A DNA stretch of 64,000 nt. It comes from Rubrivivax sp. GTDB taxonomy: Bacteria; Pseudomonadota; Gammaproteobacteria; Burkholderiales; Burkholderiaceae_C. Location of the stretch: contig JAIXYO010000036.1 in the NCBI GenBank assembly GCA_027490215.1, positions 1-64,000 of the forward strand, in the 5' to 3' direction. Of the stretch, positions 1 to 64,000 are shown piece after piece (within the stretch, counting starts at the first letter, position 1; the number at the start of each line of letters is the position of its first letter). A model generated the notes under the pieces. That model saw nothing but the letters and a program-made list of their open reading frames with translations, was not told where the DNA came from and made no database searches. The translations under genes and the position numbers were made by a program.

Positions 1-272
1 GGCGCTTCGGGTCAAGCCGATTCGGCCCTCCTCCTTTACTTCGCTGCGCCGGTCACCCGGCATCCCCCGCAGACAGCCACGGTTGTGTTCAACGGCCTTC
101 AACCGCAACAGTGGCTCCCATAGCGGTGTGGTGGGGTGCCGTGTGGAGTGAAGTAAAGGAGGAGGGCCGGATGGACTCGCGAGAAGCACTTGAGTCGACA
201 ACCGGCCCGGGGGACATGAACGCAACACGGCACCCCGCCGCACCGCTCTCGCGCAGATTGAGCACTGAAGAC
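1..272 (-). repeat. Palindromic repeat element, copy A (truncated by window start)
   Basis: This is the reverse-orientation copy of the element at 12915-13338; only its core and right terminus are inside the window. The terminal repeat is at 215-272, beginning CATGAACGCAACACGG and ending CACTGAAGAC, with a few differences from copy B. Two inverted arms built on GAAGTAAAGGAGGAGGG lie at about 25-45 and 150-170. The stretch containing GCCGGTCACCCGGCATCC at about 49-68 is the reverse complement of the matching part of copy B, so the copies are collinear only when one is flipped. Short ORFs can be read through it on both strands but show no codon logic or known domain. I regard it as a non-coding, non-autonomous repeat. 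The true left end lies outside the window. Confidence 0.75.
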
Positions 273-599
273 CGATGCCAGCGAAAGACTTCAAATGGCC
301 GGTTGCCGGTACCGACGAGAGACCGCTTCCTGGCAATCCAATCTCGATGGAAAAGTCTGCGCGCGGGCAACAACACTGGCGCGCATGCAGGCCAGTCTCA
401 GCAACTCGGGCAGCATCTTCAAGTACTCGGCGGCCCCGCCTGTCGCTGAGTCCGTGTCGGGGCGCACGCGTCAGAGCAACTACTTCGGCGCCCTGCGAGG
501 CACCAGGCCTCAGGTCATGGCGCCCGTCTACCAGCTTGTAGACCAGCGCGTCGTCCACGAACACCAGCGGCACATCCACACGCGGGACGCCAGCAGCCG
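273..599. other. Intergenic stretch without a supportable gene
   Basis: This 327-bp stretch lies between the repeat element and the stop codon of the corA-like gene. ORFs of 70-100 codons can be read on the plus strand, but they run into the repeat element, lack a ribosome binding site and resemble nothing I recognise. No terminator hairpin with a T-run is visible. It may contain decayed coding sequence, but I cannot name a parent. Confidence 0.4.
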
Positions 600-1571
600 C
601 TAGATCCACCCGGCTCGGCGCAATCGACGATAGACAAGCGCGCAGCCCAGCGCGGTCACGGCGACGGCCATCGGGTACCCGGCCTTCCACTTCAACTCCG
701 GCATCCACTCGAAGTTCATGCCGTACAGGCTGAAGATGACGGTGGGGATGGCCAGGATCGCGCCCCAGCCCGCCAAGCGCTTGACCACCTCGTTCTGGTT
801 GTTGGCCACGAGTGCCAGGTTCACCTGCATCGCCGTGGTCAGCATGTCTCGCATGCCATCGATCAAACCCACCAGCCGCGAGACGTGATCCTGAATGTCC
901 CGGAAGTAGGCTCGCAATTCCTTGGGGATCAGGTCCTCGTGCAGTCGCATCAGCTCGGAGCTGATCTCCGCCAGGGGCAGCGCGGCGTTGCGCAGTTCGA
1001 GGAGATTGCGCTTCAGCGCATACAAGCGCTCGATGACGAGCCTGTCGAACTGATCCTTGAAGATGTCGGTCTCGATGGCATCGAAGTCCTTTTCGAACTG
1101 GGCGACAACCGGCTGGTAGTGATCGGCCACGAAGTCCAGGATCGCGTAGAGAGCGAACCCCGGCCCCTTGGGCAGGTCCTTCGTGCTGTCTTCGCAGCGC
1201 TGCAGCACCTGCGCGAAGCTCGACGACGCGCCGTGGCGTACCGACACCAGAAAGTTGGTGCCGACAAAGAGGTGCGTCTCACCGTAGACCACATGGCCGG
1301 CTTGCAACTGGGCCGTCTTCAGCACGATGAACAGCGAGTTGCTGTACGCCTCGATCTTGGGCCGCTGGTGGGCGTGGTGAGCGTCCTCGATGGCCAGTTC
1401 ATGCAGACCGAAGGCCTGCTGGATCTCGCGCAGCACTGCATCGTCAGGCTCATGGAGTCCGAGCCACACGAATGTGCCGGCCTGCTGGATGGCTTCGCCG
1501 ATGTCGGCGATGGGTATGTCGCCGATCCGCCTGCCATCTCGATAGACCACGCTGTCCACGAGAGATGTCAT
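600..1571 (-). CDS. corA: CorA family magnesium/cobalt transporter
   Basis: A 323-residue protein of the CorA 2-TM-GxN family, which forms pentameric Mg2+/Co2+ channels in the inner membrane. The N-terminal two thirds are the cytoplasmic alpha/beta funnel. A long helical section leads to the first membrane helix (GWGAILAIPTVIFSLYGMNF), which ends in the signature GMN motif. The short loop FEWMPELKW and a second helix follow near the C-terminus, ending in a basic tail. I chose the ATG at 1571 because the complement of TGCCTTGGCCCTCCCGTC supplies a GGGAGG-like ribosome binding site; the reading frame stays open to 1673, but that extension is arginine-rich and unlike the family. Upstream, the gene faces a CsbD-like remnant across a divergent gap. 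Family membership is clear; the exact ion is inferred, and Zn2+ export by a ZntB-type relative cannot be excluded. Confidence 0.88.
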   Translation of the reverse strand: MTSLVDSVVYRDGRRIGDIPIADIGEAIQQAGTFVWLGLHEPDDAVLREIQQAFGLHELAIEDAHHAHQRPKIEAYSNSLFIVLKTAQLQAGHVVYGETHLFVGTNFLVSVRHGASSSFAQVLQRCEDSTKDLPKGPGFALYAILDFVADHYQPVVAQFEKDFDAIETDIFKDQFDRLVIERLYALKRNLLELRNAALPLAEISSELMRLHEDLIPKELRAYFRDIQDHVSRLVGLIDGMRDMLTTAMQVNLALVANNQNEVVKRLAGWGAILAIPTVIFSLYGMNFEWMPELKWKAGYPMAVAVTALGCALVYRRLRRAGWI

Positions 1572-1793
1572 TGCCTTGGCCCTCCCGTCAATTCCTGCGC
1601 CGACCGTCCGCAGCGGCCATTGGGGCATGGGGATCCGACGCCGTCGGTGCGATGCCGAACTGTGGCGATTCAAGGAACTGGGTTCGATGGCGCACAGACC
1701 GCGAGCCGTTGGGCGCCTTCCTTGCAGCTTCCCTCACACAAGGATCGACCATGCAAACACGCTGATTTCTCAACTTCAACTCAAGGTCAACCC

Positions 1794-1916
1794 ATGAACA
1801 AGGATCAAGCCAAAGGCACCCTCAAGGACGCAAGCTCGCCCAGGTCTTTCGGGTCGAGCAGGGGCGCGGAGGCAGAGGCCGATACCGAACACTTCGATGG
1901 CAAGACGTCGGAGTAG
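1794..1916 (+). pseudogene. CsbD-like stress protein remnant
   Basis: The ORF opens with MNKDQAKGTLKDA, the characteristic N-terminus of CsbD family proteins (small hydrophilic stress-response proteins of about 60-70 residues). After residue 13 the frame leaves the family pattern. A GK-L-A-Q-V-F-G-like continuation can be read only by shifting frame and shifting back within about 25 bases. Downstream, AEAEAD...GKT again looks family-like, and the ORF stops at 40 residues. This pattern suggests two nearly compensating indels plus a C-terminal truncation. An AAGG-type ribosome binding site (CTCAAGGTC) precedes the ATG. It could instead be a diverged but functional short CsbD; the decay is inferred from the sequence alone. 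Confidence 0.42.
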
Positions 1917-2181
1917 CGCCGAGAACCCAAATGATCGGTACGGCCTTCCTGTTCAAGATCACGGCCAAATGCACGAGCCTGGAAACAGAGGAGAAGTCAG
2001 CGCGTTAATCAAGGACTGCCATCGATAATCAAGCGCTAGATTCGATTCGGCCGGGTGCCTGGTAGAGAACGGTTTGCCACATTGAGTCCGAGTCACCAGA
2101 TGTGGCTGGAATCGAGTGATAACGTTCGGCCGGGGTGCCCGCCAGTTCTTGACAACTCCGACATGGAGCGCTTCTTCGTAT

Positions 2182-4713
2182 ATGGCGGATCCCTCATTGC
2201 TCCCGGGCCACTTGTTCGCTGATCTGCCCATCGGGGAGGCCATTGGCGTCCTTCCCGCAGCGTTGTTCATCAAGGATTGCCACAGCAGAATCGTCTTCAC
2301 GAACCGTGCGTGCGACGACCAGTGGGGGGTGCCGTTTGCCGACCTCGAGGGCACCGATGGCAGCCACATCTTCCCCCCTGAGCAAATAAAACTATTCCTG
2401 GCGAAAGATCAGGAAGTATTCGCAGGCGGTAAGCAGGTCGAATTCGACGAGCAAGTCTGGAACGCCAAGCTCCAGGAGAATCGGTTCGTCCACACCATCA
2501 AGAAGCCTATCTACGACGCTGACGGCCATCCGCTCTACCTGATCGGCATGACGTTTGACATCACCGATCGCACGCGGGCTGACGAGGAACTCAGGGACTC
2601 CCGCAAGCTGCTGCAGACCATCATCGACGCGGCGCCGGTGCGGGTTTTCTGGAAGGACCAGAACCTGCGATACCTGGGCTGCAACCCAGCCTTTGCGCGT
2701 GATGCCGGGAAAGATGCGCCGGCCGATCTTCTGGGGAAGGACGACTGGCAACTGGCCTGGGCTGCCCAGGCTTCTGCTGCCTGTCAGGCGGATGACCGCA
2801 CTGTGATGGCCTCTGGTGCCCCGAAGCTGTTCTATGAGGAAAAGCAGAGCACACCGGATGGGCGAACCCTGTGGCTGAGTACGTCCAAGGTGCCGTTGAA
2901 AAATGACAGTGGCGCGATCATCGGGCTGCTTGGCATCTATGAAGACATCACTGCGCGCAAGTTGGCCGAGGACAGCCTGCGGCGCGTCAACCGTGCGCTG
3001 CGCGTGCTCGGCAGTTGCAACCTGGCGCTGGCCCAGGCCCATGACGAGGCCGAACTGCTGGAGACCGTGTGCCGCGTGGTGGTCGAGGACGGTGGGTACG
3101 CCATGGCGTGGATTGGCTGGGCTGAAGACGACGAGGCGAAGTCCGTTCGGCCGGTGGCGAAAGCCGGCGACGACGCTGGCTATTTGCAGAATGCTCAGTT
3201 TTCGTGGGACGCCGGCAGCCCCTACGGGCAGGGTCCCGCCGGCACAGCCATCCGATCCGCTACAACGCAGGTTATCCAGAACTGGCACACCAACCCACTG
3301 ACAGAACCCTGGCGAGATCGCGCACTGCTCTGCGGTTTCAACTCCAGTATCTCGCTGCCGCTGATGGGGTCGAAGCGCTGTCTTGGCATGCTGATCGCCT
3401 ATGCAACCGAGCCCGAAGCCTTCGACACGCAAGAAGTGGCGCTGCTGGAAGAGCTTGCGCGCAACCTTTCCTACGGCATCCAGGCGCTGCGCGCGCGCAG
3501 TGAGCGCGACGCGGCCGAGCAAGCCAGCCGCGCCAAGAGCGCCTTCCTCGCCAACATGAGCCACGAGATCCGCACGCCGTTGAATGCGATTCTGGGGTTC
3601 GCGCAGCTGCTGGGCCGCGACTCGCACGCCACGCCCACACAGTCCGATCAGATCGGCAAGATCGCCGCCGCCGGGCGGCACCTGCTGGCCATCATCAACG
3701 ACGTCCTCGACCTGTCAAAGATCGAGGCCGGCGAGGTGCAGATCGAGGCCGCGGACTTTCATCTCTCTGAAGTGCTGCGCGCCGTTCATTCGATCATTGC
3801 CGAGCAGGCGCGTGCCAAGGGCTTGCGGCTGCTGGTCGACATCTCGGGCGTGCCCACCTGGCTGCATGGCGACGCCACTCGCTTGCGCCAGGCCTTGCTC
3901 AACCTCGCTGGCAATGCCGTCAAGTTCACGTCCAGCGGCAGCGTGGCGCTGCGCGTCCAGCTGGTGACAGAAGCCGATGGCGAGTTGCTCTTGCGCTTCT
4001 CGGTACAGGACACCGGCATCGGCATCTCGGCCGACACGCTGCCGCGTCTGTTTCAGGACTTCGTGCAGGCTGATGCCTCGACCACGCGGCGGTACGGTGG
4101 CACCGGTCTGGGCCTGGCCATCACGCGGCGGCTGGCGCAGCTGATGGGAGGCAATGCCGGCGCCGACAGCACGCTCGGCGTGGGCAGCAGCTTCTGGTTC
4201 ACCGCGCGTCTGAGGCGTGGCGTGGGCGCAGAGCCCGGCGTCACCCAGCCGCTGTCGCCGCCTGCGCCTGCGCCCACGCCAGTGGTAGCGGCAGCAGCTG
4301 GCGCCGATGTCCAGACGCGGTTGCGCCAGCGCCATGGGCAGGCGCGCATCCTGGTGGTCGAGGACAACGAGCTCAACCGCGAACTGGCGCTGGCCTTCCT
4401 CAGCGGCGTTGGCCTGACGGCAGACACGGCCAACGACGGTCATGAAGCGGTGCATCGGGCGCAGGCGGTGGCCTATGACCTGATCCTGATGGACATGCAG
4501 ATGTCCGGAATGGACGGCCTGGAAGCGACACGGGCCATTCGCGCGCTGCCGGACCGCGCGGCCACGCCCATCCTGGCGATGACAGCCAACGCCTTCGCCG
4601 AGGAGCGCGAACAGTGTCTGGCTGCGGGCATGAACGACTTCATCATCAAGCCGGTCAACCCGAGCGCGCTGCATGCCGCCTTGCTGAAGTGGTTGGAGCC
4701 GGTGTCGGCTTGA
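2182..4713 (+). CDS. Hybrid sensor histidine kinase (PAS-PAS-GAF-HisKA-HATPase-REC)
   Basis: An 843-residue soluble sensor kinase with no membrane helix. Order of domains: PAS at about 10-135, a second PAS at about 140-260 (ending in the typical ...[10 protein letters not shown]), GAF at about 275-430, HisKA with phospho-acceptor His461 in SHEIRTPLN, an HATPase domain with N box (NLAGNAVKF), DTGIGI and GGTGLGL, a proline/alanine linker, and a C-terminal receiver with VVEDNELN, acceptor Asp771 in LMDMQM and the lysine of IIKPV. The usual proline after the acceptor loop is serine (MQMSGMDG). All catalytic motifs look intact, so phosphotransfer His to Asp is expected. The receiver is terminal, so an HPt partner must be elsewhere. 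The ATG at 2182 has GGAG upstream at a rather long spacing; a GTG at 2116 would add 22 residues. It converges on the GGDEF-EAL gene. The signal sensed is unknown. Confidence 0.9.
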
Positions 4714-4779
4714 CCGCCTGGGCGCACCTCCGCCCGATCCTGTCACGCCCGGCCTTGCTCGCTCGGACTTTGGGTTCCG

Positions 4780-6807
4780 CTACACCGCGCGCAGCATCCG
4801 CTCTCGCGGCGCATTGGCGAGCATTGCGGCAGCGTCCATCGGACGCGCGAACAGAAAGCCTTGCGCCGAGCCGCAACCCAGTGCGAGCAGCGCTTCGGCG
4901 TCGCGCTCCGACTCCACACCCTCGGCGATCACCTCCACGCCCAGACTGCGTGACAGCCCAATCACGGCAGCGATGACCTTCGGGCGTTCAGCCCGCTGAT
5001 GCAGCGCGCGAATGAAGGCGCGGTCGATCTTCAGCTTGTCGACCGGCAGTTCCGACAGGTAGGCCAGGCTGCTGTAGCCGGTGCCGAAGTCGTCGAGCGC
5101 GATCGTCATGCCCGCGCCCTTGAGCAGGCCGATGACCTGGCGGGCGGCTTCGATGTCGCGCACCAGCGCGTTCTCGGTCAGCTCCACTTCGAGCCGACGA
5201 GGGTCGAATCCGGTCTCGCGCAGCACCGAGAGGAATTGATCGGCCAGGGTGCGATCCTGCATCTGCTCGGCCGCCACGTTGATCGACAGCCGAAGGTCGG
5301 GATCGAACTGGCGGGCATCGAGACAGGCCTGGCGCAGCACCGACAGCGTCAACTTGCCGATCATCCCGCTGGCCTCGGCCTGCGGGATGAAGTCCACAGG
5401 CGGTACCAGACCGCGCTGAGGATGCCGCCAGCGGCTCAGGATTTCCAGACTCAGCACGCGGCGGCTGCGCAGGTCAACCACCGGCTGGTAGAACGGCACG
5501 ATCTGTCCGCTGTCCAGCGCCACGCGCAGGGCCTGCTCGGCACCCGACTGCGACACCGGTGCCTCGGCCATGTCGGTGTCGTAGCAGCACACGCTGCCGC
5601 GGCGCTCGGCCTTGGCCTTGTAGAGAGCAAGGTCGGCTCGGTGCAGCAGTTCGTCTTCGACGGTGGCATCCTGAGGGAACCGTGCAATGCCGATGGTCGC
5701 GCCAATCTCCACGGCGTGTCCACCGATGAGCATCGGCGCACTGACCGCAAGCACCAGGCGCTCGGCAATGGCCACCACCGAGGCAACGTCGCCGCAGGCC
5801 GGGATCAGTACCGCGAACTCGTCTCCGCCGTAGCGCGCCAGCAGTTCGCCCTGCCGCAGCATGCGTGACATGCGCAGCGCGGCCTGCGTCAGTACGGCAT
5901 CGCCGACCTGGTGACCCAGTCGGTCATTGACCGGCTTGAAGCGGTCGAGGTCGATCATCAGCAGCGACAAGGCTTGATCCTGCTGGCTGGCGTGGCGCAT
6001 CGCCGCACTCAGCGCATCGCGCAACGACACCCGGTTGGCCATGCCCGTCAGCAGGTCGCTGGCCGCCACCCGCTGCGCATCCAGGAAGTAGCCCTGAGAT
6101 CGCTCGAGGCTCGAACTCAATCGGCGCCACATCAGCGTCCCGCCAAATGCCACTGCCAAGCTCACCAGCACCATCTCCACGTTGGCGCGTGCCTGCTTGG
6201 CCAGCAACTCGGTTTCCACTGCCCGGACCATGGCCTCGGTGAAGTGTTCTGCGCCGACGCTCAGCACCGTCTTGTTGTCAACGTAGGCCCGGCTTTCCAG
6301 CGTGGCGTGGGCGCGCGCCGAGTCGCCGGCGCGCACGGCCTCGAACGACAGGCGTTCCAGCACCACCAGTTTGTCGTTGGAGATCTTCGTTTCGCTTTCG
6401 AAGCGATCGGCCACCACCTTCGGCGCCAAGGCGAGGCCCTCGGCGATGGCCGTGTCGATGCTTGGCAGGTAGTACTCGTAGCGGGTGATCCACGCCTCAT
6501 CGCCGGTGGCAGCGGCCATCTTCGCCGACATCGTCAGGCGTTCGTCGGCCAGCCGGATCGCGCCGGCAGTGCGCTCTGCGCTGGCAAGGCGCTGCGCGCT
6601 GATTTCGGCGTCATGCAGCAACCAGCTGCGCTCGACCATCACGCCGGCGACGATGACCCCGGATGCCGCCAGCGCCAGCGTCACGGTGCGCCGCGCCTTC
6701 GCGATCGTCGACTCGACGATCGCCACCGAAGGCAGGATGGCGCGCTGAACCGCGGGCTCATGCTCATCGGCGGCCCCGTTCGATCGCTGCTTGTCGACTA
6801 CTTCCAT
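4780..6807 (-). CDS. Membrane GGDEF-EAL protein (c-di-GMP turnover)
   Basis: A 675-residue inner-membrane protein. A first membrane helix (VTLALAASGVIVAGVMV) and a second (EMVLVSLAVAFGGTLMW) bracket a mostly helical periplasmic sensor of about 150 residues. A GGDEF domain follows with intact GGDEF starting at Gly327 and the DLDRFK...LGH signature, so diguanylate cyclase activity is plausible. The inhibitory I-site position reads RQGE instead of RxxD. The EAL domain has EIL in place of EAL (Glu455), INVAAEQM, ELTENAL, DDFGTGYSS, KIDRAFI and EGVE, so the metal-binding and catalytic residues for c-di-GMP hydrolysis are present. The protein could therefore be bifunctional. The ATG at 6807 is my choice; a TTG at 6903 after an AGGA sequence would add 32 residues. 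It lies 135 bp downstream of the dehydrogenase gene on the same strand. Confidence 0.9.
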   Translation of the reverse strand: MEVVDKQRSNGAADEHEPAVQRAILPSVAIVESTIAKARRTVTLALAASGVIVAGVMVERSWLLHDAEISAQRLASAERTAGAIRLADERLTMSAKMAAATGDEAWITRYEYYLPSIDTAIAEGLALAPKVVADRFESETKISNDKLVVLERLSFEAVRAGDSARAHATLESRAYVDNKTVLSVGAEHFTEAMVRAVETELLAKQARANVEMVLVSLAVAFGGTLMWRRLSSSLERSQGYFLDAQRVAASDLLTGMANRVSLRDALSAAMRHASQQDQALSLLMIDLDRFKPVNDRLGHQVGDAVLTQAALRMSRMLRQGELLARYGGDEFAVLIPACGDVASVVAIAERLVLAVSAPMLIGGHAVEIGATIGIARFPQDATVEDELLHRADLALYKAKAERRGSVCCYDTDMAEAPVSQSGAEQALRVALDSGQIVPFYQPVVDLRSRRVLSLEILSRWRHPQRGLVPPVDFIPQAEASGMIGKLTLSVLRQACLDARQFDPDLRLSINVAAEQMQDRTLADQFLSVLRETGFDPRRLEVELTENALVRDIEAARQVIGLLKGAGMTIALDDFGTGYSSLAYLSELPVDKLKIDRAFIRALHQRAERPKVIAAVIGLSRSLGVEVIAEGVESERDAEALLALGCGSAQGFLFARPMDAAAMLANAPRERMLRAV

Positions 6808-6942
6808 GTTGCTACTGATCAGGACGCCGCCACAGCAGCCCTGCTCGGATATCGGCAACAGGCCAGTGAACTTGATTGCCGCGCGGTCACTGGCGATCGA
6901 CAAGTCCTGTCCGGCGGTGAGCCCGCCGGCCGCGCGAAGCTG

Positions 6943-7842
6943 TCAGCGCAGTGCGCCGAGGCCCGCCTCCTCCCGCACGATGGTCGACACGCCGGCGAAG
7001 TCGATGTCTCCCAGCCCTTTGTCGACCGCGCTCACCAGGTGCTGCTGCACCACGCTCGCCACCGACATCGACAACCCGAGCTGCTGGCTGGCGGCGAGCA
7101 CGAGGTTGACGTCCTTGAGCCCCAGGCGCAGCGCGAAGGCCGCGGGCTCGAACTCGGCGCGCGCGATCAAGCCACCGTAGCGGTTCACGATGGGGCTGCC
7201 GAACACGGTGCCGGTGAACAGGCCCATCAGCTTCTCGGGGTCGATGCCGCCCTTCTCTCCGAAGGCCAGCGCCTCGGCCAGAATTTCGAGCGTGCCGGCG
7301 ATCATGAAGTTGCCCGCCAGCTTGGCCAGGGCTGCCTGTTCCGGCGTCACCATCGGGAAGGTGGCCTGGCCGATGGCGGCGAAGAGGGGGGCCAATCGCT
7401 CCAGCGTCGCGGTGGGGCCACCCGGCACCACAAACAGCTTGGCAGCCGCCGCCAAGTCCGGCCGGCCGAAGACGGGCGAGGCGATGTATTCCTGGCCACG
7501 CGCAGCGTGCGCCTTCGCGAGTTCACTCACGATCGCAAGCGACACCGTGCTCATGCCCAGGTGCACCGCGCCCTGTGGCAGCGCATCGAGCAGGCCACCG
7601 GCGCCGAAGGTCACTTCGCGCAGGGCGGCGTCATCGGCCAGCATGGTGAGGGCGACATCGGCGCCGGCAACGGCTTCTGCAATGGTCGTGCAAGGCGTTG
7701 CGCCAGGGACGGTGGCGGTCTTGGCGGCATCCCGGTTCCAGACCCGAACGGCGAAGCCGCGGGCGACGAGGTTACGGGCAATCGGGGCACCCATCTGGCC
7801 GAGGCCGAGGACGGATATGCGGAGGGCGTCAGTGTTGGACAT
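6943..7842 (-). CDS. 3-hydroxyisobutyrate dehydrogenase family NAD(P)-dependent oxidoreductase
   Basis: A 299-residue beta-hydroxyacid dehydrogenase. The N-terminal Rossmann fold begins with VLGLGQMGAPIARNL, the family's dinucleotide-binding signature. GMSTVS near residue 96 is the substrate-binding segment, and KLAGN at 174-178 carries the catalytic lysine and the neighbouring asparagine. The C-terminal half is the all-helical dimerisation domain (GGIDPEKLMGLF...GLKDVNLVL). Length is normal. Members reduce glyoxylate, succinic semialdehyde, tartronate semialdehyde or hydroxyisobutyrate; the motifs do not settle which, and imine-reductase-like members also exist. It starts 28 bp after the second glycosyltransferase gene on the same strand, so co-transcription is possible but functional linkage is not obvious. 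Confidence 0.85.
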   Translation of the reverse strand: MSNTDALRISVLGLGQMGAPIARNLVARGFAVRVWNRDAAKTATVPGATPCTTIAEAVAGADVALTMLADDAALREVTFGAGGLLDALPQGAVHLGMSTVSLAIVSELAKAHAARGQEYIASPVFGRPDLAAAAKLFVVPGGPTATLERLAPLFAAIGQATFPMVTPEQAALAKLAGNFMIAGTLEILAEALAFGEKGGIDPEKLMGLFTGTVFGSPIVNRYGGLIARAEFEPAAFALRLGLKDVNLVLAASQQLGLSMSVASVVQQHLVSAVDKGLGDIDFAGVSTIVREEAGLGALR

Positions 7843-7869
7843 GGTGTGGACTCGTGGTGAAAACGTTTT

Positions 7870-8841
7870 TCAGATGCGAAAACGCCGGGACATCGGCTCC
7901 GGCGCGACCCACGTGGCCAAAGCGCTCACGCAGGCCAAGCCGTAATAGACCCCCATGATCGCGCAGGCAAGGGGTACTTGTTCCAGCCCGAGGCGTACGG
8001 TATCGCGATGCCGTGCGATCGATCTGAATGCACGGCGCGAGACCTTGAAATAGCGCTGGAAGACGGGGACCGGCAGCTTCCAGCCCCGTTCTGCTTGTCG
8101 CCAATGCAGTGCTTCGTCGCGCCCGTCCGCCACGGCGCGCACCAGGAAATGGCGCAGGCCGTTCGGTGGCGGGTGACCGACCTGTGCCGCAGTCGTCACC
8201 CAGATCCGGATGCCTTGACGACCCAGCTCCTTTGCCAGCGCGACGCATGCACCGCGCGTCACACCGTCGGTCGCGCACAGGAAGGGGTGCGCGCGCAGCA
8301 ACTCGGTCCGGAAGGCGACGTTGTTGGCAAAGAAGTGTGTCCCCCTGTCGTGGCGCATGGGGATCTCGCTGCGGCGTGGGAAGAACCAGCCCAGTGCCAT
8401 GGCGCGGCCGTACAGGCCCTTGGCGTCGATGTAGGAGTGGCCCGCGACGACGTGCACGGCCGGGTCGACAAATAGCTCGACCAGCGCGGCGAGCCAGCCT
8501 TCCTCGGGAATCACGTCGCTGTCGATGAGCGCGATCAACGGCGCGCGGGCCTCGGCCGCGCCGCGGTTCTTGAACTCGTAGTAATGCGCACCCGGTGCAG
8601 TGACAAGGCGCCATCCGAACGGCGTCGCATCGGCTCGCCCGAGGTGCTGCGTCAGCAGCTTCTCGAGCGCGGTGACCCCGACCCCCGCGGGATCGCACAC
8701 GACGACAACCTCGACGCAGCGATCGAGGCTGCCGATCTGCTGCGCGAGGCGGTGCAGCATCACCTCGCTGCGGGCGTTCCCACTGAGCCGGACGTTTTCC
8801 CACTCGATGACGACAGTGATGTCGGGCGCATCTGCATTCAC
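7870..8841 (-). CDS. Family 2 glycosyltransferase (second of an overlapping pair)
   Basis: A 323-residue GT-A fold glycosyltransferase. It opens with DITVVIEWEN, has a DSD metal/nucleotide-binding motif at 107-109 (ALIDSDV), a conserved acceptor-domain stretch (YGRAMALGWFFPRR) and a hydrophobic helix near the C-terminus (ACAIMGVYYGLACVSALATW) that may anchor it to the membrane. The start is the GTG at 8841, which overlaps the TGA of the upstream glycosyltransferase as GTGA, with AAGG nine bases upstream. A longer open frame extends to 9321, but that part merely lies antiphase over the first transferase. Such enzymes build exopolysaccharide, lipopolysaccharide or modified lipids; the sugar and acceptor cannot be read from the sequence. 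The adjacent transferase presumably works on the same product. Confidence 0.82.
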   Translation of the reverse strand: MNADAPDITVVIEWENVRLSGNARSEVMLHRLAQQIGSLDRCVEVVVVCDPAGVGVTALEKLLTQHLGRADATPFGWRLVTAPGAHYYEFKNRGAAEARAPLIALIDSDVIPEEGWLAALVELFVDPAVHVVAGHSYIDAKGLYGRAMALGWFFPRRSEIPMRHDRGTHFFANNVAFRTELLRAHPFLCATDGVTRGACVALAKELGRQGIRIWVTTAAQVGHPPPNGLRHFLVRAVADGRDEALHWRQAERGWKLPVPVFQRYFKVSRRAFRSIARHRDTVRLGLEQVPLACAIMGVYYGLACVSALATWVAPEPMSRRFRI

Positions 8842-9791
8842 GAGGTCGACCTTGCAGACAGGAACGCGCGGAACAGACCTCTCCACGCCTTGCGGGACCA
8901 GGGACGCGAGCGCACCGCGCGTGCATAGCAGGCACGAGCGTCGCGCGGACGTCCGATCCGGCTCATGGTGGCACCGGCTCTGCGCCACCATTTTTCGAGG
9001 GTTAGGCGGCGGAACGCGGCAGGCAAATGCGCGGCCCCGAGTTCGTCGGCGAGTCCTGCATACATCCGGGCCCACATCAGTTCGTGATCGGGGTACTGTT
9101 CGGCGAGGTGGCCCGCCTGCCCCGATGTCGGCGCGTGGTGCTGCAGGAATGTCACGGGCTCGCCCGGGCAATGCAGCCACGGCCCGAGCAGCGCAATGCG
9201 GCAGAAGAGCACGCAGTCGTGACCGGTGGCGACCTGCTCGGGATACCGTCCGGCCGCACGCACTGCCGACACGCGAAAGACAGAGCTCGAACCGACGCCG
9301 GCATCGCGACTGAACATCCACTGGATCGGATCCCGCGCGAGCGGGACAAGGCAGTCGAGGGTGCTGCGCTGATCGCGCAGGTCTTGGCGCAGCCGATCCG
9401 CGCTCACCGCGACGGCAGCGGGTTGCTGCCCGAGCGCCGTCGCTGCCCGTTGAAGGAAGTCGGGCGGCCAGCAGTCGTCCGAATCGAGGAATGCCACAAG
9501 GGGCGCATCGCCGATGGCGTCCAGACCCGCATTTCGTGCCGCCGCCGCGCCTGCGTGGGGCCGTCTGAGCAACGTCGCGCCAAGCGCGTGGCCATGCTCG
9601 CGTATCCAGGCGTCAACACTTTCAGCGGTGCCGTCCGTCGAACCATCGTCCACAACCACCACGGCCTTCGGGACGCATGTCTGTGCCCTGATGCTCTCCA
9701 GGCAACTCACGACAAGCCGGGCGCGATTCCAGACCGGGACGACGACTGCGACGGCGAGGACCGATGCCTGCAGGGCGTGTGCGCTGGACAT
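8838..9791 (-). CDS. Family 2 glycosyltransferase (first of the pair)
   Basis: A 317-residue inverting GT-A glycosyltransferase. AVVVPVWNRA opens the nucleotide-binding fold, DDGSTDGT at 48-55 and DSDD at 103-106 are the canonical UDP-sugar and metal motifs, and a C-terminal basic region follows, with no membrane segment. It starts with an ATG at 9791 and is divergent from dhaL across 93 bp. Its stop overlaps the next transferase's GTG start, which implies translational coupling. No Wzx, Wzy or other polysaccharide-export gene is in the window, so the pair looks like a small modification unit rather than part of a full capsule or O-antigen locus. The donor sugar is unknown. Confidence 0.87.
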   Translation of the reverse strand: MSSAHALQASVLAVAVVVPVWNRARLVVSCLESIRAQTCVPKAVVVVDDGSTDGTAESVDAWIREHGHALGATLLRRPHAGAAAARNAGLDAIGDAPLVAFLDSDDCWPPDFLQRAATALGQQPAAVAVSADRLRQDLRDQRSTLDCLVPLARDPIQWMFSRDAGVGSSSVFRVSAVRAAGRYPEQVATGHDCVLFCRIALLGPWLHCPGEPVTFLQHHAPTSGQAGHLAEQYPDHELMWARMYAGLADELGAAHLPAAFRRLTLEKWWRRAGATMSRIGRPRDARACYARAVRSRPWSRKAWRGLFRAFLSARSTS

Positions 9792-9884
9792 GGAGGGGTC
9801 TGGAGCCGAAAGTTCAAGCGGGAAACGCAGAAGTCGGAATTGTGCCTGTACGACTTATCCTCCATCGATACCAGCTGACTTCCA

Positions 9885-10484
9885 ATGCGAATCCAGATGA
9901 ACCTCAACGCCATGATCCAGGGCGCGACGCAGACCCTGATCGACCATGTGGACGAACTGACCGCGCTCGACCAGGCCATTGGCGACGGTGACCATGGATT
10001 GAACATGCGGCGCGGCGCGCTGGCGATTCAGGGCAAGCTGGAGGCCCTGTCGGCGCAGACGCTGAACGAAGCGCTTCGCACCATGGGCATGACCTGCATG
10101 TCGACCATCGGCGGCTCGTCCGGCCCGGTGTTCGGCACGCTGCTGGTCACGCTGTCCAAGGAACTCCCCACCGCGCCTTGCCCTGCCGATCTGGGGCGCG
10201 CGCTGCGGGCAAGCATCGCCGCACTCACCCGCCTGGGCAAGGCGGAAGTCGGTCAGAAGACCCTGCTCGATGTGCTTGACCCGGTGGCCACGCTGTTGGA
10301 GTCAGGCGGCGACGATATCGTTGCTCGCGTGAAACAGGGCGCGGCAGCGGCCGCTGAGGCAACAGCCGCGATGAACGCCATCAAGGGCCGCGCGTCTTTT
10401 CTGGGTGACCGCGCGCTGGGTCATGTGGACCCGGGTTCGCGCTCGATGGCATTGATCATCGGTGCCATCTGTGAAACCCTTTGA
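9885..10484 (+). CDS. dhaL: Dihydroxyacetone kinase, ADP-binding subunit DhaL
   Basis: A 199-residue protein with the all-helical DhaL fold. GDGDHG (Asp34 and Asp36) coordinates the Mg-ADP, and IGGSSGPVFGTLL is the conserved glycine/serine loop. In the phosphotransferase-system type of kinase, DhaL carries a tightly bound ADP that shuttles phosphate from DhaM to dihydroxyacetone held on DhaK. The start could be 9885 or the in-frame ATG at 9897; neither has a strong ribosome binding site. The gene precedes dhaK, the reverse of the common dhaK-dhaL-dhaM order, and no dhaM is present here. Length fits the separate-subunit enzyme, not the fused ATP-dependent kinase. Confidence 0.9.
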   Translation: MRIQMNLNAMIQGATQTLIDHVDELTALDQAIGDGDHGLNMRRGALAIQGKLEALSAQTLNEALRTMGMTCMSTIGGSSGPVFGTLLVTLSKELPTAPCPADLGRALRASIAALTRLGKAEVGQKTLLDVLDPVATLLESGGDDIVARVKQGAAAAAEATAAMNAIKGRASFLGDRALGHVDPGSRSMALIIGAICETL

Positions 10485-10524
10485 GATCATTGAGAACCTC
10501 TGACGCTTTGAGCAGGAGCCCCTT

Positions 10525-11514
10525 GTGAAGAAATTGATCAATCACGTCGACACCGTGCTGGCCGAATCGCTGGACGGTTTTGCCGCAGCCCATGCGGACA
10601 TCGTCACCCTGGGCGCCGAGCGTCAGTTCGTGCGCCGGCGCAGCCTGAAGCCAGGCAAGGTGGCGCTGATCTCCGGCGGCGGCTCTGGCCACGAGCCGCT
10701 GCACGCTGGATTTGTCGGCCACGGCATGCTCGACGCCGCGTGCCCGGGGCAGGTCTTCACCTCACCCACACCCGACCAGATGCTGGCTGCCGCCCAGTCG
10801 GTGGATGGGGGCGCGGGGGTGCTGTTCATCGTCAAGAACTACTCCGGCGACATGATGAACTTCCAGATGGCCGCCGAGATGCTGGATGTGGAGAACGCCA
10901 CCGTGCTGGTCAACGATGACGTGGCCGTCGAGAACTCGACCTACACCACCGGCCGCCGCGGCGTGGCCGGCACGCTGATCGTCGAGCGCATCGTCGGCGC
11001 CGCCGCCGAACGCGGCGACACGCTGGCGGAGCTGAAGGCGCTGGGCGATGCGGTCAACAAGGCCACCGCGTCGATGGGTGTCGCGCTCACCTCCTGCACC
11101 GTGCCGGCAGCCGGCAAGCCGACCTTCCAGCTCGGCGACGACGAGATGGAAGTGGGTGTCGGCATCCACGGCGAACCCGGGCGACGGCGCGTCAAGCTGA
11201 CCGATGCCGACGGGATCGCCACCGAACTGGTCGGCGCGATCCTGAAGGACCTGGCACTGAAGCCGGGGCAGCCAGTGATCCTGCTGGTCAATGGTTTCGG
11301 TGGCACGCCATCGCTGGAGCTCTACCTGATGGTGAATGCCGCGATGAAGTTGCTGGGCGCTGCCGGCGTCCAGGTGGTGCGCCATCTGACCGGCACTTAC
11401 GTCACCTCGCTCGAAATGGCCGGCTGCTCCATCACCGTCACCGCGGTCAATGACGAATGGCTGCAGCTGTGGGATTCACCGCTGCAGACTGCTGCACTGC
11501 GCTGGGGCATGTGA
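10525..11514 (+). CDS. dhaK: Dihydroxyacetone kinase, substrate-binding subunit DhaK
   Basis: A 329-residue protein that binds dihydroxyacetone covalently and presents it for phosphorylation to DHAP. The key residues are all visible: His56 in GGGSGHEPLH, Asp109 in KNYSGDMMNF and the hemiaminal-forming His215 in GIHGEPG. It starts at a GTG at 10525 with a clear AGGAG eight bases upstream. It lies 40 bp after dhaL and 14 bp before the NADH dehydrogenase gene, so the three genes are probably one operon. Without DhaM in the window the phosphate donor is unclear. The C-terminal DAK2 domain of ATP-dependent kinases is absent, so the enzyme should be of the split, EI/HPr-dependent type. Confidence 0.93.
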   Translation: MKKLINHVDTVLAESLDGFAAAHADIVTLGAERQFVRRRSLKPGKVALISGGGSGHEPLHAGFVGHGMLDAACPGQVFTSPTPDQMLAAAQSVDGGAGVLFIVKNYSGDMMNFQMAAEMLDVENATVLVNDDVAVENSTYTTGRRGVAGTLIVERIVGAAAERGDTLAELKALGDAVNKATASMGVALTSCTVPAAGKPTFQLGDDEMEVGVGIHGEPGRRRVKLTDADGIATELVGAILKDLALKPGQPVILLVNGFGGTPSLELYLMVNAAMKLLGAAGVQVVRHLTGTYVTSLEMAGCSITVTAVNDEWLQLWDSPLQTAALRWGM

Positions 11515-11528
11515 GGCGCCGCACCGTC

Positions 11529-12887
11529 ATGCCTTCGACGTCCAGCACCCTGCATCGCATCGTCATCGTCGGCGGAGGTGCGGGCGGCCTCGAACTCGCC
11601 ACGCAGCTCGGCGACACGCTGGGCAAACGCGGACGCGCCGAGGTGACGCTGATCGAGCGCAACCGCACCCATGTCTGGAAGCCCAAGCTGCATGAGATTG
11701 CGGCGGGCAGCATGGACATCAGCGACCATGAGGTTGGCTACCTTGCGCAGAGCCACTGGCACCACTTCAAATACCGCGTCGGCGAGATGATCGGGCTGGA
11801 CCGCGAACGCCGCGAGGTGCTGGTGGCGCCCTACCTCGACGAAGAAGGCGTTGAAGTCGTGCGGGCGCGGGCCGTGCCCTACGACACGCTGGTCATTGCG
11901 GTGGGCAGCCAGAGCAATGACTTCGGCACGCCCGGTGTGCGGGAGCATGCCTTGCGGCTGGAAACGGCGGCCGACGCGCAGCGCTTCCACCAGCGCATGG
12001 TCAATGCCTGCATCCGCGCACATGCGCAAAGCGATCCGCTGCGGCCCGAGCAACTGCACGTGGCCATCATCGGCGCTGGCGCCACAGGCGTCGAATTGGC
12101 GGCGGAGCTGCATCGCACGACGCGCGAGGTGGTGGCCTACGGGCTGGACCGCGTCGACCCGGACAAGGACATCCAGGTCGCCGTCGTCGAGGCCGCGCCG
12201 CGTGTGCTGCCGGCGCTGCCCGAGCGCCTGAGCCGGGCCACCGAGCAACTGCTCAAGGAGATCGGCGTGGCGGTGCATGTGAACGCCAAGGTGGCCAGCG
12301 TCAGCCCCGGCGCCGTGCACCTGGCCGATGGCCGCAGCCTGCCGGCCGAGCTGATCGTCTGGGCGGCCGGCGTCAAGGCGCCAGACTTCCTGAAGGGCAT
12401 CGGTGGGCTCGAGACCAACCGCATCAATCAACTCGTCGTCACCGGCACGCTGCAAACCACGCGAGACGAAGCGATCTTTGCCATGGGCGACTGCGCTGCC
12501 TGCGTCTGGAAGGATGTGGCGCCAGAGCGCGGAGCGCGCGAACATGATGGGGTGAAGATCGTGCCGCCGCGAGCGCAGGCGGCACACCAGCAGGCCAAGC
12601 ACCTGTTGCGGCAGATTCGGCGCCGCATCGACGGCCGGCCGCTGCAGGAATGGCAGTACCGCGACTTCGGCTCGCTGGTGTCGCTCGGCCAGTTCAGCAC
12701 CGTCGGGAACATGATGGGCGGCCTGGTCGGCGGCAACCTGATGATCGAGGGTTACTTCGCCAAGGTGATGTACCTGTCGCTGTACAAGATGCATGAGCTG
12801 GCCTTGCACGGCGGAGTGAAGGTCGCGCTCGACACGCTCGCACGGCTGATCATCCGACGCACCGAACCGTTGGTGAAGCTGCACTGA
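11529..12887 (+). CDS. ndh: Type II NADH:quinone oxidoreductase (NDH-2)
   Basis: A 452-residue single-subunit flavoprotein that passes electrons from NADH to membrane quinone without pumping protons. The FAD-binding Rossmann motif VIVGGGAGGLELA is near the N-terminus, a second dinucleotide motif (IIGAGATGVELAAEL) binds NADH, and the FAD-contacting AMGDCAA follows. The C-terminal region (GNMMGGLVGGNLMIEG... and an amphipathic tail) is the membrane-association part. The ATG at 11529 was chosen because the preceding open frame lies inside dhaK; GAGG about 11 bases upstream serves as ribosome binding site. Being the last gene of dhaL-dhaK-ndh, it could re-oxidise NADH formed from triose phosphates; that link is inferred. 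It is convergent with glgA, with the repeat element between. Confidence 0.9.
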   Translation: MPSTSSTLHRIVIVGGGAGGLELATQLGDTLGKRGRAEVTLIERNRTHVWKPKLHEIAAGSMDISDHEVGYLAQSHWHHFKYRVGEMIGLDRERREVLVAPYLDEEGVEVVRARAVPYDTLVIAVGSQSNDFGTPGVREHALRLETAADAQRFHQRMVNACIRAHAQSDPLRPEQLHVAIIGAGATGVELAAELHRTTREVVAYGLDRVDPDKDIQVAVVEAAPRVLPALPERLSRATEQLLKEIGVAVHVNAKVASVSPGAVHLADGRSLPAELIVWAAGVKAPDFLKGIGGLETNRINQLVVTGTLQTTRDEAIFAMGDCAACVWKDVAPERGAREHDGVKIVPPRAQAAHQQAKHLLRQIRRRIDGRPLQEWQYRDFGSLVSLGQFSTVGNMMGGLVGGNLMIEGYFAKVMYLSLYKMHELALHGGVKVALDTLARLIIRRTEPLVKLH

Positions 12888-12914
12888 AGTTGCGAAAGCT
12901 CCTGGAGTGGGTCT

Positions 12915-13338
12915 GTCTTCAGTGGTCGTTCTGCGAGAGAGCGGTGCGGCGCGGTGCCGTGTTGCGTTCATGTCCCCCGGGCCGGTTCACCAACCGTTCG
13001 CTTCGGCTCAACTCCCGCCGGCCCTCCTCCTTTACTTCACTCCACACGGCACCCCGCCACACCGCTCTAGGCGTCACCGTGGCGGTTGAAGGCCGTTGAC
13101 TGCAACTGTGGCTCCTTGCGGGGGATGCCGGGTGACCGGCGCAGCGAAGTAAAGGAGGAGGGCCGGATCGGCTTGACCAGAAGCCCCTGGGCAGTGAACC
13201 GGCCCGGGGGAGCAAGCCCGGACACAAACAGTCCAGTGGACTGTTTGTGCCTGGCGAGCGCCTGGGGCTCTGCCCCCAGGCATGAACGCAACACGGCACC
13301 GCGCCGCACCGCTCTCTCGCAGAACGACCACTGAAGAC
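12915..13338 (+). repeat. Palindromic repeat element, copy B (complete, MITE-like)
   Basis: A 424-bp element made of nested inverted repeats. Perfect 58-bp terminal inverted repeats span 12915-12972 and 13281-13338. Inside them are a 17-bp pair (12974-12990 with 13194-13210, built on CCCCCGGGCCGG), a 21-bp pair (13018-13038 with 13146-13166, containing CCTCCTCCTTTAC), a palindrome of 13-base arms around one base at 13223-13249, and a 7-bp hairpin at 13261-13280. No transposase-sized ORF is present and I see no clear target-site duplication. It sits exactly between the convergent ndh and glgA genes, where its hairpins could also act as a transcription barrier. It accounts for most of the 524-bp gene-free stretch 12888-13411. 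A truncated copy in opposite orientation opens the window. Confidence 0.85.
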
Positions 13339-13411
13339 CGTAGCCCGCGCAAGACCGCAATGGGTCTCGCTCGATAAGTACAGAGCAGAACACAACAGAG
13401 CGGCGCGCCGA

Positions 13412-14905
13412 CTAGGGCCTCTTGGTGAGCCGGACGGGCTTGGCCTCCAGCAGGCGGCGATACAGATCGGCATAGGCGACGGCCGCGCCATCCCAGGAAA
13501 AGTCCTGCACCATGGCCCTGCACACCACCTGCTTCCAGCGATCGGGTTGGCGGTACAGCGCCAGCGCACGACGGACAGCCTGCTCCAGCGCCTGCGTGGT
13601 GGGCGCGTTGAAGACGAAGCCGGTCGCGGTGTCGGCGGCCAGGGCCTTGTCATCGGCATCGACCACCGTGTCGGCCAGGCCGCCCACCCGATGCACCAGC
13701 GGCAGACTGCCGTAGCGCAGGCCATAGAGCTGTGTGAGGCCGCAGGGCTCGAAGCGCGAGGGCACGGCGATCACGTCGACGCCGGCGATGATCCGGTGGG
13801 CCAGCGTCTCGTCATACGCAAAGCTGACCTGGACCTGCCCCGGCGCCGCCGCGGCCAGAGCCCGGCACGCCGCCTCCAGTTCGGCATCACCGCTGCCCAG
13901 CAAGGCCAGCTGGACGTTTTCAACCAGCAGACGTGGCAGCACCTCCAGCAAAAGGTCGATGCCTTTCTGGGAAGTGAGCCGGCTCACCACGCCGATCAGC
14001 ATCGCGCCAGGATCGACACGCAGACCGAGCTGGCGTTGCAGCGCGCCCTTGGCGGCCGCCTTCATTTCCGGATGCGCAGCGTCGAAGTGCGCTTCAAGAC
14101 GCGGGTCGGTGGTGGAGTTCCACACCGTGTAATCGACGCCGTTGAGGATGCCGTGCAACTGAGCGCGTCGCTGAGTGATGACGCCCTCGAGCCCACAGCC
14201 GAAAGCAGTCGTCTGAATCTCGCGCGCGTAGCTGGGGCTGACGGTGGTGATCGCATCGGCGTAATGCAGCCCCGCCTTGATCATGGAGCCCTCACCATGG
14301 AACTCGAGTCCATCGCTCGAGAAACTCGATTCCGGCAGTTGCAGCACCGGCAGCAGCGTCTGCGGAAACAGCCCATGAAACGCCAGGTTGTGCACCGTGA
14401 ACACGGTGCGGCAATCGGTGTGCGGATGCAGCGCCAGGTAAGCCGCCGCCAGACCGGCATGCCAGTCATGGCCATGCACCAGTTGCGGCCGCCAGGCGGG
14501 GTCGATGTCGCCCAACGCGAGGTAGGCCGCCACCCACCCCAGCAGCCCGAAGCGCTGCGGGTTGTCGTTCCATCCCTCGCCGCTGCCATCGACATACGGA
14601 TTGCCGGGCCGGTCGTAGAGGGAAGGCGCATCGATCAGGTACACCGGCACGTCAATGCCGGGCAAGCGGCCCAGCAGCACCTGCACGCTGGCCGCACCGA
14701 AGGCCGGCCCGAGGCGACACACCAGGCTAACGTTCGTCAAGGGCTTGCGCAGGGCCGGGTAGCCGGGCAGCAGCAGGCGCACCGCCAGCCCGAGCCGCTC
14801 CAGAGCAGACGGCAATGCGCCCATCACATCACCCAGCCCACCGGTCTTGACCAGTGGGTAGATCTCGGCGCCGACCTGCAGGATGCGGGTAGAGGACTTG
14901 CTCAC
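13412..14905 (-). CDS. glgA: Glycogen synthase GlgA
   Basis: A 497-residue GT5 family retaining glycosyltransferase that extends alpha-1,4-glucan from ADP-glucose. The N-terminal ADP-glucose motif KTGGLGD is at 20-26, HDWHAGLAAAY and TVHNLAFHG mark the N-terminal Rossmann domain, ILNGVDYTVWN the linker, and SRFEPCGLTQLYGLRYG the C-terminal catalytic domain. Start is the GTG at 14905, which shares one base with the TAG stop of glgC (TAGTG), so translation is probably coupled. It is the last gene of the glycogen cluster and is separated from convergent ndh by the repeat element. Length is typical. Confidence 0.96.
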   Translation of the reverse strand: MSKSSTRILQVGAEIYPLVKTGGLGDVMGALPSALERLGLAVRLLLPGYPALRKPLTNVSLVCRLGPAFGAASVQVLLGRLPGIDVPVYLIDAPSLYDRPGNPYVDGSGEGWNDNPQRFGLLGWVAAYLALGDIDPAWRPQLVHGHDWHAGLAAAYLALHPHTDCRTVFTVHNLAFHGLFPQTLLPVLQLPESSFSSDGLEFHGEGSMIKAGLHYADAITTVSPSYAREIQTTAFGCGLEGVITQRRAQLHGILNGVDYTVWNSTTDPRLEAHFDAAHPEMKAAAKGALQRQLGLRVDPGAMLIGVVSRLTSQKGIDLLLEVLPRLLVENVQLALLGSGDAELEAACRALAAAAPGQVQVSFAYDETLAHRIIAGVDVIAVPSRFEPCGLTQLYGLRYGSLPLVHRVGGLADTVVDADDKALAADTATGFVFNAPTTQALEQAVRRALALYRQPDRWKQVVCRAMVQDFSWDGAAVAYADLYRRLLEAKPVRLTKRP

Positions 14906-16176
14906 TAGCCTGTCTGCGCCAGCCGGTTCAGCATGGCCTGCGTGATCAGGGTGATGCCGCTGTCGGTGCGGCGGAAACGGCGGGCGTCCTCGATCGGATC
15001 CTCGCCGACGACCAGCCCGTCCGGCAAGCGGCAGCCGCGGTCCACCACGACGCGGTCAAGCCGCACATCATGCCCAACCGTCACGTGCGGCAGCATCACC
15101 GACCAGTTCACCGTCGAGTGCGAATGCACGCGGCAGCTCGAGAACAGCAGCGAGCGGTTCAGCGCGCCCGAGATGATGCAACCGCCCGAGACCATCGACT
15201 CGATCGCCTCCCCGCGGCGACCGGGCTCGTTGTGAACAAACTTGGCAGGAGGCAGCTGCTCCTGCCAGGTCCAGATCGGCCATTCGTTGTCGTAGAGGTT
15301 GAGCTGCGGCTTGGTGGCGGTGAGGTCGATGTTGGCCTCCCAGTACGCGTCGATGGTGCCGACGTCGCGCCAGTACGGTGACTCATCACCTTCGCTCATC
15401 ACGCAGCTCTTTGAGAAGGGCTGCGCGCAGGCCACGCCATTGCGGACGGCGGCGGGAATGATGTCGCGCCCGAAGTCATGCGCCGAGTTCGGGTCGGCGA
15501 TGTCACGCCGGAGCTCGTCGTAGAGGTACTGCGCGTTGAACACGTACACACCCATGCTGGCGAGCGCCATGCCAGGGTGGCCCGGCATCGGGGGCGGATT
15601 GGCGGGTTTTTCGATGAAGTCGGTGATCTGCCCGGCGTTGTCGACCGCCATCACGCCGAAGGCGCTGGCTTCGGCCAGCGGCACCTCGATGCAGCCCACG
15701 GTGCATTCGGCGCCCTTGGCCACGTGATAGGCGAGCATGCGGCCGTAGTCCATCTTGTAGATGTGATCGCCAGCCAGGATCACGATGTACCTCGGTCCGT
15801 TGGACTCGATGATGTCGATGTTCTGGTAGACCGCATCGGCGGTGCCGCGATACCAGCTCTCATCGTCGAGACGCTGCTGCGCCGGAAGCAGATCGATGAA
15901 CTCGTTCATCTCCGCCTTCATGAAGCCCCAGCCGCGCTGCACATGGCGCAACAGACTGTGTGACTTGTACTGCGTGACCACGCCGATGCGGCGCAGGTTG
16001 GAGTTCAAGCAGTTGGACAGCGAGAAGTCAACGATGCGGAACTTGCCACCAAAGTAGACCGCCGGCTTGGACCGGGTGTCGGTGAGTTCCTTCAGCCGGC
16101 TGCCACGGCCGCCCGCCAGCACCAGCGCCATCGCGCGACGCGTCAGTTGCGAGCGGTCAAAGACCTGATTCGACAT
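14905..16176 (-). CDS. glgC: Glucose-1-phosphate adenylyltransferase GlgC
   Basis: A 423-residue enzyme that makes ADP-glucose from ATP and glucose-1-phosphate, the committed step of bacterial glycogen synthesis. [16 protein letters not shown] is the nucleotide-binding loop, with the lysine of [32 protein letters not shown] and FIEKPANPP are further family signatures. The C-terminal third is the left-handed beta-helix that carries allosteric contacts. I chose the ATG at 16176 ([11 protein letters not shown]) rather than 16254, giving the family length; GGAG lies about 13 bases upstream. Its stop overlaps the start of glgA. A 172-bp gap separates it from malQ, the only sizeable gap in the cluster, so a separate promoter for glgC-glgA is possible. 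Confidence 0.95.
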
Positions 16177-16348
16177 ATGAGCGTGCTCCAGCGGCAAGTG
16201 AGACTGCGGTTGTAACCGATGGGCAAGGCCCCGTGGGGGAGCGTATCCACGCATCGCTCAGCTTCGGCTGCGGCCAGCAGCACCTTGTGCAAACCATGTT
16301 CAAGGGGTCAGTTCCTGGGTGATCCTGTGTGGGAATACCCATGGTGGA

Positions 16349-17856
16349 TCAGGGTCGCTGATCTGGCGCACGCCCGAAGGCGGCGGACAACGCCGCCAGC
16401 CGCGGCGCCGGTGATCCACCGACCTGCTCCCAGCCGAAACGCCAGGACCAGCAGTCGAGGCGGCCGGGGGTGTTCATTCGGTGCTCGGTGCCCAGACCCA
16501 GCACATCCTGCATCGGGTACACCGCGAGCTGGGCGACCGAGCCGCAAATGGCGCGGATCATGGCCCAGTGGACGTCCGTGCCATCGGTGTCGAGATAGAC
16601 CTCGGCGTAGCGGCGTTCATGACCCGGTGCGGATTCGTACCAGCCTCGCGCCGTGTCGTTGTCGTGCGTGCCGCTGTAGGCGGCGCAGTGCACCGGGTAG
16701 TTGTGCGGGAGAAAGGCGTGGGTGGCGTCGCCGCTGAACGCGAACTGCAAGATCTTCATGCCGGGGAAGCCACAGCCGTCGCGAAGTGCCTCGACGTCGG
16801 GCGTGATCACACCCAGATCCTCGGCGATCACCGGCAGCGGGCCCAGCGCCTCTTGCAGCGCCTCGAACAGCGCCGGCCCAGGCGCTGGCACCCAGCGGCC
16901 GTCTACCGCAGTCGGGGCGCTGGCAGGAATCTCCCAGTAAGCCGCGAAGCCGCGGAAGTGGTCGATGCGCACCACGTCCGCGCGCGCCAGCTCATGGCGC
17001 ATGCGGGCGATCCACCAGGCGAAGCCTTCCTGCTGCATGGCCGGCCAGTCGTACAGCGGATTGCCCCAGCGCTGCCCGGTTGCCGAGAAGTAGTCCGGCG
17101 GCACACCGGCGACCACGCGGGGCTCGCCTTCGGCGTCGAGCAGGAACAGATCGGGCCGCGCCCAGCAGTCGGCGGAGTGATGAGCAACAAAGATCGGCAG
17201 GTCGCCCACCAGCTGCACATCGCGCTCGTTCGCGTAGCGCTTGAGTGCGCGCCACTGCGTGAAGAAGCACCACTGCACGAAGCACCAGAAACCGATCTCC
17301 GACTTCCATTGCACGCGTGCCGCGGTCAGCGCCGTCGGATCGCGCTGCGCGCATCCCGTCTCCCAATCGGTCCAGTTCCAGATCTGTTGCCGCTGATGGT
17401 GCCCATCGAGCGCCATGAAGAGCGCGTAATCGTCGAGCCAGCCAGCCTCGGCTGCGCAGAAAGTCGCCAAGGCGAAGCGGTCATCGTCGCTGGCCATCCC
17501 TGTGAAGCGGCTGAACGCCTCGCGCAAGCGCGCCATGCGCCACGGCACGGTGCATTCGAAGTCGACATGACTGCGCGGCAGGCTGCTGCCGGTGGCCGCA
17601 TCGGCCGCCTCGATCCAGCCCTTGTCGATCAAGGGCTCAAGGGCCACCAACCACGGCGAGCCGGCGAAGGCCGAGACGCTGGCATACGGCGAGTTGCCCG
17701 GCCCGATCGGCGTCAGCGGCAGCACCTGCCACAGGCGCTGCCCCGCGGCGACCAGCCAGTCGACGAAGTGATAGGCCGCGGGCCCGAAGTCGCCACTGCC
17801 ATGTGGGCCCGGCAACGAGGTCGGGTGCAACAGGATGCCGGAGCGGCGGTTCTGGG

Positions 17857-17860
<4 letters not shown>
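16349..17860 (-). CDS. malQ: 4-alpha-glucanotransferase (amylomaltase) MalQ
   Basis: A 503-residue GH77 enzyme that transfers alpha-1,4-glucan segments between oligosaccharides, releasing glucose. Signatures: SPYASVSAFAGSPW near the N-terminus, GDLPIFVAHHSADCW, VRIDHFRGF with the nucleophilic aspartate, AEDLGVITPDV with the acid/base glutamate, and SGTHDND with the third carboxylate. The ATG at 17860 overlaps the TGA of glgX as ATGA, and GGGGAGGG lies about ten bases upstream. Its place after the debranching enzyme suggests it recycles the short maltodextrins left by GlgP and GlgX. Length matches bacterial MalQ of the short type without an N-terminal extension. Confidence 0.94.
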
Positions 17861-19955
<2,095 letters not shown>

Positions 19956-19959
<4 letters not shown>

Positions 19960-22121
19960 GCGAGCTCGAAGGCCAGCAGAGCCAGCGGTGGCAAGGTCAG
20001 TGACAGCGCCTGGCTGCGGCCGTGTGCGCCGGGGGTGTGCGTTGCCAGCGGCGCCGGGCCGTTGCCGAGGTTGCTGCCGCCGTAGAAGTCCGAATCGCTG
20101 TTGAAAACCTCGCGCCATGTCCCTGCATGCGGGACACCGATGCGATGTGCGTGGCGCGGCACAGGCGTGAAGTTGCACACCACGAGCAGCACACGGCCTT
20201 CATCGTCCTGGCGGAGAAAGGCGAGCGTGGAGCCATCGGCATCGTCGGCATCGATCCACTGGAAGCCGCTGCCATCGTGGTCGCGGCGGTGCAGCGCAGG
20301 GCGGCTGGTGTACAGGCGGTTGAGGTCGCGCACCAGCAACTGCACGCCCCGGTGCTCGGGCGCATCCAGCAGGTGCCAATCGAGCGAATGGTCATGGTTC
20401 CACTCCCGCGATTGCGCGAACTCGCAGCCCATGAACAGCAGCTTCTTGCCGGGGTGCATCCACATGTAGGCCAACAGCAGGCGCACATTCGCGAACTGCT
20501 GCCAGCGGTCGCCTGGCATCTTGCCGAGCAGCGAGCCCTTGCCGTGCACCACCTCGTCGTGCGAGATCGGCAGCACGAAGTTCTCGTTGAAGGCGTAGAG
20601 GAGGCTGAAGGTGAGCTGATGGTGATGCCAGCGCCGATGCACCGGCTCCTTGCTGAAGTAGAGCAGCGTGTCGTGCATCCAACCCAGGTTCCACTTGTAG
20701 TGAAAGCCCAGGCCGCCGCCGGAGGTGGGTCGCGACACGCCGGGCCAGGCGGTCGATTCCTCGGCGATCGTCACGCTGGACGGCACCTCGGCGCCGGCCA
20801 CCTCGTTCATGCGCCGAAGGAAGGCGATCGCCTCCAGGTTCTCGCGGCCGCCGTGGGCATTGGGCACCCACTCGCCGGGGTTGCGGCTGTAGTCGCGGTA
20901 CAGCATCGAGGCCACGGCATCCACCCGCAGGCCGTCCACGCCCCATTGCTGCAGCCAATACAGCGCATTGCCGATCAGGAAGTTGCGCACTTCGGTGCGG
21001 CCGAAGTTGTAGATCAGCGTGTTCCAGTCGTTGTGGAAGCCTTCGCGCGGATCGGCGTACTCGTAGAGCGCAGTGCCGTCGAAATGTCCCAGGCCGTGGA
21101 CGTCGGTCGGGAAATGCGCTGGCACCCAATCGACGATCACGCCCAGCCCTTGCTGGTGGCAGGCATCGAGGAAGCGACCGAAACCGGCCGGATCGCCGAA
21201 GCGTGAGGTCGGTGCATACAGACCGATGACCTGGTAGCCCCAGGAGCCATCGAAGGGATGCTCGGCCACCGGCAACAGTTCGAGGTGGGTGAAGCCGAGG
21301 TCAGCCGCGTAGGCGGGCAGCTGCCCGGCGAGGGCGTCCCAGTCCAGGAAACCGCCATCCGCCCCGCGCCGCCAGGAACCCAGGTGCACCTCGTAGATCG
21401 ACATGGGTCCGTCATGCCGATTGGCCTGGGCGCGGGTGGCGGGCAGGCTGCGCTGCGCGGGCGGCGCGACGATGCTGGCCGTCGACGGCCGCCGCTCCAT
21501 CGCGAAGGCATACGGATCGGCCTTCAGCGGCATCACGCGGCCATCACGCGAGCGGATCTCGTACTTGTAGCGGTCGCCCGCGCCCACATCCGGCAGAAAG
21601 ATCTCCCACACGCCCGCACCATGCTGCACGCGCATCGGATGCCGTCGGCCGTCCCAGGCATTGAAATCGCCGACCACGCTGACACGGCTCGCGTTGGGCG
21701 CCCACACCGCGAATCGCGTACCGGCTGCGCCGCCGAATGTCATCGGGTGTGCGCCCAGCACCTGCCACGGCCGCAGGTGTGAGCCCTCGCCCAGAAAGTA
21801 GATGTCCTGCGCACCGATCGCCGATCCGAAGGCAAACGGGTCGGCGTAATCGCCAGCGACGCCATGCTGCCATCGCACGCGCAGACGGTAAGCGGGGCAA
21901 GTTGCGCCAACGGGCGCCTCGAAGAAAACGCCTGGCACGCGTGCCGCCAGCGTGACGAGCGTTTGCCCGGTCGATGCGTCGACCGCCTCGACCTGCTCGG
22001 CGCCGGGCAGCAAGGCCCGCAGCCACATGCGGCCCTGGCCGTCCGGGTGCGGACCGAGCACGGCAAACGGGTCGCTATGCCGGCCCTCGAGCAGGGCGTC
22101 GAGTTCAGCCTCGGGGATCAT
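19956..22121 (-). CDS. glgB: 1,4-alpha-glucan branching enzyme GlgB
   Basis: A 721-residue GH13 (subfamily 9) enzyme that introduces alpha-1,6 branches into glycogen. It has the long form with two N-terminal beta-sandwich modules (the second, [21 protein letters not shown], is CBM48), then the catalytic barrel with [41 protein letters not shown] (nucleophile), [13 protein letters not shown] (acid/base) and [15 protein letters not shown]. An ATG at 22121 starts it. It follows glgP after 76 bp and overlaps glgX by four bases. The mixture of synthetic and degradative genes in one run implies that flux is set mostly by allostery rather than transcription. Confidence 0.96.
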
Positions 22122-22197
22122 CGGGTCGGGTGAACTCCGTGGTCAGAAGGTGGGGATGCATTGGCCTCCGGTGTCAGTGCGTTCCGGCAGGGTCGGC

Positions 22198-24660
22198 TCA
22201 CCGCACCGGCACATTCCAGATCATCCGCGCATAGTCGCGGATGGTGCGGTCCGACGAGAACGCGCCCATGCCCGCGATGTTGCGGATGGCCTTGTCGGCC
22301 CAGGCCTCGGGCGTCGCGTAAAGCGCGTCGGCACGCTGCTGCTCGGCCACGTAGGCGGCGAAGTCGGCCAACAGCAGGTAGGAATCCCGGTGCAGCAGCG
22401 AGCCGACCAGGTCGCGGTAACGACCCCGTTCGCCGGGCGAGAAGTCTCCACCCGCGATCGCGTCGAGTACCGCCTTCAGTTGTGCGTTTTTCTCGTAGTG
22501 CAGACGCGGGTCATAGCCGAGCGCGCGCACCTGCTTCACCTCCTCGGCCTTGAGACCGAAGATGAAGAAGTGCTCGGCGCCCACCGCCTGCGCCATTTCG
22601 ATGTTGGCGCCGTCCCAGGTGCCGATGGTCAGCGCGCCGTTCAACGCGAACTTCATGTTGCCGGTGCCCGAGGCCTCAGTGCCGGCGGTGGAGAGCTGTT
22701 CGGACAGGTCGGCCGCCGGGATGATCGTCTCGGCCAGCGACACGCCGTAGTTCGGCAGATAGACCACCTTCAACCGATCGCGAACGCGCGGGTCGCTGTT
22801 CACCGTGCGTGCGATGTCGTGGATCAGCCGGATGATGGTCTTGGCCGTCACATAGGCCGAGGCCGCCTTGCCCGCGAATATCACCGTGCGCGGCTGCCAG
22901 TCGGCATTCGGATTGGCAATGATGGCCTGGTAGCGCGCGACCACATGCAATGCGTTGAGAAGCTGCCGCTTGTACTCGTGGATGCGTTTGATCTGCACGT
23001 CGAACAGGCTGGCCGGGTCGATCGTGATGCCCAGGTCGCGCCGCACCAGCAGCGCCAGCCGCTCCTTGTTGGCGCGCTTGGCGGCCTGCACCGCGCTGCG
23101 CAGGCTGGCGTCACCGGCCAGCGGGACGAGTTGCGCGAGCTGTTCCAGGCGCGTGCGCCACTGCGTGCCGAGCTGCGCATCGAGCGTCGCAGACAAGGCC
23201 GGGTTGGCCTGCGAAAGCCAGCGGCGCGGCGTGACGCCATTGGTCACATTGCAGAAGCGGTCAGGGAACACCCGCGCGTAGTCGGCGAAGATGGTCTCGA
23301 CCATCAGGTCGGAGTGCAGCCGCGAGACGCCGTTCACCCGATGGCTGGCCACGATCGACAGTGCCGCCATCTTCACGCGGCGCTCACCGTTCTCGTCGAT
23401 CACCGAGGCATGCCGCACCAGCTCCTCGTCGCCGGGGAAGTGCTTCCGCAGGTATCGAAGGAAGCGGTCATTGACCTCGTAGATGATCTCCAGATGCCGC
23501 GGCAGCCAGTGCTCCAGCATCGGGACGGGCCAGGTCTCCAGCGCCTCGGGCATCAGCGTGTGGTTGGTGTAGCTCATCACCTTCTGGCACTGCACCATGG
23601 CCACATCCCAGCTCATGCCGTGCAGGTCGATCAGGATGCGCAGCAGCTCGGGCACGGCCAGTGCGGGGTGGGTGTCGTTGAGGTGAATCGACACCTTGTC
23701 GCCGATGCTGTCGAGGCGGCCATAGTCGGCCAGGTGGCGGGCCACGATGTCCTGCACCGACGCGCTCACCAGGAAATACTCCTGCTTGAGCCGCAACTCG
23801 CGCCCCGCATGGGTCGAGTCGTCGGGGTAGAGCACCCAGTTGATCACCTCGGCGGAGAGCTTGGCGCCACCAGCGGCGGCGAAGTCACCCCGCGAGAAGG
23901 CGGCAAAGTCGATTGGCCGGGACGGATTGGCCTGCCACTGGCGAAGCACCGCGACCCGCTCGGTGGCATGACCGGGCACGATGAAGTCGTAGGCGTCGGC
24001 GAACAGCTGCTCCGCAGGCAGCCAGCGGCGGCCGGCGCCGTCGGTGACCACGCGGCCGCCGAGCCCGACGGGGTAGCGGATCTCCGGGCGCTCCAGTTCC
24101 CATGGATTGCCGTCACGCAGCCAGTCATCGGGCTCCTCGACCTGCTGTCCGTCGTGGATGCGCTGCGCGAACATGCCGTAGCGGTAGCGCAGGCCGTAGC
24201 CGAAGGACGGTACGCCCAGGGTGGCCAGCGAATCGAGAAAACATGCCGCCAGCCGACCGAGGCCGCCATTGCCGAGCGCCGCATCGGGCTCGACCTCGAG
24301 GATGTCGCCGGGCTCCTTGCCCGCAGCGCGGGCCGCCGCCTCGAACTCGCCATGCAGCCCCAGCGACGCCAGCGCATTGCCGAGCGCGCGGCCCATCAGG
24401 AACTCCATCGACAGGTAGTGCACCCGCTTGGCCTCGCCGCGGCGGTCCTCCCGCAGGCTGCGGTTCATGCGCTCGGCGAGCTGCGCCCGGCTGGCGTGGG
24501 CCGCAGCGCGCATCCACATGTAGGGCGATGCATGGCCGGGGGTCATGCCCGACTCCCGCTCGACACGGGCAGGCAGTGCATCGGCTCCGGTGGCCGGAAC
24601 GGGTTCGTCGGGTAGCGAGGAGCGTCCTCCCCCTGCGTCGTGTGCGGGTCGCGTGGTCAT
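22198..24660 (-). CDS. glgP: Glycogen phosphorylase GlgP
   Basis: An 820-residue GT35 enzyme that releases glucose-1-phosphate from the non-reducing ends of glycogen. VHYLSMEFLMGRALGN near residue 80 and GNGGLGRLAACFLDS are family signatures. The pyridoxal-phosphate lysine is in GTGNMKFALNGALTIGTWDG; the usual TLDGAN is TWDGAN here. The start ATG at 24660 has AAGGAAG at good spacing; the frame stays open to 24729 but the extra residues are arginine/alanine filler. It is the promoter-proximal gene of the glycogen run, facing creA across a 273-bp divergent gap in which no strong sigma70 promoter is obvious to me. Confidence 0.95.
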   Translation of the reverse strand: MTTRPAHDAGGGRSSLPDEPVPATGADALPARVERESGMTPGHASPYMWMRAAAHASRAQLAERMNRSLREDRRGEAKRVHYLSMEFLMGRALGNALASLGLHGEFEAAARAAGKEPGDILEVEPDAALGNGGLGRLAACFLDSLATLGVPSFGYGLRYRYGMFAQRIHDGQQVEEPDDWLRDGNPWELERPEIRYPVGLGGRVVTDGAGRRWLPAEQLFADAYDFIVPGHATERVAVLRQWQANPSRPIDFAAFSRGDFAAAGGAKLSAEVINWVLYPDDSTHAGRELRLKQEYFLVSASVQDIVARHLADYGRLDSIGDKVSIHLNDTHPALAVPELLRILIDLHGMSWDVAMVQCQKVMSYTNHTLMPEALETWPVPMLEHWLPRHLEIIYEVNDRFLRYLRKHFPGDEELVRHASVIDENGERRVKMAALSIVASHRVNGVSRLHSDLMVETIFADYARVFPDRFCNVTNGVTPRRWLSQANPALSATLDAQLGTQWRTRLEQLAQLVPLAGDASLRSAVQAAKRANKERLALLVRRDLGITIDPASLFDVQIKRIHEYKRQLLNALHVVARYQAIIANPNADWQPRTVIFAGKAASAYVTAKTIIRLIHDIARTVNSDPRVRDRLKVVYLPNYGVSLAETIIPAADLSEQLSTAGTEASGTGNMKFALNGALTIGTWDGANIEMAQAVGAEHFFIFGLKAEEVKQVRALGYDPRLHYEKNAQLKAVLDAIAGGDFSPGERGRYRDLVGSLLHRDSYLLLADFAAYVAEQQRADALYATPEAWADKAIRNIAGMGAFSSDRTIRDYARMIWNVPVR

Positions 24661-24933
24661 GAAAACTTCCTTGTCTCTCGAGGCGTCCGGGAGGCGAGCG
24701 CGGCCTCGCGCCGCCCGTGTAGCCTTCATGCAGATAGCATGCCTGCGCGCCGAGCCGATGGAAGCTTAACCGACCCATCGCGGGCCGGCGCCGGCACTGC
24801 GGCTGCGCATTCGCTGGAGAGTCGCCACCTGGACTTGGCGAACACCGGCCTGCTTGCCGTGACGAATCTCAGCCTGCAGGTGCGCTGTGTCCTGGCGCGA
24901 AAATAGTCTCCGAACCACCCAAGGAACACCGAC

Positions 24934-25398
24934 ATGCACCGCTTTTTGCTCGCGCTTTTGCTGGCCACTGCAACCACAGCGCATGCCGAGCACATCGGCT
25001 CGGTGGACACGGCCTTCGTGCTCATCGGGCCAGACCACAAGATCGTGGTCGAGGCCTACGATGACCCGGGTGTGAACGGCGTGACGTGCTACGTCTCGCG
25101 CGCCAAGACCGGCGGCGTCAAGGGCGCGCTCGGCCTGGCGGAGGACAAGTCAGAGGCATCGATTGCCTGCCGGCAGGTCGGCCCGATCTCGATACCGAAG
25201 GCCCTGCCCGAGCAGGAAGAGATCTTCAACGAACGCATCAGCCTCGTGTTCAAGAAGCTGCGCATCGTCCGAATGGTCGACAGCAAGCGCCATGCGCTGG
25301 TCTACCTGACCTATTCGGATCGACTGATCGACGGGTCGCCGCAGAACGCCGTCACCGCTGTGGCGGTGGACCGGGCCTCGGCCATCCCGGTCAAGTGA
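24934..25398 (+). CDS. creA: CreA family periplasmic protein
   Basis: A 154-residue protein with a signal peptide ([18 protein letters not shown], cleavage after AHA at about 18). The mature part begins [10 protein letters not shown] and contains [14 protein letters not shown] and [13 protein letters not shown], the hallmarks of the CreA family of conserved but functionally uncharacterised periplasmic proteins. Two cysteines (in VTCYVSR and IACRQVG) could form a disulfide. AAGGAA at 24921-24926 is a good ribosome binding site. In enterobacteria creA heads the creABCD locus, but no creB, creC or creD is present here. Instead an LrgA/LrgB pair follows after 43 bp on the same strand. Confidence 0.9.
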
Positions 25399-25441
25399 CG
25401 GCGCACCAGTCGACAACCTCCGCCCAGCCTCGAACTGCACC

Positions 25442-25801
25442 ATGGTCCACGGATTTGCCCTGTTGCTCGTCTGCCAGCTGATCGGCGAGGTCGCAGTTCA
25501 GGCGCTTTCGCTGCCCGTGCCCGGGCCGCTGATCGGCATGCTGCTGCTGTTCGTCGGCCTGCTGGTGCGTGGCGGTCTGCCCGATGAAGTGCGTGACGCG
25601 GCGAACGCCATGCTGCGACATTTGATGTTGTTGTTCATCCCGGCCGTCACCGGCGTGATGATGTATTTCGACCGCATCGCGCGGGAGTGGCTGCCGTTCA
25701 TGGCTGCGTGCATCGTCGGCACGGCGATAACAATGATCGCGACCGCGCTCACGCTGCGCTGGATGCTGCGCGTGACGGGCACGGCCCGGGACCCGGAGTA
25801 G
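25442..25801 (+). CDS. CidA/LrgA family holin-like membrane protein
   Basis: A 119-residue integral membrane protein with four predicted helices. LPVPGPLIGMLLLF and LLFIPAVTGVMMYFD are the conserved CidA/LrgA signatures. Family members resemble phage holins and have been linked to murein hydrolase control and, more recently, to transport of pyruvate or other small metabolites in partnership with an LrgB protein. The ATG at 25442 has no strong ribosome binding site. It is followed after three bases by the LrgB gene, so they form one transcriptional unit, possibly with creA. Confidence 0.88.
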   Translation: MVHGFALLLVCQLIGEVAVQALSLPVPGPLIGMLLLFVGLLVRGGLPDEVRDAANAMLRHLMLLFIPAVTGVMMYFDRIAREWLPFMAACIVGTAITMIATALTLRWMLRVTGTARDPE

Positions 25802-25804
25802 CGC

Positions 25805-26536
25805 ATGGCCGATGTCGGTCTGTTCCGGGTCTGGGTCTTCCTGTCGAGCTCACCGCTGCTGTGGCTGACGGTGACCGTGCTTGTGTACCTGGCGGCCCTG
25901 TGGCTGTACACGCGCAGCGGCGGGCACTCACTGGTCAATCCGATCCTGCTTTCCGTGGTGGGGCTGGTCGGCGTGCTGCACTTCACTGCAACGCCCTACC
26001 CCGTGTATTTCGAGGGCGCGAAGTTCGTGCACTTCCTGATCGGCCCGGCCACGGTGGCTCTGGCGGTCCCGCTCTACGCGCAGCTGGAGCGATTGAAGTC
26101 CATGTGGCTGCCCATCGGTGTGGCGGTGGTCGTCGGCTCGACAGTGGCGATCGTGTCTGCACTGGCCATCGGTCGGGTGCTCGGCGCGTCGCACACCACG
26201 CTGATGTCGCTGGCGCCGAAGTCCTCCACCCTGCCGATCGCGATGAGCATGGCAGAGCAGATCGGCGGCGTGCCGGCGCTCGCGGCGATGGCGGTGGCGG
26301 TCACCGGCATCAGCGGCGCGATGATGGCGCGAGGCTTGCTGAACCTGCTGCGCATCGAAGACCCGGCCGTGCGTGGCTTCTCGGTCGGCATCGCAGCCCA
26401 TGCGGCCGGCACCGCGCGGGCACTGCAGGTCGGCACCGTCAACGGCGCCTTTGCCGCACTGGCACTGGCGCTCAACAGCATCGCGACGGCGTTTCTGATT
26501 CCCTTGCTGGTCAGGGTGCTGCGGCCACTGCTGTGA
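25805..26536 (+). CDS. LrgB/CidB family membrane protein
   Basis: A 243-residue polytopic inner-membrane protein. FLIGPATVALAVPLY, LAPKSSTLPIAMSMAEQIGG and GIAAHAAGTARALQ are the diagnostic LrgB stretches. Length is normal. It acts with the LrgA-type partner encoded three bases upstream. The pair's role in this organism (cell-lysis control, osmotic adaptation or metabolite export) cannot be decided from the sequence. Its stop is six bases from the stop of the convergent BLUF gene, so the two transcripts must overlap or terminate inside each other. Confidence 0.9.
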   Translation: MADVGLFRVWVFLSSSPLLWLTVTVLVYLAALWLYTRSGGHSLVNPILLSVVGLVGVLHFTATPYPVYFEGAKFVHFLIGPATVALAVPLYAQLERLKSMWLPIGVAVVVGSTVAIVSALAIGRVLGASHTTLMSLAPKSSTLPIAMSMAEQIGGVPALAAMAVAVTGISGAMMARGLLNLLRIEDPAVRGFSVGIAAHAAGTARALQVGTVNGAFAALALALNSIATAFLIPLLVRVLRPLL

Positions 26537-26542
26537 CAGGGT

Positions 26543-27160
26543 TCAGGTGCCGCCGCGCAGATCGGCCAGCGCGGACTCGCACAGGCGCATGTGCCGCTCG
26601 CTCAGTGTGCCGGCCTTGCCCGCATCGGCGATGCTTTCGAGCACCAGGGTGGCGATCTCGACACTGCCCCGCGCTTGCAGCAGCGCCTGCTTCAGGTGCT
26701 CGATGACCTTGTCCTTGGCGTCGAGCTCACGAACCAGCGGATCCCAGTGCGGAGCCCGGTAGTGGTCCATCAGCACATCGACGATGCCTTCGTTGCGCAC
26801 GAGGTAATCGAAGTTGAAGTCCTTGGCCCCGAAATCCTTCAGTCCCTTGATGCCAGTCAGCTCGCGTTCGGAGATCCGCTTGAAGCCCATGCTCCAGTCG
26901 GCGTACTGGCGCCGCTCGATCGGCCGCCGATGCAGGAACTGCACCTTGGCATGGCGCGGATCGCGGGCAATCTTCTCGACCAGTTCGTCGATCACCAGGT
27001 CGTCGCCTTCCAGCGCCTGCAAGAAGGTGTCCTCACCGCACAGCAGCATGCCAGTCACCCCGCGGGCCGAATTGTTTTTCATGCACTGCTGAAGCAGTTC
27101 AAGCAGTTGCTCTGTCGACCAGGGCGACAGGGCACTGCTGATGTACACAATCTGAATCAT
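26543..27160 (-). CDS. BLUF domain blue-light sensor
   Basis: A 205-residue protein. Residues 1-100 are a BLUF (FAD-binding blue-light) domain: Tyr6 in QIVYISSA, asparagine in NNSARGVTGMLL, Gln48 in TFLQALEGD, the DPRH turn, and Trp89/Met91 in ADWSMGF. These are the residues that form the flavin hydrogen-bond switch, so photoactivity is expected. The C-terminal 100 residues (about 105-205) form a helical extension longer than the cap of minimal BLUF proteins, with no domain I recognise. The ATG at 27160 was preferred to 27232 because BLUF domains begin directly with this strand. It is divergent from an HD-GYP gene across 263 bp, which suggests light control of c-di-GMP signalling; the link is inferred from proximity only. 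Confidence 0.92.
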   Translation of the reverse strand: MIQIVYISSALSPWSTEQLLELLQQCMKNNSARGVTGMLLCGEDTFLQALEGDDLVIDELVEKIARDPRHAKVQFLHRRPIERRQYADWSMGFKRISERELTGIKGLKDFGAKDFNFDYLVRNEGIVDVLMDHYRAPHWDPLVRELDAKDKVIEHLKQALLQARGSVEIATLVLESIADAGKAGTLSERHMRLCESALADLRGGT

Positions 27161-27376
27161 GAAAACTCCAGTAGTCCAGTAGAAGCGCCCGCCAACAACA
27201 GCTCGACCGGTAACGACCGTTCGCCCGAGCATGGATCTGCCGATGTGCCGAAAGGCTGCAAGCAGAGCTTAACTCTAGCTCCCGAACCGCCTGTGTCCCC
27301 GCCACACAAACGCGGTCTTGCGTCTTCGGATCGCAATGCTTTGACCATCAGTTCAGCCGGACAATACTGATTGCAT

Positions 27377-27404
27377 TTGATAGTTACTCTCGCCTGAGTA
27401 TGTG
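27377..27404 (+). promoter_or_regulatory. Possible sigma70 promoter of the HD-GYP gene
   Basis: TTGATA at 27377-27382 and TATGTG at 27399-27404 are 16 bases apart and end 20 bases before the ATG at 27424. The match is moderate and the spacing one base short of ideal. It lies in the BLUF/HD-GYP divergent gap. Confidence 0.3.
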
Positions 27405-27423
27405 CCTTTAAAAGTGAGTGGCT

Positions 27424-28716
27424 ATGTGGAAAAAGCTTGGTGCGCCGGTTCCGATCGATGCATCGCAAGTCGTTATCGGGCTCTATATCTGGTTGGACCT
27501 GAGGTGGGACGAGCACCCTTTTGTCTCCAGCCGCTTCATGGTCAAGACCAGCAAGCAGATTTCCATCATCCAATCGCTGGAAACTGAAGGAAGGCTCTAC
27601 TACGACAGCGAGCAAAGCACAGCCCAGCCCGGCCCGCTGATATCCAAACCTCTGTTGGAGCACGAAGCCAAAGCGGCGGAAGAGCAAGCAGCCAAAGAAG
27701 CCCTCATTGCCGAAGTGCTGGCGCTGGAAAAAGCCAAGGTGGCTAAGCAGAAAGCCCTGCGCGATGCCGCGCTGCGGGCCGACCAGGCCTGGGCCAATGC
27801 CGCGCGCGCGACCAAAACGGCGCTCAATGAGTTACCCCGCTCGCCCAAGGTGGCTGGCAAGCAACTGATGGACCTTTCGTCAGAGGCCGCATCCTTGGTG
27901 TCGAAGAATCGCGAGGTACTGCTGCACCTGCTGGGCGACAAGAAGGAGCAAGGTCCCCAGTTCCATGGACTGAACTGCATGACCCTGGCCATGCTGATCG
28001 GCAAGTCGGCCGGCATGAATGAACGAGCTCTTGCGGACCTGTCGCTTGCAGCCCTCGCGCACGATGCTGGTGAATCGCAGATTCCCCAACAGATCTTGAA
28101 GAGCACGCAACGCAAGAAACACGAGGAAGACTTTTTCCGCCAGCACGTGAACTTCAGCACCAAGTTTGCCGAGGAGTCGTGTGCGTTCAGCCCGGACGCC
28201 TTGGCGATGATTGCGGATCACCATGAGGCGATTGACGGTTCCGGCTGGCCTCGAGGCAAAAAAGGCGAGGCACTGAGCGTCGGTGCACGCATTCTGACCA
28301 TCGTGGACCGCTACGACACCCTGTGCACTCCGGACACGCCCAAAGGTGTGCCGATGATGCCGGCCGAAGCGCTGGCCACCATGTTCCGCCACGAGTCCAC
28401 ACGGCTGGACTCGGCCCTGCTGAGCCTCATGATCAAACTGCTGGGTGTGTTCCCGCCCGGAACCGCGGTGCAACTGAGCGATGGATCGTTGGCATTGGTG
28501 ATAGCGCCGGGTGCCAACTCCCTGAAGCCGACGGTGTTGCTCTATTCGCCCGAGGTGTCCAAAGACGACGCCCCCACCATTGACCTGGCAGGAGAGCCGG
28601 ACCTCAAGATTGTGGAAGCGATACGGCCCTCCGCGCTTCCCTTGGATGTGCTCGAGTGGCTCAATCCGCAGCAGCGGCTGTCCTACTTCTTCTCGGTGGA
28701 CGATGGCAAGAACTAA
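27424..28716 (+). CDS. HD-GYP domain protein with N-terminal DUF3391
   Basis: A 430-residue cytoplasmic protein. Residues about 8-70 match DUF3391 (IDASQVVIGLYIWLDLRWDEHPF), the usual N-terminal partner of HD-GYP domains in proteobacteria. A charged helical stretch rich in alanine, lysine and glutamate follows (about 75-125). The HD-GYP region has His213-Asp214 (LAHDAGE), a later histidine (RQHVNFS), His266-His267 in ADHHEAIDGSGWP, and an aspartate in IVDRYDTL, so the metal ligands survive. The lysine of HDxGK is glutamate and GYP is GWP at 274-276, so catalysis of c-di-GMP hydrolysis is uncertain. A C-terminal tail of about 110 residues resembles that of other DUF3391 proteins. A GTG at 27418 is an alternative start. 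The divergent neighbour is a BLUF light sensor. Confidence 0.88.
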   Translation: MWKKLGAPVPIDASQVVIGLYIWLDLRWDEHPFVSSRFMVKTSKQISIIQSLETEGRLYYDSEQSTAQPGPLISKPLLEHEAKAAEEQAAKEALIAEVLALEKAKVAKQKALRDAALRADQAWANAARATKTALNELPRSPKVAGKQLMDLSSEAASLVSKNREVLLHLLGDKKEQGPQFHGLNCMTLAMLIGKSAGMNERALADLSLAALAHDAGESQIPQQILKSTQRKKHEEDFFRQHVNFSTKFAEESCAFSPDALAMIADHHEAIDGSGWPRGKKGEALSVGARILTIVDRYDTLCTPDTPKGVPMMPAEALATMFRHESTRLDSALLSLMIKLLGVFPPGTAVQLSDGSLALVIAPGANSLKPTVLLYSPEVSKDDAPTIDLAGEPDLKIVEAIRPSALPLDVLEWLNPQQRLSYFFSVDDGKN

Positions 28717-28741
28717 AGCAGCCGGGGCGTCTTGCCCTGCG

Positions 28742-28870
28742 TTGACATCCTCCCGGCCCTGAAAAGAGCGGGATTCTCGACATGGATGTCCGCGTGTCCT
28801 GTGTGGCCGCACAGACGGCACCGGAGATACATCCAGAGCAGCGCAGGCGCACATGCCTTTGGTAAGTTTT
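28742..28870 (-). mobile_element. Remnant of an IS200/IS605-type element (tnpB 3' end and right end)
   Basis: Read on the minus strand, a short frame contains RCRLCGHTGHAD, matching the zinc-ribbon end of TnpB proteins (C-x2-C followed by HAD). It is followed by a hairpin built on CCCGCTC and AGGGCCGGG that ends in GGGAGGATGTCAA. That closing sequence is the one commonly seen at the right end of IS200/IS605-group elements, where the TnpB guide RNA also terminates. The rest of tnpB, and tnpA, are missing. It lies between the HD-GYP gene and the tRNA terminator, within the gap 28717-28885. The assignment rests on motif memory, not on a search. Confidence 0.55.
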
Positions 28871-28885
28871 TGGCATGAACAAAAG

Positions 28886-28910
28886 AAAACGGGCCGCGAA
28901 GGCCCGTTTT
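28886..28910 (-). terminator. Intrinsic terminator of the gltX-tRNA run
   Basis: AAAACGGGCC and GGCCCGTTTT form a perfect 10-bp stem around a five-base loop. On the minus strand it follows tRNA-Asp by 12 bases and ends in a T-run continuing into TTTTGTT, so it should end the tRNA transcript. Confidence 0.85.
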
Positions 28911-28921
28911 CATTGCATCGT

Positions 28922-28998
28922 TGGCGGAGTGGACGGGACTCGAACCCGCGACCCCCGGCGTGACAGGCCGGTATTCTAACCAACTGAACTACCACTCC
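28922..28998 (-). tRNA. tRNA-Asp (GTC)
   Basis: A 77-base cloverleaf on the minus strand, starting GGAGTGGTAGTTCAG and ending with an encoded CCA. The anticodon loop reads CTGTCAC, anticodon GTC. The T-loop GGTTCGAGTCC is canonical. It is the last of three tRNAs downstream of gltX and directly precedes the terminator. Confidence 0.96.
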
Positions 28999-29069
28999 AA
29001 TACGCACACTGTGCGAAGCGAAATACCAGCATTCTCTTTTCAGATACTGCTGCAAGCTTCGCTCAAGCT

Positions 29070-29145
29070 TGGCGTCCCCTAGGGGATTCGAACCCCTGTA
29101 ATCACCGTGAAAGGGTGGTGTCCTAGGCCTCTAGACGAAGGGGAC
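29070..29145 (-). tRNA. tRNA-Glu (TTC)
   Basis: A 76-base cloverleaf on the minus strand, starting GTCCCCTTCGTCTAGAGG, which is typical of tRNA-Glu. The anticodon is TTC in CCTTTCACG, and CCA is encoded. It is the cognate substrate of the glutamyl-tRNA synthetase encoded just upstream on the same strand. Confidence 0.96.
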
Positions 29146-29206
29146 AAATCCTGCGTCGTGACTTGAACTGCGCGCCGCCTTCAACCTGCGATGAACTGCC
29201 TGTCGT

Positions 29207-29282
<76 letters not shown>

Positions 29283-29319
29283 CTACGCTGCCAGTCGCGA
29301 GCTTCTGGCATCCCTCGGG

Positions 29320-29353
29320 GAAGTGACGTAGAGATCAATTTCTACGTCGCTTC
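29320..29353. repeat. Inverted repeat between gltX and tRNA-Ala
   Basis: GAAGTGACGTAGA and TCTACGTCGCTTC form a 13-bp stem with one mismatch around eight bases. No T-run follows on the minus strand, so it is not a standard terminator. It could be a processing or attenuation structure between the synthetase message and the tRNAs. Confidence 0.5.
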
Positions 29354-29390
29354 GCGCTGTTCAAGCGAGACGACGAGTATAGCCAGATTT

Positions 29391-30806
29391 TCAGGCGATC
29401 AGCAATCGGGTGAGCACCACATCACGTGGAAAAAGCTCGAGTACCGCATCGATCGACGGCGTTTGTGCACGGCCGCAGACCAGCACGCGAACCGCGTGTG
29501 CGAGCGTCGGCATCTTGATGCCATGAGCGGTGATGACTTCCTTGATCGCAGCGCTGATCGCGGGCTTGGTCCACTCGATGTCGGTGAGTCGTTCGCGCAA
29601 GCTGTGCACCGCAGGAGTCACCGCCTCGGTGACATGCGCAGCCAGGTCTTCTGCGCTGGGCGCAACCTCTGAAAGATACATCGCCAGCCAATCGCACAGC
29701 TCCACTGTCGTCGCGCAGCGGTCCTTGAACAGCGCGCACATGCGGCTCAGCTGGTCATCGGCCACCGCCGCGATACCGCGCTCGGCGAATCGAGCCACCA
29801 CATGCGCAGCCAGCGTGTCGTCGGGCAGAGCCTTCAGGTAATGCGCGTTGACCCAATTGAGCTTGGCCGCATCCCACTGCGCCGGACTCTTGGCCAGATG
29901 CTGGCCGTCGAACCACGAGACCAGCTGCTCGCGACTGAACAGCTCGTCATCGCCGTGGCTCCAGCCCAGGCGCGCCAGGTAATTGAGCATCGCCTCAGGC
30001 AGATAGCCAGCGGTCTCGTACTGGGTGACGCTGACCGCGCCGTGGCGCTTCGACAACTTGTCGCCGTCGGGCCCGAGGATCATCGGCACATGGCCGTAGA
30101 TGGGCAGCTCTGCGCCCAGGGCGCGCAGGATGTTGATCTGCCGCGGCGTGTTGTTGACGTGGTCATCGCCGCGAATGACATGGCTGATGTCCATGTCCCA
30201 ATCGTCGACGACGACGCAGAAGTTGTAAGTTGGCGTGCCGATCAGCGTGGCGGTATCTGGGCCGGGGCGGGCAATGATCAGATCGTCGAGTTCCGCGTTC
30301 GAGATCGTGATCGGGCCCTTGACCATGTCGTCCCAGGTGACCGCACCACTCGGTGGATTGCGAAAGCGGATCACAGGCTTCACGCCCTCCGGAATGGCGG
30401 GCAGCACCTTGCCTGGTTCGGGTCGCCAGCGGCCGTCGTAGCGTGGCTTGTCACCGCGCGCACGCTGGGCCTCGCGCATCGCATCGAGCTCGGCCGGCGT
30501 GCAATAGCACGGGTAGGCCGTGCCATCGTTGAGCATCTGCCCAATCACCTCACGATAGCGGTCGATGCGCTGCATCTGGAAGAAGGGGCCTTCGTCGTGC
30601 TCCAGGTTCAGCCACTTCATCGCGGCGATGATCTGGTCGACGGCCTCTTGCGTCGAACGCGCCTCGTCGGTGTCTTCGATGCGAAGGATGAAATCGCCGC
30701 CGTGATGGCGTGCAAAGGCCCAGGAAAACAGCGCCGTGCGGGCGGTACCCAGGTGCAGGAAGCCAGTGGGCGATGGCGCGATGCGGGTGCGAACTTTTCG
30801 GGTCAT
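29391..30806 (-). CDS. gltX: Glutamyl-tRNA synthetase GltX
   Basis: A 471-residue class I aminoacyl-tRNA synthetase charging tRNA-Glu. HLGTART (18-24) is the HIGH-equivalent motif and KLSKRHG the KMSKS-equivalent; [16 protein letters not shown] and [15 protein letters not shown] are family signatures. One oddity: where relatives read [12 protein letters not shown] or a close variant, this protein has [19 protein letters not shown], a net insertion of about seven residues just before the conserved strand. The DNA shows an in-frame insertion, not a frameshift. The gene is 25 bp downstream of metZ and is followed by three tRNA genes including its own substrate tRNA-Glu. Essentiality suggests the insertion is tolerated. 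Confidence 0.96.
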
Positions 30807-30831
30807 GGGGAATGCAATGCGCCAGGCATTT

Positions 30832-32082
30832 TCAAAGTGAATTCAGACCGCGCAGCAGGTCGTCCTTCAGGTCTTCCACATCGTCCAGGCCGACCGAAAG
30901 GCGCACCAGGCCTTGCGTGATACCAGCCGCCTGGCGCTGCACTTCGGTGAGTCGGCCGTGCGAGGTACTGGCCGGGTGGGTGATCGTGGTCTTGGTGTCA
31001 CCGAGGTTGGCGGTGATCGAGCACACGCGGGTGCTGTCGATCACCTGGAAGGCCGCGCGGCGTGCAGCCTCAGCATCGGTTTCACCTGCTCCCGATGCAC
31101 TCGCCTTCACTGCGAACGACAGCACCGCGCCACCGCGGCCCGACTGCTGCGCCATGGCCAATTCGTGCTGCGGGTGCGACTTCAGGCCGGGGTAGAACAC
31201 CCGCTCGATCTGCGGCTGCTGCTCCAGCCAGGTGGCGAGCTGCAGCGCGCGTTCGCTCTGCGCCTGCATGCGGATCGACAAGGTCTCCAGGCCCTTCAGC
31301 ACCACCCAGGCGTTGAAGGCAGCCAGGGTCATGCCCGCGCTGCGCATCACCGGCACGAACTGGTCGTTGATCAGCTGCTCTTTGCCGCACACGGCGCCGG
31401 CGAGCACGCGGCCCTGGCCGTCGAGGTACTTGGTGCCCGAATGGATGATGAGGTCCGCGCCGTAGTCGATCGGCTTTTGCAGTGCCGGTGTGCAGAAGCA
31501 GTTATCGACGGCCAGCAGTGCCTTCGCGCCATGGGCCACTTCGGCCAGCGCGCGAATGTCGCAGACCTCGGTCAGCGGATTGGTCGGCGATTCGGCAAAC
31601 AGCAGCTTGGTGGTCGGCCGCACCGCACGCTGCCATTCGCCCACATCGGTCTGCGAAACGAAGGTGGTTTCAACGCCGAACTTCCCGAACTCGCGGCCAA
31701 GCAGGCTGATGGTGGAACCGAACACGCTGCGCGAGCAGATCACGTGGTCGCCTGCCTTCAGCACGGCCATCGCGGTCAGCAGGATGGCCGCCATGCCGCT
31801 CGACGTGGCGATGCAGGCCTCGCTGCCTTCGAGTGCCGCGAGACGCCGCTCGAACATCGTCACCGTCGGGTTGGTGAAGCGTGAGTAGATGAAGGCCTCT
31901 TCCTCGTTCGCGAATCGCGCCGCAGCCGTGGCCGCATCGGGCTGCACGAAGCTGCTGGTCAGGAACAGCGCTTCGGAGTTTTCGCCCCACTGGGTGCGCG
32001 GCAGACCTTCACGCACCGCCAGCGTGTCGATGCGCAGCCCTTCAGGCAGGTCCGTGCGAGGGATCGTCTTCTTCGTCGCCAT
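30832..32082 (-). CDS. metZ: O-succinylhomoserine sulfhydrylase MetZ
   Basis: A 416-residue PLP enzyme of the Cys/Met metabolism family. [19 protein letters not shown] and TSSGMAAI mark the cofactor and substrate site, and Lys218 in [11 protein letters not shown] is the Schiff-base lysine. Family members of this type convert O-succinylhomoserine plus sulfide to homocysteine. The purF-metZ adjacency and the GQGRVLAG motif favour MetZ over MetB or MetY. The ATG at 32082 overlaps the TGA of purF by one base (TGATG). The open frame runs further upstream inside purF without family resemblance. Confidence 0.92.
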
Positions 32083-33605
32083 CAGGCCTGCTCCGCAGCG
32101 CTCTGCAACGCCAATCGCGACCGCGCCGGAGAGTCCTCCTCCTCCCCCTGCGACAGCCGTTGCGTGGCCATCGCATCGAAATCGGAGGCCGAGATGTCGC
32201 CAGTGATGTAGCACCCATCGAAGCATGAAGCCTCAAAGCCACCAACCAGCGGATTCAACGCACCAACCACCCGCTTCATCGCGTTCACGTCCTGGTAGAT
32301 CAGAGCGTCGGCGCCGATGAACTGGCGGATTTCCTCGATGCTGCGGTTGTGCGCGATCAGCTCGCTGTTGGTTGGCATGTCAATGCCGTAGACGTTCGGG
32401 AAACGCACCGGCGGTGCCGCCGAGGCCATGAACACCTTGCGCGCACCGGCCTCGCGCGCCATCTGCACGATCTCCTTGGAGGTGGTGCCGCGCACGATCG
32501 AGTCGTCGACCAGCAGCACATTGCGGTCCCTGAACTCGACGCCGATCGCATTGAGCTTCTGGCGCACCGACTTCTTGCGCACGCCCTGCCCCGGCATGAT
32601 GAAGGTGCGACCTACATAACGATTTTTCACGAAGCCTTCGCGATAGGGCTTGCCGATCTTCTGCGCCAGTTGCATCGCTGACGGCCGGCTCGATTCGGGG
32701 ATCGGGATCACCACGTCAATCTCGCTCGGCGGCATGGTCGAGATCAGGCGCTGCGCCAGCGTCTCGCCCATGTTCAGCCGCGCCTGGTACACCGAGATGC
32801 CGTCCATGATGGAGTCAGGACGAGCCAGGTAGACATACTCGAACATGCAGGGGTGCAGGCTCGGGTTCTCTGCGCACTGCTGCGAAAAGACCTGCCCTTC
32901 CGATGTGATGAAGATCGCCTCACCGGGCGCCACGTCACGGGTCATCACATGGCCGGTTCCTTCGAGGGCGACGGACTCGCTGGCCACCATCACCTGCCGG
33001 CCTTCGGGCGTGTCGCCCTCGCCGAAACACAGTGGACGGATGCCGAACGGATCGCGAAACGCCAGCAGGCCGAAGCCTGCAATCAGCGCCACCACGGCGT
33101 ACGAGCCCTTGAGGCGCTTGTGCACCGCCGCCACCGCCTTGAAGACGATCTCGGGCGACAGCGGCAGGTCGCGCGCTGCGGAGGCGAGTTCGTGGGCCAA
33201 CACGTTGATCAACACCTCGGTGTCGCTGTCGGTGTTGATGTGGCGCCGATCGATGATCGCCAGTTCACGCTTCAATGCCTGTGCGTTGGTGAGATTGCCG
33301 TTGTGCACCAGCACGATGCCGAACGGCGCGTTGACGTAGAACGGCTGCGCCTCTTCCTCGCTGTAGGCATTGCCAGCGGTCGGGTAACGCACCTGACCGA
33401 GCCCGACCGTGCCTGGCAGCCCGCGCATATTGCGGGTGCGAAACACGTCGCGCACCATGCCACGGGCCTTGTGCATGAAGCAACGGGAATCCTGCATCGT
33501 CACGATGCCGGCGGCGTCCTGACCACGATGCTGCAGCAGAAGCAAGGCGTCGTAGATCAACTGGTTGACCGGCGCCTTTGAGATCACCCCGACGATGCCG
33601 CACAT
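32082..33605 (-). CDS. purF: Amidophosphoribosyltransferase PurF
   Basis: A 507-residue enzyme for the first step of purine synthesis (PRPP plus glutamine to phosphoribosylamine). MCGIVGVI supplies the N-terminal nucleophile Cys2 after methionine removal. [24 protein letters not shown] and [10 protein letters not shown] are glutaminase-domain motifs, and [14 protein letters not shown] is the PRPP-binding loop. The enterobacterial type lacks the Fe-S cysteines, and so does this one. It is preceded by cvpA, a classic pairing, and overlaps metZ. Confidence 0.96.
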
Positions 33606-33686
33606 GTAAAGACTCCCGGTTCAAACTGCTTTGCGGCCCACGGCCGATTCGACTGCACCCCGATTGTCGGCGGTCTCGAAGCCGCT

Positions 33687-34187
33687 TCAGATCAGAAGGT
33701 GATCAGCAAGGCTTGCCGGCAACGCCGGCTTGAGCCCGGTGATCACGACTTTCAACCACGCCGCGCCAACGGAATGCTGCCAGGTCGGCGTCTCGACCCA
33801 CGGCGTGCGTGTGACCACCGCCGCCACCGCCAGCAGCAGCACTCCGCCCCGCAAGACGCCGAATGCGGCGCCCAGCAGGCGATCGACACCACTCAGCGGT
33901 GTGGCGTGAATCAGCATTTTCAACAGCCGAGCCAGTACTCCCCATGCAATGAGTGCGCAGATGAAGGTCAGCGCGAAGGCTGCGGCATGGTTGAGCGGCG
34001 ACCCCGGTGAACCAATAGGCAGGTAGGGTGCGACGTCAGCATGGAACCACTGCGCGGCCAGATACGCGGCGACCCAGCCCAGCAGCGACATCAGTTCGAA
34101 AGTCAGGCCACGCCAGACGCCGACCGCCATCGAGAGCAGCAGCACGGCCAGCATGGCGAGGTCTGCCGCGTTCCAGGTTCCAGTCAT
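33687..34187 (-). CDS. cvpA: CvpA family membrane protein
   Basis: A 166-residue inner-membrane protein with four helices and the conserved N-terminus NAADLAMLAVLLLSMAVGVWRGLTFE. CvpA is needed for colicin V production in E. coli and for envelope or bile tolerance in some pathogens; its molecular function is not settled. It lies 81 bp upstream of purF, the usual neighbour. The SDRLLGAAFGVLRG-like stretch (VDRLLGAAFGVLRG) is typical of the family. Confidence 0.93.
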   Translation of the reverse strand: MTGTWNAADLAMLAVLLLSMAVGVWRGLTFELMSLLGWVAAYLAAQWFHADVAPYLPIGSPGSPLNHAAAFALTFICALIAWGVLARLLKMLIHATPLSGVDRLLGAAFGVLRGGVLLLAVAAVVTRTPWVETPTWQHSVGAAWLKVVITGLKPALPASLADHLLI

Positions 34188-34236
34188 CGTGCCCGGCAGG
34201 AGACTGCCGAAGGGCGCGGCCGTCGATGGTCAGGGA

Positions 34237-35043
34237 TCAAAGCGTCAGCACCACCGCCGCGATGCCCGCCGCTTTCGACCGCGCCTGCACCTTGTCGGCC
34301 TCGGCGCGGGTGGCAAAGGGCCCCAGCCGAACCCGGATGCGCTTGCCTGTCGGCGTGTCTGCGACCTGGGTGTAAGTCTTCAGGCCCAGCTTTTCCATCT
34401 TCAGGCGAACCTCACGCGCCGAAGCGGGGTCTGCGAAAGCACCCACCTGCACGACAAAGCGGGCAGCACCATCGGATTGAGTCGCGGAGGCGGATGCAGC
34501 CTTGGCTGATGAGGCGACCGAAGCGGGCTGCTCGGTCGCAGCGGGGGGCTTCGCTGTGGTGGCGGCAGCCTTGGCTGGCGCCGTCGCAGTCGCAGTCGCA
34601 GCCGCAACCACTGACGCCGCCGGCATGGCCGGCGCGGCGCTGGCGGGCACCTCTGGCGCGGATGCCACCACCGCCTCGGCATCGGGCACCGGCTCGGACG
34701 GCACATCTCGGGTCACGACGCCCGAGGCCACGGTGGACTCGGCCGCAGCCTGCGCAGATGCATTCGCTGAATCGGCGCGGGGCGCGGGCAGCGTCAGCGC
34801 GGGCGCGCCGTCGGACTTCGGAATCTCGATCGGGATGTCCACCGGGATCGGCCGCGGCTGCGATTCAAACAACAGCGGGAAGCCGATCACGCCAAGGGTC
34901 AGCAACACCACCGCGCCGATCAGGCGCTGCCGGGTACGGGTGCGAACCTTCTGGACGGCATCAGCTGAGCCCACAGGTCGCCCGCTGCCGCCGGATCCCA
35001 CCTCGTCGGCAGGCTTGCGCTTGAAGAAATCGGACAGTGCCAT
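34237..35043 (-). CDS. SPOR domain protein (DedD-like)
   Basis: A 268-residue bitopic protein: a short cytoplasmic N-terminus with basic residues, one membrane helix (LIGAVVLLTLGVIGFPLLF), a long alanine/proline/threonine-rich periplasmic linker (about 70-185), and a C-terminal SPOR domain (FVVQVGAFADPASAREVRLKM...) that binds glycan strands lacking stem peptides at the division septum. E. coli DedD has the same plan and the same folC-dedD-cvpA-purF neighbourhood. GTCGCA triplet repeats near 34585 encode part of the linker. The gene begins 15 bp after folC. Confidence 0.9.
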   Translation of the reverse strand: MALSDFFKRKPADEVGSGGSGRPVGSADAVQKVRTRTRQRLIGAVVLLTLGVIGFPLLFESQPRPIPVDIPIEIPKSDGAPALTLPAPRADSANASAQAAAESTVASGVVTRDVPSEPVPDAEAVVASAPEVPASAAPAMPAASVVAAATATATAPAKAAATTAKPPAATEQPASVASSAKAASASATQSDGAARFVVQVGAFADPASAREVRLKMEKLGLKTYTQVADTPTGKRIRVRLGPFATRAEADKVQARSKAAGIAAVVLTL

Positions 35044-35058
35044 CGGTGCGGGAAGGAG

Positions 35059-36375
35059 TCAGACGCTGTGCGAGCTGCCAAGCCGGGGCAAGCCGTGATG
35101 GAGGACGCCACCCACGGTGAGAAACGACCCGAACACAAGGATTCTATCGGCCGGGTCAGCCCGTTCCAGCGCGTGTTGCAGCGCGGTCTGTGGGTCACGA
35201 TGCGTCGACAGCAAAACGGCTTCGCCCCCCGGCTTCTTCAAGGTTGGCGACAGAGATTCGAACAGTGTTTGCAGCTGCACGGCCGTCGCCGCACGCGCGG
35301 TCGGCAGGTCGGTGAAGCACCACGAATCGACGAGCGGCGCCATGCGCTGGAAGATCGCGCTCAAGTCCTTGTCGTGCATCGCACCGAACACCGCGTGGGT
35401 GCGCGGATGGAAACCCATGCGATCGAGATTCTGTGCCAGCGCGGCGACCGCATGCGGGTTGTGCGCGACATCGAGCACCAGCGTCGGCCGGCCCGGCACG
35501 ATCTGGAAGCGGCCCGGCAGGTCAAGCGTCGCGAAGCCCTGGCGTACGGCCTGCGCGGTGATGGGCAGGCGATCTCCGAGCGCTTCAAAGGCAGCGAGTG
35601 CACCCGACGCATTGATCAACTGGTTGGCGCCGCGCAACCCGGGATACGCGAGACCGTTGTAGCGCTTGCGGCGCCCCGCCCAGGCCCACTGCTGAGGATC
35701 GCCGGAGTGGTTGAAGTCGACACCGAATCGACGCAGATCTGCACTCAACTCGCGGGCGCGGTCGATCACACTCTGCGGCGGCACCGGGTCGCTGACCACC
35801 ACCGGCCGGCCGGCACGCATGATGCCGGCCTTCTCGCGCCCGATGGATTCGCGGTCCGGGCCGAGGTATTCCGTGTGGTCGAGGTCGATGCTGGTGATCA
35901 CCGCACAGTCGGCGTCGAACACATTCACGGCGTCGAGCCGGCCACCGAGGCCGACTTCGAGGATCACCAGATCGAGCGGCGCCTGCGACAGCAGGCGCGC
36001 GATGGCAAGCGTCGTGAACTCGAAGTAGGTCAGCCCGGTGTCACCGCGCGAGCGCTCGACCGCCTCGAAGTGCGGGAGCAGATCCGCCGCGCTGACCATC
36101 TCGCCGTTGACGCGGCACCGCTCCTCGAAGTGCACCAGGTGCGGCTTCGAGTACAGCCCGACTCGGTAGCCAGCGCGCAGTGCGATCGACTCGAGCATCG
36201 CGCAGGTCGAGCCCTTGCCATTGGTGCCAGCCACCACGATCAGTGGCACGCTGAAGCTCAAGTCCAGGCGCGCTCGCACCTGCTCGACACGGTGCAAGCC
36301 CATGTCGATTTCTTTCGGGTGCAGCTGCTCGCAGCGTGCCAGCCAGCCGGCCAGCGTGGTGGGGAGTGAGGACAA
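35059..36375 (-). CDS. folC: Bifunctional folylpolyglutamate/dihydrofolate synthase FolC
   Basis: A 438-residue Mur-ligase-like enzyme that adds glutamate to dihydropteroate and to folates. The P-loop GTNGKGST is near residue 50, with YSKPHLVHFEERCRVNG and VILEVGLGGRLDAVN as signatures; VLDVAHNPHA lies in the C-terminal domain. The likely start is a TTG at 36375, since LAGWLARCEQLHPKEIDMGL is the conserved N-terminus and no ATG or GTG precedes it in frame. The TTG lacks a strong ribosome binding site. It follows accD by 25 bp. Confidence 0.95.
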   Translation of the reverse strand: MSSLPTTLAGWLARCEQLHPKEIDMGLHRVEQVRARLDLSFSVPLIVVAGTNGKGSTCAMLESIALRAGYRVGLYSKPHLVHFEERCRVNGEMVSAADLLPHFEAVERSRGDTGLTYFEFTTLAIARLLSQAPLDLVILEVGLGGRLDAVNVFDADCAVITSIDLDHTEYLGPDRESIGREKAGIMRAGRPVVVSDPVPPQSVIDRARELSADLRRFGVDFNHSGDPQQWAWAGRRKRYNGLAYPGLRGANQLINASGALAAFEALGDRLPITAQAVRQGFATLDLPGRFQIVPGRPTLVLDVAHNPHAVAALAQNLDRMGFHPRTHAVFGAMHDKDLSAIFQRMAPLVDSWCFTDLPTARAATAVQLQTLFESLSPTLKKPGGEAVLLSTHRDPQTALQHALERADPADRILVFGSFLTVGGVLHHGLPRLGSSHSV

Positions 36376-36400
36376 GCGCGTTGAAGGCCCAGGCCCGGCG

Positions 36401-37273
36401 TCAGGCGATCGCGTCGGCGCTTTGGCGCTGCAGCATGGCGATCATCTTGGCGATCGACGTGCGCAGTTCCCGACGGTCCACGATCATGTCGATCGCGCCG
36501 GTGTGCAGCAGGAATTCGGCGCGCTGGAAGCCCTCGGGCAGTTTCTCGCGCACGGTGTTCTCGATCACACGCGGACCGGCAAAGCCGATCAGCGCCTTCG
36601 GCTCGGCGATGACGACGTCGCCCATGAAGGCGAAGCTGGCGGAGACGCCCCCCATGGTCGGGTCGGTCAGGACGCTGATGTACGGCAGCTTCGCTTTGGC
36701 CAGGCGGGTCAGCGAGGCATTGGTCTTGGCCATCTGCATCAGGCTCAGCAGCCCTTCCTGCATGCGTGCACCACCAGTGGCGGTGAAGCTGATGAACGGC
36801 GTCTTCTGCTCGACAGCGGTCTCGACGCCGCGCACAAAACGCTCGCCAACCACCGAGCCCATCGAGCCGCCCATGAACTGGAACTCGAAGCAGGCGGCGA
36901 CCACCGGGATGCTGTGGATCGCGCCACCCATCACCACCAGCGCGTCGGTTTCGCCGGTGGATTCGAGCGCTTCCTTGAGCCGCTCCGGGTATTTCTTGCT
37001 GTCCTTGAATTTCAGCGCATCGACCGGCACCACTTCCTGCCCGATCTCGTAGCGGCCCTCGGGGTCGAGAAAGGCATCGAGCCGCGCGCGCGCGCCGATG
37101 CGGTGGTGGTGGGTGCACTTCGGGCAGACGTTGATGTTCTGCTCAAGGTCGGTCTTGTAGAGCACCGTTTCGCACGACGGACACTTGACCCACAGGCCCT
37201 CGGGCACCGTGCGTCGTTCATTGGGATCCGTCGGTTGGATCTTCGATGGCAGCAGTTTTTCGAGCCAGCTCAT
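36401..37273 (-). CDS. accD: Acetyl-CoA carboxylase carboxyltransferase beta subunit AccD
   Basis: A 290-residue subunit of the carboxyltransferase that forms malonyl-CoA with AccA. A four-cysteine zinc ribbon (Cys31, Cys34, Cys50, Cys53) is followed by the crotonase-like core with [29 protein letters not shown] and [10 protein letters not shown]. The ATG at 37273 overlaps the trpA stop as ATGA, so fatty-acid and tryptophan genes are translationally coupled. This order is common in proteobacteria and by itself does not indicate transfer. Confidence 0.96.
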
Positions 37274-38085
37274 GGGCGCTCTCCTGTCAGGGTGTCGAGG
37301 GCCGTTCGGATCTCGGCGATGAAACGACCGGCGACTGCGGGTGCATGGTCCGGAGTTTCGTGTTCCAGCAGTTGTACCAGTGCCGAGCCGATCACGACCG
37401 CATCAGACACTGCGGCCACCGCCTTGGCCGACGCGGCATCGCGGATGCCGAAACCAACGCCGACTGGCACATGCACATGCTCGCGGATGCGCGGCAGCAT
37501 GTCCGCCACGGCACCGATGTCGAGGTGACCAGCACCGGTCACACCCTTGAGCGACACGTAGTAGACGTAGCCACTGGCGATGCGACCGACATCCTTCATG
37601 CGCTGGACTGTCGAGGTGGGCGCCAGCAGAAAAATCGGGTCCAGCTGGTGGCTGTGCAGCGTGCGAGCGAAGGCCTCACACTCTTCCGGCGGGTAGTCGA
37701 CGACCAACACGCCATCGACGCCTGCCGTCTTCGCATCGGCCACGAAGCGGTCGACACCGTAGCGTTCGACCGGATTCGCGTAGCCCATCAGCACGACGGG
37801 CGTGGTGATGTTGCGTTCGCGGAAACGCCGCACGTAGTCCAGCACCTGCGGCATGCCGATGCCCTTGGCCAGCGCGCGCTCGGCGGCCTTCTGGATCACC
37901 GGGCCGTCGGCCATCGGGTCCGAAAACGGCACGCCGAGCTCGATGACATCCGCACCGGCCTCAGCCATCGCGCACAGGATGTCGACCGTGCTCTCGGCGT
38001 GCGGATCGCCAGCATGAATGAACGGGATCAGGGCCTTGCGCCGATCGCGCTGGAGCGCCTCGAAGGTGGCGGCGATACGGCTCAT
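37270..38085 (-). CDS. trpA: Tryptophan synthase alpha subunit TrpA
   Basis: A 271-residue TIM barrel that cleaves indole-3-glycerol phosphate to indole. [14 protein letters not shown] contains the catalytic glutamate (about 50) and aspartate (about 61). The phosphate-binding loop reads [13 protein letters not shown] overlaps link it to trpB upstream and accD downstream, consistent with stoichiometric production of the alpha2beta2 complex. Confidence 0.96.
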
Positions 38086-39377
38086 CGTGCTGCCTTCGTT
38101 GATTGCGGGCCACTGACTGGCGCGGCGCCGGTCTTCACCGTTTCACCCCGGCACGAAGGCCGGCAGTAGAAGTTCGCGCCGGACAGGTCGGCCACGGTGC
38201 CGATGTCCTTGTCGCCGCGGCCCGAGAGGTTCACCAGCAGGCTCTGGTCCGGGCGCATGGTCGGTGCGATCTTCATTGCATACGCCAGCGCATGGCTCGA
38301 TTCGAGCGCCGGGATGATCCCTTCGGTGCGGCACAGCACATGGAATGCCGCCATCGCCTCGTCGTCGGTGATGCCGACGTACTCGGCGCGACCGATGTCC
38401 TTCAGATAAGCGTGCTCAGGGCCGACACCGGGATAGTCGAGGCCGGCAGACACCGAGTGCGTCTCGATGATCTGGCCGTTGGCGTCCTGAAGGAGGTAGG
38501 TTCGGTTGCCGTGAAGCACGCCGGGCGAGCCGGCCGACAGCGATGCTGCGTGGCGGCCCGTCTCGATGCCCAGGCCTGCCGCCTCGACGCCGATCAGCCG
38601 GGTGCCGGTGTGCTCGATGTAAGGGTAGAAGATGCCCATCGCGTTGCTGCCGCCGCCAACACAAGCGATCACCGCATCAGGCTGGCCACCGATCATCTCG
38701 GGCATCTGCACCAGGCATTCATCGCCGATGACGCGCTGGAAGTCGCGCACCATCATTGGATACGGGTGCGGCCCGGCCACGGTACCGATGATGTAGAAGG
38801 TGTTCTCGACGTTGGTGACCCAGTCGCGCAGCGCCTCGTTGAGCGCATCCTTGAGGGTCTTGCTGCCCGATTCGACCGGCACCACAGTGGCACCAAGCAG
38901 GTTCATCCTGTACACGTTCGGCGACTGACGCTTGACGTCCTCGCTGCCCATGTAGACCACGCACTCCAGCCCGTAACGCGCGCAGATGGTGGCGGTGGCA
39001 ACGCCGTGCTGGCCAGCTCCGGTTTCGGCGATCACCCGCGGCTTGCCCATGCGACGCGCAAGCATTGCCTGACCGATGGTGTTGTTGATCTTGTGCGCGC
39101 CGGTGTGGTTCAGGTCTTCGCGCTTCAGGTAGATCTGCGCACCGCCCAGTTCGCGGCTGATGCGCGCTGCGTGGTAGACCGGGCTGGGCCGGCCGACGAA
39201 ATGCGCCAGTTCGCTGCGGAACTCCGCCATGAAGGCCGGATCGGCCTGAGCCACGGCGTAGGCCTCCTTCAGCTCATCGAGCGCGTGAATCAGCGTTTCA
39301 GCGACGAAGGTACCGCCATAGGTGCCGAAGTGCCCGGTCGCGTCGGGCTGGTGGTAATCAAACGGGGTGGCAAGCAT
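38082..39377 (-). CDS. trpB: Tryptophan synthase beta subunit TrpB
   Basis: A 431-residue PLP enzyme joining indole and serine. Lys96 in [13 protein letters not shown] forms the Schiff base, and [11 protein letters not shown] and GGGSNAMG are the other cofactor motifs. I placed the start at the ATG at 39377 because GAGGTGA lies six bases upstream; a GTG at 39386 would add three residues. The protein has a C-terminal extension of about 25 residues beyond the E. coli length. It follows trpF after 12 bp and overlaps trpA. Confidence 0.95.
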
Positions 39378-39389
39378 CTTGGTCACTCT

Positions 39390-40037
39390 TCAGGTTGCAT
39401 TCGCGGCGATGCGGGCATCCGCCTCTCGCACCTGCTCGCAAAACCGGCGCATCGCCGCAGCGTCCTTCACGCCTTTGGCGACCTCGACGCCGGAACTGAC
39501 GTCAACGGCCCAGGGCCGTACCCGAAGGATCCCTTCGATCACATTTTCGGCATGCAACCCACCAGACAAAACGAGGGGATGGGGCACGTTTCGCGGAATC
39601 AGCGACCAATCGAAGACCTTTCCAGCGCCACCGTAACCTTCGACGTGGGCGTCGAGGAGGATGGCTTGCGCATCCGGGTAACGTGCGGCAAAGTTTAGCA
39701 AATCGAGCCCAGGCGCCATCCGCGCCGCACGCAGGTAGGGTCGACGTGGCGCCTGACAGTCGGCCGGCCCTTCGTCGCCGTGGAATTGCAGCAGCAGTGT
39801 CGGTATGGCGTCAGTCGCCCTCGCGATCAGTTCAGCCTCGGCATTGACGAAGAGCCCCACCGGCGTCACGAAGGCCGGCAGGCGGCGAGCCAGTTCAGCG
39901 GCCCGTGACACCTCCACGTGACGCGGGCTTTTGCCATAGAACACGAAGCCAACGGCGTCCGCACCGGCATCGACTGCATCGTCGACATCCTGTTCACGGG
40001 TCAGGCCACAGATCTTGATGCGGGTGCGTGCGTTCAT
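39390..40037 (-). CDS. trpF: Phosphoribosylanthranilate isomerase TrpF
   Basis: A 215-residue TIM-barrel enzyme for the third step of tryptophan synthesis. It opens RIKICGLTREQDVDDAV with the catalytic cysteine in KICG, has LLLQFHGDE, and the catalytic aspartate lies in LLDAHVEGYGG. VLSGGLHAENV and VDVSSGVE close the phosphate site. A much longer frame, open to 40601, lies antiphase over truA and is not coding. It starts 47 bp after truA, with no strong ribosome binding site seen. Confidence 0.94.
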   Translation of the reverse strand: MNARTRIKICGLTREQDVDDAVDAGADAVGFVFYGKSPRHVEVSRAAELARRLPAFVTPVGLFVNAEAELIARATDAIPTLLLQFHGDEGPADCQAPRRPYLRAARMAPGLDLLNFAARYPDAQAILLDAHVEGYGGAGKVFDWSLIPRNVPHPLVLSGGLHAENVIEGILRVRPWAVDVSSGVEVAKGVKDAAAMRRFCEQVREADARIAANAT

Positions 40038-40084
40038 CGGTGGCGGCTGTCGGACCTTGGATCGGACTCGACAGCGTACCAGTG

Positions 40085-40870
40085 TCAGGGCAACCAGTCG
40101 GTCGAGGGTGGCCTCGTGGGAATGGCGTAGCGGGCATCGTAATCCGGTCCCACGAAGTACAGACCGTCCGGTGAGAACGTCGGAGCTGCATGCTCGCGGT
40201 CGCGCGCAGCCAGCACCTCGGCCATCCATGACACCGGCCGTTTGCCGGCACCGACCGCCACCAGGCAGCCGACGATGTTGCGCACCATGTGGTGCAGGAA
40301 GGCACTCGCATGGAAGTCGATGCGCCAGTAAGCGCCGCGACGGCTGATGTCGATCGAGCGCATCTGCTTGATCGGCGAGGCGGCCTGACATTGGGATGAG
40401 CGGAATGCAGAGAAATCGTGCTCGCCGACCAGCATCTGCGCTGCCTGCTGCATCGCATCGCCATCGAGCGCGCGAAACGTCCAACCGACCCGTCCGGCTT
40501 CTAGGGCCGGGCGCACCGGCGACTCCAGCAGCAGGTAGCTGTAACGGCGGCCGATGGCGCCGAAGCGTGCGTGGAAGCTGTCGTCGACCGACTGGCACCA
40601 CTGAATCGCCACATCGGGCGGCAGGTAGCGGTTGGTGCCACGAACCCAGGAAACATGTTCTCGTTCGACGGGCGCGTCGACGTGGATCACCTGGTTGATC
40701 GCATGCACCCCGGTGTCAGTGCGACCAGCACAGGTGACAGTGACCGGGACATCGGCGAACTGCGACAGCGCTTGCTCGACGCGGGCCTGAACCGTGTCGT
40801 CATTGGCCTGACGTTGCCAGCCACAGTAGGCCTCGCCTCGGTAGGCCAAGCCCAGTGCCAGCCGGTTCAC
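40085..40870 (-). CDS. truA: tRNA pseudouridine(38-40) synthase TruA
   Basis: A 261-residue enzyme that modifies uridines 38-40 of the tRNA anticodon arm. The catalytic aspartate is Asp52 in CAGRTDTGVHA. YRGEAYCGWQRQ and FLHHMVRNIVG are further signatures. It starts at a GTG at 40870, 50 bp after fimV. The fimV-truA-trpF arrangement is conserved in beta- and gammaproteobacteria. Confidence 0.95.
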   Translation of the reverse strand: MNRLALGLAYRGEAYCGWQRQANDDTVQARVEQALSQFADVPVTVTCAGRTDTGVHAINQVIHVDAPVEREHVSWVRGTNRYLPPDVAIQWCQSVDDSFHARFGAIGRRYSYLLLESPVRPALEAGRVGWTFRALDGDAMQQAAQMLVGEHDFSAFRSSQCQAASPIKQMRSIDISRRGAYWRIDFHASAFLHHMVRNIVGCLVAVGAGKRPVSWMAEVLAARDREHAAPTFSPDGLYFVGPDYDARYAIPTRPPSTDWLP

Positions 40871-40919
40871 CGTCGCGCCGGGCGATCGGGCGCCGGCCGG
40901 TAATGCGTCGCCCGATCGA

Positions 40920-43406
40920 TCAACCGAGGTCGTTCAGCATGTTCTGCGCTTTCACCTTCAGCGCACCTTCGGCCTTGGCCGCCACTTCCTGCAGCAGGTC
41001 GCGTGCGCCTTCTGCGTCGCCGATCTGGCGGAATTCCTCGGCCAGTTCGAGCTTGCGAGCCAGTGGATCGGCATTGTCGTCGTCGACCTCGTCATCGATC
41101 AGTTCGCCCGGCGTGCTGTCGACGGCACCTGGCGATCCATCGGCCGGCGCATCGAGGTCTAGCGAGATGCTCGACATGTCGAAGTCAAGCGGAGCTTTCG
41201 CTCCAGAGCTGGTAGCCGCAGGTGCCGCTGAAGGGAAGTAGGCTTGTGCCGAAGCGGGTGTCGGGGCGGCTTCAAAGTCGAACGATTCGAGAGATGGTGA
41301 CTGGGTTGCAGGGCTCAACACCGCAGTGTCATCTGCGCTCAGATCGAGGTCGAAGTCGATATCTGCCACCGGCTTCGTGGTCAGCGGTGCCGTTTCTTCA
41401 GGCAACGCGCCGCCGAAGCTGGACAAGCTCGGCGCCACCGACTGCGGCATGGTGCTGGGGCCCAACAGTTCAGCCATCTTGGCCGCAGGATCCGTCGGGG
41501 CGGCCGCCGCCTCGGGCAGTCCGCCAGGCTGGTAAAGCGCGTTCTCTGGATCGATTTCCAAACCCATTTCCTGGGCCTTCTGCCAATCTTCGCCTTGACC
41601 TCCGGTCAGTGAGAACAGCTGCGTGGCGAGCTGTTCATACCCCTTGGTGTCGCGCCGCTTGGCGTAGACCTCGAGCAGCTTGGTACGGATAGCCAGACGC
41701 TCCGGGCTGCTGCGCATCGCTTCCTTGAGGATCTCCTCGGCTTGCAAGTCACGACCATAGGCCAGGTACACGTCGGCTTCGGCTACCGGATCGACATCGC
41801 CGATCGCATCGAGCTGGCTCAGCGAGTAGCTCATCGACGACGGGGCGCCGGCGGCCGCCTCGCGCGTGTCGATGCGCTGACCACCGCTGGCTCCGAAGAA
41901 GGAGTCGGGCTGCAGACGGCTCTCGAGGAACGAGGTCTCGCCGGTGTCCAACTTGGCGCGCCGCGCGCGGTAGACACCAAAGCCGAGCAACGCCAACACC
42001 ACGCCCGCGCCACCAGCCAGATAAAGCGGGTTGATCTCGAGCAGAGAATCGACAAAGCTGGGCTCGTCGGCTGGAGCCGGTTCCGTGGCGGGCTTCGGTG
42101 CCGCGATGGGCTTGGCAGCCAGCACGGGGGCAGCGGGCGCACTCGCTTCGGGGGAAGGCGAGTCGATCGCCGCGGAAGCGGTCGAAGGCGCAGCGTCCGC
42201 CACAGGCACCGCGGGAACGGGTACAGGGGCTGGGGGCGCCTCAGGTGGCGGAGCAGGAACAGCCGCGACATTGGCCGCTCCGGAGAGTTTTTTCAGCTCT
42301 TCAACGCTCTTTGACAACTCGGCCACTCGGGCCGCCGCATCCTGCTTTTCCTTTTCCTTGGACAGCTTGACTTCGGATGCGCCTGGCTTGACCGCGGAGG
42401 CGCCCTTGCTCAGCGTGAGCTTGTCAGGAGTGACAGGGGCTGCTTCCTTGCGGTCTTCGATCTCGGCGCGCACCGTGCCAGCGTCCTTGCGGGTGGGTGC
42501 ATCAGCGACACTGGCCGGCACAGCACTCGCGAGTCGCTGGCGGAAACTTCCGAAATCAGCGCTTTGCGCCAAGATGACCTGGCGGGCCTCTGCGGCATCG
42601 ACCGAGGCAGCCGCCTCGGCTGTCGGCACCTTCAACAGGACGCCGGCCTTGAGCCGGTTCATGTTCTCGCCAATGAACGCCTTCGGGTTGCCCCGGTAGA
42701 GCGACACCAGCGTCTGATCAAGCGAAACCGTGGCCGGTCGGGTGCGTGACGCGATGCGCGTCAAGGTGTCGCCCGGCTGAACGAGGTAGGTGTCTTCGGT
42801 CGAACCGCCCGCACCCGCGGTTGGCGGCGGGGGTGCCTTGGCAACGCGGTCCGCAGCTGGAGCTGGCGCAGGAGTCGGTGCTGGGGAAGGACGCTGTGGA
42901 CGCGGAGACACAGGAGCAGCCGAGCTGGGTGCCGAGAACACTGGCGACGTGGCGACAGCAGGCGCGGGCGGCGCCGCGGGCGCCTGGGCCACCGGTGGGT
43001 CGAACAGCAAGGTGTACTCACGCACCAGCCGGCCTGTCGACCACGACAGTTCAAGGATCACGTCGACAAAGGGCTCCTGCACCACCCGATCACTGGTCAG
43101 GCGCAGGAAGGGACGACCATCGGCACGCTTGAGGAGCGCGGCCTGGGTAGTGGGGAGCACGCTGTTGTAGTCGACGCCCAGCGATCGGTATGACTCGGGT
43201 GGTGCGATGCGGATCTTCAGGTTCCCTGCTTCTTCAGGGGTCAGGCTGGTGACATCGATCTCAGCCCTCAGGGTCTCGCCCAACGCAGACTGCACAGCGA
43301 GTCTGCCCAGCCCGAGCGCTGAGGAATCGGTCGACCCCATCGCAAGCGCGGCAAGGGCCACACTGGTCAGAGCGAATCGCCCCAATTGCTGCTTCGTGTT
43401 CTTCAA
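40920..43406 (-). CDS. fimV: FimV/HubP family polar/type IV pilus assembly protein
   Basis: An 828-residue bitopic protein. A signal peptide (KNTKQQLGRFALTSVALAALAM) leads to the conserved FimV N-terminal domain (LAVQSALGETLRAEI), a proline-rich spacer, a LysM-like peptidoglycan-binding motif (TYLVQPGDTLTRIA), a coiled-coil stretch, one membrane helix (LAGGAGVVLALLGFGVY), and an acidic cytoplasmic part with a TPR-like repeat (YLAYGRDLQAEEILKEAM) and the FimV C-terminal helix pair. The start is either a TTG at 43406, which has GGGAG six bases upstream and gives a compact signal peptide, or a GTG at 43448. Relatives organise type IV pili, twitching and polar localisation. A good promoter lies at 43506-43534. 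Confidence 0.92.
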   Translation of the reverse strand: MKNTKQQLGRFALTSVALAALAMGSTDSSALGLGRLAVQSALGETLRAEIDVTSLTPEEAGNLKIRIAPPESYRSLGVDYNSVLPTTQAALLKRADGRPFLRLTSDRVVQEPFVDVILELSWSTGRLVREYTLLFDPPVAQAPAAPPAPAVATSPVFSAPSSAAPVSPRPQRPSPAPTPAPAPAADRVAKAPPPPTAGAGGSTEDTYLVQPGDTLTRIASRTRPATVSLDQTLVSLYRGNPKAFIGENMNRLKAGVLLKVPTAEAAASVDAAEARQVILAQSADFGSFRQRLASAVPASVADAPTRKDAGTVRAEIEDRKEAAPVTPDKLTLSKGASAVKPGASEVKLSKEKEKQDAAARVAELSKSVEELKKLSGAANVAAVPAPPPEAPPAPVPVPAVPVADAAPSTASAAIDSPSPEASAPAAPVLAAKPIAAPKPATEPAPADEPSFVDSLLEINPLYLAGGAGVVLALLGFGVYRARRAKLDTGETSFLESRLQPDSFFGASGGQRIDTREAAAGAPSSMSYSLSQLDAIGDVDPVAEADVYLAYGRDLQAEEILKEAMRSSPERLAIRTKLLEVYAKRRDTKGYEQLATQLFSLTGGQGEDWQKAQEMGLEIDPENALYQPGGLPEAAAAPTDPAAKMAELLGPSTMPQSVAPSLSSFGGALPEETAPLTTKPVADIDFDLDLSADDTAVLSPATQSPSLESFDFEAAPTPASAQAYFPSAAPAATSSGAKAPLDFDMSSISLDLDAPADGSPGAVDSTPGELIDDEVDDDNADPLARKLELAEEFRQIGDAEGARDLLQEVAAKAEGALKVKAQNMLNDLG

Positions 43407-43505
43407 GGCGTCTCCCAACCAGGCCGTCGAGCCGCCATGCAGCCCCACCAGACGATCGAAGCCGATGGTTACGGACGACGATCACGAAGATAAATTCAAC
43501 AAATC

Positions 43506-43534
43506 ACAATAGCATCAAGCAGATACGGTGACAA
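43506..43534 (-). promoter_or_regulatory. Predicted sigma70 promoter of fimV
   Basis: On the minus strand TTGTCA (43534-43529) and TATTGT (43511-43506) are separated by 17 bases, a good sigma70 match in an AT-richer patch. It lies about 60 to 100 bases upstream of the two possible fimV starts, so fimV-truA-trp genes can be transcribed independently of asd. Confidence 0.55.
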
Positions 43535-43632
43535 GCTCATCCATCGCCTGAAAAGGCGCCAACCATGCCGATACCGTCCTCACGCCGGCTGCTGTCGTGC
43601 CGAGACAACGGCGGCACCGCCGCTCGTGACCC

Positions 43633-44787
43633 TCAGGCCTCCAGCAGGATGCGAAGCATCCTGCGCAAGGGCTCCGCCGCTCCCCACAACAACTGGTCAC
43701 CGATGGTGAAGGCGCCGAGGTACTCCGGCCCCATTGCCATCTTGCGCAAACGACCCACCGGGATATCCAGCGTTCCGGTGACGGCCACCGGCGTCAGTTG
43801 CCGGATAGTGTCTTCCCGATTGTTCGGCACCACCTTCACCCAGGCGTTGTCGTTCGCGATCAATTGTTCGATATCGGACAGCGGCACGTTCTTCTTGAGC
43901 TTGAAGAGCAGCGCCTGGCTGTGGCAGCGCATCGCGCCAACGCGAACGCAGAAACCATCAACCGGCACGGCGACCTTGTCGAAGCCGTCACCCTGGCCCA
44001 GGATCTTGTTGGTTTCAGCCCCGCCCTTCCACTCCTCGCGACTGACACCGAAGCCGTCGTCGTCGCGGCCCTTGCCCAGGCCCAGATCCTTGTCGATCCA
44101 GGGGATCAGAGAACCGGCCAGCGGCACGCCGAATTGAGTCGTCTCGGCCTCGGTCAGCGCGCGCTGCTTGGCCAGCAGGCCGCGGTCGATGTCGAGGATC
44201 GCACTCTTCGGGTCATCAAGCAGATTGCGAACCGAAGCGTTCAGCGTACCGAACTGGGTCAGCAATTCGCGCATGTGCTGCGCACCCCCACCCGATGCCG
44301 CCTGATAGGTCTGTGTGCTCATCCACTCGACCAAACCTGCCTTGTAAAGTGCGCCCACGCCCATCAGCATGCAGCTCACCGTGCAGTTGCCGCCGATCCA
44401 GTTGCGGCCGCCACGGGCCAACGCGTTCTGAATCACCGGCAGGTTCACCGGATCAAGCACGATCACCGCGTCGCTCTTCATGCGCAACGTGGACGCAGCA
44501 TCAATCCAGTGTCCTGCCCAGCCAGCGGCGCGCAGCTTCGGGAACACCTCGGTCGTGTAATCGCCGCCCTGCGCAGTGATGATGATGTCGCAGCGCTTGA
44601 GCGCCTCGATGTCGTGCGCATCTTTCAGGGTCGATTCATTGCGCGCCTGCGCCGGCGCCTTGCCACCCGCGTTGCTGGTGCTGAAAAACACCGGTTCGAT
44701 CAACTGGAAGTCACCCTCCTGCTGCATCCGATCGAGCAGGACCGAGCCCACCATCCCGCGCCAACCCACCAATCCGACGAGCTTCAT
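43633..44787 (-). CDS. asd: Aspartate-semialdehyde dehydrogenase Asd
   Basis: A 384-residue NADPH enzyme that reduces beta-aspartyl phosphate for lysine, threonine, methionine and diaminopimelate synthesis. [16 protein letters not shown] binds the nucleotide, Cys135 in [10 protein letters not shown] is the catalytic thiol, and [13 protein letters not shown] and the HSQALLFKL-type histidine segment follow. The length and the insertion after residue 180 mark the gram-negative form. The ATG at 44787 was chosen over 44817 because GGCAAGG precedes it. It lies between leuB and fimV as in many Burkholderiales. Confidence 0.95.
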
Positions 44788-44841
44788 CGCCTTGCCTTTC
44801 AAAACCGCTTCTTTCAAAAACCGCAGTTCCAGATGCTCAAC

Positions 44842-45918
44842 TCACGCCGCTTCCACCGCGGCGACAACTGCCGACCCCATTTCCCGAGTACCGACACGCT
44901 GCGTGCCTTCAGACCAGATATCGGCTGTGCGCAAACCAGACTCGAGCACCTTCGTCACCGCCGCTTCGATTCGCAGCGCCGCTTCGGGCTGATTGAGCGA
45001 GAAGCGCAGCATCATCGCGAGCGACAAGATCGTGGCCAGAGGGTTCGCGATGTTCTTGCCCGCAATGTCGGGTGCGCTGCCATGGCTGGGCTCGTACAGC
45101 CCCCGATTTTCCGCGTTCAGCGATGCCGATGGCAGCATGCCGATCGAGCCGGTGAGCATCGCCGCTTCGTCGGACAGGATGTCGCCGAACATGTTGCCGG
45201 TCACGATGACATCGAACGCCTTCGGCGCCTTGACGAGTTGCATCGCGGCATTGTCAACATAAAGATGGTCGAGGGCGACATCGGGGTACTGGGCATGGAC
45301 CTCGGTCACCACGTCGCGCCAGAACTGGAAGGTTTCCAGCACATTGGCCTTGTCGACGCTGGTCACACGCTTGTTCCGCTTTCTCGCCGCCTGGAACGCC
45401 ACATGCGCGATGCGCTCGATCTCGGGGCGCGAGTAGCGCATGGTGTCGAAGGCCTCGGGCTGGCCTGCAAACGCGCCGTCTGGCGACACACGGCGACCTC
45501 TCGGCTGGCCGAAATAGATGTCGCCAGTCAGCTCGCGCACGATCAGGATGTCGAGCCCCGCTACCAGTTCGGGTTTCAGGCTCGATGCGTGCGTGAGTTG
45601 CGGGTGGCAGATGGCCGGGCGGAAATTGGCGAACAGCTGCAGGTGCCGACGCAAGCCAAGGATCGCCTGCTCGGGTCGCAGCGAGCGCTCGAGCGTGTCG
45701 TATTTCCAGTCGCCGACGGCACCGAAGAGCACCGCGTCGGCGCTTTGCGCCAGCTTCAGCGTCGCTTCGGGCAACGGGTGGCCGTGCGCTGCATAGGCAG
45801 CTCCGCCGACCAGCGCGGACTCGCTGTCGTAAGGCAGGTCGAGCACTTCAAGCACTCGCACCGCCTCGGCCACGATTTCAGGGCCGATGCCGTCACCGGG
45901 CAGGATCGCAATGTTCAC
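44842..45918 (-). CDS. leuB: 3-isopropylmalate dehydrogenase LeuB
   Basis: A 358-residue NAD-dependent oxidative decarboxylase of leucine synthesis. It begins [19 protein letters not shown] at a GTG at 45918. Arginines of the substrate loop are in [13 protein letters not shown], and [25 protein letters not shown] and [11 protein letters not shown] carry the metal aspartates. AAAGGACC about ten bases upstream is the ribosome binding site, inside the end of the preceding small ORF. Confidence 0.96.
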
Positions 45919-45921
45919 AAC

Positions 45922-46170
45922 TCAAGGTCCTTTGTGTTTGCCACAGGTCAGTTTCTCGACCAGCACGTTCTCGCACAGCTTGAAGACCACGTAAAACGCG
46001 GCCGCGAAAGATCCCAAGGCCATCAGACTCAACTACTGCAGCAGGCCATCAACGCGTACCGCATACAGGCCATTCATCATCAGGAATGCCAGGCACCACC
46101 GAATCGACAGGTACCGATAAAGCTGGCCGTATGCCGTCGGCAGCTGGCTCAGAGGCTGTGCGCCAGCCAT
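45922..46170 (-). pseudogene. Small membrane ORF interrupted by an in-frame TAG (leuD-leuB gap)
   Basis: On the minus strand an ATG at 46170, inside the end of leuD, opens 45 codons, then a single TAG (46035-46033) interrupts the frame, which continues for 36 codons to a TGA at 45924-45922. The first part carries a hydrophobic helix (WCLAFLMMNGLYAV); the second begins LSLMALGSFAAAFYVVFKL, a second helix with a charged, cysteine-containing tail. Read through, it would be a two-helix membrane protein of about 82 residues. The frame continuity on both sides of the stop, and the two complementary helices, suggest a nonsense mutation in a real gene, or recoding. The second part alone could also be translated from the ATG at 46023 as 33 residues. 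No family is recognised. Confidence 0.5.
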
Positions 46171-46793
46171 GGCTTCTTCAGCAGGCGCTCGGCTTCGTAG
46201 GCCTTGATCTTGTCGGCATGCCGAAGGGTCAGGCCGATGTCGTCGAAGCCGTTGAGGAGACAGAATTTTCGGAACGCCTGCACCTCGAATGGGAGTTCGG
46301 TACCGTCGGCCTTGACAATGACCTGGCGCTCCAGGTCGATGGTCAGGCTGTAGCCGACAAAGGCCGAGACCTCGTCGAACAGCCGGTTCATCTCGCTCTC
46401 GGGCAACACGATCGGCAGCAGGCCGTTCTTGAAGCAGTTGCCAAAGAAGATGTCGGCAAAACTGGGCGCGATCACCGCGCGGAAGCCGTACTGATCGAGC
46501 GCCCAGGGCGCGTGCTCGCGCGACGAACCACAGCCGAAATTCTTGCGCGCGATCAGCACCGAAGCGCCGTGGTAGCGCGGCTGGTTCAGCACGAAATCCG
46601 GGTTGGGCCGGCGCGTGGCAGGATCCTGGCCCGGATAGCCAGCGTCAAGGTACCGCCATTCATCGAACAGGTTCACGCCGAAGCCTGATTTCTTGATCGA
46701 CTTCAGGAACTGCTTCGGAATGATCGCGTCGGTGTCGACGTTCTCACGGTCCATCGGGGCGACGAGCCCCTTGTGCACGCGGAAGGGATTCAT
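46149..46793 (-). CDS. leuD: 3-isopropylmalate dehydratase small subunit LeuD
   Basis: A 214-residue swivel subunit that pairs with LeuC to isomerise isopropylmalate. [16 protein letters not shown] and [15 protein letters not shown] are the diagnostic motifs. It lies between the small entericidin-like gene and leuB; its last 22 bases overlap the interrupted membrane ORF. Length is normal for the bacterial long form. Confidence 0.96.
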
Positions 46794-46800
46794 TCAGAGG

Positions 46801-46929
46801 TCACTTCTTCTTGCCCAGGTCTTCGACCGCTTCGCCCGCTTTCTGGACATCCTTGCCCATGCCGGCGATCGTGTTGCAACCGGTGAGGAAGACGACCGCG
46901 GCTGCCAGTGCAAAAACAATGCGCTTCAT
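46801..46929 (-). CDS. Entericidin-like small lipoprotein
   Basis: A 42-residue protein: a signal helix (MKRIVFALAAAVVFL), a lipobox LTGC with the lipidated Cys18, and a short mature part NTIAGMGKDVQKAGEAVEDL ending in lysines. This is the entericidin EcnA/EcnB pattern of small outer-envelope lipoproteins, associated in enterobacteria with stationary-phase lysis control. AGGAG lies ten bases upstream. It sits between leuC and leuD, with eight bases to the leuD start, a placement frequent in Burkholderiales. Confidence 0.85.
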   Translation of the reverse strand: MKRIVFALAAAVVFLTGCNTIAGMGKDVQKAGEAVEDLGKKK

Positions 46930-46960
46930 TTCAGAGGTTCTCCTTGGATTCAAGAATGGT

Positions 46961-48370
46961 TCACAGCAGTCGTCGCACGTCGACGAAATGGCCCTCGATC
47001 GCCGCAGCAGCGGCCATGGCAGGGCTGACCAGGTGGGTGCGACCGCCAGCGCCCTGGCGGCCCTCGAAATTGCGGTTCGAGGTCGAGGCGCAGCGCTCAC
47101 CAGGTTCGAGTCGATCCGCATTCATCGCCAGGCACATCGAGCAGCCGGGCTCGCGCCATTCGAAGCCCGCAGCCCTGAACACGGCATCCAACCCTTCACG
47201 CTCGGCCTGTTCCTTGACCAGACCCGAGCCTGGCACGACCAGCGCCAGCTTGACGTTCGCCGCCAGCTTGCGACCCAATTTGCGCACGACAGCCGCGGCT
47301 TCCCGCATGTCCTCGATGCGCGAGTTGGTACACGATCCGATGAACACCTTGTCGATGGCAATGTCTGCGATCGGCTTGTTCGGCTCCAGCGCCATGTAGG
47401 CCAATGCGCGCTCCATCGCGCCACGCTTGTTGGCGTCCTTTTCCCGCTCGGGATCCGGCACGCGATCCTCGATTGACAGCACCATCTCGGGCGAGGTGCC
47501 CCAGGTGACCTGCGGACGAATGGTCGTCGCGTCCAGTTCAACCACCGCGTCGAACACCGCGTCGGCATCCGAATGCAGCGTGAGCCAGTACGCGACAGCG
47601 TGCTCCCACTCAACGCCGTAGGGCGTGTAGGGGCGGCCCTTCACATACGAGATCGTGGTGTCGTCAACAGCAATCAGCCCGGCGCGCGCACCGGCCTCGA
47701 TAGCCATGTTGCACACCGTCATGCGACCTTCCATGCTGAGCGCGCGGATGGCAGAACCAGCGAACTCGATCGTGTAGCCGGTGCCGCCGGCAGTGCCGAT
47801 CTTCCCGATGACAGCCAGCACCAGATCCTTGGCGCCGCAGCCCGCAGGCAGGGCGCCTTCGACGCGGATCAGCATGTTCTTCGCCTTCTTGGCCAGCAGC
47901 GTCTGCGTGGCCAGCACGTGCTCGACCTCGCTGGTGCCGATGCCGTGCGCCAGCGCGCCAAAAGCGCCGTGCGTCGAGGTGTGCGAATCGCCGCAGACCA
48001 CGGTCATGCCGGGCAGCGTTGCGCCCTGCTCCGGCCCGATCACGTGGACGATGCCTTGGCGCCGATCGTTCATCTTGAACTGGGTGATGCCAACACGGTC
48101 GCAGTTCGCATCGAGCGTGTCGACCTGCAGCTTCGAGACCGGATCGGAGATGCCGTGGGAGCGATCGGTGGTGGGCACGTTGTGGTCACTGACCGCGAGG
48201 TTGGCCGACAGGCGCCAGATCTTGCGATGTGCCAAGTCCAGTCCCTCGAAGGCCTGCGGGCTGGTCACCTCATGGACCAGATGGCGGTCGATGTACAGCA
48301 CGGTCGTGCCGTCGTCCTCGGTGTGAACGACATGCTCGTCCCAGAGTTTGTCGTAGAGCGTGCGGCCCAT
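46961..48370 (-). CDS. leuC: 3-isopropylmalate dehydratase large subunit LeuC
   Basis: A 469-residue aconitase-family subunit holding the [4Fe-4S] cluster. The conserved [32 protein letters not shown] region is followed by the cluster cysteines in [11 protein letters not shown] and [11 protein letters not shown]. It starts at an ATG at 48370 and is the first gene of the long leucine-to-tRNA run. A TAAAAT hexamer at 48406-48401 could be its -10 box, but the matching -35 is poor. Confidence 0.96.
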
Positions 48371-48463
48371 GGGTGGCGATCTCTTGAAGAAGAACAGGTG
48401 ATTTTAGGCGTGACCCCTGCTGCACAGCCGGAAAGCCGAGCGAGCAAGGCACTACCAATGAAG

Positions 48464-48486
48464 AAACCCGGCACCGGGCCGGGTTT
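48464..48486 (-). terminator. Terminator of gltA
   Basis: AAACCCGG and CCGGGTTT form an 8-bp stem around seven bases, followed on the minus strand by TTCTTC. It lies 22 bases after the gltA stop and separates the TCA run from leuC, within the 137-bp gap. Confidence 0.7.
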
Positions 48487-48507
48487 TCAGATGGGAAACC
48501 GGCCGAA

Positions 48508-49818
48508 TCAGCGTTCGCCGATCAGCTTCACGTCACGCGAAGGCGATCCGTTGAACAACTGGCGAGGACGACCGATCTTGTACTCGGGGTCGCTGATCAT
48601 TTCGTTCAACTGGGCGATCCAGCCCACCGTGCGTGCCAACGCGAAGATCGCGGTGAACAGCGATACGGGGATGCCAATTGCGCGCTGCACGATGCCGGAG
48701 TAGAAATCGACGTTCGGGTACAGCTTGCGCGAGACGAAGTAATCGTCTTCCAGTGCAATCTTTTCCAGCGCCATGGCGAGCTTCAGGATCGGGTCGTTGT
48801 GCTTGCCCATCGCCGTCAGGACTTCGTGGCAGGTCTCGCGCATCAGCTTGGCGCGCGGGTCGTAGTTCTTGTAGACACGGTGGCCGAAGCCCATCAGCTT
48901 GACGTTCGAATTCTTGTCCTTGACCTGCTTGATGAAGTCGCCGATCTTCTCGACACCGCCCATGCGATTCACTTCTTCCAGCATGTTCAGCGCGGCCTCG
49001 TTGGCACCACCGTGAGCCGGGCCCCAGAGGCAGGCCACACCAGCCGCGATGGCCGCGAACGGGTTGGTGCCCGAAGAGCCGCACAGGCGCACCGTCGAGG
49101 TGCTGGCGTTCTGCTCGTGATCGGCGTGAAGGATGAAGATGCGGTCCATCGCGCGCACCAGCACGTCGTCCGGCACGTATTCCTCACACGGCGTGGCGAA
49201 CATCATGCGCATGAAGTTGCCGGCGTAGCTGAGGTCATTCTTCGGGTAGATGTAGGGCTGGCCGATCGAGTACTTGTAGGCCATGGCCACGAGCGTGGGC
49301 ATCTTCGCGATCAGGCGGATGGCCGAAATCTCGCGGTGCTCCGGGTTATTGATATCGGTGCTGTCGTGATAGAACGCCGACAAGCCGCCAACCAGACCCG
49401 TCATGATGGCCATCGGGTGGGCATCGCGACGGAAACCGCGCAGGAAGAACTGCATCTGCTCGTTGACCATCGTATGACGCATCACGAGCTTGGTGAAGTC
49501 GTTTTTCTGAGTCGCGTTCGGCAGCTCCCCATGCAGCAACAAGTGGCAGGTTTCCATGAAATCGCATTTCGTGGCCAGCTGCTCGATGGGGTAGCCGCGG
49601 TAAAGCAACTCACCCTTGTCGCCGTCGATGTAGGTGATCTTCGACTGGCACGAGGCGGTGGACAGGAAGCCGGGGTCGTAGGTGAACTTGCCGGTTTGCC
49701 CGTAAAGCTTTCGGATGTCGATCACGTCCGGCCCGACCGACCCCTTGAAGATCGGCAGGTCCATGCTCGGGCTGCCATCGGAGAACGACAGGGTGGCTTT
49801 GACATCGGAGGGGGTCAT
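48508..49818 (-). CDS. gltA: Citrate synthase GltA (type II)
   Basis: A 436-residue enzyme condensing acetyl-CoA and oxaloacetate. [21 protein letters not shown] and [15 protein letters not shown] contain the two active-site histidines, and [15 protein letters not shown] the substrate-binding arginine region. The N-terminal extension with the beta-strand module ([20 protein letters not shown]) marks the hexameric, NADH-sensitive gram-negative type. It is the last gene of the sdh run, 53 bp after sdhE. Confidence 0.96.
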
Positions 49819-49871
49819 GATCGGTCCTTGGGGCTAGGTCGTCGTGGGGGTAAGGGGGTACATCAAGCGAC

Positions 49872-50138
49872 TCATTGAGGCACGCGCATCAGGCGCAGCA
49901 CCTCAAGTGTGCTGTCGTCGAGCGACCCGGCTTCGGGCTCCCGGCGTGCCAGCAGCAAGTCCAGAAGATCGTTGTCCGACAGGTCCATCAGCGCCAGGAG
50001 ACCGGCGGCCTGACCCTGCGTCAGACTGGCTTCGTGGCGCGAGAAGAAGCGCTCCACGAACAGGTCGTTCTCCAACAGGCCGCGCCGGCAACGCCAGCGC
50101 AGCTTGCTCAAGGCACGTTCGTCGATCAGGGTGTCCAT
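49872..50138 (-). CDS. sdhE: FAD assembly factor SdhE
   Basis: An 88-residue helical protein required for covalent flavinylation of SdhA. The RGxxE motif (Arg19 to Glu23 in RRGLLENDLFVERFF) is the part that contacts SdhA. Length and the sdhB-sdhE-gltA position are typical. Confidence 0.94.
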   Translation of the reverse strand: MDTLIDERALSKLRWRCRRGLLENDLFVERFFSRHEASLTQGQAAGLLALMDLSDNDLLDLLLARREPEAGSLDDSTLEVLRLMRVPQ

Positions 50139-50161
50139 TGCATCGAATGGTGACGTTGGCG

Positions 50162-50866
50162 TCAGACAGCCCGGCGGATCATCATTTCCTTGATTTTGCC
50201 AATCGCCTTGGTCGGATTCAGACCTTTCGGGCAGACATCAACGCAATTCATGATGGTGTGGCACCTGAACAGTCGGTAAGGATCTTCCAGATTATCCAGA
50301 CGGCCTTCGGTGTCCTGATCGCGGCTGTCGGCAATGAAGCGATACGCCTGCAAGAGTCCTGCCGGGCCGACGAACTTGTCCGGGTTCCACCAGAAGCTGG
50401 GGCAACTGGTCGAGCAGCTGGCGCACAGGATGCATTCATACAGGCCGTTGAGCTCGTCGCGTTCCTCGGGGCTCTGCAGACGTTCCTTTTCCGGCGGGAA
50501 CTCGTCGTTGACCAGGTACGGCTTGATCGAGTTGTACTGCTTGAAGAACTGCGTCATGTCGACGATCAGGTCGCGGATCACCGGCAAGCCAGGAAGCGGC
50601 TTCAGCACCACCACGCCTGGCAGCGTGCGCATGTTGGTCAGGCAGGCCAGCCCGTTCTTGCCGTTGATGTTCATCGCGTCGGAGCCGCAAACGCCTTCGC
50701 GGCACGAGCGGCGGAACGACAGCGTCGGATCGACTGCCTTCAGCTTGTTCAGCGCATCGAGCAACATGCGCTCGCTGCCGTCGAGTTCGACTTCCAGCGT
50801 CTGCATGCGTGGCTTGGTGTCGGTATCAGGGTCGTAGCGGTAGATCTGAAACACGCGCTTGGTCAT
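50162..50866 (-). CDS. sdhB: Succinate dehydrogenase iron-sulfur subunit SdhB
   Basis: A 234-residue subunit carrying three Fe-S centres. Cys55, Cys60 and Cys75 with Asp63 bind the [2Fe-2S] cluster ([12 protein letters not shown]); [16 protein letters not shown] binds the [4Fe-4S], and [17 protein letters not shown] completes it and binds the [3Fe-4S]. It passes electrons from SdhA to ubiquinone at SdhCD. It starts 64 bp after sdhA. Confidence 0.97.
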
Positions 50867-50930
50867 GACTGCTCTCCGTCGCGTTGGTGGTGGTAATTCA
50901 ATGGGTGCATATTGATCAGAAGCTGCGCAA

Positions 50931-52751
50931 TCAGAACGTACGCACGACAGGCGGGATCGATTCCGCCGTCAGCGGCTTCAGGTTCACCGGCTTGTAGTCG
51001 AGGCGATTTCCTTCGCTGTACCACAGGGTGTGCTTCAGCCACGCCTTGTCGTTGCGGCCATTCGGGAACTCTGTCGAATTGGCGTAGTCGTCGACCGTGT
51101 GGGCGCCACGGCTTTCGTGGCGCGCGGCGGCTGACACCATCGTCGCCAGCGCGGCCTCGATCAGGTTCTCGACTTCCAGCGCCTCGATGCGCGCGGTGTT
51201 GAACACCTTGGACTTGTCGGCCAGGTGGATGTTCTTGACGCGTTCAGCGAGCTTCTTGATCTCGACCACGCCCGCGTCCATCGACGCCTGCGTGCGGAAC
51301 ACACCGGCATGGCGCTGCATGGACGCGCGGATGTCGTTGGCAACGTTCTGGGCATACTCGCCGCCGGTGCTGGTCTCGTACTTGTTAAGGCGACCCAGCG
51401 TGTAGTCGGCAGCATCGCTCGGCAGCGCCTTGTGGGCCCGCGCTTTCAGCGCACTGTCGACGATGTGGTTGCCAGCCGCACGCCCAAACACCAGCAGATC
51501 GAGCAAGGAATTGGTGCCAAGGCGATTGGCCCCGTGCACACTGACGCAGGCACATTCGCCCACCGCGTACAAGCCCTTGATGATTTCGTTGGGCTGGCCA
51601 TTCTTTGGCGCCACGACCTGACCATGGATGTTCGTCGGAATGCCGCCCATCTGGTAATGGATGGTGGGCACCACCGGGATCGGCTCCCTGGTGATATCGA
51701 CATTGGCGAAGTTGTGCCCGATCTCGTAGACCGAGGGCAGCCGCTTCATGATGGTCTCGGCGCCCAGGTGAGTCATGTCGAGCACCACGTAGTCCTTGTT
51801 GGGACCACAGCCTCGGCCTTCCTTGATCTCCTGGTCCATGCAGCGCGAAACGAAATCGCGCGGCGCCAGATCCTTCAGCGTCGGCGCATAGCGCTCCATG
51901 AAACGTTCACCATTGGCATTGCGAAGGATCGCACCTTCGCCGCGGCAGCCTTCGGTCAGCAGTACACCAGCGCCGGCAACGCCGGTCGGGTGGAACTGCC
52001 AGAATTCCATGTCCTCCAGCGGAATGCCGGCTCGGGCGGCCATGCCCAGCCCGTCGCCGGTGTTGATGAAGGCATTGGTCGACGCCGCGAAGATGCGCCC
52101 CGCGCCGCCGGTGGCCATCAGCGTGACCTTGGCTTCGAGGATGTGCACCTCGCCAGTTTCCATCTCCAGCGCGGTCACGCCGACCACATCGCCGTCGGCA
52201 TCACGGATCAGGTCGAGCGCCATCCATTCGACGAAGAAATTGGTGCGCGCCTTGACGTTCTGCTGATACAGCGTGTGCAGCATCGCGTGGCCTGTGCGGT
52301 CGGCTGCGGCGCAGGCGCGCTGCACCGGCTTTTCCCCGTAGTTGGCAGTGTGACCGCCGAAGGGGCGCTGGTAGATCGTGCCGTCCGGGTTGCGGTCGAA
52401 CGGCATGCCGAAGTGTTCGAGTTCGTAGACGACTTTTGGCGCCTCGCGGCACATGAACTCGATGGCGTCCTGGTCGCCCAGCCAGTCGCTGCCCTTGACG
52501 GTGTCGTAGAAGTGGTAGTGCCAGTTGTCCTCGGACATGTTGCCCAGGCTCGCACCGATACCGCCTTGCGCAGCCACGGTGTGCGAACGCGTCGGGAACA
52601 CCTTCGACAACACCGCGACATTCAGGCCGGCGCGCGCGAGTTGCAGCGACGCCCGCATGCCGGAGCCGCCGGCGCCGACGATCACCACATCAAACTTGCG
52701 CTTCGGAATCGACGAACTCAGCGCACTCATTCCAGACGAACCAACTTGCAT
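50931..52751 (-). CDS. sdhA: Succinate dehydrogenase flavoprotein subunit SdhA
   Basis: A 606-residue subunit that oxidises succinate. [18 protein letters not shown] binds FAD and His57 in [11 protein letters not shown] is the covalent flavin site. [22 protein letters not shown] and [14 protein letters not shown] are substrate-site motifs. The ATG at 52751 shares one base with the TGA of sdhD (TGATG), with GAGG five bases upstream; the ATG at 52730 is an alternative. The long upstream frame only shadows sdhD. Confidence 0.96.
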
Positions 52752-53113
52752 CACAGCCTCCACAGCACTTGGATTGCCCAGCCCGCACACCCCACCAACC
52801 AGGCGATGGTGAATACCTGCAAAGCGAGACGAATACCTACCGGCTTGACGTAGTCCATCCAGACGTCGCGCATGCCCACCCACACGTGGTACAGCAGCGA
52901 CACGATGACGACGAAGGTCAGCACCTTCATCCACTGGGTCGCAAAGATGCCGGCCCATTTGTCGTAGCCCATTTCACCGGGCAACAGCACCTGCACGATG
53001 ACCACGATGGTGAACAGCGCCATCAGGCAGGCGGTCACCCGCTGCGACAGCCAGTCGCGCAAGCCGTAGTGGGCACCGACGACGATGCGCTTCGATCCGA
53101 AATTCTGTGCCAT
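52751..53113 (-). CDS. sdhD: Succinate dehydrogenase membrane anchor SdhD
   Basis: A 120-residue protein with three membrane helices. RIVVGAHYGLRDWLSQRVTA opens it, and LLYHVWVGMRDVWMDYVKP holds the conserved histidine and aspartate near haem b and the quinone site. It sits 11 bp after sdhC and overlaps sdhA by one base. Confidence 0.94.
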   Translation of the reverse strand: MAQNFGSKRIVVGAHYGLRDWLSQRVTACLMALFTIVVIVQVLLPGEMGYDKWAGIFATQWMKVLTFVVIVSLLYHVWVGMRDVWMDYVKPVGIRLALQVFTIAWLVGCAGWAIQVLWRL

Positions 53114-53124
53114 GGGTCGGGTAG

Positions 53125-53547
53125 TCAGAAAAAGAGCTTGGCGCCCAGCAGCACCGTCAGCACGACGCTGAGGCTGAGGGTTGCCAGTGCGGAGCTGTGG
53201 CCGAATTCCTTGGTCACAGCGTGTGTCATGTCCATCCAGAGATGGCGAAGGCCGGCGATGAAGTGGTGCAGGAAGGCCCAGATCAGCCCCAGCGCGATCA
53301 GCTTGAAAAGCACGCCGGGGAAGGGTCCCGCACCGTAGGCAAACACCGAGGTGAATGAGGCGTAGCTGATCTCGGATGTGACGCTGGCGTCGAACATCCA
53401 GATGATGAACGGCATCAGCAAGAACATGCCGACGCCGCTGACGCGGTGCAGGATCGACACGATGCCTGCCGGCGGCAGCCGGTATTTGACGATCTGGCTG
53501 ACGTGGATGTTGCGGTGGGTAGGCCGCGGCTTCAGGGTGTCTGACAT
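53125..53547 (-). CDS. sdhC: Succinate dehydrogenase cytochrome b556 subunit SdhC
   Basis: A 140-residue, three-helix membrane subunit. RPTHRNIHVSQIVKYRLPPAG and SILHRVSGVGMF are the family start, and FLHHFIAGLRHLWMD near residue 95 carries the haem-ligand histidine. The ATG at 53547 is chosen over the longer open frame because MSDTLKPRP matches the family start. It is the first gene of sdhCDAB-sdhE-gltA, 123 bp downstream of gntR. Confidence 0.93.
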   Translation of the reverse strand: MSDTLKPRPTHRNIHVSQIVKYRLPPAGIVSILHRVSGVGMFLLMPFIIWMFDASVTSEISYASFTSVFAYGAGPFPGVLFKLIALGLIWAFLHHFIAGLRHLWMDMTHAVTKEFGHSSALATLSLSVVLTVLLGAKLFF

Positions 53548-53604
53548 CTCCAACTTTCTCTTGTGCGCTCGAAAGGGCATGGGGAGTTTATTGCAATGCA
53601 ACAA

Positions 53605-53656
53605 GCGGGAATCCCGCGTGCCTGGCGAGCTGCCGTGCGGGAGCAGGGCAGCTCGC
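53605..53656. promoter_or_regulatory. Two hairpins in the gntR-sdhC gap
   Basis: A perfect 10-bp inverted repeat (GCGAGCTGCC at 53625-53634 with GGCAGCTCGC at 53647-53656, loop of 12) is followed toward sdhC by the palindrome GCGGGAATCCCGC at 53605-53617. Neither has a T-run on the minus strand. Beyond them TTGCATTGCAA and an AT-rich TAAACT lie near the probable sdhC promoter. They may weaken read-through from gntR or bind a regulator. Confidence 0.45.
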
Positions 53657-53670
53657 TGGGTCAGCAAGCA

Positions 53671-54456
53671 TCAACTGAGTGCATTTCGATAGTGATAACC
53701 CGTGGTGTTGTACAGGCCGTGACGCAATTCGACTGGCTTGTCGTCGTAAGTGAAGGACAGACGCTCAACGCTGAGCAGCGGGTGCCCGATCTCAACGCCC
53801 AAGGCAGGCGCTGACACCCCATCCGCCGCGACGGCACGGATTTTTTCATCAGCGCGGATCATGTGCACGCCGAACTCGCTCTCAAAGAGGCCGTACATCG
53901 GCCCTTTGTAGCCGCTGAGCCGTTCGGCGGTCAGCCCTTTGAACAATTGCCCTGGCAGCCAGATATCGTCGAACACAACGGGTGCCGCATTGAAGGTCAG
54001 CACGCGCCGAGCATTGATCACCGCGTCGCCGGGCTTCAGCGCCAGCGAGCGCGCCACATCGGCCGGAGAGCGCAGCCGGCGACAGTCGATGAAGCGGCGT
54101 TGCACCCTCCCGGCATCCTCGCCGTCGGGCATCAGACGCAAAAAACGGTACTGGTTCTTCTGCTCGGCATGCGTGGCGACGAAGGTGCCCTTGCCCTGGC
54201 GACGCACCAGCAGGTTCTCGGCAGACAGTTCATCGATCGCCTTGCGCACCGTGCCCTGGCTCACCTTGAAGCGCGCTGCCAGCTCCATCTCACTGGGAAT
54301 CGCTTCGCCCGGGCGCCATTCCCCGATGCGCAGGCTGCGCGTCATCAGCGTCTTGATCTGCTGGTACAGCGGGCTGAAGGCAGGGGGCGCGCTGTCGTCC
54401 GCACGGGCCACGGCGGCCCGGGGTAGCTCGGTGGCAGGAACGGCGGAGCTAGGCAT
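53671..54456 (-). CDS. GntR family transcriptional regulator (UTRA/HutC type)
   Basis: A 261-residue regulator. The winged-helix domain lies at about 28-95 (PLYQQIKTLMTRSLRIGEWRPGEAIPSEMELAARF...VSQGTVRKAIDEL), and the C-terminal UTRA effector domain ends in SFTYDDKPVELRHGLYNT, the HutC-subfamily signature. The ATG at 54456 removes the upstream frame that shadows mdh. It is divergent from mdh and lies upstream of the sdh-gltA genes on the same strand, so control of TCA-cycle genes is likely; the effector is unknown, though UTRA domains usually bind small metabolites. A candidate operator is at 54520-54531. Confidence 0.9.
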   Translation of the reverse strand: MPSSAVPATELPRAAVARADDSAPPAFSPLYQQIKTLMTRSLRIGEWRPGEAIPSEMELAARFKVSQGTVRKAIDELSAENLLVRRQGKGTFVATHAEQKNQYRFLRLMPDGEDAGRVQRRFIDCRRLRSPADVARSLALKPGDAVINARRVLTFNAAPVVFDDIWLPGQLFKGLTAERLSGYKGPMYGLFESEFGVHMIRADEKIRAVAADGVSAPALGVEIGHPLLSVERLSFTYDDKPVELRHGLYNTTGYHYRNALS

Positions 54457-54519
54457 GGCGGGATTGCAGCACAGGAACTGCGGGATCGTCCAGCCAATAC
54501 CGTTGATTTTCGTCAGACA

Positions 54520-54531
54520 TCTTATGTAAGA
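54520..54531. promoter_or_regulatory. Candidate GntR operator
   Basis: TCTTA-TG-TAAGA is a 12-base near-palindrome with perfect 5-base arms, 11 bases upstream of the mdh -35 box. A shared ACAT/ATGT symmetry overlaps it. Its position suits a site controlling both divergent genes. The HutC-type consensus is only loosely matched. Confidence 0.35.
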
Positions 54532-54541
54532 CACAGGACTT

Positions 54542-54570
54542 TTGACCTGCCACGGGTTAAAACCTACACT
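54542..54570 (+). promoter_or_regulatory. Predicted sigma70 promoter of mdh
   Basis: TTGACC at 54542-54547 and TACACT at 54565-54570 are exactly 17 bases apart. The expected start near 54577 leaves a leader of about 100 bases before the mdh ATG at 54679. Confidence 0.6.
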
Positions 54571-54678
54571 TGGCCAGTCGCGTGAATACAATTTCTTCGC
54601 ACCGCAACGCGCTGGCTGTTGCGCAGTCTCAGCGCCCCCTTGATCCCGTTTACGTCCCTCTACCTCCCGGAGATTCAC

Positions 54679-55665
54679 ATGAGCAAGTCCCCAGTTCGCG
54701 TTGCCGTCACCGGCGCTGCAGGCCAAATCGGCTACGCCCTGCTGTTTCGCATCGCCTCTGGAGAAATGCTCGGCAAGGACCAGCCGGTGATCCTTCAGTT
54801 GCTGGAGATTCCAGACGAGAAGGCCCAGAACGCGCTGAAGGGCGTGATCATGGAACTCGACGACTGCGCCTTCCCGCTGCTGGCCGGCATCGAGGCGCAC
54901 AGCGACCCCGTGGCAGCGTTCAAGGACACCGACTACGCCTTGCTGGTCGGCGCTCGCCCACGCGGACCGGGCATGGAGCGCTCCGACCTGCTGGCGGCCA
55001 ACGCACAGATCTTCACCGCACAGGGCAAGGCGCTGAATACCTCGGCCTCGCGCAACGTCAAGGTGCTGGTGGTCGGCAACCCGGCCAACACCAACGCCTA
55101 CATCGCGATGAAGAGCGCGCCCGATCTGCCGGCCAAGAATTTCACCGCGATGCTGCGCCTGGACCACAACCGCGCCGCCTCGCAGATTGCCGCGAAGACG
55201 GGCAAGCCAGTGTCGAGCATCGAGAAACTGGCCGTCTGGGGCAACCACTCGCCAACGATGTACGCCGACTACCGCTTCGCCACCATCGGCGGCCAGTCGG
55301 TCAAGGCGATGATCAACGACGACGTCTGGAACAAGGACACGTTCCTGCCCACCGTGGGCAAGCGCGGCGCAGCGATCATCGCTGCACGTGGCGTGTCATC
55401 GGCTGCCTCTGCGGCCAATGCCGCCATCGACCACATGCGCGACTGGGCGCTGGGCACCAATGGCAAGTGGGTCACGATGGGTGTTGCTTCGAACGGCGAA
55501 TATGGCATTCCGAAGGGCGTGATGTTCGGCTACCCGGTCACTACCGCGGGCGGTGAATACAAGATCGTCGAAGGCCTCGAGATCGACGCCTTCAGCCAGG
55601 AGCGCATCAACATCACGCTGAAGGAACTGACCGACGAGCAGGACGGCGTCAAGCATCTGCTTTGA
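54679..55665 (+). CDS. mdh: Malate dehydrogenase Mdh
   Basis: A 328-residue NAD-dependent malate dehydrogenase of the cytosolic-type clade. [19 protein letters not shown] binds NAD; Asp162, Arg165 and His190 ([20 protein letters not shown]) are the catalytic set, and [15 protein letters not shown] is the mobile substrate loop. The start ATG at 54679 has GGAG seven bases upstream. It is the first gene on the plus strand after the divergent gntR and ends at a strong terminator. Confidence 0.97.
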
Positions 55666-55700
55666 TCCCCGCTCCTGTTTGCAGCATGCGCGATGCGCAG

Positions 55701-55734
55701 AAAGCCGGCCACCGCTGCGGAGGCCGGCTTTTTT
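55701..55734 (+). terminator. Intrinsic terminator of mdh
   Basis: AAAGCCGGCC and GGCCGGCTTT form a 10-bp stem around an 11-base loop followed by TTTTTT, ending 34 to 69 bases after the mdh stop. Confidence 0.85.
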
Positions 55735-55782
55735 CATGCGGCGCACTCATCCACCGATCTTCCTGACCTCGCGGATTCATCC

Positions 55783-56322
55783 ATGGCCTCGTTTTCCTCA
55801 CTGCTCGTCGGCCTGAATCTGGCCGCCCTGATGGTTGCGCCGGCCGCTTTTGCGGCCGATACGGCTCAAACCACGCCTTCGCCCGCGCGCAAGCCGGCCA
55901 AGGTCGTCGCAAAGCCGAAAGCCGTCGCCGCCCCGGTGGAAGTCGTACCGGAGCCCGCCACACCAGAGCAGATCAGCGCGTCGGAGCGGGTCTACTACGG
56001 CGAGTACGAGTGCGACTTCCAGCAGGTCGTCCACATCTCGGCCAGTGAGCGACATCCCTCTTACGTCGACTTGCGATTCGCCAAGAACCGCTACCTGATG
56101 AAGCCTGTCGTGTCGTCCACCGGCGCCATCCGGCTTGAGGACGTCAGGGGCCAGACACTGATGATCCAGATCGCCAGCAAATCGATGCTGATGAACGTGA
56201 AGACCGGCACCCGCCTGGTCGACGCCTGCGTCAGCCACAGCCAGCGTGTCGCCCTGGAATCGACCAAGGCCGTGGCTGCCCCAGCGGCAGATGGCGGCCT
56301 GCTGACAGCGCCACGCCCCTGA
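55783..56322 (+). CDS. Secreted protein of unknown function
   Basis: A 179-residue protein with a signal peptide (LVGLNLAALMVAPAAFAAD, cleavage after AFA at about 27). A lysine/proline/alanine-rich linker runs to about residue 60. The folded part, about 64-150, begins SERVYYGEYECDF and contains VDLRFAKNRYLMKPVVSSTGAIRLED and QIASKSMLMNVKTGTRLVDAC, with one cysteine near each end that could pair. The layout of two framing cysteines around short strands recalls MliC-type lysozyme inhibitors, but the key motifs do not match well enough to assign it. It has its own position after the mdh terminator and lies 90 bp before acnB, so it may be co-transcribed with acnB. Confidence 0.75.
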   Translation: MASFSSLLVGLNLAALMVAPAAFAADTAQTTPSPARKPAKVVAKPKAVAAPVEVVPEPATPEQISASERVYYGEYECDFQQVVHISASERHPSYVDLRFAKNRYLMKPVVSSTGAIRLEDVRGQTLMIQIASKSMLMNVKTGTRLVDACVSHSQRVALESTKAVAAPAADGGLLTAPRP

Positions 56323-56412
56323 GTGACACGACCGTGGTGCGTTGCTGCCGGTCACCGACTGCCAAAAGCCACACCACTTGCATCCTCATCAACTTTCCGA
56401 AGGAGCCCCACC

Positions 56413-59016
56413 ATGCTTGAAGCCTATCGCCTCCACGTCGCCGAGCGCGCCGCCCTGGGTATCCCGCCGCTGCCACTGTCGGCGGCACAAACCAGCCAGC
56501 TGATCGAGCAGTTGAAGGCCCCGCCTGCCGGAGAAGAGAAGGTACTGATCGAACTGATCACGCACCGCGTACCGGCCGGCGTCGACGACGCCGCACGGGT
56601 CAAGGCCAGCTACCTGGCGGCCGTCGCGCATGGCACCGAAAAGTGCGCGCTGATCAGCCCCGAAACCGCGACCCAGCTGCTGGGCACGATGCTCGGTGGC
56701 TACAACATCAGCCCACTGATCGACCTGCTCGACAGCCCGACGGTCGGCGCCGTAGCGGCTGAAGGCCTGAAGAAGACGCTGCTGATGTTCGACCAGTTCC
56801 ACGACGTGAAGGACAAGGCCGATCAGGGCAATGCCCACGCCAAAGCGGTGCTGCAAAGCTGGGCCGATGCGGAGTGGTTCACCTCGCGGCCCGAGGTGCC
56901 GAAATCGATCACCGTGGCGATCTTCAAGGTCACCGGCGAAACCAACACCGACGACCTGTCGCCTGCGCCCGACGCCTGGAGCCGCCCCGACATCCCTCTG
57001 CATGCGCTGGCGATGCTGAAGAACGCGCGCCCGGGCATCACGCCGGAAGAAGACGGCAAGCGCGGACCCGTGCAGTTCATCGAAGAGCTTCGAGCCAAAG
57101 GCAACCTCGTCGCCTACGTGGGCGACGTGGTCGGCACCGGCTCCAGCCGCAAGTCGGCCACCAACTCGGTGCTGTGGTTCACCGGCGAAGACATTCCCTT
57201 CGTGCCGAACAAGCGTTTCGGGGGCGTGTGCCTCGGCGCCAAGATCGCGCCGATTTTCTACAACACGATGGAAGACGCCGGCGCGCTGCCGATCGAGCTT
57301 GACGTGAACCAGATGAACATGGGCGACGTGGTCGAGTTGCGCCCCTACGAAGGCAAGGCGCTGAAAGACGGCCAAGTGATCGCCGAATTCAAGGTCAAGA
57401 GCGAGGTGCTGTTCGACGAGGTGCGCGCTGGCGGCCGCATCCCGCTGATCATCGGCCGCGGCCTGACCGCCAAGGCGCGTGAAGCGCTGGGCCTGCCGGT
57501 CAGCACGCTGTTCCGCCTGCCGCAGAACCCGGCCGACACCAAGAAGGGTTTCAGCCTCGGTCAGAAGATGGTCGGCAAGGCCTGCGGTCTGCCGATCGTC
57601 AACGGTCAGCAGGTCGGCGTGCGCCCCGGCACCTATTGCGAGCCACGCATGACCTCGGTCGGCTCACAGGACACCACCGGTCCGATGACCCGCGACGAGC
57701 TGAAAGACCTGGCCTGCCTCGGCTTCAGCGCCGACCTGGTGATGCAGTCGTTCTGCCACACCGCGGCGTACCCGAAGCCGGTCGACGTGAAGATGCACCA
57801 CGAACTGCCGGACTTCATCAGCCACCGTGGTGGCATCGCCTTGCGCCCGGGCGATGGCGTGATCCACAGCTGGCTCAACCGCTTCCTGCTGCCCGACACC
57901 GTGGGCACGGGCGGCGACAGCCACACCCGCTTCCCGATCGGAATCAGCTTCCCTGCCGGCTCCGGCCTGGTGGCTTTTGCCGCCGCCACCGGCGTGATGC
58001 CGCTGGACATGCCCGAGAGCGTGCTGGTCCGCTTCAAGGGCACGATGCAACCCGGCGTCACGCTGCGCGACCTGGTCAACGCCATCCCGCTGTACGCGAT
58101 CAAGGCCGGTCTTTTGACCGTCGAGAAGAAAGGCAAGAAGAACATCTTCAGCGGCCGCATCCTCGAGATCGAAGGCCTGCCTGATCTGAAGGTGGAGCAG
58201 GCCTTCGAGCTGAGCGACGCCTCGGCCGAACGCAGCGCGGCGGGCTGCACCGTGCACCTGAACAAGGAGCCGATCATCGAGTACATCCACAGCAACATCA
58301 CGCTGATGAAGTGGATGATCTCCGAGGGCTATGCCGACCCCCGCACGCTGGCCCGCCGCATCGCCGCACAGGAAGCGTGGCTCGCCGACCCGCAACTGCT
58401 GAAGGGCGACGCCGACGCCGAGTACGCCGCGGTGATCGACATCGATCTGGCCGACATCCACGAGCCCATCGTCGCCTGCCCGAACGACCCGGACGACGTG
58501 AAGACGCTGTCCGATGTGGCCGGCGCGGTGATCGACGAGGTGTTCATCGGCAGCTGCATGACCAACATCGGCCACTTCCGCGCGGCCAGCAAGCTGCTGG
58601 AAAACAAGCGCGACATCCCCGTCAAGCTGTGGGTCGCGCCGCCCACGAAGATGGACGCGAAGAAGCTCAGCGACGAAGGCCACTACGGTGTGCTGGGCAG
58701 CGCTGGCGCACGCATGGAAATGCCGGGTTGCAGCCTGTGCATGGGCAACCAGGCGCAGGTCAAGGAAGGCGCGACGGTGTTCTCCACCAGCACCCGCAAC
58801 TTCCCGAACCGCCTGGGCAAGAACAGCAACGTCTACCTCGGCTCCGCCGAGCTGGCGGCCATCTGCTCGAAGCTCGGCCGAATCCCGACCCGCGAGGAAT
58901 ACCTGAAAGACATGGGTGTGCTGACCGCCGCCAGCGACAAGGTCTACCAGTACCTGAACTTCGACAAGATCGAGGAGTTCACCGACGCAGCGGAGAAGGT
59001 GCCGGCATCGGCTTGA
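56413..59016 (+). CDS. acnB: Aconitate hydratase B (AcnB)
   Basis: An 867-residue TCA-cycle aconitase of the B type, with an N-terminal HEAT-like domain, the swivel domain ([21 protein letters not shown]) placed second, and the [4Fe-4S] catalytic core: [38 protein letters not shown] and [11 protein letters not shown] hold the cluster cysteines and active-site residues. The ATG at 56413 has AGGAG at about 13 bases. A terminator follows at 59035. The residue order (swivel first) separates it from AcnA. Confidence 0.97.
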
Positions 59017-59034
59017 TCAGTCGTTGGTAAACGA

Positions 59035-59059
59035 AAAGGCCCGCCTCAAGCGGGCCTTT
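59035..59059 (+). terminator. Intrinsic terminator between acnB and ligA
   Basis: AAAGGCCCGC and GCGGGCCTTT form a perfect 10-bp stem around CTCAA. The symmetrical A and T flanks allow it to act for convergent acnB and ligA alike. Confidence 0.8.
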
Positions 59060-59095
59060 ACCGTGGCGCTGCGCGCTGATGCGCGGCATTGCGAA

Positions 59096-62346
<3,251 letters not shown>

Positions 62347-62416
62347 CGGGGCACCCTTCGCACTGCGTGCTGTTCCGCCAAGCGGGAGCCAGAGGCCTTG
62401 GGGCGGCCCGGCGGTC

Positions 62417-64000
62417 TCATGCCGCCTCCGCCAGGCTGACCGCCTCGGCCATGTCCACCGCCACGATGCGCGACACGCCCTGCTCCTGCATCGTCACGCC
62501 AATCAGCTGCACCGCCATCTCCATCGCGATCTTGTTGTGGCTGATGAACAGGAACTGCGTGCCCTTGGCCATCTCCTTGACCAGCTTGGCGTAGCGCTCG
62601 GTGTTGGCGTCATCGAGAGGCGCATCGACCTCGTCGAGCAGACAGAACGGCGCGGGGTTCAGCTGGAAGATCGCGAAGACCAGGGCGATGGCAGTCAGTG
62701 CCTTCTCACCGCCGGACAGCAGGTGGATCGTGCTGTTCTTCTTGCCGGGCGGCTGCGCCATCACCTGCACGCCGGCGTCGAGGATCTCGTCGCCGGTCAT
62801 CACCAGCTTGGCCTGACCGCCACCGAACAGCGAAGGAAACATGCGGCCGAAATGCTCATTGACCTGGTTGAAGGTGGTGCCCAGCAGGTCGCGGGTTTCG
62901 AGGTCGATCTTGTGGATCGCGCCTTCGAGCGTGCCGATCGCGTCCATCAGGTCGGCGTTCTGCGCATCGAGGAAGGTCTTGCGCTCGCGCGCGGTCGTCA
63001 ACTCCTCGAGCGCCGCCAGGTTGACCGCACCCAGCGCGGTGATCTCGCGGTTGATGCGATCGATCTCGGTCTGCAGACCGTGCAGCCGCACGCCGTCGCG
63101 CTCGATGCCTTGCGCCAGCGCCTCGAACTCGACGTTGGCCGCGACCAGTTGCTCCAGGTACTGCGCGCCACCGAGCTGCGCCGCCTGCGCTTCGAGCTGC
63201 AATTTGGTGATGCGATCGCGCAGCGGCTGCAGGCTTTGCTCGTGCGCCATCCGCTGCTCGTCGGCGCGGCGCAGGCGCAGTGTCAGGTCATCGTAGGCGC
63301 TGCGCTGGGCGGCGAGCGCCGCTTCGCGGTCCAGCTTCAGTACAAGCGCATCCTGCAAGCCAGCCTGGGCCGACGCATCGGTCAAACGCACCAGTTCCTC
63401 GTTCAGTTGCGCTTCGGCCTGCGCGTTGGTGGCGACCTGCTGCACAGCGGTCTCGATGCCGCGCTGCAACTCGCCGCGCCGCGCAGCCAGCGAGCGCGAG
63501 GCGAACTGCGATTCCTGCGCCTGGCGTTCCAGCGTGCGCAGCTGCTCGCGGGCCGCTGCCAGCGTGCGCTCGGCCTGGATCACCGCATCGTCGAGTTCGG
63601 CATGGCGTTCCTGCGTGGTCGCGAGTTCGATGTCGAGCTCTTCGAAACGCGCTTCGCCGGTGGCGCGGCGCTCGGTCAGTTCTTCCTGTTGCGCGTCGAT
63701 CTCGGCGAGTTCGTCGTCGAGCTGCGCCGACCGGGATTGCGTCTGCTCGGCCTGCTGCGTCAACCGCAACAACTCGACCTGCAACTGGTGCGCACGTCCT
63801 TGCGCCTCGGCCGACTCGCGGCGTGCCGTGGACAGGTGCTCCGACGCCTGGCTGCAGGCCGCCTCGGCGCGGATCAGCGCGCTGCGCGCTTCCTCGGAGA
63901 TCAACGATTGCGCGCGCAGCTGGCGAACGAGGTTTTCGATCTCCTGCGCGCGGGCCAGCAGACCAGCCTGTTCGGAGTCGGGGGCATAGAACGACACCGC
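62417..64000 (-). CDS. smc: Chromosome partition protein Smc, C-terminal part (runs off the window)
   Basis: About 527 residues, the C-terminal half of an SMC ATPase. The region from 62950 to the edge is a long antiparallel coiled coil rich in Glu, Arg, Gln and Ala. The C-terminal head carries [19 protein letters not shown] (signature), [15 protein letters not shown] (Walker B) and [14 protein letters not shown]. The start codon, Walker A head and hinge lie beyond 64000. It is followed by zipA after 70 bp. With ScpA/ScpB it condenses chromosomal DNA near the origin. Confidence 0.95.

Follow-up and report, generated by a model that had tools for sequence, protein, structure and literature searches.

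What kind of repeat lies between two convergent open reading frames (ORFs) of a Rubrivivax sp. contig, and how could it have spread? The repeat is a 424-bp element (12915–13338) in a stretch of 64,000 nt, which we refer to as the window herein. A first-pass annotation had described a dispersed repeat that shows nested symmetry, lacks a transposase ORF and has no known mover, and this description is supported by our analysis. The perfect 58-bp inverted ends (12915–12972/13281–13338) were verified, and the 21-bp inverted pair (13018–13038/13146–13166), the 17-bp inverted pair (12973–12989/13195–13211), the palindrome with 13-base arms (13223–13235/13237–13249) and the short hairpin (13260–13267/13274–13281) that it had listed all exist. 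Across 300 first-order Markov shuffles of 12888–13411, the longest inverted repeat was 22 (mean 10).

The window copy and the conserved unit

The features of the window that bear on the element are the following:

12888–13411, no strand: intergenic stretch holding the element, between the convergent ORFs 11457–12887 (plus) and 13412–14905 (minus)
12915–12972, plus strand: left outer arm, 58 bp, with its perfect inverted copy at 13281–13338
12938–13065, minus strand: left hairpin, which reads on the minus strand as long stem, conserved core, inner stem P2 and stem
13018–13035, minus strand: conserved core of the left hairpin, an exact match to the core GTAAAGGAGGAGGGCCGG
13066–13117, no strand: spacer between the divergent hairpins, its right limit approximate; three relatives have passenger ORFs here
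13132–13225, plus strand: right hairpin, 5′ arm and core, with a broken outer stem
13149–13166, plus strand: conserved core of the right hairpin, an exact core match
13212–13280, plus strand: optional arm of two small hairpins, sitting exactly between GGGGGA and CATGA
13281–13338, plus strand: right outer arm, an inverted copy of a left-type arm in place of the CATGAGCGGAGCCGGTCACCC arm of genomes G004 and G009
1–272, minus strand: second copy, cut by the contig start, with its left-type hairpin at 123–249 (plus)

The left hairpin matched covariance model R1 with an E-value of 6.7e-15 and is predicted to fold as single-stranded DNA (ssDNA) at −38.3 kcal/mol (z = −5.35). The right hairpin gave only a partial R1 match (model positions 14–87, E = 0.002), since its 3′ arm was replaced. 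Orthologues of the locus in G004 and G009 contain the element with the usual CATGAGCGGAGCCGGTCACCC right arm, while G006 holds a remnant with left and right arms fused, and spacers lacking the element measure 56 bp in G013, 34 bp in G014 and 16 bp in G003. As the G004 and G009 orthologues carry a different right arm, the comparison identifies the window copy as a recombinant whose right arm was swapped for an inverted left-type arm. This replacement in the source genome accounts for both the perfect 58-bp repeat and the broken right hairpin. The 58-bp termini, previously taken as the defining ends, are thus a feature of this copy rather than of the family, and a terminal-inverted-repeat MITE built on the 58-bp arms is ruled out by the orthologues without that right arm. 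Nor does the unit end at 12915 and 13338, as its similarity to the second copy of the window continues outward on the right (80-bp direct repeat 215–294/13281–13360, 86%). At the window locus the optional arm is present in G009 and absent in G004, and it recurs in copies L002, L006, L008, L016 and L018. In copy L195 (1401–1575) a different insert follows CCCGGAGG at the same position in the hairpin, so this spot tolerates or attracts inserts.

The second copy that had been reported at 1–272 matched positions 1–273 of the 424-bp query on the minus strand (86%). Base 1 of the window is base 1 of contig C34, and the copy therefore ends at the contig start. The 272-bp end of contig C67 is identical to it at 264 of 272 positions; two separate copies, both interrupted by a contig end, are the probable explanation. 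The first-pass annotation had allowed that there might be only these two copies; this idea fails, because the source genome has 26 core-bearing places. A BLAST search of that genome with the 424-bp query returned 76 matching pieces, and a search with the 18-mer core, permitting up to three mismatches, returned 46 matches (25 forward, 21 reverse) versus one for the reversed-pattern control. With one three-mismatch match on contig C9 left out, the remaining 45 form the 26 places, 19 of them pairs and seven single cores. The element breaks assemblies, as seven of the 26 places lie at contig ends by our own count.

When the source-genome copies were aligned by eye, each showed two hairpins in inverted order, about 60 bp apart, with the same core and different stems. 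The conserved unit is therefore a pair of divergent hairpins, each of about 100 nt, that share the core. Start-to-start distances between neighbouring divergent cores fell within 120–139 bp in 172 of 193 cases. Because many of the loci overlap, the number of different elements is below 193; a further 71 cores were unpaired. In L161, L213 and L260 the hairpins are on the same strand or triple instead of forming the usual divergent pair. The longer copies L003, L004, L005, L007, L011 and L013 have common outer arms similar to CGGCCMTTTGCRGTCTTTCGC; where a copy contains both ends, the arm at the far end is inverted. These arms are perhaps another repeat nested with the element.

Folding, covariation and strand of the hairpins

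RNAalifold analysis of 59 aligned hairpins (alignment A2) yielded 30 consensus pairs, 29 of them with changes on both sides. Paired cells amounted to 94.0% versus 66.9% in shuffled alignments and 33.7–40.9% in slid controls, cells with two-sided change numbered 463 versus 117.8 in shuffles, and none of 500 shuffles reached any observed pairing measure, the structure having been derived from the same 59-hairpin alignment. On the core-bearing strand of 190 unique hairpins, G.T mispairs numbered 376 versus 82 for A.C, in a count that scored all mispairs alike and in which G.A (183) and A.G (156) were also common. The hairpins share a purine-rich asymmetric internal loop, AAGTAAAGGRGGAG/CGGRGGACAT. 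Across 237 hairpins, the core dinucleotides were tightly coupled: GA was found with GG in 159 of 168 cases, GG with AG in 45 of 46 and AA with GT or AT in 17 of 17, with six rarer cases, and not all of the coupled dinucleotides are Watson-Crick pairs. As the copies are related, the counts given for these hairpins are not independent. The near-lockstep covariation of the core, in a repeat for which the tested loci gave no Rfam match, suggests a nucleic-acid-binding enzyme or other protein that has yet to be recognised.

The loops of P2 bear on whether the folded form is DNA or RNA. From 259 hairpins we left out 107 with long loops, 10 that were unresolved and 46 with a P2 already counted; the 96 distinct short loops included 36 C-GNA-G triloops, one GNRA and 54 others, and no TTCG. 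GNA triloops form exceptionally stable DNA mini-hairpins (PMC4686876). This preference leans towards a DNA form, and GNA loops are also possible in RNA.

A structured RNA would be expected to show the strong covariation and the strand-specific wobbles, and outside the source genus many copies lie just 5′ of start codons in operons. The hairpins might accordingly be transcribed, either as a divergent pair of non-coding RNAs or as parts of mRNAs with a role in protein binding, decay or translation. We consider this unlikely for several reasons. No Rfam family matched at its gathering score over the hairpins of the window and eight carrier loci, and the prospect that the element is a non-coding RNA family, raised when it was first annotated, fails on this result. 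Neither a sigma-70-like promoter nor an intrinsic terminator was found in the window copy, and the inverted pairing of the hairpins at near-fixed spacing means that no single transcript holds both in their folding orientation. C-GNA-G loops are common and TTCG is absent. Finally, the recurrent neighbours read as unrelated housekeeping genes, and the corresponding sites of relatives are empty.

Weak Rfam matches (E = 0.039–9), none reaching its gathering score, were rejected; they involved one Burkholderia sRNA and otherwise families from eukaryotes or viruses. Two Rfam matches in the carrier loci fall outside the hairpins; both are 5_ureB_sRNA (RF02514, about 125 bits) at urease loci, in L137 (4020–4304) and L141 (6999–7287). 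By our reading of the frames, the element in these two loci lies just before ureC, and copy L010 of the source genome lies just after the end of ureC; these are probably separate insertions in one operon.

Distribution, insertion sites and translation

A typical copy, L009, had matches in 14 of 60 genomes, the source genome included: 11 of the 15 from the source genus, two elsewhere in the family and one elsewhere in the order. Scanning GTDB genomes for the core returned at least 103 stretches. The matches listed include Rubrivivax, Rhizobacter, Hydrogenophaga, Albitalea, Sulfuritalea, Sulfurisoma, Nitricoxidireducens and Desulfobacillus, along with MAGs titled Burkholderiales, Rhodocyclaceae or Rhodocyclales and one titled Gammaproteobacteria; NCBI assigns Sulfuritalea and Nitricoxidireducens to Sterolibacteriaceae and has Desulfobacillus unplaced within Betaproteobacteria. 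Model R1 was found with an E-value of 1e-6 or better in 11 of 398 genomes drawn from the phylum, a survey in which strict filters and the scoring of ten candidates per genome make misses likely. Seven of the 11 belong to the source family (source genome included) and four to one family in another order of the same class. One of these four, G358, carries the REP GTAGAGCCGAGCCCATGCTCGGCT, which is listed for Stenotrophomonas maltophilia (PMC2817692), so this family is probably Xanthomonadaceae. The copies from this probable Xanthomonadaceae group keep the core and have wholly different stems. BLAST searches of plasmids and phages gave no match at 1e-5, and ten viral contigs that matched the core pattern were set aside after a crude stem test detected no stem. 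The element is a structured repeat that is spread over several bacterial families and sits between genes.

Filled and empty sites were compared at orthologous loci. Locus L007 is filled in the source genome, G004 and G003, contains a shorter copy in G013 and a remnant in G006, and is empty, reading GACATCTCAGG, in G009, G014 and G008. The 8-bp direct repeat CATCTCAG flanks the element on both sides in the source genome and G006 and is single in the three empty relatives; the repeat has one mismatch in G004 and two or more in G003 and G013, and in these three genomes the orientation of the element is reversed. Locus L018 is filled in the source genome, G009 and G013, with a remnant in G006 and a spacer of about 20 bp in G003, and G004 and G014 gave no complete site. 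G008 has another insert at this locus without a match to the element; it spans about 700 bp (contig C43, 13413–14132) and by eye reads like a vapBC-type toxin-antitoxin pair. The patterns at the window and L007 loci conflict with one simple tree (G009, G003, G013) and require loss or transfer; loss is real, two G006 sites being internal-deletion remnants. From these comparisons we infer that the empty sites were never filled and that the element is mobile. Fixed positions without mobility, a possibility left standing by the first annotation, are contradicted by the empty orthologous sites of several relatives.

The Desulfobacillus locus L206 and its counterpart in G460 are 93% identical. The filled L206 site reads GGATG/AAATCC ... 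GGAGCAACTGAT/ATGAGC and the empty G460 site CGACATGAGC. The filled site thus has a second ATG or ATGA, and a ribosome-binding site comes with the right end of the element. At two sites, our reading of the frames is that insertion took place at a start codon, with the ATG duplicated. Of 102 elements, 38 had TGANATG in one or both of their 142-bp flanks, 11 of them in both, versus 3.5% of random windows. The motif was also present at 20 of the 81 gene starts that follow a hairpin by no more than 260 bp, versus 12 of 507 others (Fisher p = 4e-11), a comparison that includes related copies and depends on crude gene calling. Flanking direct repeats of at least 8 were present in 23.8% of 105 elements versus 15.1% of shuffled pairings, a weak enrichment for target-site duplication as a general trait of the family.

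The element could instead be a classical MITE whose mover is a DDE transposase acting on terminal inverted repeats in double-stranded DNA. This would explain why CATCTCAG flanks the L007 insertion in the source genome and G006 yet is single in three empty relatives, and it would fit the inverted-repeat-like outer arms of some source-genome copies. However, the outer ends vary between lineages and it is the inner cores that are nearly invariant, duplex termini do not predict the asymmetry of G.T over A.C, and L206/G460 doubles only ATG or ATGA. These observations make a classical MITE decidedly unlikely.

Among 110 unique elements, 49 lay between convergent, 53 between tandem and eight between divergent gene pairs, by crude gene calling. 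In the source genus, 33 of 49 were convergent and none divergent, versus 10 and nine of the 46 gene pairs in the window; outside the genus, 16 of 61 elements were convergent and eight divergent, against a background of 112 and 108 in 552 pairs (p = 0.32 and 0.30). A preference for convergent sites is thus limited to the source genus and was dropped as a family trait. Elsewhere in the window, three consecutive tRNA genes lie on the minus strand (28925–29282).

Operonic copies were examined for open frames after three of 19 rows had been set aside (L132 and L173, read on the wrong strand, and L261, which has other ends). Of the 16 retained copies, whose ends were recognisable and which are all from outside the genus, 14 have a frame that starts at the left ATG or GTG and stays open until a stop at the next start. 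One MAG supplied six of the 16, and open stretches in other frames are common. The stop abuts the next start in 10 of the 14 copies and, by our reading, overlaps it in four. Tandem copies outside the genus had at least one open frame in 32 of 37 cases in the sense direction versus 23 of 37 in antisense, and those within the genus in 11 of 16 versus nine of 16. This is suggestive of an element that stays open for translation. We rejected the reading of the element as a protein gene: copies with two open frames are frequent, and the excess in the sense direction is modest.

Candidate movers and comparison with known systems

Since REPINs are believed to depend on RAYT transposases, a Y1/RAYT transposase (PF01797) is a candidate mover. 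The source genome had no PF01797 match, and a RAYT was rejected as the mover there. In all, 10 of the 25 genomes searched had a match over the cut-off, among them none of the 14 from the source genus, in which G014 and G001 had matches below it. The element could still be a true REPIN or BIME whose RAYT has been lost or has diverged beyond recognition by PF01797: as in REPINs (PMC3116915), its hairpins are paired in inverted order, lie between genes and occur in many copies, and PF01797 exceeds the cut-off in 10 of the 11 extra-genus carriers, a proportion without a non-carrier baseline as all extra-genus genomes among the 25 are hairpin carriers. We judge this very improbable, since the element has no GTAG/GTGG head, its hairpins are far longer than REPs, and none of 21 Y1 loci, taken with about 1.5 kb of flank, had a family hairpin beside the transposase. 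The sole model match at these loci, in L316, was a Stenotrophomonas GTAGAGCCGAG REP. At L316 (1500–2080), the Y1 transposase match has a REP doublet of the Stenotrophomonas type next to it; this is an ordinary RAYT-REP pair, and its genome carries the family as well.

No copy of the element with a transposase was seen. The distance list gave four wide core pairs, of which L103 and L162 are the same place in G014, and L166 and L242 have little or no stem signal; the covariance model added two more, L253 and L187. ORFs between the hairpins encode 415 aa in L103, 394 aa in L253 and up to 184 aa in L187, none with a Pfam, NCBIfam or PADLOC family above cut-off, and these wide pairs were therefore rejected as autonomous copies with a transposase. 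The L253 ORF has a weak TPR_2 match (E = 0.0016). By eye, the L103 ORF contains an HERFH motif and the L187 ORF a HEPN-like RxxxxxH. A shared neighbour gene was also rejected as the mover, as protein clusters present in at least three loci read, from previews, as unrelated housekeeping genes.

Comparison across copies and genomes shows that the family is dispersed, that its hairpins covary, fold in a strand-specific manner and are spaced at near-fixed distances, and that orthologous sites may be filled or empty; ATG is doubled at two sites that we read as start codons. On this basis we lean, with slightly better than even confidence, towards the window copy being a recombined member of a non-autonomous, REPIN-like family of ssDNA hairpins moved by an enzyme acting in trans. 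The hairpins would probably act as folded single-stranded DNA, rather than as RNA, and be recognised by a trans-acting enzyme that the element does not encode, by analogy with the presumed dependence of REPINs on RAYT transposases; movement would be of a copy type. In some betaproteobacterial operons the right end supplies GGAGCAACTGAN before the downstream ATG, and the element is often open for translation, which may permit insertion without silencing of the next gene.

A more specific proposal, which we hold only tentatively and think rather improbable, is a distinct class of ssDNA hairpins that inserts at start codons and duplicates the ATG. Such elements would bring a ribosome-binding site and a translated frame whose stop overlaps or abuts the next start, live in operons without shutting them off, be able to carry passengers in the spacer, and be moved by an enzyme that reads the non-Watson-Crick core. 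If the element does enter at start codons with both neighbours expressed, this would be a strategy for living inside operons, and it is directly testable.

Searches of the open-licence literature with core strings and topics returned no description of the element family, and PMC3733652 contained no match to betaproteobacterial terms. Of the original label, MITE-like or REP/BIME-like, the second part holds for the paired inverted hairpins; it does not hold for the head or the transposase, as the 59 aligned hairpins have no GTAG head and no RAYT was found next to a hairpin.

REPINs are described as two inverted hairpin sequences around a less conserved spacer, extragenic, present in many copies and thought to be moved in trans (PMC3116915). 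The element resembles them in its inverted hairpin pair and near-fixed spacing (120–139 bp in 172 of 193), but its hairpins are about 100 nt rather than 20–40, it has a nearly invariant internal loop and no GTAG/GTGG head in the 59 aligned hairpins, no RAYT was detected in the source genome, and insertion in some lineages appears to be at start codons. As the RAYT and GTAG tests failed, we have not filed it as a REPIN. Like BIMEs and REPs, it consists of alternating inverted palindromes between genes; unlike them, it occurs mostly as doublets, with unrelated sequence and long covarying stems. Rickettsia palindromic elements and other small MITEs also have palindromic units, about 150 bp in length, which can remain translatable (PMC10969869). 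The element shares with the Rickettsia elements a palindromic, translatable unit, and differs in being intergenic, with an end that supplies a ribosome-binding site. With MITEs it has in common that it is short, dispersed, polymorphic between relatives and without a transposase gene, but it lacks conserved terminal inverted repeats, its outer ends varying by lineage, and in the target-site duplication test one locus had the 8-bp CATCTCAG and another ATG or ATGA, with a weak overall excess.

In mobile insertion cassettes, the ends flank passenger genes without a transposase; here the ends are hairpins instead of IS termini, and passengers occur in three copies only. Integron cassettes use attC sites in direct orientation and the IntI integrase, whereas the hairpins here are inverted. 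The Burkholderiales-1 motif is listed from Burkholderiales with an uncertain RNA nature and no Rfam accession (PMC2864571), and going by its table row it could be a piece of the same family. The element is apparently an uncatalogued family, a variant of non-autonomous palindromic elements.
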